Shown here piece after piece: positions 1 through 64,000 of a DNA stretch of 64,000 nucleotides (the stretch's first letter is position 1; each line of letters begins with the position of its first letter). This DNA comes from [Clostridium] symbiosum (lineage in GTDB: Bacteria > Bacillota > Clostridia > Lachnospirales > Lachnospiraceae). A program made the translations under genes and the position numbers. The notes under the pieces are model-generated. The model ran no database searches. It was not told the origin of the DNA and saw only the letters and a program-made list of their open reading frames with translations. Location of the stretch: positions 1 to 64,000 of the forward strand of contig JAETSN010000002.1 of the NCBI GenBank assembly GCA_021769625.1. Direction: 5' to 3'.

Positions 1-106
1 ACTATTGATTTTTATTTTCTGAATTGCTATACTATACCTGATGACAGAAAATGACGGGAGAGAGAATATCCTGCCGCAGATCAGATGAATATTTGAGGGA
101 AGATCT

Positions 107-145
107 ATATAAGTCCGCCGGGCTTATATGTTCTTTCCTTTTGTT
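107..145 (+). terminator. Rho-independent terminator-like hairpin
   Basis: ATATAAGTCC-gcc-GGGCTTATAT stem followed by T-rich tract. Confidence 0.6.
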
Positions 146-220
146 TTTTTGCGCAGACCCGCACAGGGAAATCTGCTGCGGGGACAGTATGCGGGCCGTG
201 CGGCGAACGGGGAAAGATAA

Positions 221-1195
221 ATGAGACTTTTATCAAATCGGATGAAAACGGTATTTTACACGATAGCGGCGGTACTGGTTCTTCTGGGTGCGCTGGCCAT
301 TCTTGATAAGAACAATGATTTTTCCCTCACACAGAGGGAAAATGTGCATAAATTCGGGGCGACGTATATGACCATGAACAATCCTTTCTTTGAGGTGATC
401 AACGAGACGATACGGGCTACCGTGGAATCGAACGGGGATATTCTGATCACAAGGGACCCGGCTCTCGATGCGGACAGACAGACGCAGCAGATTTACGACC
501 TGATAGACGAGGGCGTGGAAGCAATATTTATCGCACCTGTTGATTTTGAGAAGATCATTCCCGCTATCGAGTATGGACGGGAGAAGGATATAAAAATTAT
601 ATTTGTGGACACGGAGATCTATGATGAAAGCCTGGCGGACTGCACCGTCGTCTCGGATAACTACCATGCGGGAGTTCTCTGCGCCGAGTATCTATTGGAT
701 AAAAAAGCGGGGGGAAAGATCCTGATCTTTGAGCATCCCACAACCAAATCCTCAAATGACCGCGTGGAGGGTTTTGTGGACACGATAGAGGGGAACAGAA
801 ATTTCGAGATCGTGGACAGGCTGGCTTATGCGGGACAGCTTGAGATCGCCATGCCGCTGATGATCGATGAACTGAAAAAGGGCACGGATTTTGATGTTGT
901 TTTTTCCATCAACGATGTGGGCGCTCTCGGCGTGATGGCGGCGCTGAAGGATTACGGGAGGCTGGACGACATATCTGTCCTCGGGGTGGATGGGGCACCG
1001 GAGGCGAAGTCCATGATAAAAGAAAAGATCATGCTCGCGACGTCGGCCCAGTATCCGTCTTTGATCGGACAGAATGCGGTGGACCAGCTTTACAATATGA
1101 TAGAAGGCAGGCCTGTTGAAAAGAAGATAAAAGTTCCGGTCAATCTGATCAGTGAAGAAAATATAGACGAATTCAGTACAAAGGGATGGCAGTAG
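221..1195 (+). CDS. Periplasmic sugar-binding protein (RbsB/LacI-type fold), likely sensor accessory of the adjacent two-component system
   Basis: ORF 324 aa with N-terminal TM/signal, motif FGATYMTMNNPFFEVINETIRATVE and VLGVDGAPEAKSMI; immediately upstream of HK. Confidence 0.8.
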   Translation: MRLLSNRMKTVFYTIAAVLVLLGALAILDKNNDFSLTQRENVHKFGATYMTMNNPFFEVINETIRATVESNGDILITRDPALDADRQTQQIYDLIDEGVEAIFIAPVDFEKIIPAIEYGREKDIKIIFVDTEIYDESLADCTVVSDNYHAGVLCAEYLLDKKAGGKILIFEHPTTKSSNDRVEGFVDTIEGNRNFEIVDRLAYAGQLEIAMPLMIDELKKGTDFDVVFSINDVGALGVMAALKDYGRLDDISVLGVDGAPEAKSMIKEKIMLATSAQYPSLIGQNAVDQLYNMIEGRPVEKKIKVPVNLISEENIDEFSTKGWQ

Positions 1196-1198
1196 CAA

Positions 1199-2494
1199 AT
1201 GGACACGTCGGCGTTAAAGAATTCTGTATTAAGTTTTATGAAAAGCTTTAATTTCATAACAGTGCTGTATATTTCCGTTGTTTCTGCGGTGACCATTATA
1301 AAGATCGGAAACTCCGGAGGGGCAGTCATGTTTCTGAAAAAAGTGAACACGCTGCCTCCGGTCCCGGGGAAAATGCTTCTTATTTCTCTGAGCTTTTTCG
1401 TGCTTTTGATGGTGCTGATGTACATGCATGACAATTATGAGATAAAACATCAGTGGTATATCATCGTTATGGAATTTATCTGCACCGTTATCGTGATTGC
1501 CGCGCTGCAGGTAAACTATAACGGCATTATCCTTCTTTTTGTGGCGCATATCATGAAATACTTTGAGGGAAGCAGCAAAAAACTGCTCCCGCTTATACTG
1601 GGCAGCACATTTTTCCTGATTTTTGATTTCAATGCCTGCTCCAATATCATGAAGATCACATCCTTTGAGACTTATACGGAGTATTATATCGGAACAGTGG
1701 CGGCGATCCTGATCCTGATCAAAAATCTTTTTACAACTTTAAACATTATTTTCTTTATCGTATATACGATTTTGCACCTGCGGGAACAGATGGATGAGAA
1801 GGATGAGATAAATTCCCTGAATGAGCGGCTTCAGGCTGCAAACAGAGAACTTGAAAATTATGCCGCCGAGTCGGAGAAACTGGCGCAGACAAGGGAGCGG
1901 AACAGGCTGGCAAGAGAGATACATGACACGCTGGGGCATACGCTGACAGGGATCATCGCAGGGATCGATGCGGCGTCGGCGGTCGCCGATGTTTCACCCG
2001 AAATGTTAAAGAAGTATCTTTCACTCGTCTCGGATGTGGCAAGGCAGGGCATGACGGATGTGAGGCGCTCCGTCAATGAACTTCGTCCCGATGCGCTGGA
2101 ACAGAGGGATCTTTTGTCGGCGCTCCGTAAGATGGTCTCACAGATGAGCGCTGCCTCCAAGGCGACGATCACACTGGACAACAGCGCGGGCAGGCTGTCC
2201 TTCGGCGAGGACGAGGAGGAAGTGATCTACCGGATCATTCAGGAGAGCATCACCAACTCCATCCGGCACGGAAAGGCGGACACGGTGAGGATCAGGATGA
2301 CGCGGGAATACAATATAGTGACGATAACAATAAGGGATAACGGTGTCGGCGCGCCGAATATCGAGCCGGGCTTTGGACTTACACACATGAAAGAGCGGCT
2401 GGATATGCTCGGTGGGAAAATAAACGTTGACGGAAGCGACGGATTTTGCGTGGTGGCGGAAATTCCGATAAGGTGGGGAACGGAAAATGATTAA
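1199..2494 (+). CDS. Membrane sensor histidine kinase, NarX/DesK type (HisKA_3)
   Basis: ERNRLAREIHDTLGHTLTGI H-box and HATPase IIQESITNSIRHG...IRDNGVG. Confidence 0.9.
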   Translation: MDTSALKNSVLSFMKSFNFITVLYISVVSAVTIIKIGNSGGAVMFLKKVNTLPPVPGKMLLISLSFFVLLMVLMYMHDNYEIKHQWYIIVMEFICTVIVIAALQVNYNGIILLFVAHIMKYFEGSSKKLLPLILGSTFFLIFDFNACSNIMKITSFETYTEYYIGTVAAILILIKNLFTTLNIIFFIVYTILHLREQMDEKDEINSLNERLQAANRELENYAAESEKLAQTRERNRLAREIHDTLGHTLTGIIAGIDAASAVADVSPEMLKKYLSLVSDVARQGMTDVRRSVNELRPDALEQRDLLSALRKMVSQMSAASKATITLDNSAGRLSFGEDEEEVIYRIIQESITNSIRHGKADTVRIRMTREYNIVTITIRDNGVGAPNIEPGFGLTHMKERLDMLGGKINVDGSDGFCVVAEIPIRWGTEND

Positions 2495-3140
2495 AATACT
2501 AATTGCGGACGATCAGGAACTGATAAGGGACAGCCTGCGCATTGTGCTGGCGGGCAATCCGGATTTTTCGGTAAATACCGCGGCAAACGGTATCGAGGTG
2601 GTCAGGGCTGTCAGGCGGGAGAAACCGGATGTCATTTTGATGGATATCAGGATGCCGGAGATGGACGGTGTGCAGTGTACCCAGATCATCAAAGAAAACT
2701 ATCCGGAGATAAAGATCATCATTCTGACAACCTTTGATGACGATGAATACATTTTCAGCGCTTTAAAGCATGGAGCCAGCGGTTATCTTTTGAAGGGTAT
2801 TTCCGCGGACAGGCTGATCGAGGCGATACATAAAGTCTATCACGGAAATGCCATGATCAATGAGGATATAGCCGGGAAGGTTGTGAAGATGTTTTCGCAG
2901 ATGGCAAGGGAGAATGCGGCAGTCATCACGGTGGATGAGGAATATATTAAGGAAATCACGGAGTCGGAGTGGAAGGTCATAGGGCTTGTGTCAAAAGGGC
3001 TCTCCAACAAGGAGATAGCGGCAGAACTTTTCCTGACAGAAGGCTCTGTGAGAAACTATTTAAGCTCCGTCTTAAAGAAGCTCGATCTGCGTGACAGGAC
3101 GCAACTGGCTATCTGGGCCGTACAGTGGAGGAAAAGTTGA
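2487..3140 (+). CDS. NarL/LuxR-family response regulator
   Basis: Receiver domain (IADDQELIRDSL, VILMDIRMPEMDG) plus LuxR HTH (GLSNKEIAAELFLTEGSVRNYLSSVLKKL); overlaps HK stop. Confidence 0.92.
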   Translation: MIKILIADDQELIRDSLRIVLAGNPDFSVNTAANGIEVVRAVRREKPDVILMDIRMPEMDGVQCTQIIKENYPEIKIIILTTFDDDEYIFSALKHGASGYLLKGISADRLIEAIHKVYHGNAMINEDIAGKVVKMFSQMARENAAVITVDEEYIKEITESEWKVIGLVSKGLSNKEIAAELFLTEGSVRNYLSSVLKKLDLRDRTQLAIWAVQWRKS

Positions 3141-3145
3141 CTTTG

Positions 3146-4462
3146 ATGAAAAAGAAGATCATGGGCAAAAGATTTGCCGCGGGCGTTATTCTGGCGGCAG
3201 TCCTTATGACAGCGGTCGCCTCGCTGTACTATTTTCAGCATAAAAAGACGATAACGCTGGGCTTTTTTACCGGCAGCGCATGGGATGTCCCGGATGCCTA
3301 CACCTACCAGCTCATCGATGATGCGGTGGAGAAGTTTGAGGCAGCCCATCCCGGCGTGAAGGTGAAGTATGTGAGCGGGATTCAGAAGGACGACTATTCG
3401 GAATACATCGCGTCCGCGCTGATAAAGGGGGACGCGCCGGATGTTTTCTTTGTGCTGCCGGAGGATTTTTCCACGTTTGCGGGCACGGATGCCCTGATGA
3501 AGCTGGACGGGTATATTGACAGGGATGCGGATTATGATAAATCCAGATATTATGACGCCTCCTTTGAATTTGGAAACATTTCCGGCAGCCAGTACGGGAT
3601 TCCGTTCGAGAGTGTGCCGCAGATGATGTTTGTAAATAAGACGCTGCTGAAAAACGAAGGCATAGATGAAATACCGGAAGACTGGTCATGGGAAGATTTT
3701 TATGAGATATGCGGCAGGGTTACGAAAGATACTGACGGCAACGGGATAGAAGATCAGTTTGGCGTCTGCGGTTATACATGGGAGCATGCTTTTACCACAA
3801 ACGGTGTGGATGCCTTTGACGCGAATGGCACGAGCTGCGATCTGCTCAGTGAAAATGCGATCGAGGCTGTGGATTTCATCAAGGAAATGAATGGGCTTAC
3901 CAGAGGAAATATTGTCACGGCAGATGATTTCGACAGGGGGAATGTGGCGTTTATGCCTGCGCTTTTGTCGGATTACAGAACCTATAAGCCCTATCCGTGG
4001 AACATAAAAAAATATACGAATTTTGAGCTGGACTGTATCACGCTGCCGCGGGGAGAAAAGGGCGACAACAGATCGACCATGAGCACGCTCCTTCTGGCGA
4101 TGAATTCCAGAACCGACAAGGAGGAGCTTGCCTGGGAGCTGATAAAAACTTTTTGTTACGATATAGAGATCCAGAGTGAAATATATACCTATAAGGAAGG
4201 CGCGTCCGTGCTGAAAACGGTCACCGATTCCATGACGACTATGCTCAGCATAAACCAGGTGTTGTCCGAGGAGGGGGGAATGGATATCAATCTGATCACA
4301 TCCATCATGGATCACGCCGAGCCGGATTATAATTTCAAGGATATCACATCAGTCAAGGAGATGATCGACGCCGGCATTGATGATATTGTAAAAAACGGGA
4401 CAGATTCGAAGATAGGATTGCAGATGATAGAAAAACGAGTCAGAAGTTTCCTGAACGAATAG
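3146..4462 (+). CDS. Extracellular solute-binding protein (family 1 sugar SBP)
   Basis: Signal-like N-terminus, FEAAHPGVKVKYVSG, typical SBP length; start adjusted inside ORF 3125..4462. Confidence 0.85.
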   Translation: MKKKIMGKRFAAGVILAAVLMTAVASLYYFQHKKTITLGFFTGSAWDVPDAYTYQLIDDAVEKFEAAHPGVKVKYVSGIQKDDYSEYIASALIKGDAPDVFFVLPEDFSTFAGTDALMKLDGYIDRDADYDKSRYYDASFEFGNISGSQYGIPFESVPQMMFVNKTLLKNEGIDEIPEDWSWEDFYEICGRVTKDTDGNGIEDQFGVCGYTWEHAFTTNGVDAFDANGTSCDLLSENAIEAVDFIKEMNGLTRGNIVTADDFDRGNVAFMPALLSDYRTYKPYPWNIKKYTNFELDCITLPRGEKGDNRSTMSTLLLAMNSRTDKEELAWELIKTFCYDIEIQSEIYTYKEGASVLKTVTDSMTTMLSINQVLSEEGGMDINLITSIMDHAEPDYNFKDITSVKEMIDAGIDDIVKNGTDSKIGLQMIEKRVRSFLNE

Positions 4463-4482
4463 ATACGAAGAACGGATATTTT

Positions 4483-4558
4483 AAACGGTCTTGCAAAATG
4501 ACACAAATGTCATGGCAGAAATGTCTGGTGACAATTGTCATATGCAGGCCGTTTTTTT
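4483..4558 (+). terminator. Multibranched terminator-like element
   Basis: Closing arms AACGGTCTTGC / GCAGGCCGTT enclosing TGACA-caaa-TGTCA and TGACA-at-TGTCA, then T7. Confidence 0.55.
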
Positions 4559-4688
4559 ATTTGACGAATGTCACTATAAAAGATATGACATCCTTCAATA
4601 GGCAAGCTGCGGCATTTTTTCTAAAATAAAGACAGTTAAGGCCGCGAGAGAAAAACAAATATCACAGGGAAGGGAGGTAAGGAATGAA

Positions 4689-6128
4689 ATGAGTGACGGT
4701 ACTATTTTGCAGATGAAGAACATCACCAAAACGTTTCCGGGAGTCAAGGCGCTCTCCGATGTGACGCTGGAAGTCGCGGAGGCTTCCATACATGCAATAT
4801 GCGGTGAAAACGGAGCGGGAAAATCCACTCTGATGAAAGTTTTGTCAGGCGTTTATCCGTATGGCAGTTATGACGGCGAGATCATTTTTCAGGGCAAAAA
4901 GATGACATTCAAAAACATCAAGGATTCTGAGCGCGCAGGGATCGCTATCATTCATCAGGAGCTCACAATGATTCCTGAACTGTCCGTTACGGAAAATATT
5001 TTCATGGGCAATGAAATTGTGGAAAAGGGGCTCATAAACTGGGAGAAAGAACGGAAAAGAACAAGAGAGCTGCTTGAAAAAGTGGGATTACATATCGATC
5101 CGAATGCCATCATCAAAAATCTGGGCGTCGGGCAGCAGCAGCTTGTCGAGATCGCGAAGGCATTGTCAAAGAATGTCAAATTGCTCATTCTGGACGAGCC
5201 GACATCGTCGTTAAACGAATCGGATTCGGAAAATCTGCTGCGTCTGATGATCGGGCTGAAAAAGCAGGGGATCACCTGCATTATGATCTCCCACAAATTA
5301 AACGAGATAGCGGCAGTTTCCGATTATGTGACGGTGATCAGGGATGGGAAAACCGTGGACGGTTCACAGCTTGGCTCGGTGCTGGAGAAGGCAAAAGATG
5401 CGGGCGTATACGTGATCGGATATGACAGGCTGCTGGAAAACACCACAGGCGTTGATGGCGTCGTGCAGTTCGGCAGTGTGAAAACAGGGGAATTACAGGC
5501 ACAGGCTCTCCTGCAGGGTCTGGAGGAATTGAAGGGTGAGGCTCCTTACAACATCGAACTTTTCGGCGGCGGCCCGGCTGACCCGAATGCGCCGAATTTC
5601 TTCACAGGCGCTATGTCAGTGCTTCAGCCGCTCATCGATGACGGGACGCTGGTCGTTGTATCGGGACAGACGGATTTCACACAGTGCGCGACGGTTGACT
5701 GGGATAACTCCAAAGCGCAGTCACGTATGGACGCCATTCTTGCGGGCAACTATTCGGACATTGAGATCGACGGCGTTCTTTCGCCGAACGACGGTATTGC
5801 CCGTGCGATCATCACATCCTGTGAGAATGCAGGACAGCCGATCCCTGTTGTATCGGGGCTGGATGCGGAAAATGAATCTGTTGAGTGGGTTTGGTCCGGC
5901 AGACAGTATTCCACAGTTGCAAAACCGACCAATGCGCTTGTTGCGGAGACAGTATCTATTATCGACAGCCTGCTTGGCGGCAACGGGATGCCTGAAACCG
6001 ATGTGACGGCGGACAACGGCGTGATCGAGGTTCCGATCTATGAACTGCCCCCTGTCGTTGTGACAAAGGACAATGCAAAGGAAGTATTTGCGGATGATCC
6101 CGACAGGCTGGCTCTGCTGACAGATTAA
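4689..6128 (+). CDS. Chimeric ORF: N-terminal sugar ABC-transporter ATPase domain (MmsA/GguA type) joined in-frame to C-terminal part of a ChvE-type sugar-binding protein
   Basis: Walker A GENGAGKST, signature LGVGQQQLVEIAKAL, Walker B LLILDEPTSSL, then abrupt switch at VIRDGKT|VDGSQLGSVLEKAKDAGVYVIGYDRLL to SBP sequence. Confidence 0.85.
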   Translation: MSDGTILQMKNITKTFPGVKALSDVTLEVAEASIHAICGENGAGKSTLMKVLSGVYPYGSYDGEIIFQGKKMTFKNIKDSERAGIAIIHQELTMIPELSVTENIFMGNEIVEKGLINWEKERKRTRELLEKVGLHIDPNAIIKNLGVGQQQLVEIAKALSKNVKLLILDEPTSSLNESDSENLLRLMIGLKKQGITCIMISHKLNEIAAVSDYVTVIRDGKTVDGSQLGSVLEKAKDAGVYVIGYDRLLENTTGVDGVVQFGSVKTGELQAQALLQGLEELKGEAPYNIELFGGGPADPNAPNFFTGAMSVLQPLIDDGTLVVVSGQTDFTQCATVDWDNSKAQSRMDAILAGNYSDIEIDGVLSPNDGIARAIITSCENAGQPIPVVSGLDAENESVEWVWSGRQYSTVAKPTNALVAETVSIIDSLLGGNGMPETDVTADNGVIEVPIYELPPVVVTKDNAKEVFADDPDRLALLTD

Positions 6129-6221
6129 TATTTATTTGATATACTGTACACGAAACTGTACCGGGCATGGTTTTCCGTGCCCGGTACAAAACCATATATA
6201 AAAGAAGGACGAGGTCAAAAA

Positions 6222-7040
6222 GTGAGAGATGACATTTCCTGCAGGCTGATCTGTATAGATATTGACGGGACGCTTTTAAACGATGCGAAAGAAGTGCTGC
6301 CCGAGGTGAAGAAAGCCGTGAAAAGACAGTGTGAGAAGGGCAGAAAGGTCGCGCTTGTCTCCGGACGAATGCCCTGCGCAGTGGAGCAGGTCGAAAAGCA
6401 GCTTGGGACAGACTGTATCAAAATATGCAACGCCGGAACCTTTGTGATCATGGATGGGGTATGTGTGAAGGAAGAGGTCATGTCAACTCGTATCATGAGA
6501 CGGCTGTATACAGATATTGCAAAGAAGCATCGTGTTCCGTTGTGGGTTTTTCAGGGATATAAATGGTACGTGACCCGGATGGACAGTTTTGTGGAAAAGG
6601 AAGCCGATATCATAAAATATAGGCCGGAGGTTGTGGATCTGTATGAGTTGGCGGAAAACTGGGACAAAGCCGGGATAAAGCCCAACAAGTTTCTGATAGC
6701 GGTGGCGGAGAAGAAAACAGGCGAGATACAGAAGGAACTGGAGAGGTGGAAAGACAGGGCGTTTGATGTCGCAAGATCGAGCGGAAATTATCTCGAAATA
6801 TTTCCGGAAAATGTCGATAAAGGAAAAGCCGTTGCATCTTTATGCGCTGTTTTAAATATCAGCACGGAAAATGCAGCGGCAATAGGGGATCATGAGCTGG
6901 ATATCCCCATGATCGAGACGGCGGGTATCGGGATCGCCATGGGAAATGCCATACAGGCGCTGAAAGAAAAAGCCGATTTTGTCACTTTGACGAACAATGA
7001 AGCCGGGGTGGCGTATGCATTGGACAACTATTGCATTTAG
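6222..7040 (+). CDS. HAD-superfamily hydrolase, Cof type
   Basis: ICIDIDGTLLNDAKEVLP and GDHELDIPMIETAGIGIAMGNA; GTG start inside ORF 6177..7040. Confidence 0.9.
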   Translation: MRDDISCRLICIDIDGTLLNDAKEVLPEVKKAVKRQCEKGRKVALVSGRMPCAVEQVEKQLGTDCIKICNAGTFVIMDGVCVKEEVMSTRIMRRLYTDIAKKHRVPLWVFQGYKWYVTRMDSFVEKEADIIKYRPEVVDLYELAENWDKAGIKPNKFLIAVAEKKTGEIQKELERWKDRAFDVARSSGNYLEIFPENVDKGKAVASLCAVLNISTENAAAIGDHELDIPMIETAGIGIAMGNAIQALKEKADFVTLTNNEAGVAYALDNYCI

Positions 7041-8182
7041 TATACGGGCAGCCTGATCTGGAACGCTTTCGTATACCCCTCGCCGAATTCCTGATTCAGG
7101 AGAAGCTCTCCGCCGTGCATTTCCACGATCTTGGCGCTGATGCTGAGGCCGAGGCCGCTCCCCTCCTTTGTTCTGCGGGAGGAATCCTCCCGGGAGAAGG
7201 GGTCAAAAATGCGCTCCGCAAAATCGGGATCAATGGGTTTGCCGTCGTCGGCGACCGTGAGGATGTTGTCCTTCAGGCGTACCAGTACCTTTCCCTTCTC
7301 CCGTCCGTAGCGCAGGGCGTTGGTGAGCAGATTGGTGATGGCGCGCCCGATCTGCAGGGAATCCATCTCGCAGGGGATGCCGTCATCCGGAATGTCTATG
7401 GTAAGCGCGATCTGTTTTTCCTCAAAATCCGCATAGTGGGCGGCGATCGTCTCCCGCAGAAGCTCCGCCAGATCCCCCGGCTCTTTGTGCAGGATATAAC
7501 CCTCGCTGTCCAGCTTGACATATTCAAACAGCAGCGTGATCAGCTCGTCGATCCGCAGGGCTTTCCCGTAGATGGCGTTCAGATAATCCATGCGCTTTTC
7601 TTCCTGCGCGACGCCCTCCGACAGGGCTTTGCTGTATCCGCAGATCGTGGTGATGGGAGTCTTGATGTCGTGAGCGATGTCTGACAACAGCAGGTTTCTT
7701 CTCCGTTCATAGTTTAACTGTCTTTCCTTTTCTTCCTCCAGCAGTTCGTTGACTTTACCGGTCACTATCTTGTAATAGCAGAGCGTACCTGCGATATAGG
7801 GTAGAAGGCTGAACGCCAGCAGAAACAAAAGCAGGAGCAGGAACGAGATGGTGAGCAGAGCAGCCCACTGTCCCTGATAAAGAGGCGAGGTGACTTCAAA
7901 CTGCAGTCCGATCCCGAAAAGTTCGGTGAGGAAGCCCTGCAGATAATCGGAGGCGCCCTTCGGCAAAAAGGAAACCAGATAGTAGAGCAATAATTGTATC
8001 ATGAAGATAAAAACATTGCCGTTTCCGGAGATCGTGATCTGCTGCATCTCAAACAGGCTGACCAGGCCGGGAAAGACCACGAGACGGTACAGCAGGCTGA
8101 TCAGCTCTTCGCTGATATAGATACATAACAGAATGATCAGAAAATAATGTATCAGAAACCATTTCAGGGGTTTTTTTTGCAT
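7037..8182 (-). CDS. Sensor histidine kinase
   Basis: LLSDIAHDIKTPITTICGYSKAL, HATPase ADDGKPIDPDFAERIFDPF, GSGLGLSI; two TM segments. Confidence 0.9.
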   Translation of the reverse strand: MQKKPLKWFLIHYFLIILLCIYISEELISLLYRLVVFPGLVSLFEMQQITISGNGNVFIFMIQLLLYYLVSFLPKGASDYLQGFLTELFGIGLQFEVTSPLYQGQWAALLTISFLLLLLFLLAFSLLPYIAGTLCYYKIVTGKVNELLEEEKERQLNYERRRNLLLSDIAHDIKTPITTICGYSKALSEGVAQEEKRMDYLNAIYGKALRIDELITLLFEYVKLDSEGYILHKEPGDLAELLRETIAAHYADFEEKQIALTIDIPDDGIPCEMDSLQIGRAITNLLTNALRYGREKGKVLVRLKDNILTVADDGKPIDPDFAERIFDPFSREDSSRRTKEGSGLGLSISAKIVEMHGGELLLNQEFGEGYTKAFQIRLPVY

Positions 8183-8185
8183 AAG

Positions 8186-8887
8186 TCAGTCTTCCTCATC
8201 TTCCAGCCGGTATCCCAGAGAGCGGATCGTGCGGATATACTCTGTCTGGCCGCGGTCCAGTTTCGCCCGCAGTTTGGAAATACATACCATGACGTTGTTG
8301 TCGGAGAGCATGTAGGCTTCGCCCCAGCCCTCCTCAAAAAGCTGCTGCTTTGTAAATACTTTGCCCGGATTTTCCATGAACAGTTTCATGATCCTGAACT
8401 CCACGCTGGTCAATGTGATCTTCTCCCCGTTGCGGTAGAGCAGGCAGCCCTTCAGATCCAGCTTCAGTGTCTTTGTCTCCAGAAATTCGGTCTCCGCTTT
8501 GCGGCGTTCCCCGCTGCCGAGATCGTAAAAGCGGCGGAGGGCGGAGTGCACTCTTGCCACGGCTTCGAGAGGGACGAAGGGCTTGGTGATATAGTCGTCC
8601 GCGCCCAGATCCAGTCCCAGGATCTTATCGGAATCGCTGCTCTTTGCGGATAGAAGGATCACGGGGATATTGCTGTTTTCCCGGATATTGTGGAGCACGC
8701 GGTACCCGTCCGGCCCGGGCATCATGATGTCCAGAACGGCGAGGTCGATCTTTTCCTGTTTTAAAAGGGCGAGGGCCTCGATACCGTCCGCCGCCTCACA
8801 GACTTCGTATCCGTCTTTTTCCAGATATAACCGCAGAAGTTCGCGGATCTCCGCCTCATCGTCTGCTATCAGTATTTTATATGCCAT
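8186..8887 (-). CDS. OmpR-family response regulator
   Basis: MAYKILIADDEAEIRELL, receiver and winged-helix C-terminus. Confidence 0.92.
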   Translation of the reverse strand: MAYKILIADDEAEIRELLRLYLEKDGYEVCEAADGIEALALLKQEKIDLAVLDIMMPGPDGYRVLHNIRENSNIPVILLSAKSSDSDKILGLDLGADDYITKPFVPLEAVARVHSALRRFYDLGSGERRKAETEFLETKTLKLDLKGCLLYRNGEKITLTSVEFRIMKLFMENPGKVFTKQQLFEEGWGEAYMLSDNNVMVCISKLRAKLDRGQTEYIRTIRSLGYRLEDEED

Positions 8888-9013
8888 AGTATACCTCGTA
8901 TCAAAGCGGCGAATACAGCCCCGCAAAGAAGGCGCGGGCTGTATTCATGTCGTCATGTATCAGAAGTAATATCAAAATGGGCTCTGCGGCAGTTTAGCTT
9001 TCAGCCAAACTGC

Positions 9014-9898
9014 TTACAGGGATTCTCCGAACATTTCCTGCGGCGCATATTCCGGTCCGCTCAGCCTGCGGTACAGAGCGGCGGAAGTAAGGGCCTGATA
9101 GGGCACCGTATAAAATATTTCCACGATGCCGCAGGTAATAAGGCCGAGTATATGCCAGGGTATAAAAGAAAGATCCAAAAGGAGGGCTCTCCATTTGTGC
9201 CCGCACATCAGGGCGGCGCTTCTTTGCAGCACCTCCCGGTAGGGCATATCGGGATGTTCTGCCAGAATATAGGGCACCATGCGGTACTGGTACTGTTTGT
9301 AGATGCCGGGAATGATAAACAGCAGATACCACAGCGCTACGCGGATGTCGTAGTGGAACATGGTTTTGATCACATTTTTGTAGGAATGGTCAAAACCGTA
9401 GGCGATCTCTTTGACGTTCGCCCTGTCATCGACGCTTTTTGTCATAAATCTGCAGACGCCGACATGGAAGGGAAAGACCAGCAGTACCTGCAGTACATAC
9501 AGGAAAACGAAAGCAACGAGAGCGATCAGGATAAAGAGAACGACACCCACCATTCTGGCCTTTTCCGGGACGATGACAGAGTATTGGGAATCTTCCATAT
9601 CATCAGCATCATCTGTTTCCTGGACGCCGATCAGAACGGAATCGTCCTGTTCTTCCATGACATCCGCAGCATCTGTGCCGTCCGCCGTCCCGGTGGCTGC
9701 GGCTTCATCAGTTATATCCGTATCCTCAGCTGCGATCTCCGTGCCGGGATCGTCGGAAGCGGCTCCCTTGCTCCAGCCGGTGCCGGCGCTTAAGCCGCCG
9801 CAGAAAAGGAGCGACAGAAAGGCGACCAGCACGATCTTCCAGTAGTTTCGCTGCAGGGCTTCCTTTGCCCATGCCTTCAGTTCTTTTCGTGTCCACAT
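9014..9898 (-). CDS. DUF975-family membrane protein
   Basis: MWTRKELKAWAKEALQRNYWKIVLVAFL N-terminus and multiple TM segments. Confidence 0.75.
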   Translation of the reverse strand: MWTRKELKAWAKEALQRNYWKIVLVAFLSLLFCGGLSAGTGWSKGAASDDPGTEIAAEDTDITDEAAATGTADGTDAADVMEEQDDSVLIGVQETDDADDMEDSQYSVIVPEKARMVGVVLFILIALVAFVFLYVLQVLLVFPFHVGVCRFMTKSVDDRANVKEIAYGFDHSYKNVIKTMFHYDIRVALWYLLFIIPGIYKQYQYRMVPYILAEHPDMPYREVLQRSAALMCGHKWRALLLDLSFIPWHILGLITCGIVEIFYTVPYQALTSAALYRRLSGPEYAPQEMFGESL

Positions 9899-10199
9899 AT
9901 TTTTATATCCTCCGTTTAAATTACTTATTCCTGTCAGGTATTGATTATCTGCTGTCAATAACAGGATAACACGGCAGGCTTAAAGAAGAAGCGGGAAAAC
10001 CTTAACGTAACCTGAAAATAAAAAAGATTTGTATCATAATGACAAACAGTATTATACAGGAAATTCCCGGCGGTGAAAAGACGGTAAACTTTCGGATAAC
10101 GGGCAGAAAGGCACCGGTCTTGCCAGTGGGAGGGCTTGACAGGGATGGTGAGGGGATGGTAAATATTTATTATCTGGAAAAGGACAGGAGGTATTTTCG

Positions 10200-11027
10200 A
10201 TGAAGGTATTAGACATGACATTTGTACAGGGATTTATCCGCATGGCGGATGACGGCTTCAGGCTCGGCTGGCATGAAAGAAACGGGGGGAATCTCTCCTA
10301 CCGCATCAAGCCGGAGGAGGTCGAGCTGATCAAGAGCCGGCTGAAGCATGACGGACCGTGGGTCCCGATCGGGGCGAATGTGCCGGAACTGGCGGGCGAG
10401 TATTTCCTTGTGACCGGCAGCGGCAAATTTTTCCGCGACATCAAGGATGATCCGGAGGCGACGCTGGCGATCATCGAGCTGGATGACAAGGGAGAAAACT
10501 ATCAGTTGAAGTGGGGGCTTGTGGAAGGCGGGAAGCCGACCAGCGAGCTGCCGAGCCATCTGATGAATCACGCGGTCAAAAAGCGCGTGACGAACGGCAG
10601 ATACCGCGTGATCTATCATGCGCATCCCGCCAACATCATCGCGCTGACGTTCGTGCTGCCCCTGGAGGATGAGGTGTTCACCCGCGAGCTGTGGGAGATG
10701 GCGACGGAATGTCCTGTCGTATTCCCGGACGGGATCGGCGTTGTCGGCTGGATGGTGCCGGGCGGCAGGGAGATCGCGGAGGCGACCAGCAAGCTGATGG
10801 AGAAATATGATGCGGCGATCTGGGCGCATCACGGTATTTTCTGTGCCGGGGAGGGCGCACACAACACCTTCGGGCTGATGCACACGATAGAGAAGTCCGC
10901 CGAGATCCTCGTGAAGGTGCTGTCCATGGCGCCGGCGAAGCGCCAGACAATCCAGCCGGACGAGTTCCGCAGGCTGGCGAAGGCTTTTGAGGTGGAACTG
11001 CCGGAGAGGTTTTTGTATGAAAAATGA
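10200..11027 (+). CDS. rhaD: Rhamnulose-1-phosphate aldolase
   Basis: GFRLGWHERNGGNLSYRIKPEEV, YHAHPANIIALT, WAHHGIFCAGEG (class II aldolase His motifs). Confidence 0.88.
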   Translation: MKVLDMTFVQGFIRMADDGFRLGWHERNGGNLSYRIKPEEVELIKSRLKHDGPWVPIGANVPELAGEYFLVTGSGKFFRDIKDDPEATLAIIELDDKGENYQLKWGLVEGGKPTSELPSHLMNHAVKKRVTNGRYRVIYHAHPANIIALTFVLPLEDEVFTRELWEMATECPVVFPDGIGVVGWMVPGGREIAEATSKLMEKYDAAIWAHHGIFCAGEGAHNTFGLMHTIEKSAEILVKVLSMAPAKRQTIQPDEFRRLAKAFEVELPERFLYEK

Positions 11028-11207
11028 CAGAAGCTGCCGCCGAAGGAAGTAAAGTTTGGATGAAATAAAGAGAAACGAAAAGGGTTTTCGATGTTGAACG
11101 ACAGATCACATGGAAAGCCCTTGTTTTATGGCAGTTACGGAACCGGAATGGGAATTTTAAGATCGATCGTGAAGTGCCGCAGGATACCACGGTGGTGCGG
11201 CGAAAAA

Positions 11208-11323
11208 GTGCGGCTGAAAAGTGTAAAGGGCAAGGGAAAGTGCGACTAAAAAATGTGATAAATGAGAAAAGTGCGACTAAAAAATGTAAAATAGTCTTGA
11301 AAGTGCGACTGAAAAATGTAATA
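11208..11323 (+). repeat. Four direct repeats GTGCGACTRAAAAATGTRA, spacing 31-32 nt
   Basis: Copies begin at 11208, 11240, 11271, 11303; first copy most degenerate. Confidence 0.85.
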
Positions 11324-11356
11324 CTGTATATAATAACAGAGAGAGGTACAGAGCAT

Positions 11357-12655
11357 ATGGAAAGACTTTTACTGGAGCAACTGCAAAAGTGGAAAAATAA
11401 AAAGAACAGGAAACCGCTGATCATCAGGGGAGCCAGACAGGTTGGAAAGACCTGGCTCATGAAGGAGTTCGGGAGATGCTGTTTTGAAAATACGGTATAT
11501 ATCAATTTTGATAATAATGAACATATGAAAAATGTCTTTGAGCTGGATTATGATATCAGACGGATCCTTTCCGCATTGAAAATAGAGAGCGGGAAAGCGT
11601 TCGAGGCAGAGAACACGCTCCTGATCTTTGATGAGGTGCAGGAAGTGCCGAAGGCTTTGGCGGCGTTAAAATATTTTTATGAGGAGGCGCCGGAATACGC
11701 GATCGTCGCAGCGGGATCGCTTCTGGGGGTGGCACTGCACCAGGGGACATCATTTCCTGTGGGAAAAGTGGAATTTTTAAATCTGTATCCTCTCAATTAC
11801 AAAGAATTTTTGATGGCGGCGGGAGAGAAGGAACTTGCATCGCTTTTAGAGAGCGGAGATCATGAGATGATCAATGCTTTTTCCGGAAAATATATTGACC
11901 TGCTGCGGAAGTACTATTATATCGGCGGAATGCCGGAAGCGGTCCTCACCTATATTGAGACAGATGATCTGGCGGAGGTGAGGGAGGTTCAGAGACAGCT
12001 TTTGCTGTATTATGCCAATGATTTTTCAAAACATGCGCCGAGAGAGACGGTTCCGCGGATCCAGATGGTATGGGATTCCATTCCGATGCAGCTCGCGAAG
12101 GAAAACAGGAAATTTATTTACGGGGCGCTGAGGGAAGGGGCAAGAGCGAAAGAGTTTGAGATGGCGATCCAGTGGCTTTTGGACTGCGGGCTGATCCATA
12201 AGAGCAGAAGGGTGGAAAAGCCGGGAATGCCCCTGATATCTTACATGGATATGTCGGCATTTAAAATATATATGCTGGATGTAGGACTGCTCGCGGCAAA
12301 AGGAAATATAGCGGCTGCCGTACTGCTTGAGAAAAATGCGATATTTTCCGAATTCAAGGGAGCCTTGACAGAACAGTTTGTGGCGCAGGAACTATCTGCG
12401 GCAGGGATGGAGCTCTATTATTACAGTGCGCCGGGATCCAGCGGAGAGGTGGATTTTATAGTGCAGGTGGAAGATAAGGTGATCCCCGTGGAAGTAAAGG
12501 CGGAGGAGAACCTGCAGGCAAAAAGTTTGAGGGCGCTGGTCGCGAAATACGGACTGAAAGATGCAGTCAGGACTTCCATGTCAAATTACAGGGAACAGGA
12601 CTGGATGGTAAATGTGCCGCTGTTCGAGGTGAGCGGATATTTGAAGGGAAGGTGA
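11357..12655 (+). CDS. AAA ATPase with DUF4143/PD-(D/E)XK-like C-terminus
   Basis: MERLLLEQLQKWKNKKNRKPLIIRGARQVGKTWLM; Walker B LLIFDEVQEV; C-terminal SGEVDFIVQ...IPVEVKA. Confidence 0.9.
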   Translation: MERLLLEQLQKWKNKKNRKPLIIRGARQVGKTWLMKEFGRCCFENTVYINFDNNEHMKNVFELDYDIRRILSALKIESGKAFEAENTLLIFDEVQEVPKALAALKYFYEEAPEYAIVAAGSLLGVALHQGTSFPVGKVEFLNLYPLNYKEFLMAAGEKELASLLESGDHEMINAFSGKYIDLLRKYYYIGGMPEAVLTYIETDDLAEVREVQRQLLLYYANDFSKHAPRETVPRIQMVWDSIPMQLAKENRKFIYGALREGARAKEFEMAIQWLLDCGLIHKSRRVEKPGMPLISYMDMSAFKIYMLDVGLLAAKGNIAAAVLLEKNAIFSEFKGALTEQFVAQELSAAGMELYYYSAPGSSGEVDFIVQVEDKVIPVEVKAEENLQAKSLRALVAKYGLKDAVRTSMSNYREQDWMVNVPLFEVSGYLKGR

Positions 12656-12725
12656 TCAGGGGCGGCTGTACAAAATAATTGAATAAAATCGAAAAGGCCA
12701 AGAACAAAGTAGTGAGGAAGGATGT

Positions 12726-13127
12726 ATGATGTTTCATGGTGAAATAGTTTTTGATATAGCTGATGAAGAACATGTGGAAGTTGATTTAGGCGCAGAAATA
12801 ATACCTACCAAGATTGTTAAGAAAGGTGATGTGATAGCGTTAGGAAGAAAAGCACCTAAAAACAGATGGATGTATAAGATTTCATATGGCAATGAAAAGG
12901 AATATTTAGAAAGTCTGGAAAAAATGGCAAACCAGTTGTCTGACAAAGCAGAATATGTCAATAAATTAGCCAGAACATATGAAGAGGTAAGTATTATAAT
13001 AAATATGCGCTCAGAATTTGCAGAGATAGGTTGTTCAATTCCAAGTCATATATTAAAAAAATTATCAGTACTTGATTGTCCACTTAATTTTAGTGTTCTT
13101 TCATTTGGGATGGCAATAAATGCTTGA
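12726..13127 (+). CDS. DUF4279-like protein
   Basis: GAEIIPTKIVKKGD...APKNRWMYKISY and C-terminal IPSHILKKLSVLDCPLNFSVLSFG resemble DUF4279; low GC relative to surroundings. Confidence 0.55.
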   Translation: MMFHGEIVFDIADEEHVEVDLGAEIIPTKIVKKGDVIALGRKAPKNRWMYKISYGNEKEYLESLEKMANQLSDKAEYVNKLARTYEEVSIIINMRSEFAEIGCSIPSHILKKLSVLDCPLNFSVLSFGMAINA

Positions 13128-13266
13128 TAATCCAAAATTAAAGCTATATTCAAGTCATTGAAAAGGATTAGAGAAGTAAGAATGAAATAAAAGGGAAAGT
13201 ATCCGCTAGATGGGACAGGATGTGGAGAAATCTTTTTCTGATCTCTCCTTAATCTATATCAAAAAA

Positions 13267-13310
13267 ATAATAAGTTTATAGCCTGTTTTGATTGGCTATA
13301 AACTTATTAT
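13267..13310. promoter_or_regulatory. Perfect 17-bp stem hairpin directly upstream of the RBS of the 13326 ORF
   Basis: ATAATAAGTTTATAGCC - tgttttgatt - GGCTATAAACTTATTAT. Confidence 0.75.
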
Positions 13311-13325
13311 ACTAGGAGATACATA

Positions 13326-13982
13326 ATGAATATAATTTTTGAGTTTACAGATAAAACCAGACTTTATAGTAAATGTATATATGCTTCTATCTGTCATGGA
13401 GTAATGGTTGGGAAATACACATTGCTGTCAGATGAAATTTCTTGGGATGGAACTAATTTTTTGCTTCAAGATATGGAAGGTATCAGGGGAGTTATGTCTT
13501 TTTCTAATAATATATTTTTGTGTGGTATCCAAAATGAAAAAAATTATTTGAAAGGAGAAAACAATATAGAAAGTATATTATTAAAGGACGCTGGATTAGA
13601 TGTGATTTCCGGAATAAGAGAAGAAGTATTTCCATATTTGCTTGTAGAGAGTGATGAGGGTGATATTCCTGTCATATCTGCTGTTTTTTGGGGAGAAGAA
13701 AAAATCTATTCCAATATGAGTGAAAAAGAATTTATGTATAAAAGTGATAATATTTTATTGCCTTATCTTTATGAAGAAAGAGATATGAAAAAATATTGGA
13801 GAGATTATTATGAAATGAACAAAGAGCAAGAGCAAATTGTGGATGAATTATATTTTAAAAAGATGGCGAATAGCAGCTTTTTATTGAATACTGTACAGAA
13901 GGAAAAATTAAACAAATGGTTTGGAGAAAAAAGAGTATACTGTGAGCAATCTTTAGGTGAAATAGGAATTATGTTTGATTAA
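13326..13982 (+). CDS. Hypothetical protein (AT-rich ORF)
   Basis: 218-aa ORF with AGGAG upstream; no family recognised. Confidence 0.65.
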   Translation: MNIIFEFTDKTRLYSKCIYASICHGVMVGKYTLLSDEISWDGTNFLLQDMEGIRGVMSFSNNIFLCGIQNEKNYLKGENNIESILLKDAGLDVISGIREEVFPYLLVESDEGDIPVISAVFWGEEKIYSNMSEKEFMYKSDNILLPYLYEERDMKKYWRDYYEMNKEQEQIVDELYFKKMANSSFLLNTVQKEKLNKWFGEKRVYCEQSLGEIGIMFD

Positions 13983-14059
13983 ATTGATATCGAAATAATG
14001 TATTTTTAATACGAAATGAGGGATTAGCAATTCCACTGTATAAAATTGCGACTACTCGC

Positions 14060-14349
14060 AAAAAATTTCAGTATAAGGGAGAAACTCATGTTATGGAGAA
14101 TATCGTCTTTAATGAGTTGAAGATACGGGGCTTCAATGTGGATGAGGGCGTTATTATATACAGTCGGCCTATACGATCCCGGATCGGGCAAAGATGGAAC
14201 AGGAGCAACGCTCCCTGATGCTGACTGGGGACTTTTTTAAGAAGATTATCATCACGAAAGATGCGCCTGCACCTTATTACAATGATGATGGAGTGTTGGT
14301 CATGGGGATTTATGATTTTCTGCTGAGTGAGAATAGCTTGGATAACTGA
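14060..14349 (+). pseudogene. 3' remnant of a second DUF4143-type AAA ATPase, frameshifted
   Basis: Frames read YKGETHVMENIVFNELKIRGFNVDEGVIIYSRP then AYTIPDRAKMEQEQRSLMLTGDFFKKIIITKDAPAPYYNDDGVLVMGIYDFLLSENSLDN*; no intact ORF. Confidence 0.75.
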
Positions 14350-14480
14350 TTGATGAGGTTTTAAAAACATTATGTAAAGCGAGAATAAAAAGTATATCCC
14401 GGATTGCTTTTAAAGGTAGAAACGGATATACTGAAGAAGAGAAAAATGGAACCGGCATTGTAAGAAAAGAGGAATACATT

Positions 14481-16175
14481 ATGGCAAGAACCGTGGGAAT
14501 CGGCCATCAGGATTTTGAAAGCCTCAGGATGAACAATATTTTTTATGTGGACAAGACTGATCTTATACGACAGTGGTGGGAAGCGGGAGATGTGGTGACG
14601 CTGATCACCAGGCCCCGCCGTTTTGGCAAGACATTAAATATGAGTATGCTGGAAAAGTTTTTTTCCGTGGATTATGCGGACAGGGGAGAGCTGTTTGAGG
14701 GACTTGCCATCTGGAGGGAAGAGAAATACCGCCGCATGCAGGGGACGTGGCCGGTGATCGCCCTCAGTTTTGCAAAGGTGAAGGAAACCACCTATACAGG
14801 CGCAAAAGAAAGAATATGCCAGATCATAACGGATATTTATAATCAATGTGATTTTCTGGTGGACAGCGGGAAGCTGAATGAGAAAGAAAAAGATTTTTAC
14901 CGGAGCGTTACGGCAAATATGCCGGATAATATTGCGGCGGATGCACTGAATGCGCTGTCTGGTTATCTGATGAAATATTATGGCAAAAAGGTACTCATTT
15001 TTTTGGATGAGTATGATACGCCGATGCAGGAGGCATATGTGGGCGGGTATTGGAAAGAGATGACCGCTTTCATCAGAAGCCTGTTCAATTCTGCATTCAA
15101 GACAAATCCGTATCTGGAGCGTGCCGTTATGACGGGAATCACAAGGGTCAGCAAGGAATCTGTCTTCTCCGATCTGAATAATCTTGAGGTGGTGACGACA
15201 ACGGCGGAAAAATATGCGGATTGTTTCGGGTTTACGGAAAACGAAGTGTTCTCGGCGCTGGAGGAATTCGGTTTTTATGATCAGAAGCAGCAGGTAAAAG
15301 ACTGGTATGACGGCTTTTGCTTTGGAAAAAAGAAAGACATCTATAATCCGTGGTCCATCATTAATTTTCTCGGCAAGGGCGAGGTTGGCGTATACTGGGC
15401 AAACACCAGTTCCAACGCGTTAGCTGGAAAACTGATACGGGAGGGCACTGTGGATGACAAGAAAATGTTTGAAGCGCTGCTGCGGGGGGAAAGCATCCAA
15501 GTGGAGATAGATGAGCAGATCGTTTATGACCAGTTGTCGACACAGAAGAATGCACTCTGGAGCCTGTTGCTTGCAAGCGGTTATCTGAAAGTAAAGAGCC
15601 ATAAGAAATATTTTAATGATTACGGGGAGTGGCAGGAGGAATATGAGCTGGAACTGACTGATCTTGAGGTCAGGATCGTGTTCCGTCGAATGGTGCAGGG
15701 CTGGTTTGATGCGGCATCTTTTGACTACAACAATTTTATCAGGGCGCTGCTGCTCGGCGATATCAAGGCGATGAATACCTATATGAATAAGGTGACGGCG
15801 GAGATATTCAGCTACTTTGATACAGGTAAAAATACGCAGGGAGAGCCGGAGAAGTTCTATCATGGCTTTGTGCTGGGGATGATGGTGGAACTTTCGGATA
15901 AATATGTATTAAGCTCCAACAGAGAGAGCGGTTTCGGCAGGTATGATGTGATGCTGGAGCCGAGGAAAATATCGGAAAATAATGCTGTCATTATAGAATT
16001 TAAAGTGCAGGATACGGAGGAAAAGGAACTGGCTGATACGGCTAAGGCGGCGCTCAGACAGATCGAGGAGAAGGATTATCAGGCGAATCTGATCGCGAAA
16101 GGGATTCCGGCGGAGCGGATACGGAAGTATGGATTTGCGTTTTGCGGGAAGAGGGTGCTGATCGAAGGGGAGTGA
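14481..16175 (+). CDS. AAA-ATPase-like protein with C-terminal PD-(D/E)XK nuclease-like domain (PF09820/PF08011 type)
   Basis: FYVDKTDLIRQWWEAGDVVTLITRPRRFGKTLNMSMLEKFF, LIFLDEYDTPMQEAY, GRYDVMLEPRK...AVIIEFKV. Confidence 0.92.
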   Translation: MARTVGIGHQDFESLRMNNIFYVDKTDLIRQWWEAGDVVTLITRPRRFGKTLNMSMLEKFFSVDYADRGELFEGLAIWREEKYRRMQGTWPVIALSFAKVKETTYTGAKERICQIITDIYNQCDFLVDSGKLNEKEKDFYRSVTANMPDNIAADALNALSGYLMKYYGKKVLIFLDEYDTPMQEAYVGGYWKEMTAFIRSLFNSAFKTNPYLERAVMTGITRVSKESVFSDLNNLEVVTTTAEKYADCFGFTENEVFSALEEFGFYDQKQQVKDWYDGFCFGKKKDIYNPWSIINFLGKGEVGVYWANTSSNALAGKLIREGTVDDKKMFEALLRGESIQVEIDEQIVYDQLSTQKNALWSLLLASGYLKVKSHKKYFNDYGEWQEEYELELTDLEVRIVFRRMVQGWFDAASFDYNNFIRALLLGDIKAMNTYMNKVTAEIFSYFDTGKNTQGEPEKFYHGFVLGMMVELSDKYVLSSNRESGFGRYDVMLEPRKISENNAVIIEFKVQDTEEKELADTAKAALRQIEEKDYQANLIAKGIPAERIRKYGFAFCGKRVLIEGE

Positions 16176-16222
16176 GATTATCGCTTTGAGATGGGCTGAC
16201 AGGTTAATCGGATAGAGAAGGC

Positions 16223-16265
16223 CACCCCTGAACTTTCATTGGCGAAAGTTTAGGGGTGATTTTTC
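16223..16265. terminator. Bidirectional terminator-like hairpin
   Basis: CACCCCTGAACTTTC-attggc-GAAAGTTTAGGGGTG followed by T-rich tract. Confidence 0.75.
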
Positions 16266-17476
16266 TATGTATGGCAGCTTCTAAAAACAAGCACCGCAGC
16301 TTCAACAGCCAACAAGACAAACAGCCCATAAATCAGCGCCGGGAATGTCCAGACTAACCCCGCAGCCAGCAGCATGATCGCCGGAACGACATATTTTCGC
16401 GGGTGATGCCACAGGTCGCTCTCGATCTTCCAATCTCGGATGGGAAAAAACCATTCCAACAGTACAGATAGGACCGCGCTCTGCAGAGCGAAGAAAACAG
16501 CGGTCAGGATCATCAAGGCGGTGACGTTTTTGTTTTGCATCTGCCAACTGCAGAGGAAGATTGCATTTGCAGCCATATTACAGAAAAAGATAAACAGGCA
16601 GTATGGCATGCAGAACGCTTTCACCTGACCGGGCAAAAAGCGGACCGCCTGTTCCAGATCCGGATTGCTGGATAGCAAAATGCAGATGGGGGTATTCAGG
16701 GACAGGACCGCAAAGCCGACCGGAACAGCAGACAGGCTCTCCATGCTCCCCCAAAAGTGCGGCAATATGAGGGCTGCACACCACATGACGGCAGTATTTG
16801 CAAAATAGTTTTTATGGCAGTTCAGATATCTGAAAAGATACCGCCACACCGGAAAGTGCCTGTGCTGTTTTACCCTGTAACTTTTTTTGCCCTCTTGGAC
16901 ATAAAATATGTAGCCGTCCGTCATCCGTAAGCGTACGGCGGCAATTATGCTGTTGATGATGAAGAACGGTATGATCCATACGCTGTCTCTGGAAAACAAG
17001 ATCCCCGCAATAATGGCGCCCGTCCAAAGCATACCCGCCCACCGATATTGTTTCAGGGAATAGACGGCAGCGCTCATGAAAACTGCATTTATCACGCAGG
17101 CCGCACTTCCCAAAAACTCTGTGGGCGTCCAGAGGCTGACTGCAAGCAGGACCGCAAAGAGTGCGGCGGTCTTTGTGAAAACCGTGTAAGCTCCCAGAGC
17201 GGCAACATAGGAAAAAACAAAAGTCTTCTCATCAAACGGGAGCATGAACATATTTTTCATTTTGGCGGCATGGTCATCCGAACAGAGAGCCTGCCACATC
17301 ACGCCGGCGGTGAAGGTGCTTAACATGAGATATCGGATGAACGGTGCGATCTGCACCTTCCAACCGGTGATGTACAAGCCCCAGAACACGATCAGATAGA
17401 TGAAGATGCTTCGCTTCAGCCGTTCATATTTTGCCCCGAACAGGTTTTTGGCAAAAGCCTTACATGTCATTTTCAT
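16265..17476 (-). CDS. Multi-TM membrane protein, likely ABC transporter permease partner
   Basis: Many hydrophobic segments; adjacent to ABC ATPase. Confidence 0.65.
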   Translation of the reverse strand: MKMTCKAFAKNLFGAKYERLKRSIFIYLIVFWGLYITGWKVQIAPFIRYLMLSTFTAGVMWQALCSDDHAAKMKNMFMLPFDEKTFVFSYVAALGAYTVFTKTAALFAVLLAVSLWTPTEFLGSAACVINAVFMSAAVYSLKQYRWAGMLWTGAIIAGILFSRDSVWIIPFFIINSIIAAVRLRMTDGYIFYVQEGKKSYRVKQHRHFPVWRYLFRYLNCHKNYFANTAVMWCAALILPHFWGSMESLSAVPVGFAVLSLNTPICILLSSNPDLEQAVRFLPGQVKAFCMPYCLFIFFCNMAANAIFLCSWQMQNKNVTALMILTAVFFALQSAVLSVLLEWFFPIRDWKIESDLWHHPRKYVVPAIMLLAAGLVWTFPALIYGLFVLLAVEAAVLVFRSCHT

Positions 17477-18167
17477 AGCGCAGAGCCTCCCGAATATCTG
17501 TGGCATTGATCTGCCCGTGCTCGAATATCTGCCTGATCTTTCCATTTTCCAGAACGAACACCCGGTCGGAAGTCAGCGTGATGCTCTCCAGAATGTGCGA
17601 CGAAAACAGGACCGTTCCGTGCTCTTTGTAACCGGCGATCTGCCGATACAGGTATTCCGTGCTCTGAAAATCCAATCCGTTGACCGGCTCATCGAGGAAG
17701 AGCAGTTCAGGCTTCAGCGCAAAAGCGGTGATCAGAAATGCTTTTTTCCGGCTGCCCGTCGATAAGTCTTTTAAGAGGATATCCGTGTTATCCTCGAAAT
17801 GAAACCCCTGAATCAATGCCGATAGATCGGGTATCTCTTTTTGGTAGGCGGAGAATACATAAGATAAATATTCCCGGAATGTAAAATAGGGGAAAGAATT
17901 ATCCTCTGCAAATACCGTGTAGCGGCACATCTTGAACGCCCGCTCCCTCGGGGTTACAGGTTTACCCATAAAGGAGATGCCGTCAGAGCGAAAAGTGGGG
18001 AGCATGCCGGACAGCACTTTCAAAAATGTTGTCTTTCCGGCTCCGTTCAGCCCGATCAGACCTGCCGCTTCCCGCTTGGCTAATTCCAGAGAAAGATCGG
18101 ACAGCGCCGTTTTCCCATCGTTGTACCATGCACTTAGATTTTTGACTGTGAGGAGCGCTGCGTCCAT
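17460..18167 (-). CDS. ABC transporter ATP-binding protein
   Basis: GLIGLNGAGKTTFLKVLSG, DLSTGSRKKAFLITAFALKPELLFLDEPVNGLD. Confidence 0.92.
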   Translation of the reverse strand: MDAALLTVKNLSAWYNDGKTALSDLSLELAKREAAGLIGLNGAGKTTFLKVLSGMLPTFRSDGISFMGKPVTPRERAFKMCRYTVFAEDNSFPYFTFREYLSYVFSAYQKEIPDLSALIQGFHFEDNTDILLKDLSTGSRKKAFLITAFALKPELLFLDEPVNGLDFQSTEYLYRQIAGYKEHGTVLFSSHILESITLTSDRVFVLENGKIRQIFEHGQINATDIREALRYENDM

Positions 18168-18168
18168 T

Positions 18169-18345
18169 TTATCGGCCTCCCCTGTTGTCTTTGTCTTTTT
18201 TCCATGTTGTGTAAGCAGAATACCAGAATACGCCGCCCCAAATAATATAGAATACACTCATCTCAAAATGTCCGGACACGCCGCTTACGATGGCCGCCGC
18301 CAGCCAGATCAATCCTGCTATTCCACGAATATATACATGACGCAT
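18169..18345 (-). CDS. Small membrane protein
   Basis: MRHVYIRGIAGLIWLAAAIVSGVSGHFEMSVFYIIWGGVFWYSAY; two TM segments; start inside ORF 18169..18390. Confidence 0.6.
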   Translation of the reverse strand: MRHVYIRGIAGLIWLAAAIVSGVSGHFEMSVFYIIWGGVFWYSAYTTWKKDKDNRGGR

Positions 18346-18474
18346 ATTGTCACCTCCCACAAGTGTTCTTTGTTTTGTTATCTGTATCATAACCGAAAAA
18401 AGATGCCTGTGCGGAAATGTCCGTGATCGGTAGGTTTTTGTCCGTGAAAAGGGAATGTCAGAGGGATATGTTTT

Positions 18475-19776
18475 CTATTGCATGTTGGGCACGCATTGAA
18501 AGGATAGCGCGGCAACCGCTTTGAACACGTTGTCTTCGTAGGAAACCTGTACGGTGCCGTCATACTTTTCGGCGGCGGCCTGTGCGCTTTTCAGTCCCCA
18601 GCCGTGGAGTCCATTATTTGATTTTGATGTCATGAATACGCCATCTTTGGAGACGGGGGGAGTGGTGAAGCTGTTCTCCACTTTTATGATCAGCATCTGG
18701 TTGATGCGGCGTACTGTGAGATGGACAAAACGCTCCTCTTTTTTGGGCACCTGTTCCGCTGCCTCCAGCGCATTATCCAGGAGGTTTCCCAATACGGCAC
18801 ATAGATCGGCGCTTCGCAGGTTTGTATGGCGCGGAAATTCCACCTGCGCCTGATACGGTATGCCGCGTTCTTTTGCCGCTGCGGCTTTGCTGTTGATGAT
18901 ATAGTCCACTGTCTCATCGCCCGTCCATACGGTTTTTGTCATCTCCTGCACCGGTGCATTCAGATCATCCAGATACTGCATGGCTTCCTCCAATTTTGCA
19001 CGGGAAAGGAGTTGCCGCAGCAGTCCGATATGGTTATGAAGGTCATGGAATAATTTTGCGTTGATCGAATAGGCATTGTTCAGGGCAGTGTAATCGCGCT
19101 CCAGCAGTTCCGCCTGTTCTGTTTTTAATCTGGCGAGTTCTTTCTCCGTCTCATATTGCCGGTTCATATTAAATATCAGAACGGACATCATCAGGACGAC
19201 CGCCAGGATCGTCCACATATCCAGAGCATCGTCCGCGATGGGAAGTACTGTCTGTTGTGATAGAGTGACCACTGCGATAAAAGCGGCGATAACGATGGCG
19301 GAAGCGGAGCGGAACGCTTCTTTTCCCGTGATATCCGGCTTTTTCCCGATATACAGTGCGCCGGCGATGAGCAGCACATGGAACAGCCATACAGAAACCT
19401 GTCCATAGACTGTGCCGTGATCAGGAAATGTGGATAGCTGAAATATCACGCCCAGACATGCCGCAGCGAGGAATTGATACAGAGAGACTGCAATCCCATA
19501 GAAAATGCTCACAAAAAGGCTCATTCTGGCGTCCGCATTTTGAAAATAACGGGCGCAGACAGCGATCCAGACTATTTCTGATGCCGTGCGGCTAAAATAG
19601 GATGATTCTGTTACAGACAGTACCGCGGAGATCACGACAATGCCGGCGGCAGCGATCATTACACTATGTTTGCCCGGCTTTTTGGCGGCAAGCAGCCGGC
19701 AGATAAGAAACATGCCTATGATCGCTCTCACACTCCCGGCTGCGATATCTGAAATGAAAATAAGCCAGTCTGTCAT
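18475..19776 (-). CDS. GHKL-type sensor histidine kinase (AgrC-like)
   Basis: KLFHDLHNHIGLLRQLLSRAK, AVLGNLLDNALEAAEQVP; start adjusted. Confidence 0.85.
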   Translation of the reverse strand: MTDWLIFISDIAAGSVRAIIGMFLICRLLAAKKPGKHSVMIAAAGIVVISAVLSVTESSYFSRTASEIVWIAVCARYFQNADARMSLFVSIFYGIAVSLYQFLAAACLGVIFQLSTFPDHGTVYGQVSVWLFHVLLIAGALYIGKKPDITGKEAFRSASAIVIAAFIAVVTLSQQTVLPIADDALDMWTILAVVLMMSVLIFNMNRQYETEKELARLKTEQAELLERDYTALNNAYSINAKLFHDLHNHIGLLRQLLSRAKLEEAMQYLDDLNAPVQEMTKTVWTGDETVDYIINSKAAAAKERGIPYQAQVEFPRHTNLRSADLCAVLGNLLDNALEAAEQVPKKEERFVHLTVRRINQMLIIKVENSFTTPPVSKDGVFMTSKSNNGLHGWGLKSAQAAAEKYDGTVQVSYEDNVFKAVAALSFQCVPNMQ

Positions 19777-20492
19777 ATATGCGTTCCCCAATAATGATTG
19801 ATCTGCTCTTTGACCTCCTGCAGATGAGAGCGGCTTATGGGGAGGGTTTCTCCGTTTTTCAGCACCGCCATGCCGTCCCTGATCTGCAGGATATGTATCA
19901 TATTTACGATACATCCCCGGTCGGTAAAGATAAACTCCTCCGCCCCTAACTCCGTATAGATCTGCTGTAAACTTTTCCGCACTTTCGATACGCCGCCGGC
20001 AGCGGTGATGCTTGCATTCTTCCCGTCCCGCTCAATATGGTAGATTTCCCGATAAGGGATTTTCTCAAGGCGGCTGTTTGTCTGGATCGTATAGGTTTTC
20101 CCGGCCTCCAGCTCGATCAGTTTTACTGCATCCCGTATGGCGGCGGGAAGCCGTCTGTCCAGCTCGTTTTTCGGCACATACCGAAAAATGGACAGCTCAA
20201 AAGCGTCTATGGCATATTCGATATGGGAAGTAATAAAAATGATCTTCACATCCGGCAGACAGGGCTTGATCTTTTCCGCGATCTCCATGCCTGAGCATCC
20301 GGGCATTTCTATGTCCAGCAGGATCAGGTCGAAGAAAAATTTGTCTTCAACAATGTCGCAAAGCAGGTTATCGCTGGTTGTATAGGTTTCTATTTTTCCG
20401 ATACTGCCGCAGTCCTTCAGACAATGTTCCGTCATGTTCTTATGGCTTTCCACGGCTGTCCTGTCATCGTCACAGATCGCTATGTGCAGCAT
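19773..20492 (-). CDS. LytTR-family response regulator
   Basis: MLHIAICDDDRTAVESHKN, LILLDIEMPGCSGMEIA, LytTR C-terminus. Confidence 0.9.
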   Translation of the reverse strand: MLHIAICDDDRTAVESHKNMTEHCLKDCGSIGKIETYTTSDNLLCDIVEDKFFFDLILLDIEMPGCSGMEIAEKIKPCLPDVKIIFITSHIEYAIDAFELSIFRYVPKNELDRRLPAAIRDAVKLIELEAGKTYTIQTNSRLEKIPYREIYHIERDGKNASITAAGGVSKVRKSLQQIYTELGAEEFIFTDRGCIVNMIHILQIRDGMAVLKNGETLPISRSHLQEVKEQINHYWGTHI

Positions 20493-20525
20493 AGTTTCAC
20501 CTCGCTTGCAGAGGAGTTTGTTTTG

Positions 20526-21536
20526 TTACAGCAGTTTTATCCCGTGTTCTTCCATCAGCTTCACGGTCTCATCCGGCCAGATGGAACTCTGGACTTCCCC
20601 GATGTGGGCTTTGCGCAGGAAAAACATGCAGATGCGGGACTGTCCGATGCCGCCGCCTATAGTATAAGGAAGCTCTTTTTCCAGAATGGCCTTCTGGAAG
20701 GGCAGTTCGGCGCGCTCCTCACATCCTGCTTTGGCGAGCTGCTGTTTTAAGGAGTCCTCATCCACACGGATTCCCATGGAGGAGAGCTCCAACGCGATAT
20801 CCAGCACCGGATAATAGACGATGATATCCGCATTCAGCGCCCAGTCGTCGTAGTCCGGCGCCCTGCCGTCGTGACGCTCGCCGGATAAGAGCTTATCGCC
20901 GATCTGCATCAGGCAGACCGCGCCCTTTTCTTTTGTGATATAATACTCCCGCTGTTTCGGCGTGGCATCCGGATACATATCCTCCAGTTCCTGCGTCGTC
21001 AGAAAGAAAATCTCTTTGGGAAGGATTTCCGTTATGTAATCATACTGGATCGCCATATATTTTTCCGTTTTGCAGAGCACCCGGTACACGTCCCGCACCA
21101 CAGTCTTCAGAGTATCTAAGGTGCGCTCGTCTTTGGCGATGATGCGCTCCCAGTCCCATTGATCCACAAAGATGGAATGGATATTGTCGGTGTCCTCATC
21201 CCGGCGGATAGCGTTCATATCAGTGTACAGCCCTTCTCCATAGTGAAAACCATATTTTTTCAGCGCAAACCGTTTCCATTTGGCAAGAGACTGCACAACT
21301 TCCGCTTTTCGTTCGTTCTGTTCTTTTACCGTGAAACCGACAGGGCGCTCTATCCCGTTCAGATTGTCGTTCAGGCCGGATTCCGGTGTGACAAACAGCG
21401 GGGCGGATACCCTCTGCAGATGCAGCCGTTCCGTCAAAAGATTCTGAAAACAGTCCTTCACCAGCTTGATCGCAACCTGCGTGTCATGGAGGTTTAAGGC
21501 GGATTGATAGTTTTCAGGTATGATAGTGTTGCTCAT
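20526..21536 (-). CDS. asnA: Aspartate--ammonia ligase
   Basis: IPENYQSALNLHDTQVAIKLVKDCFQNLL, LNGIERPVGF, GGGIGQSRICMFFL. Confidence 0.93.
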   Translation of the reverse strand: MSNTIIPENYQSALNLHDTQVAIKLVKDCFQNLLTERLHLQRVSAPLFVTPESGLNDNLNGIERPVGFTVKEQNERKAEVVQSLAKWKRFALKKYGFHYGEGLYTDMNAIRRDEDTDNIHSIFVDQWDWERIIAKDERTLDTLKTVVRDVYRVLCKTEKYMAIQYDYITEILPKEIFFLTTQELEDMYPDATPKQREYYITKEKGAVCLMQIGDKLLSGERHDGRAPDYDDWALNADIIVYYPVLDIALELSSMGIRVDEDSLKQQLAKAGCEERAELPFQKAILEKELPYTIGGGIGQSRICMFFLRKAHIGEVQSSIWPDETVKLMEEHGIKLL

Positions 21537-21682
21537 TGTTTTTTGTCCTTTCATTATTATATAAGGAATTGTTCCAGTAATTATTAAACTCCTTTTTTTC
21601 TATATATGCAAGTAAAAATGTGTTATACTGGTAAAAATCGTGGCAGTGCAGAGGATGATATCATTTAGTTGAACTCAACGGA

Positions 21683-21860
21683 CGCCGGAAGGAAAATAAA
21701 ATCCTCCGTCGCCACGCTCTCGCCGGCTCTGTTTTTCAAGAGCCTGTGAAACAACGTAACGGTCACTAAACTCATGTGAAATTTTCGTGGAAAATTCCCC
21801 ATTCGTTAAGTGCCGGCGTTTTTCAAAGGGCTCCTTGAGTATTTTATGTTCTTACCTGCT
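21683..21860 (+). repeat. Family A palindromic intergenic element, copy 1
   Basis: Outer arms GAAAATAAAATCCTC / GAGTATTTTATGTTC (2 mismatches), shared core CCTCCGTCGCCACGCT...CACTAAAC...GTTAAGTGCCGGCGTTTTTCAAAGGGCTCCTTGA. Confidence 0.85.
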
Positions 21861-21926
21861 GACTGAGGCATTAACTGATATTGGTTCAGACAACTGTCTG
21901 AACAGCGGAACGAAATGAGGAAATTC

Positions 21927-24872
21927 ATGGAGATTATTATATCTGTCCGCAGTCTTGTGGAATTTATTTTGCGCAGTGGAGATATTGACAATAGAAAAGC
22001 GGCGGCTCCTGATACGGCGATGCAGGAGGGAGGCAGGATTCACCGTATGCTCCAGCGGCGTATGGGGGCTGATTATCATGCGGAGGTTACGTTGAAGTAT
22101 AGTTATCATACGCCAAAATATGATATTCTGGTGGAGGGCAGGGCGGACGGTATTATCGACGGGCAGCTCGCAAGGCGTATTATAAAGGAAGTGCCGGTCT
22201 GTTTTGAGGAGGAAGGAAAGCGCGAAGAGGCTGGACGAAGAGATAAGATTTGGGGAATAGCGGAAGGAGCAGGAAGAGTAGAAGGGGAGACAGCGGAAGG
22301 AGATATTGAAGCTGTAATGAAAGCGAAAACAGCAGAAGGAGATATCGAAGCTGTAATGGAAGCGGAGACTGTCAGCGGAAATGATGTGACAGAAGGGACA
22401 GAAGCGGAAATACCGCAGAACCAGTATCCTGACAGAATAGGTGACACGGTTGTCATAGATGAGATCAAAGGTACTTACGCGGATGTCAGCAGGATGAAAG
22501 CGCCTGTCATGGTGCATTTGGCGCAGGCGAAGTGCTATGCTTACATTTATGCGAAGCAGAATAACCTGCCTTATATCAGGGTACGGATGACTTACTGCAA
22601 TATAGAGACGGAGGAACTGCAGTATTTTTTCCGGGATTATCGGTTTCGGGATCTGGAGAGGTGGTTTGAGGGATTGATGCAATCCTATCGGAAATGGGCG
22701 GATTATGAGGTGGAGTGGATAGAAAAACGGCAGCAGTCCATCCGGCAGGCAGATTTTCCGTTCCCCTACAGGGAGGGACAGAAAGAGCTGATCACCTATG
22801 TCTATCAGACGCTTTATCATAAAAAGAAGCTGTTTATCGAGGCGCCCACAGGCGTGGGAAAAACATTGTCCACGGTGTTTCCGTCGGTGAAGGCGATAGG
22901 GGAAGAGATGGCGGAAAAGCTGTTTTATCTGACGGCAAAGACCATCACCCGCACAGTGGCGGAGGAAGCCTTTTCCATGATGCGTGAGAGAGGGCTGTTA
23001 TTTAAGACGGTGATACTGACCGCCCGGGACAAGATCTGCTTTTTGGAGGAAGCAGACTGTAATCCGGTGGCATGCCCCTATGCGAAGGGGCATTTTGACA
23101 GGATCAACGATGCGGTTTATGATATGTTGACTCATGAAGTCAGTTTTACGAGAGAGCTGATAGAAGCCTACGCGCAGAAACATCAGGTCTGTCCGTTTGA
23201 GATGTGTCTGGATATGAGCTTGTTTGCGGACGGCGTGATCTGTGACTACAATTATGTGTTTGATCCCCATGTTTATCTGAGAAGGTTTTTTGCGGAGGGC
23301 GCAAGGCGGGAGTACATTTTTCTGGTGGACGAGGCACATAATCTGGTGGACAGAGGCCGGGAGATGTACAGTGCGGAACTGAAAAAGGAAGATTTTCTGG
23401 AACTGAAAAAGGTGGTCAAACTGTATGATAAGAAAATGGGCTCTCTTTTGGAGCGGTGCAGCAGGCAGCTTCTGAATTATAAAAAGGAGTGTGAAACCTA
23501 TAAAGTTCTGGAAAGTATCAATCCTTTTATCCTGGCGGTGAATAAACTGGCGGCACAGATGGAACGGTTTCTGGAGGACCATGATGACAGTCCCGTCAGG
23601 AAGGCGGTGCTGGAGTTTTACTTTGAAATTTCGCACTTTTTACTGATTTATGACAAATTAGATGACAAATATGTCATTTATGATGAGATGCAAAATGACG
23701 GGAGTTTTCTGCTGAAACTGTTCTGTGTTGACCCGTCCGGTAATCTGCAGGAGTGCATGATGCGGGCCAGGAGCAGCATCCTGTTTTCCGCGACATTTCT
23801 CCCGATCCAGTATTATAAGAGCCTGCTGGGCGGCGAAAAAGATGACTATGAAGTATATGCGGCGTCCGTTTTTTCGCCGAAGAAGCGGGGGCTTTTTATC
23901 GGTTCCGATATCACGAGCAAGTATACGAGGCGGGGACCCGGAGAGTATTTCAGGGCGGCTTCCTATATTAAAGAGATCACGGCTCAGAAAAAGGGGAATT
24001 ATCTGATTTTCTTTCCATCTCATGCCTTTTTGAGACAGGTGTATGAAGTGTATCTGGAAGCTTTCTATGAGGAGGAAAGCGAAATCTGTATTTTGCAGGA
24101 AGAGCGTATGGGGGAGAAAGCGCGGGAAGATTTTTTGGGGAAATTTTCGCGGGTAAGGAATCAGGCGGAAGCGGGTGATCCGATGAATGTGAAGAGCCTG
24201 CCGGGGGTGGATGGTCCGGTGGATGTAAGGAGCGTATCGTATACAGGTGATCCGGTGGTTGTAAGAAGTGTGTCGTATACAGATGATCCGGTGAATGTGA
24301 GGGGCGTGCAGTATGTGGGTGATCCGATGAATGCGGGAGGCTTGCCGGGTGTGGGATATCTGGTGGGCGAAGCAGGCCTGTCGGATGCGGAAGATCCGGC
24401 GAATACAGAGAATCTACAGAGTGCGATTCCCCTGGTGAATAAGATCGGCGCAATGAAAACGGAGGAAGATAAATCCGCAGACAACCGTTCCCTGTTGGGA
24501 TTTTGCGTCCTCGGCGGCATTTTCAGCGAAGGGATCGACTTAAAGCAGGACAGGCTCATCGGCGCGGTCATCGTGGGAACCGGCCTGCCGCAGGTCTGCA
24601 ATGAGCGGGAGATCATCCGCCAGTATTTCGATAAGCAGTCAGAAAACGGCTTTGACTATGCGTACCAGTATCCGGGGATGAATAAGGTGCTGCAGGCGGC
24701 GGGAAGGGTGATCCGCACAGTGGATGATATCGGCATTGTGGCGCTTCTGGATGAACGCTTCCTGCAGCGCTCTTACCAGCGGATGTTCCCGAGAGAGTGG
24801 AAGGACTATCAGGTGACTACCTGCAGCCATGCAGCTTTTCATGTCGGTGAATTTTGGAAGCGATGGGAGTGA
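21927..24872 (+). CDS. DinG/XPD-type ATP-dependent DNA helicase
   Basis: EAPTGVGKTLSTVFPSVKA, DEAHNLVDRGREMYS, LGFCVLGGIFSEGIDLKQDRLIGAVIVGTGLP, QAAGRVIRTVDD. Confidence 0.92.
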   Translation: MEIIISVRSLVEFILRSGDIDNRKAAAPDTAMQEGGRIHRMLQRRMGADYHAEVTLKYSYHTPKYDILVEGRADGIIDGQLARRIIKEVPVCFEEEGKREEAGRRDKIWGIAEGAGRVEGETAEGDIEAVMKAKTAEGDIEAVMEAETVSGNDVTEGTEAEIPQNQYPDRIGDTVVIDEIKGTYADVSRMKAPVMVHLAQAKCYAYIYAKQNNLPYIRVRMTYCNIETEELQYFFRDYRFRDLERWFEGLMQSYRKWADYEVEWIEKRQQSIRQADFPFPYREGQKELITYVYQTLYHKKKLFIEAPTGVGKTLSTVFPSVKAIGEEMAEKLFYLTAKTITRTVAEEAFSMMRERGLLFKTVILTARDKICFLEEADCNPVACPYAKGHFDRINDAVYDMLTHEVSFTRELIEAYAQKHQVCPFEMCLDMSLFADGVICDYNYVFDPHVYLRRFFAEGARREYIFLVDEAHNLVDRGREMYSAELKKEDFLELKKVVKLYDKKMGSLLERCSRQLLNYKKECETYKVLESINPFILAVNKLAAQMERFLEDHDDSPVRKAVLEFYFEISHFLLIYDKLDDKYVIYDEMQNDGSFLLKLFCVDPSGNLQECMMRARSSILFSATFLPIQYYKSLLGGEKDDYEVYAASVFSPKKRGLFIGSDITSKYTRRGPGEYFRAASYIKEITAQKKGNYLIFFPSHAFLRQVYEVYLEAFYEEESEICILQEERMGEKAREDFLGKFSRVRNQAEAGDPMNVKSLPGVDGPVDVRSVSYTGDPVVVRSVSYTDDPVNVRGVQYVGDPMNAGGLPGVGYLVGEAGLSDAEDPANTENLQSAIPLVNKIGAMKTEEDKSADNRSLLGFCVLGGIFSEGIDLKQDRLIGAVIVGTGLPQVCNEREIIRQYFDKQSENGFDYAYQYPGMNKVLQAAGRVIRTVDDIGIVALLDERFLQRSYQRMFPREWKDYQVTTCSHAAFHVGEFWKRWE
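22290..22367 (+). repeat. Two 39-nt tandem in-frame repeats (TAEGDIEAVMxAx)
   Basis: Direct reading: TAEGDIEAVMKAK TAEGDIEAVMEAE. Confidence 0.9.
24174..24425 (+). repeat. Seven degenerate 36-nt (12-aa) in-frame tandem repeats
   Basis: GDPMNVKSLPGV/DGPVDVRSVSYT/GDPVVVRSVSYT/DDPVNVRGVQYV/GDPMNAGGLPGV/GYLVGEAGLSDA/EDPANTENLQSA. Confidence 0.92.
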
Positions 24873-24911
24873 AATAATTCTGTTTAGATTTTTTGGAAAG
24901 GATGAAAAATA

Positions 24912-25205
24912 ATGAGTGAATTTAGAGAATTTTTAAATGATCAGTTGAAAGATGCCGAATTAAAAAAGGAATGGGATGATATTCAGCCGGAAATGGATGT
25001 GATTCGTGCTATGGTTGAGGCAAGGATATCACAAAATCTTACACAGAAAGAATTGGCAGATAGAACAGGAATTAATCAGGCGGATATTAGTAAATTAGAG
25101 AATGGAACAAGGAACCCATCCCTTAAACTGCTAAAACGTCTTGCAGATGGGATGGGAATGACGTTAAAATTGGAATTTGTTCCTAAAAGCCCTGCCAAAT
25201 TTTAA
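24912..25205 (+). CDS. XRE-family HTH protein, HigA-like antitoxin
   Basis: [51 protein letters not shown]. Confidence 0.85.
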
Positions 25206-26068
25206 AGCATATCCTGCCGCAGCCGCGCGATCTCCTCTTTATAGGGAGGCACTTTCTTATCCGGATTTTCCGCCAGGGGAATGTAGGGCGTCTCCAGTAT
25301 TTTCGGGACATCCGCGAGGGCGGGGTGGTGGGCAACGTAGGACAGTGCCTCAAAACCGATGCAGCCGTCCCCTAAGTTGGCGTGTCTGTCTTTGCGGGCG
25401 CCCCGAGGATTTTTACTGTCATTGAGGTGGACGGCGGCAATCTGGGATATGCCCAGCAATTTGTCAAAAGCGGTCAAGATACCATCAAAATCATGCGTCA
25501 CATCATAACCTGCATCATGCATATGGCAGGTATCTATGCAGACCTTCAGTTTTTCGGAGTGCACGGTCTTTTCATAGACCTCGGCAAGCTCCTCAAAACG
25601 GCTTCCGATCTCTGAGCCTTTTCCCGCCATAGTTTCCAAGGCAATGGATACGGGAGTATCGGCGGTCAGGATCTTATTCAACCCTTCCGTGATCTTTCGG
25701 ATACCGGCTTCGGTGCCTTCCCCCACATGGGAACCTGGGTGCAGGACCAGAATACGGCTGCCCATTCCGGCGCTCCTTGCGATTTCCTTTTCCAGAAATT
25801 CCACAGCCAGTTCAAAGGTGGATGGATTGACGGAGTTGGCGAGGTTGATGATATAGGGCGCATGTACGATAAACTGTCCTATACCGTTTCCTTCCATCAG
25901 CGCCTTCGCCTCCGGGATCTTCAATTCGGAAAGCTCTTTTCTTCTGGTGTTCTGCGGGGCGCCGGTGTAAACCATAAAAGTATTGGCGTTATAAGAAAGG
26001 GCTTCTTTCACAGATCCCAAAAACATTTCCTTACCGCTCATTCCCACATGGGAGCCTATTAATAACAT
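25202..26068 (-). CDS. nfo: Endonuclease IV (deoxyribonuclease IV)
   Basis: [73 protein letters not shown]. Confidence 0.93.
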
Positions 26069-26109
26069 GTGTTATCATCCTTTCTTCTTTTTACATGTTC
26101 AAATATGAT

Positions 26110-26245
26110 TTTATTCCCGCGAGCAATGAGTCAAGTGACTGCTTGCAGGCATTTGGCGACTGCCGCGAGGGTCAATACCCCGCCCCTTGGGGCGCATCAA
26201 ATTCCATGCCCCGCTGCTTGCGGCGGGGTTATTGACTTCCGCGAA
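26110..26245 (+). repeat. Family B palindromic intergenic element, copy 1
   Basis: TATTCCCGCGAGCAATGAGTCAAGTG...GCCGCGAGGGTCAATACCCCGC...GCGGGGTTATTGAC. Confidence 0.75.
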
Positions 26246-26806
26246 CAATATGCCAGGCAAGCTTAGCAATACCTTTACTATATTTTTTAATCCCAAAGCC
26301 GTTATCACAAGCAAGATCAATAATTGAATAGGTAAATCAATAAATAGTATATTTTGAATGAGACTGAATCAGTCAATAGAATCCGACCACAATATATTGT
26401 ATCATACCTCATAAAAACGCACCAGAGCCAACTGTAAAATATTATCGAAATATAGCGGAATTGTGTGAAAATTCTGCAGATTATGAAAAGAAGTTGTGAT
26501 ATGAAACTGAAAAAAACACTTGCTTTTTGTAAAAAGACATGGGTGATTTTTTCAAATTTGCAAACTGACAGATGTGTATATGTGGATAAACATGTGGAAA
26601 AGTGGGGATTTCACATCAAAAATGACATGGAATTCATAAAAATCGAGTCAAAAATGTGGATTACTTTTCAAAGAAAAGAAAAATAGAACCGAATCGGTCA
26701 ATACCCTGTGTATAAGTATTATGTAAACACAAGAGAGAGCTATCAAAGTAATTATAGGAATAATTACAAGAAAAAGAAACATTTTTATATTATTGCCATA
26801 ACCAGT

Positions 26807-26861
26807 CGAAATGGAGAAATCATTCTCAAGGAGTGCCCTTGAAAATGATTTCTCCATTTCG
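26807..26861. repeat. 55-nt near-perfect palindrome
   Basis: CGAAATGGAGAAATCATT-c-TCAAGG-agtgc-CCTTGA-a-AATGATTTCTCCATTTCG. Confidence 0.9.
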
Positions 26862-26896
26862 GCGTCCGCGATCCAACAAAAAGAGATTGTTCCATT

Positions 26897-28144
26897 TCAA
26901 CTCTCATTATGCCTCGAATAAGACCAGACCGTCAAAGCAATAAAAACCGGAATTTCGATAACATAAGCCCCCAGCATAACATAGGGAAGCCATATGGAAA
27001 AGTCCCCGATATTCCAGAAGTCAAAATCGATGGCAGCGTACAGGATGCTTGCCTGCAGCCCGACGCCGCCCGCGGGGATAACAGGATAGATCCAGTTTCC
27101 GATAGCGGTGGGAAGCGCCATATAGACGATGATCGGCAGAATACAGAACAGCAGTGCGACTGACAGGGATACCACCATATTTTTGAACTTTGACGAAAGA
27201 AACAGTGTAAAACTCACAGCCGCCGTGATGCAGAGCAGGCCGGAAACGGCGAGAAAGCGCTGCAGCTGTCCTATAGTCATATTCGGCAGATTGACAACGG
27301 AATAGATCATCTGCATGGAGGTTTCCGTACACTCCCAGCCGAAAAGACTGTTCGACACCGTGATATAGATGAAAGCGCAGAGGGAAAAGGCCACGGTGCA
27401 GATCAAAAGCGCCGACAGGATCTTGACGGCTGCGAGCCTTGTCTTTCCGTGTTTTGTACAGCGCAGGATATCGTCCGCCCCTGTCTGATAGTCGGAAGTA
27501 AAGACGGGCGCTGTGATCACAGTGCAAAAGAGCAAAATCAGAAAGGCGATGATGAGCTGATAGTCCATTGGATTGCTGCTGTATCCCGGAAAAAACTGAA
27601 ACGGTTTTTCCACCTTCCGGTACATTTTCTGCGCGAGCGCCTGTGCCGCCGGGTATTCCCTCTGTTCCTGCTTCAGCAGGGAGGCGTTTCGCCGCTCGCA
27701 TTGACCATAGAAGTCATCAATCTTTTCGGGATCGATCTCCATGATGGAAGGAGCGATCCCGGAAGCCGGGTCGGCAAATATTTCCCTGACGCCGTGCAGC
27801 AGCGGCGCGTAGGGCATGATCTCCTCCTCATAGACGCCTTCCGGCAGGTCGTAGGAGCTTTCCACGCCGTATTTTGTCAGACAGGCCTGACAGCGTTCCA
27901 CAGCCTGCCGCACCTTATCCGGCGTGACATCGCCCGCGAGATCCGCCTGCAGCTCTTTCTCATACCGGATGGATGCAAGCCCGGTCAGCCTGACCTTATT
28001 ACCTTCCGCATCCATGTATTCGTGGTAGGAAAAAGTGGTCGGGATGTAAGCCATAAAAAAGGTGAGACACAATGAAAAAAGTAATAATATCATCGTCACC
28101 CTTGTCTTTAAGATTCTTTTTAATTCCAATAATAATAAGCGCAT
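26897..28144 (-). CDS. ABC-2 type transporter permease
   Basis: MRLLLLELKRILKTRVTMILLLFSLCLTFFMAYIPTTFSYHEYMD; multi-TM; adjacent to ABC ATPase. Confidence 0.75.
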   Translation of the reverse strand: MRLLLLELKRILKTRVTMILLLFSLCLTFFMAYIPTTFSYHEYMDAEGNKVRLTGLASIRYEKELQADLAGDVTPDKVRQAVERCQACLTKYGVESSYDLPEGVYEEEIMPYAPLLHGVREIFADPASGIAPSIMEIDPEKIDDFYGQCERRNASLLKQEQREYPAAQALAQKMYRKVEKPFQFFPGYSSNPMDYQLIIAFLILLFCTVITAPVFTSDYQTGADDILRCTKHGKTRLAAVKILSALLICTVAFSLCAFIYITVSNSLFGWECTETSMQMIYSVVNLPNMTIGQLQRFLAVSGLLCITAAVSFTLFLSSKFKNMVVSLSVALLFCILPIIVYMALPTAIGNWIYPVIPAGGVGLQASILYAAIDFDFWNIGDFSIWLPYVMLGAYVIEIPVFIALTVWSYSRHNES

Positions 28145-28233
28145 GAAATTACCTCCTGTTATTTTTCCGGCATCAGCCGGATGCTGTCTGCCGCAGAAAC
28201 TTTCCTCTTTCGATATCTGTATCCGCGCGGCTC

Positions 28234-29115
28234 TCAGACATTGTCTGTCGTCTGCGGCGGAAACAGCCATAAGTACAGATCCTCCAGATGGGGCGCGGCG
28301 GGGCGGGAGCCGTCGATGCAGGGCTGCTCTGCCAGATAGCGGATCGAGACTTGGCCGTCATCTTCATTTCGGATATTGACAACGGGCAGCCTGCGCTCGT
28401 ACTCGGCGAGGGAATCCATCGGGACCCTGGCTGTCCATACTTTTCCGCGGACCAGTTCCACCAGCTCTTCGGTGGTGCCGCCGGCAAGGAGCCTGCCGCC
28501 CTTCATGACTACATTTTGTGTGGCAATGTGCTCCACATCGGGGACGATATGGGTGGAGATCAGCACAATGCGGTCATGGGCAAACTCTGAGAGAAGATTG
28601 CGGAAGCGCACCCTCTCCCCGGGATCAAGCCCGCTGGTGGGCTCATCGAGGATCAAAACCTCGGGTTCGTTGAGCAGCGCCTGCGCGATGCCCACCCGGC
28701 GTTTCATGCCGCCGGAGAGCTTTATGATCTTTTTGTTTCTTACATGGGAAAGCGTAAGCCGCTCTAACAGCTCGTCGATCCTGCGTCTGCTGTCTCTCTC
28801 GGTCAGTCCTTTCAGGACAGCGACATATTTCAGGTAGTCCTTCACGGTAAACTCCGGATAAAATCCGAATTCCTGCGGGAGATAGCCGAAAATATCCCGA
28901 TAGCGCTCTTTCAGCTCGTCGATGGGGATGCCGTCATACCGGATCGTTCCGGCGGTAGGCTTCATAATACCCGCAATCATCCGCATCAGGGTGGTCTTTC
29001 CGGCGCCGTTGGCGCCGAGCAGTCCCCATACGCCGGGGGTGATCAGCAGAGAGACATCGTCCACCGCTTTGATGTCTTTAAATTGTTTTGAAACGTGTTC
29101 GATAGATAGTTCCAT
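28234..29115 (-). CDS. ABC transporter ATP-binding protein
   Basis: LLGANGAGKTTLMRMIAGI, LSGGMKRRVGIAQALLNEPEVLILDEPTSGLD. Confidence 0.93.
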   Translation of the reverse strand: MELSIEHVSKQFKDIKAVDDVSLLITPGVWGLLGANGAGKTTLMRMIAGIMKPTAGTIRYDGIPIDELKERYRDIFGYLPQEFGFYPEFTVKDYLKYVAVLKGLTERDSRRRIDELLERLTLSHVRNKKIIKLSGGMKRRVGIAQALLNEPEVLILDEPTSGLDPGERVRFRNLLSEFAHDRIVLISTHIVPDVEHIATQNVVMKGGRLLAGGTTEELVELVRGKVWTARVPMDSLAEYERRLPVVNIRNEDDGQVSIRYLAEQPCIDGSRPAAPHLEDLYLWLFPPQTTDNV

Positions 29116-29131
29116 GTTTTTGTCCTTTCTG

Positions 29132-29911
29132 TTATGATAGCTGCATTTCCGCATAAGGGGAGCGGTACAGGATGTAACGAAACTGAAAGGCGCAAAAGGT
29201 CGCCAGAAACGCACATACCGCGATCCATCCCGCGGAGAAAACGTCATAAAAAGGCAGTATGGCATGCCGGGATAGGGTGACCGCCGACAGGATCAGAAAA
29301 GAGCAGACTCCCATACTGCCGGTAAAAAACTGCCGTGAAGTAAAATGGCCGAGAAGAAACAGACAGCAGCTTCCCGCCAGAAGAAAAGGAAAGCACAGAT
29401 ACAGGACCACGCTGTCTGCCCGCAGGGACGTTTTCCATATCGTGATGCAGAAAATGCCGCTCAAAAGGAAAAGATCCCCGATGCCGATGATGATCAGCTT
29501 TGCCATTAGGAGCTTTACGGAGGAAAAGCGGGCCGCCGCTTCGATCTCCTGCATCCGGCAGCGGACGGAGCGGTAGATAAAGGGCAGTGCGCTCATAAAG
29601 ACCAGTACAGACAGGCAAAACAGTGATCTTGCCATGTACAGAGGGCTTTCCGGATAGCTTATCCCGTAAAAACAGTTCGCCATACGGCTGATGAACAGCA
29701 GGAAAATGCCTTGGACAAGCCATATCTTCCAGCCGATATACCTGATCTGCATCAATAAAAACGGCATAAAGGTAATGCGCTCCCGCATCTGTATTCGGCG
29801 CATTTCAGCTTCGGCGAGCAGACAGGTTTTTGCAAGATGCTGTTCATCCGCTGTGAGCGGAGGCTGATGCAGTATATTTTTTAAATGTTGTTCCAGAACT
29901 TTTCTTTTCAC
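29132..29911 (-). CDS. Membrane protein downstream of ECF sigma factor
   Basis: GTG start overlapping sigma stop (GTGA); VKRKVLEQHLKNILHQPP... with multiple TM segments. Confidence 0.65.
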   Translation of the reverse strand: MKRKVLEQHLKNILHQPPLTADEQHLAKTCLLAEAEMRRIQMRERITFMPFLLMQIRYIGWKIWLVQGIFLLFISRMANCFYGISYPESPLYMARSLFCLSVLVFMSALPFIYRSVRCRMQEIEAAARFSSVKLLMAKLIIIGIGDLFLLSGIFCITIWKTSLRADSVVLYLCFPFLLAGSCCLFLLGHFTSRQFFTGSMGVCSFLILSAVTLSRHAILPFYDVFSAGWIAVCAFLATFCAFQFRYILYRSPYAEMQLS

Positions 29912-30447
29912 GATGTTCCTCCTTCCTCCTGTTCCAGATCCTTTCTTATTTTTTTCAGTGCCGCGCGCAGTCTGGACTGGACTGTTCTGGGCGGCAGGTT
30001 CACGGTTTTTGCGATCTCCCGTATCGTCAGGTCGTGGCCGAATCTCAAAAGCAGGATTTCCTGCGACGATGCCGGCAGGCCGCTGATAAGCTGCCTGAGC
30101 GCCATATCGGACCTGATCTCCCCAAAGCCGGGCTCCAGGTACGGGATATCGATCGCCGCATCGTCGAAGGAAACAGCCGAAAGACTGTTTTTCCGGTACA
30201 TATCGATGCATGTGTTTTTGGCGATCTGATATAAAAAGGGTTTCAGACTACCCTTGTGGGTGTAACGGTCAAAATAGCGCACCGCTTTTAAAAAGGTCTC
30301 CTGCGTGATATCCTCCGCCAGAGAACGGTTTGGGGCATGCCAGAGACAATAGCGCAGGATTTCCGGATAGTACATTGCTATCAGTTCGTTCACTGCGTCC
30401 CCATCGCCCTGTTTTATTTTTTGCATCAGTTTATCTTCGCGCGTCAA
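29908..30447 (-). CDS. ECF-type RNA polymerase sigma factor
   Basis: APNRSLAEDITQETFLKAVRYFDRY, SSQEILLLRFGHDLTIREIAKTVNLPPRTVQSRLRAALKKIRK. Confidence 0.92.
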   Translation of the reverse strand: MTREDKLMQKIKQGDGDAVNELIAMYYPEILRYCLWHAPNRSLAEDITQETFLKAVRYFDRYTHKGSLKPFLYQIAKNTCIDMYRKNSLSAVSFDDAAIDIPYLEPGFGEIRSDMALRQLISGLPASSQEILLLRFGHDLTIREIAKTVNLPPRTVQSRLRAALKKIRKDLEQEEGGTS

Positions 30448-30646
30448 GATGATTCCTCCTAAAGGGTTCCCTATCAGTATATAACGAAACAGAGGCTGAT
30501 AAAGGATTTAGTGCTGAAAAATTTAGACAAAAAATTTGTCATGGAGTAAAAAACAAATATGTGGTATACTGTTCAGGATAGCGGCAGACAGCGGGAAATG
30601 GCGCAGGTGCCGTCATAGAAATAGAATTGAGGAGAAGAGGAGTATT

Positions 30647-31969
30647 ATGGAAAATAAAAAATGGTATTTTGAGAGCGTGTTTTATCAGATCTATCCGCTG
30701 GGATTCTGCGGAGCCCCGTTTGAGAATGACGGCGTGCTGACGGACAGGATCAAAAAGGTGGAGGACTGGATTCCCCATATCAAAAAGCTGGGGGCGGATG
30801 CGATCTATTTTTCTCCGGTGTTTGAGTCAGATACCCACGGATATAATACAAGGGACTATAAGATGATCGATAAGCGTCTCGGTACCAATGAGGATTTCAA
30901 GGAAGTCTGCGGAAAGCTCCATGAAGCGGGGATCAAAGTGGTGCTGGACGGCGTCTTCAACCATGTGGGACGCGGCTTCTGGGCTTTTCAGGATGTGTTG
31001 AAAAACAGGGAGCGTTCCCCCTATCTGCACTGGTTCCATATCAGCCTGGAGGGAAATTCCAATTACAACGACGGGCTCTGGTATGAGGGCTGGGAAGGCA
31101 ATTATGATCTGGTGAAGTTAAACCTGCAGAATGAGGAAGTGATACAGCATATTTTTGACGCGGTGAATTACTGGATCGACTTCTTTGATATCGACGGGCT
31201 GCGGCTGGATGTGGCGTACTGCCTTGACCACAATTTTGTGAGGCGGCTGCGCCAGTTCTGCGATGGCAAAAAGCAGGATTTCTATCTGCTCGGCGAGATG
31301 CTCCACGGCGACTACAACCAGATGGTGAACGACCAGATGCTGCACTCTGCGACCAACTATGAGTGTTATAAAGGGCTGTACTCCAGTTTCAACAGCATGA
31401 ACATGTTTGAGATCGTCCATTCCCTGATGCGGCAGTTCGGGCCGGAAAACTGGACCTTATATAAAGGAAAACACATGTTGTCCTTTGTGGATAACCATGA
31501 TGTGACAAGGGTGGCGAGCATCCTGAACAATGAAAAGCATCTGCCGTTAATTTACGCGCTGATGTTCGGTATGCCTGGCATCCCCTGCGTTTATTATGGA
31601 AGTGAGTGGGGGGCAAAGGCAAATAAGAGCGAAGGAGACCCGGCGCTCCGGGCGTGCTTCGAGAAGCCGGAATGGAATGAACTGACAGATGAGATCCAGA
31701 GGATGGCGGAGGCAAAAAAGAATTCGGAGGCTTTAAATTACGGCGCGTTCCGCTCGGTGGTCCTGACCAACAGACAGTGCATCTTCGAGAGAAAGTCGGA
31801 GAATGAGCGGGTGCTTGTGGCGGTCAACGCGGACGCAGAGAGCTATACGGCGCATTTTGACGCGGGCTGCGGCCAGGCGGAGGATCTATTGACCGGCGAG
31901 ATGCACGATTTCGGCGGCGGAAGCGAACTGCCGCCCTACAGCGCGGCGTTCTGGAAGATGGAGCGGTAG
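30647..31969 (+). CDS. Alpha-amylase family glycosidase (cyclomaltodextrinase/maltogenic type)
   Basis: VFYQIYPLGFCGAPFEND, VVLDGVFNHVGRGF, DGLRLDVAYCLD, LLGEMLHGDY, FVDNHDVTRVASIL. Confidence 0.93.
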   Translation: MENKKWYFESVFYQIYPLGFCGAPFENDGVLTDRIKKVEDWIPHIKKLGADAIYFSPVFESDTHGYNTRDYKMIDKRLGTNEDFKEVCGKLHEAGIKVVLDGVFNHVGRGFWAFQDVLKNRERSPYLHWFHISLEGNSNYNDGLWYEGWEGNYDLVKLNLQNEEVIQHIFDAVNYWIDFFDIDGLRLDVAYCLDHNFVRRLRQFCDGKKQDFYLLGEMLHGDYNQMVNDQMLHSATNYECYKGLYSSFNSMNMFEIVHSLMRQFGPENWTLYKGKHMLSFVDNHDVTRVASILNNEKHLPLIYALMFGMPGIPCVYYGSEWGAKANKSEGDPALRACFEKPEWNELTDEIQRMAEAKKNSEALNYGAFRSVVLTNRQCIFERKSENERVLVAVNADAESYTAHFDAGCGQAEDLLTGEMHDFGGGSELPPYSAAFWKMER

Positions 31970-32109
31970 AGGAACGATAGCGGACAATAAATAAATTTAA
32001 GGTTCCAACATTGCAGAAAATAGTGTATACTGTTTCTATAAACTACGGTTAGGGTAAATAGGGCAGGATAAGTGGGTGTGGAAAGCACAGAGAAAGGCAA
32101 GGTTATAAT

Positions 32110-32412
32110 ATGGCGGAGGGGTTTGAGAGACAGGCGATAGGGGTATTCGAGCTGGACAGTTATCTGTCCTGCTTTGTGGCATTGGATGCGGCGGCGAAGG
32201 CTGCGGCCGTGAAGATTCAGGGCGTGGAGAGAAACCGTTTAAAGAGCGGGGCTTGTGTAAAAATGCGCGGTAGCGTCTCGGATGTGCGGGCGGCAATGGA
32301 AGCGGCGCTTTTGGCGGCAAAGGAGATGGATTCGGAAATATATTCCCATACGATCATCGCGTCTCCCTCGGAAGATTCGGAACTGGCGATCAGAATGACG
32401 ATTAATATGTAA
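32110..32412 (+). CDS. Bacterial microcompartment (BMC)-domain shell protein
   Basis: AIGVFELDSYLSCFVALDAAAKAAAVKIQGVERNRLKSGACVKMRGSVSDVRAAMEAALLAAKE. Confidence 0.8.
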   Translation: MAEGFERQAIGVFELDSYLSCFVALDAAAKAAAVKIQGVERNRLKSGACVKMRGSVSDVRAAMEAALLAAKEMDSEIYSHTIIASPSEDSELAIRMTINM

Positions 32413-32426
32413 AGGGGGATGAGGAG

Positions 32427-32738
32427 ATGAATGTATTTAAGGCTCTTGGGCTGGTGGAGGTGCTCGGCAGCGCCGATGCGATACAGGCAGTGGATGTGAT
32501 GCTGAAAACATCGGAAGTGGAATTTCAGACATGGCATACAAGATGCGGCGGCCATACTACGGTGTTTGTCAGCGGCGATGTGGCGGCAGTGACAGAGGCG
32601 GTGGAGCGGGTGAAAACCAATCCGCCCTGTGATATCGTAAAGACAGCCGTGATCTCCAATCCTTCGGAGGAGGCGGAGCGCCTTGTGCTGGAAAACAGGG
32701 AGAGCAGCAGATTTGCGAGAGCGGCGTTTGGAAAATAA
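32427..32738 (+). CDS. BMC-domain shell protein
   Basis: KALGLVEVLGSADAIQAVDVMLKTSEVEFQTWHTRCGGHTTVFVSGDVAAVTEAVERVK. Confidence 0.85.
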   Translation: MNVFKALGLVEVLGSADAIQAVDVMLKTSEVEFQTWHTRCGGHTTVFVSGDVAAVTEAVERVKTNPPCDIVKTAVISNPSEEAERLVLENRESSRFARAAFGK

Positions 32739-33043
32739 TGGCATATATTATGAAAGAAAGCGGCATCAGGGAAGAGGTCATTGAAGAGATCCGGAAACTG
32801 GCGGTAAAATACGGGATGGAAAAAGTAATTCTGTTCGGATCCCGGGCGAGAGGCGATTTCTGTCGTACCAGTGATATCGATCTGGCGGTGCAGGGGGGTA
32901 ATTTTGCCGGATTTTCATTGGATGTGGCGGAAGAGGTTTCTACCTTGTTACAGTTTGACATTGTAAACTTAAGCGGATCGGTACAGGATGAACTGGTAGA
33001 ATCCATCGTCAGGGAGGGTGTGGCTTTATATGAAAAAATATGA
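32738..33043 (+). CDS. MNT-type nucleotidyltransferase (minimal)
   Basis: VILFGSRARGDFCRTSDIDLAVQG; start overlaps BMC stop (TAATG). Confidence 0.88.
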   Translation: MAYIMKESGIREEVIEEIRKLAVKYGMEKVILFGSRARGDFCRTSDIDLAVQGGNFAGFSLDVAEEVSTLLQFDIVNLSGSVQDELVESIVREGVALYEKI

Positions 33044-33422
33044 GAATTTTTGTGCTGCTTTGGGGAATCTGAAAGATATCTATCAATATGCAGAGCCGTA
33101 TGACAATGTGGTATTGACCGGGCTGGTCGGGCTTTATGAGATATGCTTTGAACAGTCATGGAAAATGATGAAAGAAATTCTGGAAGACCATGGTTTTGAA
33201 GAGGGCGCAACAGGATCACCAAAGCTGATTCTGAAAACGGCATATAAAGCGGGGCTGATTGAGGAAGAGATGCTCTGGCTGGAGGCGCTGGCAGCGAGAA
33301 ATAATGTGGCACATGCCTATAACCGGGAAGTTGCTTTGGATATTGTGAGACAGACAAAAAGCGGTTTTTATGATATGTTTTGCGGATTGAAAGAAAAAGC
33401 GGAAGAATGGATGGAAGTGTAG
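33018..33422 (+). CDS. HEPN-domain protein (nucleotidyltransferase substrate-binding, HI0074 type)
   Basis: Helical protein with RNNVAH (Rx4H) motif, paired with MNT gene. Confidence 0.88.
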   Translation: MWLYMKKYENFCAALGNLKDIYQYAEPYDNVVLTGLVGLYEICFEQSWKMMKEILEDHGFEEGATGSPKLILKTAYKAGLIEEEMLWLEALAARNNVAHAYNREVALDIVRQTKSGFYDMFCGLKEKAEEWMEV

Positions 33423-33460
33423 CGCCACTCGCATTTTAGAGTTTGCGAAGCAAATCTCTT

Positions 33461-33483
33461 ATGCGAGCTGTGCTCGCATTTTT
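33461..33483 (+). terminator. Rho-independent terminator
   Basis: ATGCGAGC-tgt-GCTCGCAT-TTTT. Confidence 0.8.
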
Positions 33484-33536
33484 CACAAAATAAACACAAT
33501 CGCATCACAATTTTGACATAATTGGAGAATAAGATA

Positions 33537-33580
33537 AAAGCATCTGATGAGGAACAAATCCCTGTCAGGTGCTTTTTTCA
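33537..33580 (+). terminator. Rho-independent terminator
   Basis: AAGCATCTGA ... TGTCAGGTGCTTTTTT. Confidence 0.65.
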
Positions 33581-33676
33581 CAACAATGGATGTGCTTTAT
33601 GGAAGCTTTTGCGAAGAGCATCTACAAAAAAGCGGCCATGTGCGGCACATAAATATAAGATAAAGGAGTGACGATT

Positions 33677-35164
33677 ATGGAATATCAGTACGGACAAAAC
33701 AACGAAACAAACCAGTATCAGGGAACCAACGATTACATTTATTATCATAATCAGAACGGCGGGAACGGGCCTGCGCCGGAACCCCGTAAAAAGAAAGAGA
33801 AAAGGAGCGGGAAAGGCATGATACCTCTCTTCCTTGTCCTGTCTCTGGTGATGGGAACGGCAGGCGGCGCTCTGGGAAGCGGGCTTGTGATGCAGCAATA
33901 TAATAAGAAGGAAGCCGTGCGAGAGGAGCTGGATCAGCAGACACCGCAGGATCTTCCCCAGACGACAGAGCCGGCCGTGGCAACGCCGACGGCATCGACG
34001 TCGGTATCCGGGCTGTCGATCGAACAGATCTCGGAGATGTGCCTTCCTTCCGTTGTGGCAATCACAAACAAAGGGGAGGCGGAGATCAGAAGCCTCTGGG
34101 GAACTTTCACACAGGAGACCGAAGGAGCCGGATCCGGCGTTATCATCGGAAAAACGGACAAGGAACTGGTGATCGTTACCAATTACCACGTGGTCTCCGG
34201 CAGCAAGGAACTGAGCGTGATGTTCAGCTATCAGGAGGGCAGCAGCGATATTTCCGATGCGGAGATCGTCAATGCAGAGATCAAGGACTATGATTCCAGT
34301 AAAGACCTCGCTGTCATCGCGGTGGATTTGAGCAGCCTGTCCCAGGAGACACTGGACAATATCAAGGTGGCGACGCTGGGAGATTCGAACGAACTGGCTC
34401 TGGGAGAGCAGGTTGTGGCGATCGGCAATGCATTAGGCTATGGACAATCCATAACCACCGGCATCGTCAGTGCATTTGGACGTACCGTATCCGCTGAAAA
34501 CGCCGGTGAGACGGTCGGCAGCGCCAACCAGTATATCCAGACCGATGCGGCGATCAACCCTGGCAACAGCGGCGGTGCCCTGTTCAATATGAAGGGAGAA
34601 CTGGTGGGGATCAACTCCGCCAAAGCAGCCGATGTAAAGGTGGAGGGCATGGGCTATGCCATCCCGATCTCAGATATCAAAGGGGACATGGAAATGATGA
34701 TGCAGCGGGAGACAAGGCTCGTGGTGGAGGAATCCGAGAGAGGATACCTCGGCATCAGCGGCAACAATGTGACAGAAGAGATCAACCAGGCCTACGATAT
34801 CCCGATCGGCGCCCATATCAGCAGCATTACAAAGGGTTCTCCGGCGGAAAAAGCGGGGCTCCAGCGCGGCATGATCATCACCGGGATCGACGGGAAGACA
34901 GTGCGGACCATCGAGGAACTGAAAGAGTATCTGGCCTACTATAAGGCAGGGGAGGCCGTCACTCTCACGGTGGAGGTAAGAACCGACGCAGGCTACGAGG
35001 AGAGGCAGATTCCGGTCACCTTATATACAGCCGAAGAAGCCGGTATCACCACCGACAACAGCCAGACACAGCAGCAGTCCGGCAGTCAGGGTCAGTCCGA
35101 AGGCGGCAGCAACGGATATTACCAGTCTCCTTTCGGTAGCGTGTTCCCGTTTTTTAGCAACTAA
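33677..35164 (+). CDS. HtrA-like S1C serine protease with PDZ domain
   Basis: TNYHVVSGSKEL, DSSKDLAVIAVD, IQTDAAINPGNSGGALFNMKGELVGIN; C-terminal PDZ. Confidence 0.93.
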   Translation: MEYQYGQNNETNQYQGTNDYIYYHNQNGGNGPAPEPRKKKEKRSGKGMIPLFLVLSLVMGTAGGALGSGLVMQQYNKKEAVREELDQQTPQDLPQTTEPAVATPTASTSVSGLSIEQISEMCLPSVVAITNKGEAEIRSLWGTFTQETEGAGSGVIIGKTDKELVIVTNYHVVSGSKELSVMFSYQEGSSDISDAEIVNAEIKDYDSSKDLAVIAVDLSSLSQETLDNIKVATLGDSNELALGEQVVAIGNALGYGQSITTGIVSAFGRTVSAENAGETVGSANQYIQTDAAINPGNSGGALFNMKGELVGINSAKAADVKVEGMGYAIPISDIKGDMEMMMQRETRLVVEESERGYLGISGNNVTEEINQAYDIPIGAHISSITKGSPAEKAGLQRGMIITGIDGKTVRTIEELKEYLAYYKAGEAVTLTVEVRTDAGYEERQIPVTLYTAEEAGITTDNSQTQQQSGSQGQSEGGSNGYYQSPFGSVFPFFSN

Positions 35165-35198
35165 ACTTCCATGTCATTTAGTCGATGGAGCCGAACGC

Positions 35199-35333
35199 CA
35201 TGAGAATCATAAAATCCTCCGTCGCCACGCTCGCGCTCTGTGAAAAACGCAGCGGACACGTAAGGCGCTAAAATACAGCGCCTAAGTGCCGGCGTTTTTC
35301 AAAGGGCTCCTTGAGGATTTTATGATTCTCATG
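35199..35333 (+). repeat. Family A palindromic element, copy 2
   Basis: 21-bp perfect outer arms CATGAGAATCATAAAATCCTC (35199-35219) / complement at 35313-35333; inner GAAAAACGC/GCGTTTTTC. Confidence 0.92.
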
Positions 35334-35383
35334 TCTGGTTAAGGTGATAACTTAATAACATCACAATTTTAACCGATACGTGA

Positions 35384-35518
35384 GCCGGAAGGGATAACAT
35401 ATCCTATGAAGACTGTAGAAAAACGCCGGCACTTAGCGAGGTATTTTCGAGCTTAGTGTCCGCTGCGTTTTTCTCCAAGCGCAAGCGTGTCTGAATGGGA
35501 TATGTTATCCCTTCCGGC
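35384..35518 (-). repeat. Family A palindromic element, copy 3 (inverted relative to copy 2)
   Basis: 21-bp perfect outer arms GCCGGAAGGGATAACATATCC (35384-35404) / complement at 35498-35518; inner GAAAAACGC/GCGTTTTTC. Confidence 0.92.
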
Positions 35519-35556
35519 GTATTGTACCAATCCTTCAAACTTCCCCCTCAAAACAC

Positions 35557-35586
35557 TTGACAAATCATGTGTATATCCACTATGAT
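35557..35586 (+). promoter_or_regulatory. Candidate sigma-A promoter for valS
   Basis: TTGACA-N18-TATGAT. Confidence 0.65.
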
Positions 35587-35605
35587 TCTCTTTAGGAAAA
35601 GAGGA

Positions 35606-35668
35606 CAAAGGTGATACAGCAGTTTGATGCCCTTTGCCGACAGATCGGCAGAGGGCTTTTACTTTTTT
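35606..35668 (+). promoter_or_regulatory. Attenuator-like leader of valS with T-box-like antiterminator sequence
   Basis: CAAAGGTGATACAGCAG...CCTTTG can pair, excluding terminator GCCCTTTGCCGA-caga-TCGGCAGAGGGC-TTTT. Confidence 0.55.
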
Positions 35669-35690
35669 GTGGCTGAAGGAGGAGAAGATT

Positions 35691-38354
35691 ATGAGCAATG
35701 CGGCAGGCAAAGAACTTGCAAAAACCTACGACCCCAAAGGGATCGAGGACAGAATTTATCAAAGATGGTTAGATAAGAAATATTTTCATGCGGAAGTGGA
35801 TAAAACAAAGAAACCTTTCACGATCGTGATCCCGCCCCCAAATATCACAGGACAGCTTCATATGGGACATGCACTGGATAACACGATGCAGGATATCCTG
35901 ATCCGCTATAAAAGGATGCAGGGCTATAATGCGCTGTGGCAGCCTGGCACCGACCATGCCAGCATCTCCACGGAGGTGAAGATCATTGAGGCGCTGAAAA
36001 AAGAGGGCATCGATAAGCATGATCTGGGCAGAGAGAAATTTTTGGAGCGCGCCTGGGACTGGAGAAGGGAGTACGGCGGCAGGATCGTGTCCCAGCTCAA
36101 AAAACTGGGTTCTTCCTGCGACTGGGACAGGGAGCGCTTCACGATGGATGAAGGCTGCAATAAAGCGGTCACGGAAGTGTTCTGTAAGATGCATGAGAAG
36201 GGCTGGATCTACAAGGGCGCAAAGATCATCAACTGGTGTCCGGTCTGCAATACTTCCATCTCCGATGCGGAAGTGGAATATGAGGAACAGGCAGGACATT
36301 TGTGGCATATCAAATATCCGCTGGTGGATGAGAACGGACAGCCCAGCAGGACGGAGTTCCTGGAGTTCGCGACGACCCGTCCGGAGACTATGTTGGGAGA
36401 TACGGCGGTTGCGGTGAACCCGAAGGACGAGCGCTATGCCCATCTGAAAGGGAGATTCGTATGGCTTCCCATTGTAAATAAAGCGATTCCCGTGGTGGAA
36501 GACGAATATGTGGATATGGAATTCGGGACCGGCGTCGTGAAGATCACACCGGGCCATGACCCCAACGACTTTGAGGTGGGTAAGCGCCACAATCTGCCCA
36601 TCGTCAATATCATGAACGATGACGCCACCATCAATGAAAACGGCGGCAAATATGCGGGACTGGACCGCTATGAGGCGAGGAAACAGATCCTGGAGGAGCT
36701 GAAAGAGGAAGGGCTTCTCGGAAAAATTGAGGACTACAGCCATAATGTAGGCACCCATGACCGCTGCAATACGACCATTGAGCCCCTTGTAAAGGAGCAG
36801 TGGTTCGTGAAGATGGATGAATTGATAAAGCCGGCAGTGGAAGCGGTGAAAAACGGGGAAGTAAAACTGATCCCGGAGAGGATGGAGAAGATCTATTTGA
36901 ACTGGACGGACAATATCAGGGACTGGTGCATCAGCCGCCAGCTCTGGTGGGGGCACAGGATTCCCGCTTATTATTGCGATAAGTGCGGCGAAACGGTAGT
37001 TGCGCGCAAAGCGCCGACAGTTTGCCCGAAATGCGGCGGGACACACTTCACACAGGATGAGGATGTGCTGGACACCTGGTTTTCTTCAGCGCTCTGGCCG
37101 TTCTCCACACTGGGCTGGCCGGAGATGACGGAAGACCTGAAATATTTCTATCCGACGGATGTGCTGGTGACAGGCTATGATATCATTTTCTTCTGGGTCA
37201 TCCGTATGATCTTCTCGGGCTATGAGCAGATGGGCGAGAGGCCTTTTAAGACAGTATTGTTCCATGGCCTTGTGAGGGATTCCCAGGGGCGGAAGATGTC
37301 GAAATCTTTGGGCAACGGCATCGATCCTCTGGAGATCATCGACCAGTACGGCGCGGATGCGCTGCGGCTGATGCTGATCACCGGAAATGCGCCGGGCAAC
37401 GATATGCGTTTCTACTATGAGAGAGTGGAGGCGGCGAGGAACTTTGCCAACAAAGTGTGGAATGCGTCCCGGTTCATTATGATGAATATGGAGGGAAAGG
37501 CCATCGGAGAACCGGAAAACCTCGAGCCCGCGGACAAGTGGATCATCTCGAAGTTAAATTGTCTTGTAAAAGAAGCGACCGATAATATGGACAACTTTGA
37601 ACTTGGCATCGCGGTACAGAAAGTGTACGACTTTATCTGGGATGAATTCTGTGACTGGTATATCGAGATGGTGAAGCCCCGTCTGTATAATTCCGACGAT
37701 GAGGCGAGCCAGAATGCGGCGCTCTGGACTCTTAAAAATGTGCTGATCTGCGCGTTAAAGCTTCTGCATCCCTATATGCCGTTCATCACGGAGGAGATCT
37801 TCTGCAATCTGCAGTCGGAGGAAGAGACGATCATGCTCTCGAGCTGGCCGCAGTATCAGGAGGAGCGGAACTTTGCCGCAGAGGAAAAAGCCATCGAGAC
37901 GATCAAGGAGGCTGTCCGCGGCATCCGCAACGTGAGGACTTCCATGAACGTCGCGCCTTCCCGGAAAGCGGCGGTTTATGTGGTGACAGAAAAAGAGGAC
38001 GTGCGGGCGGCGTTCGAGGAAGGAAAGCTTTTCTTTGCCTCTCTTGCCTATGCTTCCGAAGTGACGATACAGAAAGACAAGAGCGGCATCGCGGATGACG
38101 CGGTATCCGTGGTGATCCCCGGGGCGGTGCTGTACATGCCTTTTGCGGAGCTGGTGGATCTGAAGCAGGAAAAAGAGCGTCTGCAGAAGGAGGAAAAACG
38201 GCTACAGGGCGAACTTGCCAGAGTAAACGGCATGTTGAAGAACGAGAAATTCCTGGCGAAAGCGCCTGAGGCAAAGGTGGCGGAAGAGAAGGCAAAACTG
38301 GAAAAATACACCCAGATGATGCAGCAGGTGCAGGAGAGGCTTTCGCAGTTATGA
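35691..38354 (+). CDS. valS: Valyl-tRNA synthetase
   Basis: [45 protein letters not shown]. Confidence 0.97.
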
Positions 38355-39718
38355 TGCAGGCTTTTTTGGAAGCGGAAGAGTATATCAATCACATTCCGAA
38401 ATTTGTGAAAAAGAATACGATGCAGGATACGGAGGACTTTTATCGGAAGCTTTCGTATCCCGGCATCGGCAGTAAAGTGATCCATGTGGCAGGCACGAAC
38501 GGAAAGGGTTCCGTCTGTGCCTATCTGCAATCTGTATTGATGGAAGCGGGATACCGGGTGGGGATGTTCACATCGCCCCATCTTGTGGATATCAGAGAGC
38601 GGATCAGGGTGGATAGAGAACTGATATCCGAGGAGGATTTTTTGACGGTTTTCGGGCAGGTGAGGGATGCCTGCGGGATAAGGATTCGGCGGAATATGAG
38701 TGGGAAAAGCGCCGATGAATCCCGGATGGAGTGCACGGAGGATGCGCGGACGGGGAGAGACGGCTATCACCCGAGCTTCTTTGAGTATCTGTATTTTATG
38801 GCAATGCTCTATTTTGAGAAAAAACAGCCGGATTTTATTATTTTGGAGACCGGGCTCGGCGGCAGGCTGGATGCCACAAACTCTTTTCCTTCTCCCTGCA
38901 TCAGTATTATTACAGAGATCGGGCTGGATCACACGGAATATTTAGGGGAAACTTTGGAGAAGATTGCGGCGGAAAAAGCGGGAATTGTCAAAAAAGGAAT
39001 ACCCGTCGTCTATTTTGCGAAGAATAAAATTGTTACCGAAAGAATAGAAAAAAGCGCGAAAGAGGCGGATTCTAAGGCTTTTTCGGTAAATCCCGGGGAA
39101 ATAAGCATAAAAAAATGTGATGAGAAAGGCATTGATTTTTCTTATTACTCTGGGTATTATAAATATAGTACATTTCATCTTTCCACAAAGGCGCTCTATC
39201 AGGCCGAAAATGCGTCGCTCTGTATCAGGGCTCTTGCGGTGCTCGGGGAGCGCGGGGAGGCGGAAGTTGCGGAGGATGATCTGCGGCGGGGGCTTGAAAA
39301 AGCCCGTTGGGAAGGCCGGATGGAAGAGATCCTGCCGGATGTTTATCTGGACGGCGCCCACAATCCGGACGGGATAGAAGCTTTTTTAAAAAGCGCGCAG
39401 GCGGATGGGGCGGAAGATGGCAGGATATTGCTGTATTCAGCTCTGGCTGAAAAAGCCTGCGGAGAGATGGCGAAGGAAATAGCGGATGCCGGCATCTTTG
39501 AGGAGATCGTAGTCACCGGGATAGAAAGCAGCCGTGCAGCCGTGCCGGGAGAGCTGGCGGCATTGTTCAGGGAGAAAGATGTAGTTGTCATTGAGAATTG
39601 GAAAGAAGCTTTCGGCTATTGTCTGCATAAAAAGAAGGCAGGAGAGAAAGTTTATATAACAGGCTCCCTGTATCTGGTCGGCCAGGTGATGGCTGGTCTG
39701 AGAAAGGGTGAGATGTGA
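38351..39718 (+). CDS. folC: Folylpolyglutamate synthase/dihydrofolate synthase
   Basis: [25 protein letters not shown] overlap with val[23 protein letters not shown]. Confidence 0.94.
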
Positions 39719-39771
39719 TTTTCATGAAGAGGGAGCGGCCTGTGTAAAGGCAGCGAAGAAACGAGGAAAAT

Positions 39772-39930
39772 ATGATCAATTTTGAAGAGGAGATCAAGAA
39801 ATTCCATCCCAGTCTGGAAGTGGAGGACGCGGAGGATGCAATCTATAATCAGGATCTGACGGATATGGCCGATCTGGTAGTGAAGGTGGTAAAGGAAGCT
39901 AAAAGTCTGGAAATCGAAGAGGAAGAGTAA
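39772..39930 (+). CDS. Small acidic protein, 52 aa (absent from supplied ORF track)
   Basis: MINFEEEIKKFHPSLEVEDAEDAIYNQDLTDMADLVVKVVKEAKSLEIEEEE*, between folC and TPR gene, same strand. Confidence 0.65.
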   Translation: MINFEEEIKKFHPSLEVEDAEDAIYNQDLTDMADLVVKVVKEAKSLEIEEEE

Positions 39931-39945
39931 ACAGGAGCTTATTGG

Positions 39946-41376
39946 ATGATATGTTATAATTGCGGCTGCGCCTTGTCGGAACATGACTTCTGTACAAGCT
40001 GCGGCGCGGATGTTTCCATATATAAAAAAGTGTTGAAGATATCCAACAATTTCTACAATGAAGGGTTGGAGAAGGCTGGTGTCCGGGATCTGACAGGCGC
40101 GATCCAGAGCCTGCGGCAGTGCCTGAAGTTCAACAAGAACAACGTCGAGGCGAGAAATCTGTTGGGGCTTGTCTATTTTGAGACCGGAGAAGTGGTGGCG
40201 GCACTCAGCGAGTGGGTTATCAGTAAGAACCTGCGCCCGAAAAAGAACATTGCAGACGACTACATTAATATGGTGCAGAGCAATCCCACCAGACTTGATA
40301 CGATCAATAAGACAATAAAGAAATACAATCAGGCGCTTTTATACTGCCATCAGGAATCCAAGGATCTGGCGATCATTCAGCTGAAGAAAGTATTGTCCCT
40401 GAATCCGAAATATATCAGGGCGCATCAGCTCCTTGCGCTGTTATACATTGATGCGGAGGACTGGCCTAGGGCGGAGCGGGAACTGCAGCGCTGTGAGCAG
40501 ATTGATGCCGGCAATACCACGACAAAGCGGTATTTAAAGGAAGTAAATCTGATGCTCCATCCTGAGGAGGCAGATGACGGAAAGACGGTGAAGAAGAAAA
40601 AGAAAGAGGCACCGGAGGAAGTATTCCGTTACCAGAGCGGCAACGAGACGATCATTCAGCCGCTGGATGTGAAGGAACCGAAGGGTGTCAGTTTTTCCGC
40701 AATCCTGTATCTGCTGATCGGACTGGCGATCGGTGTGGCGATGACGGTGTTCCTTATCTTACCGGCAAGGATCCAGAGCGCCAGAGACAGCGTCAGCGAG
40801 CAATTAAAAACAGTCAGTGAGCAGCTTGCAGCGGAATCGGCTACGACCAATGACCTGCAGCAGAAACTGGAGACACTGCAGCGGGAAAACAATGATCTGC
40901 ACACGGAGATGGAAGCCTACGTCGGAACCGACGGCACGATTCAGATCATGGACGATATGTTGAAGGCCGTGAACGACTATCTGAAGAACCCGGAGGATGT
41001 GGAGCAGATCGCGTCATATCTGGAGAGTATTCAGGATGAAGTGGTGCTGGCGGAGACCTCGGAATCCTTTCAGGCGGTTTACCAGAGTCTTTTGGAGACG
41101 GTGGGGCCGAGCGTTGCGAAGACTTACTATGACGACGGCATGGCCGCCTACAGGCAGGAGGTTTATACCGATGCCGTCCAGAATCTGGAAAAAGCGTATA
41201 TTTATGATTCGGAAAATATCGATGTGGTCTATAATCTTGCCAATGCCTATTACAGGAGCGGGGATTTTGAGAATGCCGCCGTCTATTATCAGCGCGTGAT
41301 CGATAATTTCCCGAACACAGAGAGAGCAAGGCGCAGTGAGGATTATCTGGAGGAGATAAACAGCGCGCAGGGCTGA
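39946..41376 (+). CDS. Zinc-ribbon, TPR-repeat, single-TM protein
   Basis: CYNCGCALSEHDFCTSCG; TPR units; TM ILYLLIGLAIGVAMTVFLIL; coiled coil. Confidence 0.85.
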   Translation: MICYNCGCALSEHDFCTSCGADVSIYKKVLKISNNFYNEGLEKAGVRDLTGAIQSLRQCLKFNKNNVEARNLLGLVYFETGEVVAALSEWVISKNLRPKKNIADDYINMVQSNPTRLDTINKTIKKYNQALLYCHQESKDLAIIQLKKVLSLNPKYIRAHQLLALLYIDAEDWPRAERELQRCEQIDAGNTTTKRYLKEVNLMLHPEEADDGKTVKKKKKEAPEEVFRYQSGNETIIQPLDVKEPKGVSFSAILYLLIGLAIGVAMTVFLILPARIQSARDSVSEQLKTVSEQLAAESATTNDLQQKLETLQRENNDLHTEMEAYVGTDGTIQIMDDMLKAVNDYLKNPEDVEQIASYLESIQDEVVLAETSESFQAVYQSLLETVGPSVAKTYYDDGMAAYRQEVYTDAVQNLEKAYIYDSENIDVVYNLANAYYRSGDFENAAVYYQRVIDNFPNTERARRSEDYLEEINSAQG

Positions 41377-41425
41377 TCGAAAAAGTGAATAAAATACCAT
41401 TGTTATTAGGGTGATGAGGCCGGAT

Positions 41426-41562
41426 GCCGCGAGAATAATAAAATCCTCCGTCGCCACGCTTGCGCTCCGGGCTGCAACGTAGCGGTACTAGGCTCGTGAG
41501 GGACCTCGCCAAGTGCCGACGTTGCTGCAGGGACTCCTTGAGGATTTTATTATTCTCGCGGC
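41426..41562 (+). repeat. Family A palindromic element, copy 4
   Basis: 23-bp perfect outer arms GCCGCGAGAATAATAAAATCCTC (41426-41448)/(41540-41562); inner GCAACGT/ACGTTGC. Confidence 0.92.
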
Positions 41563-41608
41563 TGGTTAAATTACTAACTCAATGGTATAGAATAAAATAT
41601 AGTATACA

Positions 41609-41641
41609 AAAGAGAATATCTGAAGGGGTATTCTCTTTTTA
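41609..41641 (+). terminator. Rho-independent terminator
   Basis: AAAGAGAATA-tctgaagggg-TATTCTCTTTTT. Confidence 0.75.
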
Positions 41642-41759
41642 TTTATGCGCAGACTCATGTAAAGAAAATGTGCCGTTAAAGCGGCGCACGGATCGCGCGG
41701 CGGACAGGGGAAGAGGAATCTTCCCTGTCCGATCATATAACAGAAAGGGGAATTTTATA

Positions 41760-42068
41760 GTGGAGGCGGAATTTCAGGTGATTGACAATTATCTGATGGT
41801 AAAGATGCCGGCTGAGATCGACCATCATCAGTCGGGGGCCATCAGCAGGAGGGCGGATTCCTTCCTGATGCAGGATTCCATTCAGGGGATCGTGTTTGAT
41901 TTTGAGGACACAAAGTTCATGGACAGCTCGGGGATCGGCATCATCATGGGCAGGTACAAGAAGATCGCCTGTCTGGGCGGAAAGGTTTTTGCCATTCACG
42001 CGGACAGGCAGATACGGCGGATCCTGTATATATCGGGATTGTCCAAAATCATGGAAATTATGGAATAA
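41760..42068 (+). CDS. spoIIAA: Anti-sigma F factor antagonist
   Basis: GTG start; VFDFEDTKFMDSSGIGIIMGRYK (STAS phosphoserine motif), first gene of spoIIA. Confidence 0.93.
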   Translation: MEAEFQVIDNYLMVKMPAEIDHHQSGAISRRADSFLMQDSIQGIVFDFEDTKFMDSSGIGIIMGRYKKIACLGGKVFAIHADRQIRRILYISGLSKIMEIME

Positions 42069-42082
42069 AGGGGGAGATACAG

Positions 42083-42604
42083 ATGAAACAGGAAGAGAAA
42101 AAGATCAGCAAAGGGTATGACAATGAACTGCGGATGGAGTTTGACGCCATTTCCTGCAACGAAGGGTTTGCGAGAATGGCGGTCTCAGCGTTCATCACTC
42201 CCTTAAATCCGACGCTGGAGGAGATGGCGGATGTAAAGACCGCGGTGTCGGAGGCGGTGACGAACGCTATCATACATGGCTACGGCAATGTACAGGGATA
42301 CATACCCGGACGGATGCAGTGCCCGAGGGAGATCAGCAGCGGGAAAGTGCGGATGTACTGCAGGATCGAAGGGGATGTGCTGTTTGTGGAGATAGAGGAT
42401 GACGGAAAGGGGATCGACAACGTGGAGCAGGCGCTGGAACCGCTGTATACAACGAAACCGGAGTACGAGCGCTCCGGCATGGGATTTGCCTTTATGGAGG
42501 CTTTTATGGATGATCTGCAGGTGCTCTCGGCGCCGGGCAGAGGGTGTAAGGTGATGATGGAGAAGAAGCTGGGCAGCATACCGTGGCTGGAGGAAATCGA
42601 GTAG
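42083..42604 (+). CDS. spoIIAB: Anti-sigma F factor, serine kinase
   Basis: AVSEAVTNAIIHGY, IEDDGKGIDN, SGMGFAFMEAFMD. Confidence 0.95.
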   Translation: MKQEEKKISKGYDNELRMEFDAISCNEGFARMAVSAFITPLNPTLEEMADVKTAVSEAVTNAIIHGYGNVQGYIPGRMQCPREISSGKVRMYCRIEGDVLFVEIEDDGKGIDNVEQALEPLYTTKPEYERSGMGFAFMEAFMDDLQVLSAPGRGCKVMMEKKLGSIPWLEEIE

Positions 42605-42606
42605 TT

Positions 42607-43326
42607 ATGGAAGAGATGTCAGTGCTGATCGAAAAATCCCATGCAGGAGATAAACAGGCAAGAGAAGTACTGATCGAAAAAAACCTGGGGCTGGTGCATC
42701 ATATTGTGAAGCGTTTTCTGAACAGGGGCGTGGACGCGGAGGATCTGTTCCAGATCGGCTGTATCGGGCTGATGAAGGCGATAGACAAGTTTGATCTGGG
42801 CTTTGACGTGAAGTTCTCCACCTACGCCGTGCCGATGATCTCCGGCGAGATCAAGCGGTTCCTGCGGGATGACGGGATGGTGAAGGTGAGCAGGAGCCTG
42901 AAGGAAAACGGCTGGAAGATCACCCGGGCGAGAGAGCAGTTTCAGCATGAGCACGGAAGAGAGCCCACACTGGAAGAAATCGCAAAAGTGACAGGGCTGT
43001 CAACTGAGGAGGCTGTGATGGCGATGGATGCCGGGGCGGAGGTGGAGTCCATTTACAAATCCATCTATCAGAGCGACGGCAACGAGATCTATCTGGTGGA
43101 TCAGATCGCCAGCAAAAATAACGAGCGGGAAAAACTGTTGAACCATATGTTGTTAAAGCAGCTTCTCTCGGAGCTGGAAGGGGAGGAGAAGGAGCTGATC
43201 AGGCTGCGGTATTTTCAGGGGAAGACGCAGACGGAGGTGGCGGAAAGGCTTGGGATCAGCCAGGTGCAGGTGAGCAGGCTGGAGAAAAAGATATTGCGCA
43301 GGCTGCGGGATAAGGCGGTGCTGTGA
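42607..43326 (+). CDS. sigF: RNA polymerase sigma-F factor
   Basis: GLVHHIVKRFLNRGVDAEDLFQIGCIGLMKAIDKFDLGFDVKFSTYAVPMISGEIKRFLRDDGMVKVSRSLKE. Confidence 0.95.
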   Translation: MEEMSVLIEKSHAGDKQAREVLIEKNLGLVHHIVKRFLNRGVDAEDLFQIGCIGLMKAIDKFDLGFDVKFSTYAVPMISGEIKRFLRDDGMVKVSRSLKENGWKITRAREQFQHEHGREPTLEEIAKVTGLSTEEAVMAMDAGAEVESIYKSIYQSDGNEIYLVDQIASKNNEREKLLNHMLLKQLLSELEGEEKELIRLRYFQGKTQTEVAERLGISQVQVSRLEKKILRRLRDKAVL

Positions 43327-43349
43327 ATACCTCTTAATGCTGAGCGGAC

Positions 43350-43490
43350 GCCCGCCGGGAAAGAAAATATCCCTGCTGCAACCCGCTTCCGCTTCGGGCT
43401 AAACGCAGCGGACGCTAAACTCGTGAAATACCTCGTTAAGCGCCGGCGTTTAGCAGAGTTGCCTCAGGGATATTTTCTTTCCCGGCGGGC
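43350..43490 (+). repeat. Family A palindromic element, copy 5
   Basis: 26-bp perfect outer arms GCCCGCCGGGAAAGAAAATATCCCTG (43350-43375)/(43465-43490); inner GCTAAACGC/GCGTTTAGC. Confidence 0.93.
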
Positions 43491-43574
43491 TGGCTGAGGT
43501 GGAGGAGAAATATTGGGATGTAACGTTTTTGTAAGGGATGATGATTGTCAAAAAGTCAGAGAAATCGGAGGATT

Positions 43575-43604
43575 TGCATAAAACGGATGTGGCTGTGCAT
43601 ACTA
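43575..43604 (+). promoter_or_regulatory. Sigma-G/F (forespore) promoter for spoVAA
   Basis: TGCATA-N17-CATACTA. Confidence 0.75.
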
Positions 43605-43626
43605 AGCGGGAAAAAGGAGTTTGGGT

Positions 43627-44256
43627 ATGGCACAGACAACGGTTTATATCAAGGCGGAACGGAATACGCAGATGCAGGCGGACGATGTTTTTCTGAAGGA
43701 CATTGCCAGTGTGTACTGCGAGGATAAGGCAACTAACGCCAAAGTGAAGGCGATCAAACTGCACACCTTCCATGAAAAGGATAAGAAGCGCTTTTTTATC
43801 AGTATGACCGAGGTGGTTAAGCTGGTCAAAGAGGCGGTTCCGGGAACAGAAGTGGAGAGCATCGGGGAGCCGGATATGATCGTGGAGCGGGTATATACAG
43901 AAAAAAAGAAAGGCGCCGTGGAGGCGGTCAAGATCCTTGTCGTCAGTCTGGTGTGTTTTTTCGGCGCTTCTTTTACGATCATGGCTTTCCACAATGACAT
44001 CGGGATCGTGGGTGTATTTGCAAAATATTATAAGCTGGTCATGGGGACCGAGTCCAGCGGTTTTACCGTGCTGGAGGTGAGTTACAGCATCGGGCTGGCG
44101 GCGGGAATTATCCTGTTTTTTAACCATATAGGAGGCAGGCGCATCACAAAAGATCCGACGCCTATTGAAGTAGAGATGGCGATCTATGAGGAGGATGTGG
44201 AAAAAGCGCTGATCAAAACTGCGGACAGGGAGGGAGAAGAGGTTGATACAAAATAG
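43627..44256 (+). CDS. spoVAA: Stage V sporulation protein AA
   Basis: TVYIKAERNTQMQADDVFLKDIASVYCEDKATNAKVKAIKLH; downstream of sigF. Confidence 0.9.
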   Translation: MAQTTVYIKAERNTQMQADDVFLKDIASVYCEDKATNAKVKAIKLHTFHEKDKKRFFISMTEVVKLVKEAVPGTEVESIGEPDMIVERVYTEKKKGAVEAVKILVVSLVCFFGASFTIMAFHNDIGIVGVFAKYYKLVMGTESSGFTVLEVSYSIGLAAGIILFFNHIGGRRITKDPTPIEVEMAIYEEDVEKALIKTADREGEEVDTK

Positions 44257-44758
44257 CGTGAGCCTGATATTTCTGGCAGTTTACGGTGTTTCGGCGGGCC
44301 TGTTGGTTTCGGCGGGAGTCTTTACGGTACTGATCGCGGTGGGGATGGCTCCCCGGTTTGTGGGAAAAACCCATACGGCAAAAAAGATATTTTTATATGA
44401 AGGCTGTATCGTGTGGGGCGCTTGTCTCGGCACGCTGTTCAGTGCGATCTCAGCGCTGGAAAATACCGGGGGCTTACTGAGGGAGAAGTTATCTGCCATG
44501 GGCGGCGCGGGCAGCCTTTCTTTACTGACGGCAATGGACAAAGGGGGAGAGATATATCTGGGGATCGCAGGCCTGTTCGGCGGAATGTTTGTGGGATGCC
44601 TTGCGCTGGCGATCGCGGAAATGCTGAACAGTATCCCGATTTTTGCCAGAAGGACATCTTACAGACACGGTCTGGGGATTGCAGTGCTTGCCGTGGCGCT
44701 CGGCAAGATGTTTGGGAGTCTGTACTATTTCTGGCAGGGGGGGATCTACCCGGGATAA
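44243..44758 (+). CDS. spoVAB: Stage V sporulation protein AB
   Basis: Membrane protein overlapping spoVAA; GLFGGMFVGCLALAIAEMLNSIPIFARR. Confidence 0.9.
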   Translation: MIQNSVSLIFLAVYGVSAGLLVSAGVFTVLIAVGMAPRFVGKTHTAKKIFLYEGCIVWGACLGTLFSAISALENTGGLLREKLSAMGGAGSLSLLTAMDKGGEIYLGIAGLFGGMFVGCLALAIAEMLNSIPIFARRTSYRHGLGIAVLAVALGKMFGSLYYFWQGGIYPG

Positions 44759-44942
44759 CACAATATGGAGGGGTCATATTTTAAGACCGGATAATATGCT
44801 GAGGAAATTTAAACGTAATATATATATTTGGTCCGTGATAGTGGGAGGAAAGTAAAACGTTCAGAATATTTTTAGAGGGCATATTGTGGCGGAAGTCTGG
44901 AACTCAGATTACGAGATTACTGTGTGGGAGGATAGAAGAGAG

Positions 44943-45401
44943 ATGGATGAACAGAAAAAACAGGAATATGCGGAATATGTGAAGGAGGTCACGCCGAAAA
45001 ATAATCTGCCGCTGCAGATGGCAAAAGCTTTTTTGGTGGGAGGCATCCTCTGTGTGATCGGGCAGGCGATCCTGAACATCGCGCAGCAGAAGTACGGGCT
45101 GGACAAGGATACGGCGGGGAGCTGGTGCGCTATGCTGTTGGTACTCGCCAGCGCGATCCTGACGGGGCTTAACCTGTATCAGAAGTTAGTAAAGTTCGGC
45201 GGCGCCGGTGCTCTTGTGCCGATCACCGGGTTTGCCAATTCGGTCGCCTCGGCGGCGATAGAATACCAGAAAGAAGGGCAGGTCTATGGGATCGGCTGTA
45301 AGATCTTTACGATCGCAGGCCCGGTTATCCTGTATGGGATCTTTACGAGCTGGGTGTTGGGAGTGATTTACTGGATCGGGAAGTGCTTCGGGGTGTTTTG
45401 A
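44943..45401 (+). CDS. spoVAC: Stage V sporulation protein AC
   Basis: FLVGGILCVIGQAI, KFGGAGALVPITGFANSVASAAIEYQKEGQVYGIGCKIFTIAGPVILYG. Confidence 0.93.
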   Translation: MDEQKKQEYAEYVKEVTPKNNLPLQMAKAFLVGGILCVIGQAILNIAQQKYGLDKDTAGSWCAMLLVLASAILTGLNLYQKLVKFGGAGALVPITGFANSVASAAIEYQKEGQVYGIGCKIFTIAGPVILYGIFTSWVLGVIYWIGKCFGVF

Positions 45402-45675
45402 GGGAAGTTTAAGGAAAGCTGCAAAAAGATGTAGAAGTGGGGCATGTATTATGGGCAGGGTAGCGAATGAAACAATTTGTTAGCCTGCTTTTTATTGTGC
45501 TTTTGGCTTTTTTTGATTATAATAAGGTAAAAAGTATTTTGAGAAGGAAACAATATAATTGTTTGACGAGTGTTTGCTGAAATATAAGTTAAGCGGACGT
45601 GGAATTGAATTGCGTGAACTTTTAGAAACGGATTTAGAGTAAATTTCAACTTAAATAGTTTTTAAAGGAGCAAAT

Positions 45676-47169
45676 ATGGAAGAATTGTTTGAATTGGCAA
45701 AATTTGATTCTTACAAAGAAGATAATCGCAGGGAAGTTAAAAAAGCAGAAGGCGGGCTTCCAAATAGCTTGTGGGATACTTACTCCGCTTTTGCCAACTG
45801 CTATGGCGGAGTTATCATTCTTGGGGTAAAAGAGGATAAAGACGGTAATTGGGATACGACCGGGCTGAAGAATGCGGCAAAATTGAAGAAGGATTTCTGG
45901 AATACTCTTAATAACCGGAAAAAGGTGAGTATAAATCTTTTGAAAGATGGTGATATGGAAACTTTTTCGGTGGCTGGCACAGATGACGTGATTATGGTGA
46001 TCTGGGTGCCGAGTGCAAAACGGGAGCAAAAGCCAGTATATATCAATGATGATCTGTTTGGAGGGACTTTCCGCAGAAATTGGGAGGGAGACTATCACTG
46101 TACCAGATTGCAGGTCAAAACAATGCTGAGAGATCAGGCAGAAGAAACTATGGATATGGAAGTGCTCGATGAGGCTGAAATGGAAGATTTGAACCGGGAT
46201 TCTATCCGGGGTTACCGTAACAGCCATAAATCTTTTAAACCGGGGCATCCATTTGAGAGATTGGATGACAATGAGTATCTCAGAGTGATTGGAGCAGCGG
46301 GATTTTCTAAGGAGGAAAAAAGGCTTCATCCCACTGCAGCCGGTATGCTTATGTTTGGAAATGAGTATGATATTGTAAGGTATTTTCCGGAATATTTTTT
46401 GGATTATAGGGAAAATCCGGATACGGTAATCAGATGGACGGACAGGCTTCAATCATCGTCCGGTGAATGGTCAGGAAATTTATTCGATTTTTATTTTCGT
46501 GTATACAATAGGATGATTAAGGATATCAAGGTTCCGTTTAAGATGCAGGGAGGTTTCCGGATAGACGATACTCCGGTTCACAGGGCACTGCGGGAAGCGT
46601 TGGCAAATTGCATTATCAATACGGATTTTTATGGAAAATATGGTATCCTTATAATCAAGGAAGATGATAAAGTCATATTGGAGAATCCCGGTTATATCAG
46701 ACTCGGAAAGGAACAGATGCGCAGGGGCGGAAAGTCCGACCCGAGAAATAAGAGTCTGATGAAGATGTTTAATCTGATAGATATAGGTGAGCATGCAGGC
46801 AGCGGAGTACCGAATATATTTAATGTATGGGAAGATGAGGGCTGGGAGGAGCCTGTCATAACAGAAAGTTTTGATCCGGACAGAACGTCACTTACTTTAA
46901 AATTTGTTAAAAAACAAGCGATAAAAACAAGCGATAAAAAACAAGCGATAAAAACAAGCGATAAAAAACAAGCGATAAAAACAAACCGAAACAGGAAGGA
47001 AATCAGGTTATACCTGCAAAAATGTGAAACAGCAAAAGCCAGCGATCTCGCAGAATTGCTTGGTTTGAGCATGGCAAGAACGAGAGCGATACTTTCTGAA
47101 ATGGATGATGTTGAGACATTGGGAACAAATAGAACCAGAAGGTATCGGCTGCGAGAGAAGGGTGAATAA
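45676..47169 (+). CDS. AlbA_2/Schlafen-type ATP-binding transcriptional regulator-like protein with C-terminal HTH
   Basis: REVKKAEGGLPNSLWDTYSAFANCYGGVIILGVKE; HRALREALANCIINTDFYGKYG; C-terminal winged-helix-like segment. Confidence 0.85.
   Translation: MEELFELAKFDSYKEDNRREVKKAEGGLPNSLWDTYSAFANCYGGVIILGVKEDKDGNWDTTGLKNAAKLKKDFWNTLNNRKKVSINLLKDGDMETFSVAGTDDVIMVIWVPSAKREQKPVYINDDLFGGTFRRNWEGDYHCTRLQVKTMLRDQAEETMDMEVLDEAEMEDLNRDSIRGYRNSHKSFKPGHPFERLDDNEYLRVIGAAGFSKEEKRLHPTAAGMLMFGNEYDIVRYFPEYFLDYRENPDTVIRWTDRLQSSSGEWSGNLFDFYFRVYNRMIKDIKVPFKMQGGFRIDDTPVHRALREALANCIINTDFYGKYGILIIKEDDKVILENPGYIRLGKEQMRRGGKSDPRNKSLMKMFNLIDIGEHAGSGVPNIFNVWEDEGWEEPVITESFDPDRTSLTLKFVKKQAIKTSDKKQAIKTSDKKQAIKTNRNRKEIRLYLQKCETAKASDLAELLGLSMARTRAILSEMDDVETLGTNRTRRYRLREKGE
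46911..46986 (+). repeat. Alternating 13/14-nt tandem repeat within CDS (ACAAGCGATAAAA[A])
   Basis: Encodes KKQAIKTSDKKQAIKTSDKKQAIKT; same DNA unit read in two frames. Confidence 0.92.
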
Positions 47170-47219
47170 AGGAATGGTTGAAAACAGTTGGGGAATGACG
47201 AATCAGAAATTATTTTGGA

Positions 47220-47276
47220 CAGGCCTACGGGATCGGCTGTAAGATTTTTACGATCGCAGGCCCTGTTATCCTGTAT
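47220..47276 (+). pseudogene. Diverged duplicate of spoVAC 3' region (57 nt)
   Basis: 53/57 identity to 45279-45335 (counted by eye). Confidence 0.88.
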
Positions 47277-47315
47277 AATGTAAGGCACAGGTTAGAATTT
47301 GCGGGAGGGCTTATC

Positions 47316-47951
47316 ATGATAAAGATACGAAATGAAACGGAAGCGGACTATAAGATCGTGGAGGAGATCACGAGGAAGGCGTTTTATAACCTTTATGTCC
47401 CGGGCTGCTTTGAACATTATCTGGTCCATGTTATGCGGGGGCATAAAGATTTTATCGCGGAGCTTGATCTTGTGATGGAACTCGATGGGCGGATCATCGG
47501 GAACATCATGTATACAAAAGCGAGGCTGGCCGGTGAAGACGGGGCGGAAAAAGAGATCCTCACGTTCGGGCCGGTGTGCATCGCGCCGGAGTTTCAGCGG
47601 ATGGGATATGGAAAAAAGCTTATGGAATATTCCTTTGAGAAGGCGGTGCAGCTCGGCTATGACACTATTGTCATATTCGGCAGCCCGGCGAATTACGTGA
47701 GCAGCGGTTTCAAGAGCTGTAAAAAGTTTTGTATTTCTCTGGAAAACGGGAAATATCCGGCGGCGATGATGGTAAAGGAGCTCATCCCCGGTGTACTGGA
47801 CGGAAAGAAGTGGGTTTATCATGACAGTCCCGTGATGGCGGTGGAGGAGGAAGATGCAAGACGGTTCGACGATACGCTGGAAAAGATGGAGAAAAAGCAT
47901 CAGGCAAGCCAGGAAGAGTTTTATATTATGAGCCATTCTTTTCTGGAATAA
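47316..47951 (+). CDS. GNAT-family N-acetyltransferase
   Basis: IKIRNETEADYKIVEEITRKAF, VCIAPEFQRMGYGKKLMEY. Confidence 0.88.
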   Translation: MIKIRNETEADYKIVEEITRKAFYNLYVPGCFEHYLVHVMRGHKDFIAELDLVMELDGRIIGNIMYTKARLAGEDGAEKEILTFGPVCIAPEFQRMGYGKKLMEYSFEKAVQLGYDTIVIFGSPANYVSSGFKSCKKFCISLENGKYPAAMMVKELIPGVLDGKKWVYHDSPVMAVEEEDARRFDDTLEKMEKKHQASQEEFYIMSHSFLE

Positions 47952-48012
47952 CCAAATGTGAGGGGAGCCTAACTCCCCTCATATCTAACCGAGAACATCA
48001 AAACAACCAATA

Positions 48013-48090
48013 TTATCTGGAAATATATTCTTCAAATACACAAGTGCCTATCAGGCATGTTCCAACTACAAAGATCATCGCTAATAACAT
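48013..48090 (-). CDS. Candidate 25-aa hydrophobic peptide
   Basis: GGAGGG-N10-ATG; MLLAMIFVVGTCLIGTCVFEEYISR*. Confidence 0.35.
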   Translation of the reverse strand: MLLAMIFVVGTCLIGTCVFEEYISR

Positions 48091-48453
48091 CTTTACTCAG
48101 CCCTCCTTTCTTCTTTATCCATTGATCTAATTTTTCTGCTGTCAGATTTTTAAGTTCATTCGGATTCTGTTCTGTAAACCATTTGATTTTTAAAAAAGTT
48201 TCGCTGTATATATCCGATCCCTCCTTTACATTTCCCCTCTTCTCATTTATAATTATAGAAGAAAAAATGAATGCAAAATATATAAATATGGCTCCTTTAT
48301 ATAAAAATATAACCATAATCTTGAATATTCTGTTGTGATATCAGCAGAATCCCTTCTGACGTTGAAAATAAAGTTTGAAATGCTATAGTCGGAGAAAACA
48401 AAGCTGTTTTCACGATCTTTATCTGCTGAGAGAGGAATAAAAGGAATCGAAGC

Positions 48454-49338
48454 ATGAAAATTAAATTAAAAGAGAACCGTCTGGAAGAGATCGAAGGCAT
48501 TTCCACCGAATATCCTTATGCGTTCCACCATGCGAACCTGGCGGAAACCAAGGTCCCCTGGCATTGGCACGAGGAAGTGGAATTTGATTATATCGCCAGC
48601 GGTACGGCAGTCTTTACTACAATAAATCAAAGCCGGATTTTTCAAAAGGGAGAAGCATTTTTCATTAATTCCAATGTGCTCTGTACCATGAAAACGCAAA
48701 CGGAAGGTGAAACCTGTATTATGGACTCCCATCTTTTCCACCCCACTCTTCTGGGGGGACATTTCAAGAGTATTTTTTCCACCAGATATTTGGAGCCGGT
48801 TCTTCAAAACCGGAATCTGGAGTTTCTGGAGTTTCGGGGAGACACTTCCTGTCAGAAAAAAATATTGGAACTTCTCCGCCGGGCTGCCCTGCTGCAAAAA
48901 AAGGAACATGTGGAATTTCAGACGCGCAATATTTTTTCGGACATCTGGCTTTTACTCCTTGAAGAACTTCAGGAGGCGAAGCCTGTATCTGCCCCTTTAA
49001 ATAACACCCGTCAGGAGCGGATCCAGACTATGCTCACTTTTATACGGCAAAATTATCGGGAAAAACTCTCTCTGGAGGATATTGCCCGTTCGGCGTCCAT
49101 CAGTAAAAGCGAATGTCTCCGCTGTTTCCGTACGGGTATCGGCCGGTCGCCCTTTGAATATCTGCAGGATTATCGGATAGAGATTGCCGAACGCCTGCTG
49201 CAGTCCACCGATGATTCCATTTTGGATATCGCGCTCCAAACCGGTTTTTCCAACGGCGCCTACTTTGGAAAAATTTTTAAGGAAGTTCACGGAATTTCTC
49301 CCGGGAGTTATCGAAAGAGGCATCAAAAGCGACAGTGA
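48454..49338 (+). CDS. AraC-family transcriptional regulator
   Basis: N-terminal cupin (WHWHEEVEFDYI), C-terminal YREKLSLEDIARSASISKSECLRCFRTGIGRSPFEYLQDYRI. Confidence 0.92.
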   Translation: MKIKLKENRLEEIEGISTEYPYAFHHANLAETKVPWHWHEEVEFDYIASGTAVFTTINQSRIFQKGEAFFINSNVLCTMKTQTEGETCIMDSHLFHPTLLGGHFKSIFSTRYLEPVLQNRNLEFLEFRGDTSCQKKILELLRRAALLQKKEHVEFQTRNIFSDIWLLLLEELQEAKPVSAPLNNTRQERIQTMLTFIRQNYREKLSLEDIARSASISKSECLRCFRTGIGRSPFEYLQDYRIEIAERLLQSTDDSILDIALQTGFSNGAYFGKIFKEVHGISPGSYRKRHQKRQ

Positions 49339-49498
49339 AGCCGAAAGCTGAACTGCTGCATCAAAAAAGAAAGATGTCCAATTAAACTTGTGCACATCAC
49401 AAAATCATGCTATGTTTATATAATAGATGTCCGCAGAAGGAGCTTCGCCGTATTCGCAGTATGCGGGCGCGCAAATGAAAGACACAGGAGAAAACAGG

Positions 49499-50599
49499 AT
49501 GAAGATCATGTCGAACCGTATGGATTACGGATTTTTAAAATATCAGCAGGAGTTTGAGGACAAGGCGCTTGAGGTACTGCGCTCAGGGTGGTATGTGCTG
49601 GGGAAGGAAGTCAGCACTTTTGAGGAGCGGTTTGCCGCCTACACCGGGGCGAAATACTGTGCGGGAGTGGCGAACGGCCTGGAGGCGCTTCAGATCGCCG
49701 TGCACCTTTTGGGGATCGGCGCCGGAGATGAGGTCATCGTGCAGGGGAATACATATATCGCCAGTGTGATGGGGATCACCATGAACGGAGCGACGCCTGT
49801 ATTTGTGGAGCCGGATGCGTATTATCAGATCGATGCGGATAAAATAGAAGAGAAGATCACGGAAAGGACAAAAGCGGTGATGGTGGTGCATTTGTACGGC
49901 CATGTGGCGGATATGGACAAGATCGTGGAAATCTGCAAAAAGCATCATCTGAAGCTGATCGAGGACTGCGCCCAGTCCCACGGGGCGACGTATAAGGGGA
50001 AGATGACGGGCACTTTCGGCGACGCGGGCTGTTTTTCTTTTTATCCGTCCAAGAATCTGGGGGCTTTCGGCGACGGCGGCGCTGTGGTGACAAATGATGA
50101 GTCCCTTGCGAAGGAAGTAAAGATATACAGAAACTACGGCAGTGAAAAGCGCTATTACAATAAGGTGGTGGGGACAAATTCCCGTCTGGACGAACTGCAG
50201 GCGGGGCTTCTCAATGTGCGCCTCTCCCATATGGAGGAGATCACGAAGGAACGGCAGGAGCTGGCGGCGCGCTATCGGGAAAACATAAAGCAGGAACTTG
50301 TGGCGCTCCCGATGGAAAGGGAGGAGGCCGAGGCTGTCTGGCATCAGTACGTGATCCGCTGCGGGAGGCGGCAGGAGTTGATTGACAATTTAAGTCAAAA
50401 GGAGATCGGAACGATCATTCACTATCCGATCCCGCCGCATCTGTCGGAGGCCTACGCGTATCTCGGGCATAAAAAGGGTGATTTCCCGATCACGGAAAGT
50501 TATGCGGATACGGTGCTCTCCATCCCGATGTATACAGGGATGACGAGGCAGGAGCAGGATTATGTGATCGAGGCAATCAATGGGTTTAGTGGCAAGTGA
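49499..50599 (+). CDS. DegT/DnrJ/EryC1/StrS-family PLP aminotransferase (FdtB-like)
   Basis: YCAGVANGLEALQIAVHLLGIGAGDEVIVQGNTYIAS; EDCAQSHGATYKGKMTGTFGDAGCFSFYPSKNLGAFGDGGAVVTND. Confidence 0.93.
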   Translation: MKIMSNRMDYGFLKYQQEFEDKALEVLRSGWYVLGKEVSTFEERFAAYTGAKYCAGVANGLEALQIAVHLLGIGAGDEVIVQGNTYIASVMGITMNGATPVFVEPDAYYQIDADKIEEKITERTKAVMVVHLYGHVADMDKIVEICKKHHLKLIEDCAQSHGATYKGKMTGTFGDAGCFSFYPSKNLGAFGDGGAVVTNDESLAKEVKIYRNYGSEKRYYNKVVGTNSRLDELQAGLLNVRLSHMEEITKERQELAARYRENIKQELVALPMEREEAEAVWHQYVIRCGRRQELIDNLSQKEIGTIIHYPIPPHLSEAYAYLGHKKGDFPITESYADTVLSIPMYTGMTRQEQDYVIEAINGFSGK

Positions 50600-50772
50600 A
50601 GACAGAAGGGCGGCGGAAGCAGGTGTCAGTTCATGACATTTGGAGGCTGAATTGTGACTGGAAACCAGATAAAATAGAGAATCATCGTTGTCAAAAAAAC
50701 AGAATTAAAGTATACTGGAAATGTCAGTGATTTTATGGAAAAGGAAAGGACTGTCTTTTGACAGTAAAGCTT

Positions 50773-51216
50773 ATGAGTAAATTGGATGAGCAGATAAAAC
50801 TGTTGGAATGGAAAGATCTGGGAGATGAGAGGGGGAATCTCGTGGTGGTGGAAGGAAATATGGACATTCCCTTTGAGATCAAGCGGATCTTTTATATTTA
50901 CGGATCGGATGACACGGTTGTCAGGGGACAGCATGCCAACATAAATTCGGAATTTGTGATGATCAATGTCTGCGGGACCAGCAAGGTCAAGGTGGATAAC
51001 GGTACGGAGAGCCGTGTGATCGAACTGAACAGGCCCAGGATGGGGCTTTATCTGAAAAATAATGTGTGGAAAGACATGTATGATTTTTCGCCGGATTCCA
51101 TTCTGCTGGTGCTTGCCAGCGAGCATTATGATGAGAAGGAGTATATCCGTGATTATCAGGCATACTTAAAATATATGAAAAAGATAGAGCAGACTGACGC
51201 GGACCGGAAAGAGTAA
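50773..51216 (+). CDS. WxcM/FdtA-like sugar 3,4-ketoisomerase
   Basis: DERGNLVVVEGNMDIPFEIKRIFYIYGSDDTVVRGQHAN. Confidence 0.88.
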   Translation: MSKLDEQIKLLEWKDLGDERGNLVVVEGNMDIPFEIKRIFYIYGSDDTVVRGQHANINSEFVMINVCGTSKVKVDNGTESRVIELNRPRMGLYLKNNVWKDMYDFSPDSILLVLASEHYDEKEYIRDYQAYLKYMKKIEQTDADRKE

Positions 51217-51351
51217 TAGAGTTCGTACAGCAGAAGATCGGAAGCAGCAGAGAACTGTGACAGCTAAAGTCGGAAGCAGTGAAGAATTGGCATGGCACAG
51301 GGGTCGGAGGCGGCAAGGAAGCAGGAACAGTAAAAGAAAGGTAAATGCAGG

Positions 51352-52302
51352 GTGAGTAAATTATCAATAGTAGTACCGGTTTATTATAATGCGGATACGC
51401 TGGAACTTTTATATGAGGATATGCAGAAAAAAGTCCTGGACAGGCTGGAGGAGTATGAGATCGTCTTTGTGGACGACGGTTCCGGAGATGATTCCTGGGA
51501 GGTGATGAACCGGCTGAGGGATCGGGACGAGCATATCAAGTGTGTGAAGCTTTCCCGCAATTTCGGGGAGCATGCGGCGCTGCTTGCGGGGCTCTCCGCC
51601 AGCACCGGGGACTGTGCGGTGACGAAGCAGGCGGACCTGCAGGAGGATTCGACACTGATCTTAGAGATGTACGAGAGCTGGAAGAAGGGCAATAAGGTAG
51701 TGCTGGCGGTCAGGAAAGAGCGGAAGGAGAATCCCGTAAAGGTATTTTTTGCGAATATGTATTATAAGATCATCCGCAGTATGGTCAATAAAAATATGCC
51801 TGCGGGCGGCTGCGACTGTTATCTGGTGGACAGGAAGGTGATCGAGGTGCTGGAGCGGCTGGATGAAAAGAATTCTTCTCTGACGCTGCAGGTCATGTGG
51901 GTGGGATTTAAGACGGATATGATCTATTTTGTGCGGCAGGACCGGGAGATCGGGAAATCCCGCTGGACACTGTCGAAGAAGGTGAAGCTGGTGATGGACT
52001 CCGTGATGAGCTTCTCCTATTTTCCGCTGCGTTTTATGTCGGGGCTCGGCATCGTGTTCAATATTCTTGCCGTGATATTGCTGATCAGTGTTTTTGTGGA
52101 GAAATTCACAAACGGAACGCCGATCGCGGGCTGGGCGTCCCTGATGTGTGTGATACTCTGCGCCTCCGGTATTTTGATGCTGATGATGGGCATACTGGGA
52201 GAATATATCTGGCGCACGCTGGATGCGGCGAGGACGCGTCCGCCTTATATTGTGGATGAGGTGAAGGATGTGCGGGATAAAGAGCGGGATAAAAAGGAGT
52301 AA
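51352..52302 (+). CDS. GT2-family glycosyltransferase (GtrB/DPM-like)
   Basis: LSIVVPVYYNADTLELLYEDM, FVDDGSGDDSW, KQADLQEDS, C-terminal TM pair. Confidence 0.92.
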   Translation: MSKLSIVVPVYYNADTLELLYEDMQKKVLDRLEEYEIVFVDDGSGDDSWEVMNRLRDRDEHIKCVKLSRNFGEHAALLAGLSASTGDCAVTKQADLQEDSTLILEMYESWKKGNKVVLAVRKERKENPVKVFFANMYYKIIRSMVNKNMPAGGCDCYLVDRKVIEVLERLDEKNSSLTLQVMWVGFKTDMIYFVRQDREIGKSRWTLSKKVKLVMDSVMSFSYFPLRFMSGLGIVFNILAVILLISVFVEKFTNGTPIAGWASLMCVILCASGILMLMMGILGEYIWRTLDAARTRPPYIVDEVKDVRDKERDKKE

Positions 52303-52408
52303 ATAAGTAAAAAAAGAGTTTAGGAAAAAAGAAAAGATAAAGTGATAAGAGCAGAAAATATGGGAGAAAGAGCTAAGAGGCTGAGAAAATAAAGGACTGA
52401 GAAAAGCA

Positions 52409-54517
52409 TTGGAAAACAGGAAAGAAACAGGAGGTTATTTTAAGAAATTAAAAATTGTACTGATTGTTTTAAGCATTTTTGCGGCTGTGAAAATGCTTTT
52501 TTTTGCATTCGGGCTGGATGAAGAATATCAGCTTGTGATGGCTTACCGCCATGTAAAAGGGGATAAGCTGTTTTTGGATATGTGGGAGCCCCACCAGTCC
52601 TCCGCCTTTCTTTGCGAGCTGCTGATGCGGCCTTATCTGGCGGTATGCGGGAAAACAGGCGTGGTGATCTGGCTGAGGCTCTGCGGGACGTTTATCCATC
52701 TGGGGGTGAGCGTGTATCTGTGCCGGACACTGCGGCGGATGATCGGAAAGAACAGCACGTTTTTGCTGGGGCTGATCTATTTTAATACGATCCCCAAACA
52801 GATCATGCTGCCGGAGTTCGGTATCATGCAGGTATGGTTTCTCACACTGCTGTCACTTTTTCTGATACGGTATTATGACAGAGATGTCGTAAACGGCGGC
52901 GAAGGTGTCGGTGCTGCTGGTAGAGGTATCAGCACAGGCGTCAGAGGTGTTGGTGAGGGCATTAGCGTTATCAACAGATATGTCAGAAGGAAAAAATATC
53001 TGATATTTGCGGCGCTTGCGCTTGTATTGGAGGTGCTTTCTTATCCATCCTGCCTGCTCTTGTATTTTCTGGTGATGTGGATCCTATGGAGGCGTTCCGG
53101 GAAGGACAGATTTGCGGATATGGGAATTTTTACCGGGATCTGTGCGGGGGGCGGCATCGCATATCTGGGGCTGCTTTTGCGGAATAATACGGTGGAAGGG
53201 CTGATCGGAACGCTCTCCTATATTGTGGGCGGAGATATCACGCATTCCCTGTCTTTTGCGGATAAGCTTGTTTCTCTGGGGAGAGATCTGCTGGTACCCG
53301 TCGGGCTTGGCGTTTTTATTTTTGTTCTGGCGAAGGCAGGAGCAGCAGTGACCGAGGGATGGCGGAAGGCGAAATGCGGAGAGGAAGGGAAAGGAACAGA
53401 AATTGTAAAAGAAGGTGAAAAGGTGCGGCTGATCTGGACCGTGGCGCTCTCCTGTCTGGTGGAAATATGGTACTGGGTGGTTTTCAACGCGGGATATGAA
53501 GGGATGCAGATTCATCTGGCGGTGTTTGCAGCACTGGGGATATCCTATTATGTTTCCGCGATGAAAAAAGAAGGCATACAGAGAACTTTGAAACAGGCAT
53601 GCCGGAAAGAGAGAAAAACAGGGAATAGAGAAGCGGGAAAGATTGAAACGGAATGCATAAAAGGAGAAAAAACAGACGAGGCAGGCGGCGGTGAAGAGGC
53701 TGCAGTGATAAAAAGAGCTATGCAGAGAGGCCTGCTGCTGGATCAAATGATTTTGGTTGCGGGATCGCTTGCTGCGGTAGTATATCTGACGGATCTTGGA
53801 CTGATGGATTCCCTGCCTCATGCCATGACGGCGGCGTTTTTCGGAATGACGCTGGTCATCATGTATTGGGAGGAACAAGGAGGCTTTGGCAGAGGATCGG
53901 GTAAGTATACCGATGAGACAGATGAAAATGCGGCAGGGCGGACAGAGAATAACGCCGATGGAGCAGAGGAAGATACAGCGGGATGGGCAGCCGGGAGACA
54001 TGGTAATCCTGCAGGCTGCGTTTATATTGTATTACTGTTATGGGCGTTTACCGCCGTATTCGGAAAAGGTTATACGCTGCGCTCCGGGACAGGATACCAC
54101 AATGTACTGCAGAGCGGCGGCATCCTGAAGCATGGGCCGGCAGCCGGAACGATCTCCGATTATATGTGCGCCTATATTTATAACTGCGACTATGAAGACT
54201 GGCAGGGCATGATACGGGACGGGGACAGGGTGCTGATCATGGTGGATCAGGTCATGAATCTGGGGACGATCCAGTATCTGTTCAAAGATGTGGAGATTTC
54301 GCATTATTCTATTGTCAATCCCACGGCTTACGATGAGAGGCTGCTTGCTTACTGGGAAAAGTTTCCGGAAAAGCAGCCGAATGTCATCATTGTGGATGGC
54401 TGGTACGGTCAATTGATGACGGATCCGAACGGCTGGCTGATGCGGTATGCGGAGGGAGAATTCGGGTATACTTCGATGGAAGAGGGACGGTATATTCGGA
54501 TATACCGGAAAGAGTAA
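52409..54517 (+). CDS. Polytopic membrane protein, GT-C-like
   Basis: Many TM segments, GLDEEYQLVMAYRHVKGDKLFLDMWEPHQSSAFL, extended low-complexity loops; downstream of GtrB-like gene. Confidence 0.65.
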   Translation: MENRKETGGYFKKLKIVLIVLSIFAAVKMLFFAFGLDEEYQLVMAYRHVKGDKLFLDMWEPHQSSAFLCELLMRPYLAVCGKTGVVIWLRLCGTFIHLGVSVYLCRTLRRMIGKNSTFLLGLIYFNTIPKQIMLPEFGIMQVWFLTLLSLFLIRYYDRDVVNGGEGVGAAGRGISTGVRGVGEGISVINRYVRRKKYLIFAALALVLEVLSYPSCLLLYFLVMWILWRRSGKDRFADMGIFTGICAGGGIAYLGLLLRNNTVEGLIGTLSYIVGGDITHSLSFADKLVSLGRDLLVPVGLGVFIFVLAKAGAAVTEGWRKAKCGEEGKGTEIVKEGEKVRLIWTVALSCLVEIWYWVVFNAGYEGMQIHLAVFAALGISYYVSAMKKEGIQRTLKQACRKERKTGNREAGKIETECIKGEKTDEAGGGEEAAVIKRAMQRGLLLDQMILVAGSLAAVVYLTDLGLMDSLPHAMTAAFFGMTLVIMYWEEQGGFGRGSGKYTDETDENAAGRTENNADGAEEDTAGWAAGRHGNPAGCVYIVLLLWAFTAVFGKGYTLRSGTGYHNVLQSGGILKHGPAAGTISDYMCAYIYNCDYEDWQGMIRDGDRVLIMVDQVMNLGTIQYLFKDVEISHYSIVNPTAYDERLLAYWEKFPEKQPNVIIVDGWYGQLMTDPNGWLMRYAEGEFGYTSMEEGRYIRIYRKE

Positions 54518-54606
54518 ATTTACGGTCAAAGAGAATGCGGAAGGACAGTCAAAGATTTCGTTTTCCTTTTAGTCAGCAACGGGGTTCTACGGTATAAAAG
54601 AGCGCC

Positions 54607-54737
54607 TCTCTGCGCACTTTATTAGTGAAATACCTCGCAGCAAGCTACGGGGTATTTCACCCTCGCGGCATTCGCCAAAAGCTCGTGCAAGCACGGCACT
54701 TGGCTCATTGCTCGCGGAAATAAGTAAAGTGTGCAGG
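54607..54737 (-). repeat. Family B palindromic element, copy 2 (5' UTR of spoVAD)
   Basis: GTGAAATACC...GGTATTTCAC (54625-54660) plus outer arms CTGCGCACTTTATT / AGTAAAGTGTGCAG. Confidence 0.8.
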
Positions 54738-54752
54738 GAGGTTTAATAATAC

Positions 54753-55814
54753 ATGGGACAGCAAAATAAAAAAACAGGAGTGAACGGAAACGGCGTTACG
54801 GCGGGAAACCAGAGTTTCATGCCGAAGAGGGAGGTCTATATCAGGCAGAGCGCCTGCGTGGCGGGGACGAAGGAAGGGGAAGGCCCCCTGGGAGAGCTGA
54901 TTGATATGGTGGGCAAGGATGATCTGTTCGGCTGTAAGACCTGGGAGGAAGCGGAAAGCACGTTGCAGAAGGAAGCGGTGACGCTGGCGCTCGGAAAGGC
55001 GGGCATGAAGGCGGAGGAGATCCGCTACCTGTTTGCGGGTGACCTGCTTGGTCAATCCACGGCTTCCTCCTTCGGTGCATCTTCGTTTAATATACCCCAT
55101 ATAGGGGTGTACGGGGCATGCTCCACCTGCGGGGAGACACTGGGACTCGGCACGATGGCGATCTCGGGCGGGATGGCGGAAGATGTCATCTGTGTCACAT
55201 CCAGCCATTTTGCCAGCGCGGAAAAGGAATTCAGGTATCCGCTCGCCTATGGAAACCAGCGGCCGCCGTCAGCAACCTGGACCGTGACAGGGGGCGCGGC
55301 TTTTGTGCTGACTTCCAAAACAAGCAAAAGGAACCGGGCAAAGATCACCGGCGTGACGAACGGAAAGATCGTGGACTATGGCATCAAAGACTCCATGAAC
55401 ATGGGAGCCTGTATGGCGCCTGCCGCCTGTGAGCTGATCGCCGCGAACCTGCAGGATTTCGGCAGGACGCCGGAGGATTATGACAGGATCATCACCGGAG
55501 ATCTGGGGCTTGTGGGCCAGAGGGCGCTGATCGATCTGCTGAAAGAAAAAAATATAGACATAGAAAAGCAGCATATGGACTGCGGCATTGAAATCTATGA
55601 CAGCAACGCGCAGGATGTGGGAAGCGGCGGCTCCGGCTGCGGCTGCAGCGCGGTGACGCTCTCCGCCTATATTCTGAAGATGCTGGAGGAAGGCGTCTGG
55701 AAGAGGGTGCTTTTTGTGCCCACCGGGGCGCTTTTATCCAAGACCAGTTTTAACGAGGGGATGACGGTTCCGGGGATCGCGCACGGGATCGTGCTGGAGG
55801 GTGCTGGCGCATGA
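54753..55814 (+). CDS. spoVAD: Stage V sporulation protein AD
   Basis: Thiolase-like: VYGACSTCGETLGLGTMAISGGMAEDVICVTSSHFASAEKEFRYPL; GSGGSGCGCSAV. Confidence 0.95.
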   Translation: MGQQNKKTGVNGNGVTAGNQSFMPKREVYIRQSACVAGTKEGEGPLGELIDMVGKDDLFGCKTWEEAESTLQKEAVTLALGKAGMKAEEIRYLFAGDLLGQSTASSFGASSFNIPHIGVYGACSTCGETLGLGTMAISGGMAEDVICVTSSHFASAEKEFRYPLAYGNQRPPSATWTVTGGAAFVLTSKTSKRNRAKITGVTNGKIVDYGIKDSMNMGACMAPAACELIAANLQDFGRTPEDYDRIITGDLGLVGQRALIDLLKEKNIDIEKQHMDCGIEIYDSNAQDVGSGGSGCGCSAVTLSAYILKMLEEGVWKRVLFVPTGALLSKTSFNEGMTVPGIAHGIVLEGAGA

Positions 55815-55943
55815 AAGTGCCGCTGCGATAATAACGGTTCAGCCGCATCATACGTAAGCTGACAAAGTTCCGGACGATTGACGAAACGCTGTTATTTCGG
55901 TATAATGCCAACAGCGGGGAACACTAATCGGAGGACATGCGGC

Positions 55944-56591
55944 ATGGCGTTGGAAAATAAACTGAACATCACTGACTCGGCAGAGCTTGCCAGGGTGGAG
56001 GAACGGACCAGCAAGGCAAAGGCGTTGGAGTTGTTTGAAAAGGGCCTGTTGGATCAATTTGAGACCGGGACATTTCGGGGGCTTGCACAAATCCACAAAT
56101 ATCTGTTTGATGAGATATACAGCTTTGCGGGACAAATCCGAACTGTGAATATTGCGAAAGGGAATTTCCGCTTTGCCTCCGTCCTTTATCTGCAGGCAGC
56201 GCTTAAGCATATTGGACAAATGCCGCAATCTACTTTTGATGAAATTATTGAAAAATATGTGGAGATGAATGTGGCGCACCCATTCCGGGAGGGGAATGGC
56301 AGGAGCACAAGACTCTGGCTGGATGCCATTTTGAAAAAGGAACTCCGGCAGGTCATTGACTGGAGCATGGTGGACAAGGAGGATTACCTATTGGCGATGG
56401 AGCGCAGTCCTGTCCGGGACCTGGAGATCAAAATGCTTCTGAAAGCGGCGTTGACTGATAGAGTTGATGATCGGGAAGTTTTTATGAAAGGCGTGGATGC
56501 CAGCTATCACTATGAGGGCTACGATGTTTACAGGACAGCAGATGTAAAAGATGAAAACCGCCGGAAAGAGCACGCCGGAAAAGAAGAATAA
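55944..56591 (+). CDS. Fic/DOC family protein
   Basis: Canonical [12 protein letters not shown] motif and [16 protein letters not shown]. Confidence 0.92.
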
Positions 56592-56657
56592 AAGAACAGA
56601 TATAAAATTACGGCAGGGCCGCGCTTTGGCCTTGCCTTTTTACATGACAGGAGATAA

Positions 56658-57353
56658 ATGATCATGCAGGAAAAAGCATCTAATGAAAAAAAGAGTAAGG
56701 CCCGCATTTTGTTTGTGGAGGACGACGATGCCATAGCCTCCGGGCTGGCCTATGCGATGGAGCAGGAGGGTTACATAGTCGTGCATTGCGGGGATGTTGC
56801 CGCGGCATTTCAGAAAATAAGGGAATCTGGTTTTGATCTGGCGCTGCTCGATCTGCAGCTGCCGGACGGCGGCGGAAAAGAGATCGGAGGGGCAATGAAG
56901 ACCCGGCATGTGCCGGTCATCTATCTGACCGTCATAGACGATGAGGACGAGATCGTGGCGTCTCTCGAGGATGGCGCCGCCGATTATATCACAAAGCCTT
57001 TCAGGCTGCGGGAGCTGCTGGCGCGGATCAAAAAGGCGCTGCAGGAAGAAAAAGATCCTCCGCAGGTTTTGAGGATCGGTGAGGCTCTGATCGATAAAGA
57101 CGCCGGAAAAGTATATGTCGGGGGAGAAACCGCCACGCTGACGGCGCTGGAGTACCGGTTGTTATTGATCTTTGCGGAAAATCAGGACATTCTTTTGACA
57201 AGGGAACAGCTTCTTGAGAGGATTTGGGATATCGGCGGGGATTTTGTGGAGGACAACACACTGACAGTGTATGTCAGGCGGCTGCGGCAGAAATTGGGGG
57301 ATGCGGTACATATCACTACAGTCAGGGGGATCGGTTATCGTGTTGATCAGTAA
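56658..57353 (+). CDS. OmpR-family response regulator
   Basis: Receiver ARILFVEDDDAIASGL and winged-helix VRRLRQKLGDAVHITTVRGIGYRVDQ. Confidence 0.93.
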   Translation: MIMQEKASNEKKSKARILFVEDDDAIASGLAYAMEQEGYIVVHCGDVAAAFQKIRESGFDLALLDLQLPDGGGKEIGGAMKTRHVPVIYLTVIDDEDEIVASLEDGAADYITKPFRLRELLARIKKALQEEKDPPQVLRIGEALIDKDAGKVYVGGETATLTALEYRLLLIFAENQDILLTREQLLERIWDIGGDFVEDNTLTVYVRRLRQKLGDAVHITTVRGIGYRVDQ

Positions 57354-58164
57354 AAAAGAGGTGCTGGAACTCTCGGAAGGGATACGCAGCGCGATAGACG
57401 GTCAGGATTTTGATCCCCGGGATCATCGGGAAGGGGCATGGAGCATCCTGAAAAACGACATCTATACATTGATCCGTCTGGAACAGGAGAGGAAGAATGC
57501 GGCAGTGGAAGAAAAGGAGCATCTGGCGCAGTATCTTTCCGACATCTCCCATCAGTTGAAGACGCCGGTCACATCCATGCTCCTGATGACGGAACTGATG
57601 GAAAAGGCGCCGCCGGAGAAGGAAAAAGAGTTTCTGCGGTGCATGAAGAAGGAAATAAGGCACATGGAATGGCTGGTGACGGCTCTTTTAAAGATGGCAA
57701 AACTCGACGCTTCGACCACCTCTTTTCATCGGGAGGAGGCAGATGTCCGCGGATTGATCGAGGAGGCGCAAAAATCCATAGAGATCATGCTGGATGTCAG
57801 GAACCAGACAGTGACGCTGCAGCAGGATCAGGTGCTGTGCTGCGATAAAAAGTGGACGGTAGAGGCGCTGATCAATGTGCTGAAAAATGCCTCGGAGTGT
57901 TCCGGGGAGGACAGTGAGATCATCGTGGAATGCGGCAATAACCCGATCTATGACTGGATCTCCGTGACGGACGCGGGGGAGGGGCTGAAAAAAGAGCAGA
58001 TCGCCGGCCTGTTCCGCAGGTATGAGAATTCAAAGAAGGAGAACGGATACGGGATCGGGCTGCCGCTGGCGCTCTCCATCATGCGGGCGCAGAACGGGGA
58101 GATAGAGGTGCTGCCGGGCGGAAAGGGATGCGGGGCAACATTTGTGATGAAATTTTACAAATAG
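57340..58164 (+). CDS. Sensor histidine kinase without apparent TM sensor segment
   Basis: LSDISHQLKTPVTSML, ALINVLKNASECS; GTG start overlapping RR. Confidence 0.88.
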   Translation: MLISKKEVLELSEGIRSAIDGQDFDPRDHREGAWSILKNDIYTLIRLEQERKNAAVEEKEHLAQYLSDISHQLKTPVTSMLLMTELMEKAPPEKEKEFLRCMKKEIRHMEWLVTALLKMAKLDASTTSFHREEADVRGLIEEAQKSIEIMLDVRNQTVTLQQDQVLCCDKKWTVEALINVLKNASECSGEDSEIIVECGNNPIYDWISVTDAGEGLKKEQIAGLFRRYENSKKENGYGIGLPLALSIMRAQNGEIEVLPGGKGCGATFVMKFYK

Positions 58165-58259
58165 TCACCGGAGAGTCACTTTTCTTATTTATGATGTAAT
58201 GAAAAGCGGCGGATACGTCTGGCCAGGGCATTAACGATAAATAAGAAAAGAGGTATCAT

Positions 58260-58943
58260 ATGGCAATTTTGGAGGTGAAGGAGCTGACAAAGATCTACGG
58301 GAGAGGGGACAATCAGGTGGTCGCCCTCGATCATGTCAGTTTTCAGGTAAAAAAAGGAGAATTTGTCGCCATAGTGGGCGCTTCTGGTTCCGGAAAATCC
58401 ACACTGATGAATCTGATCGGCGGGATAGACCGGCCGAGCGCCGGCAGTGTGGCCATCGAGGGAAGAGAGATCTTCGGTATGAATGAAAGCGAGCTGGCGA
58501 TCTTCAGGCGGAGAAATATCGGCATCGTTTACCAGTTCTATAATCTGATCCCGAATCTGACCGTCGATGAGAATATCATGCTGCCCTGTCTGCTGGATAA
58601 GCGGAGGCCGGACCATAAAAAGCTGGAACAGATCGTGGAAATGACAGGACTGTCACATCGCAGGACGCACCTGCCGGGGGAGTTGTCCGGAGGACAGCAG
58701 CAGAGGGTATCGGTGGGCAGGGCGCTGATCAACGATCCGGCATTTATTTTGGCGGATGAACCCACCGGAAATCTGGACAGCAAAGCCGGAAGAGAGATCA
58801 TAGATCTGCTTCTGGCGGCTAATCAGAAGGCAAAGCAGACGTTGATCATGATCACACACGATGAAAACATAGCATTGCAGGCGGACCGGATCATCACGAT
58901 CAGCGACGGCAGGATTTTAAGAGACGAGGTGATACGGCCATGA
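58260..58943 (+). CDS. ABC transporter ATP-binding protein (LolD/BceA-like)
   Basis: GASGSGKSTLMNLIGGIDRPSAGSV, LSGGQQQRVSVGRALINDPAFILADEPTGNLD. Confidence 0.95.
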   Translation: MAILEVKELTKIYGRGDNQVVALDHVSFQVKKGEFVAIVGASGSGKSTLMNLIGGIDRPSAGSVAIEGREIFGMNESELAIFRRRNIGIVYQFYNLIPNLTVDENIMLPCLLDKRRPDHKKLEQIVEMTGLSHRRTHLPGELSGGQQQRVSVGRALINDPAFILADEPTGNLDSKAGREIIDLLLAANQKAKQTLIMITHDENIALQADRIITISDGRILRDEVIRP

Positions 58944-60946
58944 ATGTTCTGGGAATGCTGGCGTTAAGCCAGATCAGGCGGAAGAAGGCGCGGACCGTGA
59001 TCACCGTGCTGGCGGTGGTGCTGTCATCCTCGCTGCTCACGGCGGTGGTGAATTTCGCGGCCAGCGGGAACACAATGCTCAAAGGTTTTCTCGGGGAAGG
59101 TTACGGCGCATATCAGGGGACATACACCATGATGCTGATCGTGCCCGCGGCTGTTCTGGGGATGCTGATCGCCGCCATGTCGATCCTTGTGATTTCCAAT
59201 GTGTTCCGCATGAGCGCGAGTGAGCGGGTGGCGGAGTTCGGCGTATTAAAATGCGCGGGGGCGACCAGGGAACAGATCTGTAAAACGATCATGTACGAAA
59301 GCTTTTTCTTATCCGTGCTGGCGGTGCCGCCCGGTGTGGCGCTCGGTTATGTGCTGAGTTTTCTGGGGATCGGTGTGGCAAACAGTTATACGGATGAACT
59401 GAATGTGCTGGTGCGGTCCATGATGAGGCAGGTCAGTTTTGATCTTTCCTTTGATTTTTCCCCGACGGCGTTGCTCATATCTGTCGTGGTTTCCGTGTGC
59501 ACGGTCATCTTTTCAGCTATGATCCCCGCGAGGAAAGCCATGAAGATATCGGCTCTGGAGTGCATCCGCAGCGGCGGCGAGAGTAGTTCGGTGAAATACA
59601 GGCGGACGAAGCGTAAAATTGACGGGAAGAGAGCGGTTGTATACCAATTGGCGCGCAAAAATGTGGCGACAGGTGACAAAAAGATGCGATCCGCAGTGAC
59701 GGCGCTCTCGTTCAGCATGATCCTGTTTGTGACGATGAGCGGCCTGAAGGAGATCGCGGACGGCATATTGGGTTACATTTCTTATGACTACGGATATACC
59801 GTGATGGCGGATTATACGTCAAACTATGAAAACAGGATCCATCCGGAGACGGGACGCAGGGAAAGCCACTATGTGCAGGCCATTGACAATGTGCTTGCGG
59901 AAAAGATCACGGAGGAACTGGAGGCGTACGAGGGAGGTGAGGTTTTCGGCATGGGACAGGACTATAATACCTATGTGACAGTGCTGGGGGAACGGGAGAT
60001 CACGCCCGAGCTGCGGGAGATGCTGCAGGAGCAGGATGCGGAATGCCTGTTGACAGAAAAGCAGCCGGAGTACGAGCTGGAAGTGGAGATCATCATCATC
60101 GACGAGGCGCATTACAGAGAAATCTGTGAAAAGGCAGGCGCAGAGTACGGCGATGTGGTGCTGGTCAACGATTACAAATATAATGACCGCGGGAAGGAGA
60201 AACACATCCTGCCGCTGTCAGCGTCGGCTTCCTCCCTGCAGCTTGAGCGGGCGGACGGGAGCACGGAACAGGTGCGGATCGGCGGTATGCTGGCAGGGGA
60301 GGATATCCCGGCGGAACTGATGTATCCCAACATCAGGCCGGTGCGCCTGATCCTTCCCTGCGCGGAGGTGAGAGGGTACAATTGGATGTCGTCGCCGAAG
60401 GACGAGAACGGCTATATGACATATGCGAAAGCCGTTCTGGAAAAGTATTTTCCGCAGGGAGATCTGGATTACGGGGAAGCGGGATTCGTGTGCCGGGTGT
60501 TCGGGGCGCAGGATTTTGCAAAGATCATGAATATTGCCATTGTGCTCGCCTTCTTTTTCCTGTATGGTTTCGTCTTCCAGCTGGGGCTGATCGGCATTCT
60601 CAATGTGATGAGCACGGAGCTGTTCCATGTCAGGATGCGGGCGAGGGAATTTGCGGTGCTGCAGAGTGTCGGCATGACCTCCGAATCTTTGCGGAAGATG
60701 CTGAATTTGGAGAGTGTTTTCTGCGCAGGCAGGGCGCTTGTGACGGGACTGCCCGTCGGCATGATCCTTGTGTGGCTCATGAAATATTGTGTGCAGAGGA
60801 TACTGCCCATCCCGTTTCAGATGCCCTGGGGGACGATCGCGGGGGTGATGGCCGCATCCTTTGCAGTGATCTGGGCGACGGTGCGCATATCGCTGCATGC
60901 GCTGAAGGACCAGAACCTGATCGAAACGATCCGGATGCAGGGATAG
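58940..60946 (+). CDS. FtsX-like ABC transporter permease
   Basis: MNVLGMLALSQIRRKKARTVITVLAVVLSSSLLTAV; AEFGVLKCAGATREQI; ATGA overlap with ATPase. Confidence 0.92.
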   Translation: MNVLGMLALSQIRRKKARTVITVLAVVLSSSLLTAVVNFAASGNTMLKGFLGEGYGAYQGTYTMMLIVPAAVLGMLIAAMSILVISNVFRMSASERVAEFGVLKCAGATREQICKTIMYESFFLSVLAVPPGVALGYVLSFLGIGVANSYTDELNVLVRSMMRQVSFDLSFDFSPTALLISVVVSVCTVIFSAMIPARKAMKISALECIRSGGESSSVKYRRTKRKIDGKRAVVYQLARKNVATGDKKMRSAVTALSFSMILFVTMSGLKEIADGILGYISYDYGYTVMADYTSNYENRIHPETGRRESHYVQAIDNVLAEKITEELEAYEGGEVFGMGQDYNTYVTVLGEREITPELREMLQEQDAECLLTEKQPEYELEVEIIIIDEAHYREICEKAGAEYGDVVLVNDYKYNDRGKEKHILPLSASASSLQLERADGSTEQVRIGGMLAGEDIPAELMYPNIRPVRLILPCAEVRGYNWMSSPKDENGYMTYAKAVLEKYFPQGDLDYGEAGFVCRVFGAQDFAKIMNIAIVLAFFFLYGFVFQLGLIGILNVMSTELFHVRMRAREFAVLQSVGMTSESLRKMLNLESVFCAGRALVTGLPVGMILVWLMKYCVQRILPIPFQMPWGTIAGVMAASFAVIWATVRISLHALKDQNLIETIRMQG

Positions 60947-61019
60947 GGAGTACCCCGGAACAGAAGATTAAAATTTCCTTAAATTTTATCTTTTTGAAGA
61001 TTTTACCGACAAAAAAGAG

Positions 61020-61048
61020 TTGACACAAATTCCGGCCGTGCGTATGAT
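61020..61048 (+). promoter_or_regulatory. Candidate sigma-A promoter
   Basis: Consensus TTGACA-N17-TATGAT. Confidence 0.8.
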
Positions 61049-61207
61049 AAAAGTAGTAACCTATAAAGTGATCAAGCGGGACTGGAAAGACAGCATATGT
61101 CCGGATGATGCGCCAGAGGAAATAGCGGCTGAGAAGCAGACAGTATTTTCTCTGCAGGGTAATGGGCATCAGAAGAACATATGCAGGACTGGAATAGGAG
61201 GACAACC

Positions 61208-61969
61208 ATGAGAATGTGGAAAAAAATGACAGCGCTTGTTCTGGCTGCGGCGGTGGCTGTGGGTACGCCATTAGTTGCCTGTGCTGCGCCGAACGCCTGG
61301 ATTGACGGAAATACACCGGAGGAACTCACCAACAGAGTGACGACTACATCAGGGGAGATCATCTGGCCTTCTGTTGTGACGGATTTCCATGCGACAGACC
61401 TGACGGCACTGGTACCCATTACGCCAATGAATATAGTTGATATGGAGACCGGGGCAAATATCAGCCAGTATGCAGATGCGGAGAGCCATGTCTATATTGC
61501 AAACAACAGAGAGTACGGGCAGCTTGCAAAATCGGCGCTGGACAGCGCGAGGTGGGCTGTGGGCGCACAGATGGGCCCCAGTTTTACGATGAACCTTTTC
61601 CTGTATGAAGGTGGTGTCTATAAACCGAGGGAAAGCACCGTTCAGGAGATGGATTTTGTGATGGAGATCCCCAAAAAACTCAGGGATAACACAAAAGATT
61701 TCGCGGTGCTCAGACTGAATGTGGACGGGACGGTATCCTATCTGACAGATCTGGATGCGGATCCGCGGACGATCACCTTCAGAACGAACTATTTCGGTAC
61801 ATACAGCGTGTACTGCCTCGTGTACGGCGGACATGGATGCTTTGACGCATATAAGCCGGCACCCCAGCTTATACCGGTAGATCAGGCGACTCTGGCGGCG
61901 TGGGCAGCTATGGGAATCCCGACAGACCCGGCAACGCTGGCGGCTTTGGGATTTCAGGCAGTTCAGTAA
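61208..61969 (+). CDS. Secreted hypothetical protein
   Basis: Signal peptide MRMWKKMTALVLAAAVAVGTPLVACAAP; no family recognised. Confidence 0.75.
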   Translation: MRMWKKMTALVLAAAVAVGTPLVACAAPNAWIDGNTPEELTNRVTTTSGEIIWPSVVTDFHATDLTALVPITPMNIVDMETGANISQYADAESHVYIANNREYGQLAKSALDSARWAVGAQMGPSFTMNLFLYEGGVYKPRESTVQEMDFVMEIPKKLRDNTKDFAVLRLNVDGTVSYLTDLDADPRTITFRTNYFGTYSVYCLVYGGHGCFDAYKPAPQLIPVDQATLAAWAAMGIPTDPATLAALGFQAVQ

Positions 61970-62066
61970 TACCCGGTTTTGGCCGGATAAAGAAAGCGTA
62001 TCCCTGCGGTCAAGGCCGCAGGGATTTTTAGCGCGAAGCGCGCGGTCTTTGGTTGAGGACAGGAAT

Positions 62067-62297
62067 ATGAGGAAGATAGAATTTAAGATGGAACGCCCCG
62101 GCCTGCTGAAAGAGGGAGACAAGATCACCGTGACGGAAGGGGTGCTCCCCAGCAACTACTATTACACGATAGACCCGTCTCTGGCGATGTCGGGTAATTT
62201 TCCTTTCTCGGAGCGGATGCTTGCAAGAGAGGGAATTGTAGTCAGTGTGGAAGAGCGTTCGGCAGGATATTATGTGACCGCGGAATTTGAGGAGTGA
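62067..62297 (+). CDS. Small conserved-looking hypothetical protein
   Basis: MRKIEFKMERPGLLKEGDKITVTEGVLPSNYYYTIDPSLAMSG. Confidence 0.55.
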   Translation: MRKIEFKMERPGLLKEGDKITVTEGVLPSNYYYTIDPSLAMSGNFPFSERMLAREGIVVSVEERSAGYYVTAEFEE

Positions 62298-62367
62298 AGT
62301 TACAAAGGACGGGCATTCCCCGCATAGGTTTCAGCACCTGCGGAGCAGATGACAGGAGGACATTGTT

Positions 62368-62742
62368 ATGTTAAGAAAAATAGCAACAGACAAGGCGCCG
62401 GCGGCGATCGGGCCGTATTCACAGGGAATCATCGCAAACGGATTTCTATTTGCATCCGGACAGATCCCGATCAATCCCGCGACGGGAGGGATCGAAGGGG
62501 AAAATATCACGGAGCAGGCGGAACTTGTGATGAAAAATATCGGCGAAATCTTGAAGGAGGCGGGCACCACCTATGAAAATGTGGTGAAGACCACCTGTTT
62601 TCTGGCGGATATGGCGGATTTTGGAGCATTTAATGCGGTTTATGAAAAATATTTTACGGGAAAGCCTGCGAGAAGCTGCGTGGCGGTAAAGCAGCTCCCG
62701 AAAGATGTACTTTGCGAAGTGGAAGTGATCAGCATAGTTTGA
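62368..62742 (+). CDS. ridA: RidA-family reactive intermediate deaminase
   Basis: KAPAAIGPYSQGIIANGFLFASGQIPINPATG; CVAVKQLPKDVLCEVEVI. Confidence 0.95.
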   Translation: MLRKIATDKAPAAIGPYSQGIIANGFLFASGQIPINPATGGIEGENITEQAELVMKNIGEILKEAGTTYENVVKTTCFLADMADFGAFNAVYEKYFTGKPARSCVAVKQLPKDVLCEVEVISIV

Positions 62743-62769
62743 ACACAGGGCGGCTGCGGCGTATAACTT

Positions 62770-62830
62770 TCGTTTTATTCCCGCGACTGATGAGCCGGGT
62801 GCCGTGCTTGCGGCGGGAGTATTGACTTTC
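62770..62830 (+). repeat. Family B element, copy 3 (short/truncated)
   Basis: TATTCCCGCGACTGATGAGCCGGGTGCCGTGCTTGCGGCGGGAGTATTGACTTTC. Confidence 0.65.
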
Positions 62831-62872
62831 AGATGACTTAGCGTAATATCAATAACAGAAATGGGAAAAATT

Positions 62873-63373
62873 ATGTCAGAAAAAAATAATATCATCCTGA
62901 TCGGCATGCCCGGAGCGGGAAAAAGTACCGTAGGAGTCGTGCTGGCAAAAAAGAGAGGCTGTCGCTTTCTGGACAGCGATCTGCTGATACAGGAGAAATA
63001 TGACGCCCTGCTGCACGAACTGATCGCAGAACATGGAACAGAAGGCTTCTGGAAGATCGAGGAGGGGGTAAACGCTTCTATCCGTGCAAAGCGTACAGTC
63101 ATAGCCACCGGCGGCAGCGTGATATACGGTCCTGCGGCGATGGCGCACTTTAAGGAGATCGGTACGATCGTTTATTTAAAACTTTCCTGCGAGACGATCC
63201 GGGAGCGGCTCGGGGATTTACATGAGCGGGGGGTGACTCTGCGGGAAGGACAGACGCTGGAGGATCTGTATCGGGAGAGGGTGCCTCTCTATGAAAAATA
63301 TGCGGATGTCGTATTGGACTGCGAAAAAAAGAGGATCCGTGAGATCGTGGATGAACTTGGAAAAATCGAATAG
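62873..63373 (+). CDS. aroK: Shikimate kinase
   Basis: IILIGMPGAGKSTVGVVLAKKRGCRFLDSDLLIQ; VIATGGSVIYG. Confidence 0.92.
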   Translation: MSEKNNIILIGMPGAGKSTVGVVLAKKRGCRFLDSDLLIQEKYDALLHELIAEHGTEGFWKIEEGVNASIRAKRTVIATGGSVIYGPAAMAHFKEIGTIVYLKLSCETIRERLGDLHERGVTLREGQTLEDLYRERVPLYEKYADVVLDCEKKRIREIVDELGKIE

Positions 63374-63410
63374 AAGGAGACCAGACCGGTCTCCGGTATA
63401 AAAAAGAAAC

Positions 63411-63440
63411 GGAATAAAAAAGAAAATCTTCCGCATACTA
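63411..63440 (+). promoter_or_regulatory. Sigma-G-like (forespore) promoter for spoVAE
   Basis: GGAATA-N17-CATACTA. Confidence 0.75.
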
Positions 63441-63467
63441 GTTCCAAAGGTATGTGGAGGTTTTTTT

Positions 63468-63824
63468 ATGGATTATTTTCATGCGTTTTGGGTCGGCGGG
63501 CTGATCTGCGCGCTGGCCCAGATATTATTAGAAAGAACTAAAATGCTGCCGGGCCGGATCATGGTGCTGCTTGTATGTACCGGCGCAGTGCTCAGTTTTA
63601 TCGGTCTCTATGATCCCCTGGCGGAGTTTGCCGGCGCCGGCGTCACCGTCCCTCTCATGGGATTTGGCCACAATCTGATGAAAGGCGTCCGCGAGGCGGT
63701 AGACGAAAACGGCTTCATCGGCCTCTTTATGGGCGGCTTTAAAGCCGCCGCTGTAGGAACCGGCGCCGCCCTGATCTTCGGCTATCTGGCGAGCCTGATC
63801 TTCCAGCCTAAGATGAAGAAGTAG
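63468..63824 (+). CDS. spoVAE: Stage V sporulation protein AE
   Basis: FWVGGLICALAQILLERTKMLPGRIMVLLVCTGAVLSFIGLYDPLAEFAGAGVTVPLMGFGHNLMKGVREAVDENGFIGLFMGGFKA. Confidence 0.93.
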   Translation: MDYFHAFWVGGLICALAQILLERTKMLPGRIMVLLVCTGAVLSFIGLYDPLAEFAGAGVTVPLMGFGHNLMKGVREAVDENGFIGLFMGGFKAAAVGTGAALIFGYLASLIFQPKMKK

Positions 63825-63907
63825 TTAACGACGGCGGACGCGGGTATTGACTGATTGATATGAAAGTCGAACTGCGGCATTGGGAAAACCAGCCATGAGG
63901 GCGACAT

Positions 63908-64000
63908 AGATTCTGTGAAGACTGTAAAAAAACACCGACGCTTAGCGAGGCTTCTCACGAACTTAGTGACTGTTATCATTTAGTTAGCGCCTTACCCGCG
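63908..64000 (-). repeat. Family A palindromic element, copy 6 (cut by window end)
   Basis: GTGAAGACTGTAAAAAAACACCGACGCTTAGCGAGGCTTCTCACGAACTTAGTGACTG matches copy 3 and core of copies 1-5. Confidence 0.7.

Follow-up and report, generated by a model that had tools for sequence, protein, structure and literature searches.

Why does a second, truncated copy of the spoVAC 3′ end lie at the far edge of an ATPase gene? In the window (the whole stretch of 64,000 nucleotides analysed here), this displaced fragment occupies positions 47217..47276 on the plus strand, as found by repeat and profile matches. It is 60 nt in length, lies in direct orientation to its counterpart in the intact spoVAC gene (45276-45335), starts 1941 nt beyond it, and is identical to it at 55 of the 60 positions (blastn E-value 4e-19 within the window; 6e-14 for a spoVAC 3′ profile searched against all fetched DNA). 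The sequence-only reading had given 53 matches over 57 positions, with three synonymous differences and one Val to Ala change. Both statements were borne out, and because the repeat extends three bases further, one more synonymous change is added. The mismatches are at positions 3, 8, 12, 30, and 48 of the 60-mer; four of the five are synonymous (GGG/GGA from the three extra bases, TAT/TAC, ATC/ATT, and CCG/CCT), and one is Val to Ala. No third copy of the spoVAC 3′ end was found in the same genome. I interpret the fragment as the decayed right-hand repeat, attR-like, of a mobile cassette integrated at the spoVAC 3′ end, with a probability of roughly 0.78.

The locus can be read part by part, all on the plus strand. 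The target gene spoVAC is intact (44943..45401, from the in-frame ATG at 44943, with the ORF open from 44886; Pfam SpoVAC_SpoVAEB, 1.2e-44) and is preceded by spoVAB, spoVAA, and sigF. A 33-nt inverted repeat, 94% complementary with a 75-nt loop, lies between sigF and spoVAA (43350-43490). The 3′ end of spoVAC (45276..45401) is the first repeat copy and, judging from the direct repeat and from the tail identity described below, was probably supplied by the cassette; the core GAAGGGCA is at 45273-45280. An intrinsic terminator hairpin followed by a T run comes next (45453..45490; fold of -20.1 kcal/mol, z -5.0), and such a hairpin 3′ of spoVAC is conserved in other genera. It is followed by a promoter-like TTGTGC-N17-TATAAT, read in the sequence (45495..45523), which would drive the cargo. 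The same segment is also found after each repeat copy of Acetatifactor muris and after copy 1 of the G135 array. A terminator hairpin in the G135 array was unsupported in the short stretch folded. The roles of promoter and terminator in the cassettes are predictions read from the sequence. The decayed leader (45524..45675) consists of the ends of a lost JAMM/RadC-like gene: compared with G008, its two pieces match either end of an intact gene whose middle is deleted in the window. The cargo gene itself (45676..47169) encodes an ATPase of 497 residues with AlbA_2/Schlafen and HATPase_c_4 domains (Pfam). It contains a tandem 27-nt repeat (KKQAIKTSD) at 46908-46988 whose copy number varies among homologues.

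The right end of the cassette is only a remnant (47170..47216). In an alignment with L100, the window GAATCAGAAATTATTTT pairs with GGATCAGAAAAACATTTTT and at CAGG switches over to the spoVAC copy, which is what a deletion between short repeats would give; the deleted part would have contained CTAACTTGACAC. The last 66 nt of the fragment were presumably lost as well, before the GNAT acetyltransferase gene (47316..47951; Pfam, and homology to G005 from 47304), which is probably the original right neighbour. The fragment lies in the seam between 47176, up to which the ATPase block is homologous to G001, and 47304, from which the GNAT block is homologous to G005. It derives from spoVAC and marks the far edge of the inserted ATPase gene, as had been claimed. 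The window copy is a decayed relic of a cassette.

Did the insertion separate spoVAC from spoVAD? Behind the fragment follow the GNAT gene, an AraC regulator, genes for DegT, a WxcM-like protein, a GT2 glycosyltransferase, and a 702-residue membrane protein, and then spoVAD (54753..55814, plus strand; PF07451, 2.3e-137), 9.35 kb from spoVAC. The glycan block from DegT to the membrane protein (49427..54517, plus strand) belongs to the genus as such and keeps spoVAC and spoVAD apart independently of the cassette. Glycan genes are also found 3′ of spoVAC in seven of eight genus relatives (G001-G008), where G008 contributes DegT alone before its contig ends and G002 has none within the fetched region. 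Since the relatives have glycan genes there too, the ATPase gene did not part spoVAC from spoVAD, contrary to the earlier reading. As to the suggested check for a direct joining of the two genes in relatives, most of the more distant ones have no spoVAD within 10 kb of spoVAC either. What lies between spoVAC and DegT varies among the relatives: PD-(D/E)XK-like AAA, AAA_14/DUF4143-like, and DinB/YafY-type genes or almost nothing (names assigned by eye except for Pfam matches). The glycan block between spoVAC and spoVAD, present in the window and at least six genus relatives, may consist of genes for spore-surface glycans that the spoVA region has captured.

Is the arrangement common in other genomes? 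A spoVAC 3′ copy downstream of spoVAC and past an inserted cassette was found in at least six other Lachnospiraceae genomes, most of the genomes compared being metagenome-assembled. When spoVAC was compared with its own surroundings in 91 loci, one strong independent case emerged, L100. Its order is spoVAC, terminator and promoter, an ATPase gene whose N-terminal part is 91% identical to that of the window, and a spoVAC 3′ copy running through to the stop codon. The layout of spoVAC, cargo, and spoVAC 3′ copy is also seen in G304 and G199, and G001 has a degenerate copy. This G001 fragment has an Ala codon (GCN) in common with the window fragment and otherwise resembles the spoVAC of G001; Val is found in all other SpoVAC copies compared, and Ala is private to the window fragment among them. 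The common codon would be consistent with common descent of the two fragments. In G135, four displaced copies form a tandem array, with a repeat of 295 nt at 98% identity that includes a segment past the stop codon. In the isolate A. muris DSM 23669, three spoVAC 3′ copies lie on one contig, the displaced ones being 96-98% identical to the resident one. There, spoVAC is followed by a JAMM/RadC-like gene, hsdM, hsdS, hsdR, and a YgjP/M78-type metallopeptidase gene, then by a spoVAC 3′ copy (98.5%), an ATPase gene, another copy (96.4%), and a unit opening with a helix-turn-helix gene. A. muris and G135 have the same alternation of spoVAC, cargo, copy, cargo, and copy.

In a search with the C-terminal protein sequence, extra copies were found in G000, G135, and G199 among 250 genomes with a match, and in L100 and A. 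muris among 50 further genomes. Recognisable extra copies are rare, at only about 1-4% of the surveyed genomes, samples picked partly by their relation to the window. Several matches were set aside. A double match in G205 is one 127-nt stretch common to two contig ends, an assembly effect; MT839561, matched in a phage collection, is a bacterial contig with an ordinary spoVAC; and weak matches about 1.2-1.7 kb past spoVAC in other loci are, by position only, probably spoVAEB. No plasmid match was found. Cassette junctions were also observed in L209 (G199:C70, about 70.2-71.1 kb), around 43 kb from spoVAC, with HsdS before and a HipB-like HTH after them, which suggests a rearranged or displaced array.

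The junctions of these copies are constant. In five genera the displaced copies share their starting point, the Glu-Gly-Gln codons some 130 nt ahead of the stop codon. Where it is intact, a conserved cassette end, CTAAYYTRACAC, lies directly before them although the cargo differs, reading CTAACTTGACAC or CTAAYCTAACAC immediately upstream of the copy. The right termini of L100 and of A. muris copy 1 match over about 75 nt, the former following an ATPase gene and the latter a peptidase gene; those of G135 copies 1 and 2 are likewise alike despite differing cargo. The pattern CTAAYYTRACACNNNYRGARG, derived from L100, G135, and G199, matches only spoVAC-copy junctions in 2.2 Mb of fetched loci. 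Among 290 family genomes it was found only in G135 (twice), G199 (twice), and G046 (once), while a reversed-pattern control gave no match. The A. muris junctions, found after the motif had been derived, have it with one additional base. A. muris and G046 are independent confirmations of the end motif. In G046 the same cassette end follows the Wadjet genes JetABCD and lies in a second target, a polysaccharide deacetylase gene (PF01522), with a new 3′ end on the cassette side and the old, shortened end on the far side; the gene pieces of this case are on three contigs joined via a 49-nt overlap. The two targets have the 8-base core GAGGGGCA in common at the join. Since the window and G001 are without this motif, they are assigned to the family by the ATPase cargo, the repeat, and partial homology of the terminus.

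How could such a layout arise? The cassette would comprise a spoVAC 3′ end, a terminator, a promoter, cargo, and the conserved end motif. It would integrate at the core (GARGGNCA), which lies some 130 nt short of the spoVAC stop codon, supply a new 3′ end, and push the old end beyond the cargo, so that spoVAC would stay intact. Repeated integration would generate tandem arrays. In the window, later losses would have removed the 3′ part of the displaced end together with the cassette end next to it. An excised circle is predicted to carry one spoVAC 3′ copy, with CTAACTTKACACAAGGCGGAGGG reading into it. One end shared by units with differing cargo and by two targets with a short core points to a site-specific recombinase, which presumably makes the joins in trans. 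It counts against this reading that no recombinase was found inside any fetched array, that extra copies are rare, and that L089 and L121 have the ATPase gene without a detectable repeat. The tyrosine integrase of the L142 island and a large serine recombinase of A. muris were considered as the enzyme and set aside, no repeat bracketing either gene.

It might instead be supposed that homologous recombination suffices: circles with a spoVAC 3′ end would enter by a RecA-mediated single crossover, and the junction would be inherited from one ancestral cassette. Arrays without a recombinase fit this, and long repeats (up to 295 nt at 98% in G135) would favour such exchange within a strain. It does not account for an end motif that keeps its position in several genera while the cargo differs, nor for a cassette with that end in a non-homologous target where the 8-nt core alone is in common. 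A common end, differing cargo, and two short-core targets are not expected from homologous recombination alone, and I regard this explanation as unlikely.

If cassettes bring a spoVAC 3′ end, the tails of SpoVAC should be more alike across genera than their bodies lead one to expect. The window, G005, L100, and A. muris (all ending in IGKCFGVF) have a tail identity above the body prediction, with z from 2.5 to 3.5 and each such pair within the top 0.8% of 3321 pairs from 82 spoVAC genes; the statistic is partly circular because the four genomes were picked after the shared C-terminus had been seen. The window tail (45336-45401) is 86% identical to those of L100 and L130, while the gene bodies are 55-72% identical; its residual z values of +2.9 and +3.5 fall in the top 0.3% and below 0.1% of the 3321 pairs. 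In L100, the resident tail ends in GKCFGVF and the displaced copy in GKMMGIF, nearest to L104. The L100 tails and the tail-versus-body statistic agree with an element that restores its target and displaces the old end.

These tails also bear on the proposal of the sequence-only reading that a donor with its own spoVAC had taken part. That the cassette brought a spoVAC 3′ end is probable, given the resident tail held in common with G005, L100, and A. muris. A single exchange that stranded a donor fragment is very improbable, even though the differences between the fragment and the resident gene are mostly synonymous and the resident tail is common across genera. Tandem copies, a constant start codon, and an end motif in unrelated genomes are not predicted by it. 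The proposed BLAST for a donor allele found none closer than the resident spoVAC (92%); the relative G006 is next (88%), and full-length matches elsewhere are at most 85% identical. A copy beside the ATPase gene, which had been named as an observation that would tell against a single event if found in many genomes, is present in G001, L100, G135, G304, and A. muris and counts partly against it. Because the arrangement, the start codon, and (where intact) the end motif recur in several genera with differing cargo, the fragment is better read as a displaced end from recurrent integration than as a chance leftover of a single recombination.

Could the fragment have a function now, for example as the beginning of a longer GNAT coding sequence or as a promoter? 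It is in frame with the GNAT ATG at 47316, and the frame is free of stops from 47199. Such a frame would be met by chance in one case of three, the frame contains no ATG, GTG, or TTG from the stop at 47196 up to the GNAT ATG, and the GNAT gene of G005 has no such leader; a present function is therefore even less probable. Least credible of all is a templated insertion or local duplication, in which part of the resident spoVAC would have served as the template at a nearby repair junction: the nearest match is indeed the gene itself, and the fragment is short and placed where two blocks meet, but in independent genomes (L100, G135, G304, and A. muris) the same ATPase gene is followed by a spoVAC 3′ copy, and at positions 3 and 12 the fragment has the state common in the genus, unlike the resident gene.

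What do the cassettes carry? The cargo includes type I restriction-modification genes, AlbA_2/Schlafen ATPases, HsdS, and, in G046, Wadjet. Across genera, the ATPases encoded next to spoVAC share 79-94% identity among themselves and at most 75% with copies elsewhere, while the SpoVAC proteins of L089, L121, L100, and A. muris are only 70-71% identical to that of the window. As the ATPase identity exceeds the SpoVAC identity, the cargo moved between genera yet stayed at spoVAC. In L089 and L121 the ATPase gene follows spoVAC with no detectable repeat. The cargo appears to be mainly defensive, of the sort that protects bacteria from phages and foreign DNA, and the type I restriction-modification or Wadjet genes of several cassettes predict that cargo still to be characterised, the AlbA_2/Schlafen ATPase among it, is defensive too. 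PADLOC recognised neither the window ATPase nor the JAMM-like protein. Since there are also non-defensive units (G135 has a sugar operon, G199 genes of the kinase-like and AraC types), defence is a tendency and not a rule. A small JAMM/RadC-like protein with an HNHP motif, about 91% identical between genera, is encoded after spoVAC in L130 (10810-11412) and L025 (6306-6938) and has no Pfam or PADLOC match.

Among known systems, the anatomy is closest to the ssrA islands of Dehalococcoides, and also to cassette chromosomes at rlmH and to CIMEs; the units would work in the same manner as these. The Dehalococcoides islands lie in tandem downstream of one gene, the tmRNA gene, with 20-bp direct repeats of its 3′ end between them, each immediately preceded by a conserved 15-bp motif; sixteen have the serine recombinase module DsiB, and some are without integration genes (PMC3146451). 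The tandem array, the 3′-end direct repeats, and the motif upstream of each repeat are alike. In contrast, spoVAC is a protein-coding sporulation gene, its repeats measure about 130-295 nt, the units each seem to bring a terminator and a promoter, and none was seen to contain a recombinase. SCC and the Enterococcus cassette chromosome, defined by ccrAB, occupy the 3′ region of rlmH with flanking direct repeats and restriction-modification cargo (PMC6222049). Both sit in the 3′ region of a conserved protein-coding gene, between direct repeats, and have such cargo, while the gene, the att sequence, and the host family differ. No ccr-type serine recombinase motif was found inside the spoVAC cassettes, and their targets are spoVAC and the deacetylase gene, not rlmH; with no ccr and another target, they are not cassette chromosomes. 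CIMEs are cis-mobilizable elements formed by decay and accretion, flanked by attL and attR, without integration or transfer genes, and stacked at the target end (PMC5704250). The spoVAC units may belong here: they are likewise stacked, flanked by target-end repeats (in the window, L100, G135, G199, G304, and A. muris), and without integration genes found. They have a constant junction and a conserved element end as a family, the window copy having lost its motif. Unlike CIMEs, they are small with differing cargo; no ICE or IME sharing their att sites was found, nor a cognate integrase in the fetched arrays.

Integron gene cassettes also form arrays of cargo units separated by a repeated site, and their recombinase may act in trans. 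The spoVAC units differ in that they seem to carry their own promoter and terminator and the array begins at a sporulation gene; no IntI was found at the array start, which is preceded by spoVAB, spoVAA, and sigF. By eye, the end motif does not resemble a complete attC site. Elements of the gin/skin type are site-specific and break a sporulation gene until they are excised during sporulation (PMC5595907). Both lie in sporulation genes, but spoVAC remains intact and reads through in the window and A. muris. Among the papers searched, none describes spoVAC as an integration site; in PMC6907783, SpoVAC is island cargo only.

Do these units constitute a system of their own? At somewhat less than even odds, I propose an integron-like and previously undescribed system of Lachnospiraceae, in which a trans-acting recombinase stacks small, recombinase-free, often defensive cassettes behind spoVAC (occasionally another gene with the core GAGGGGCA), each cassette brings a target 3′ end, a terminator, and a promoter of its own, and the cassettes move between genera. 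Sporulation would not be disrupted, since the units seem to carry a terminator and a promoter and leave the target intact. The motif CTAAYYTRACAC beside a spoVAC 3′ copy may serve as a marker for movable cassettes in spore-forming gut bacteria. As A. muris DSM 23669 is an isolate, excision and integration are directly testable with its array. 3′ of that array lies an IME-like region (L217, 5314-12501) with a streptomycin adenylyltransferase-family gene, a Mob/Pre relaxase gene, and the large serine recombinase gene.
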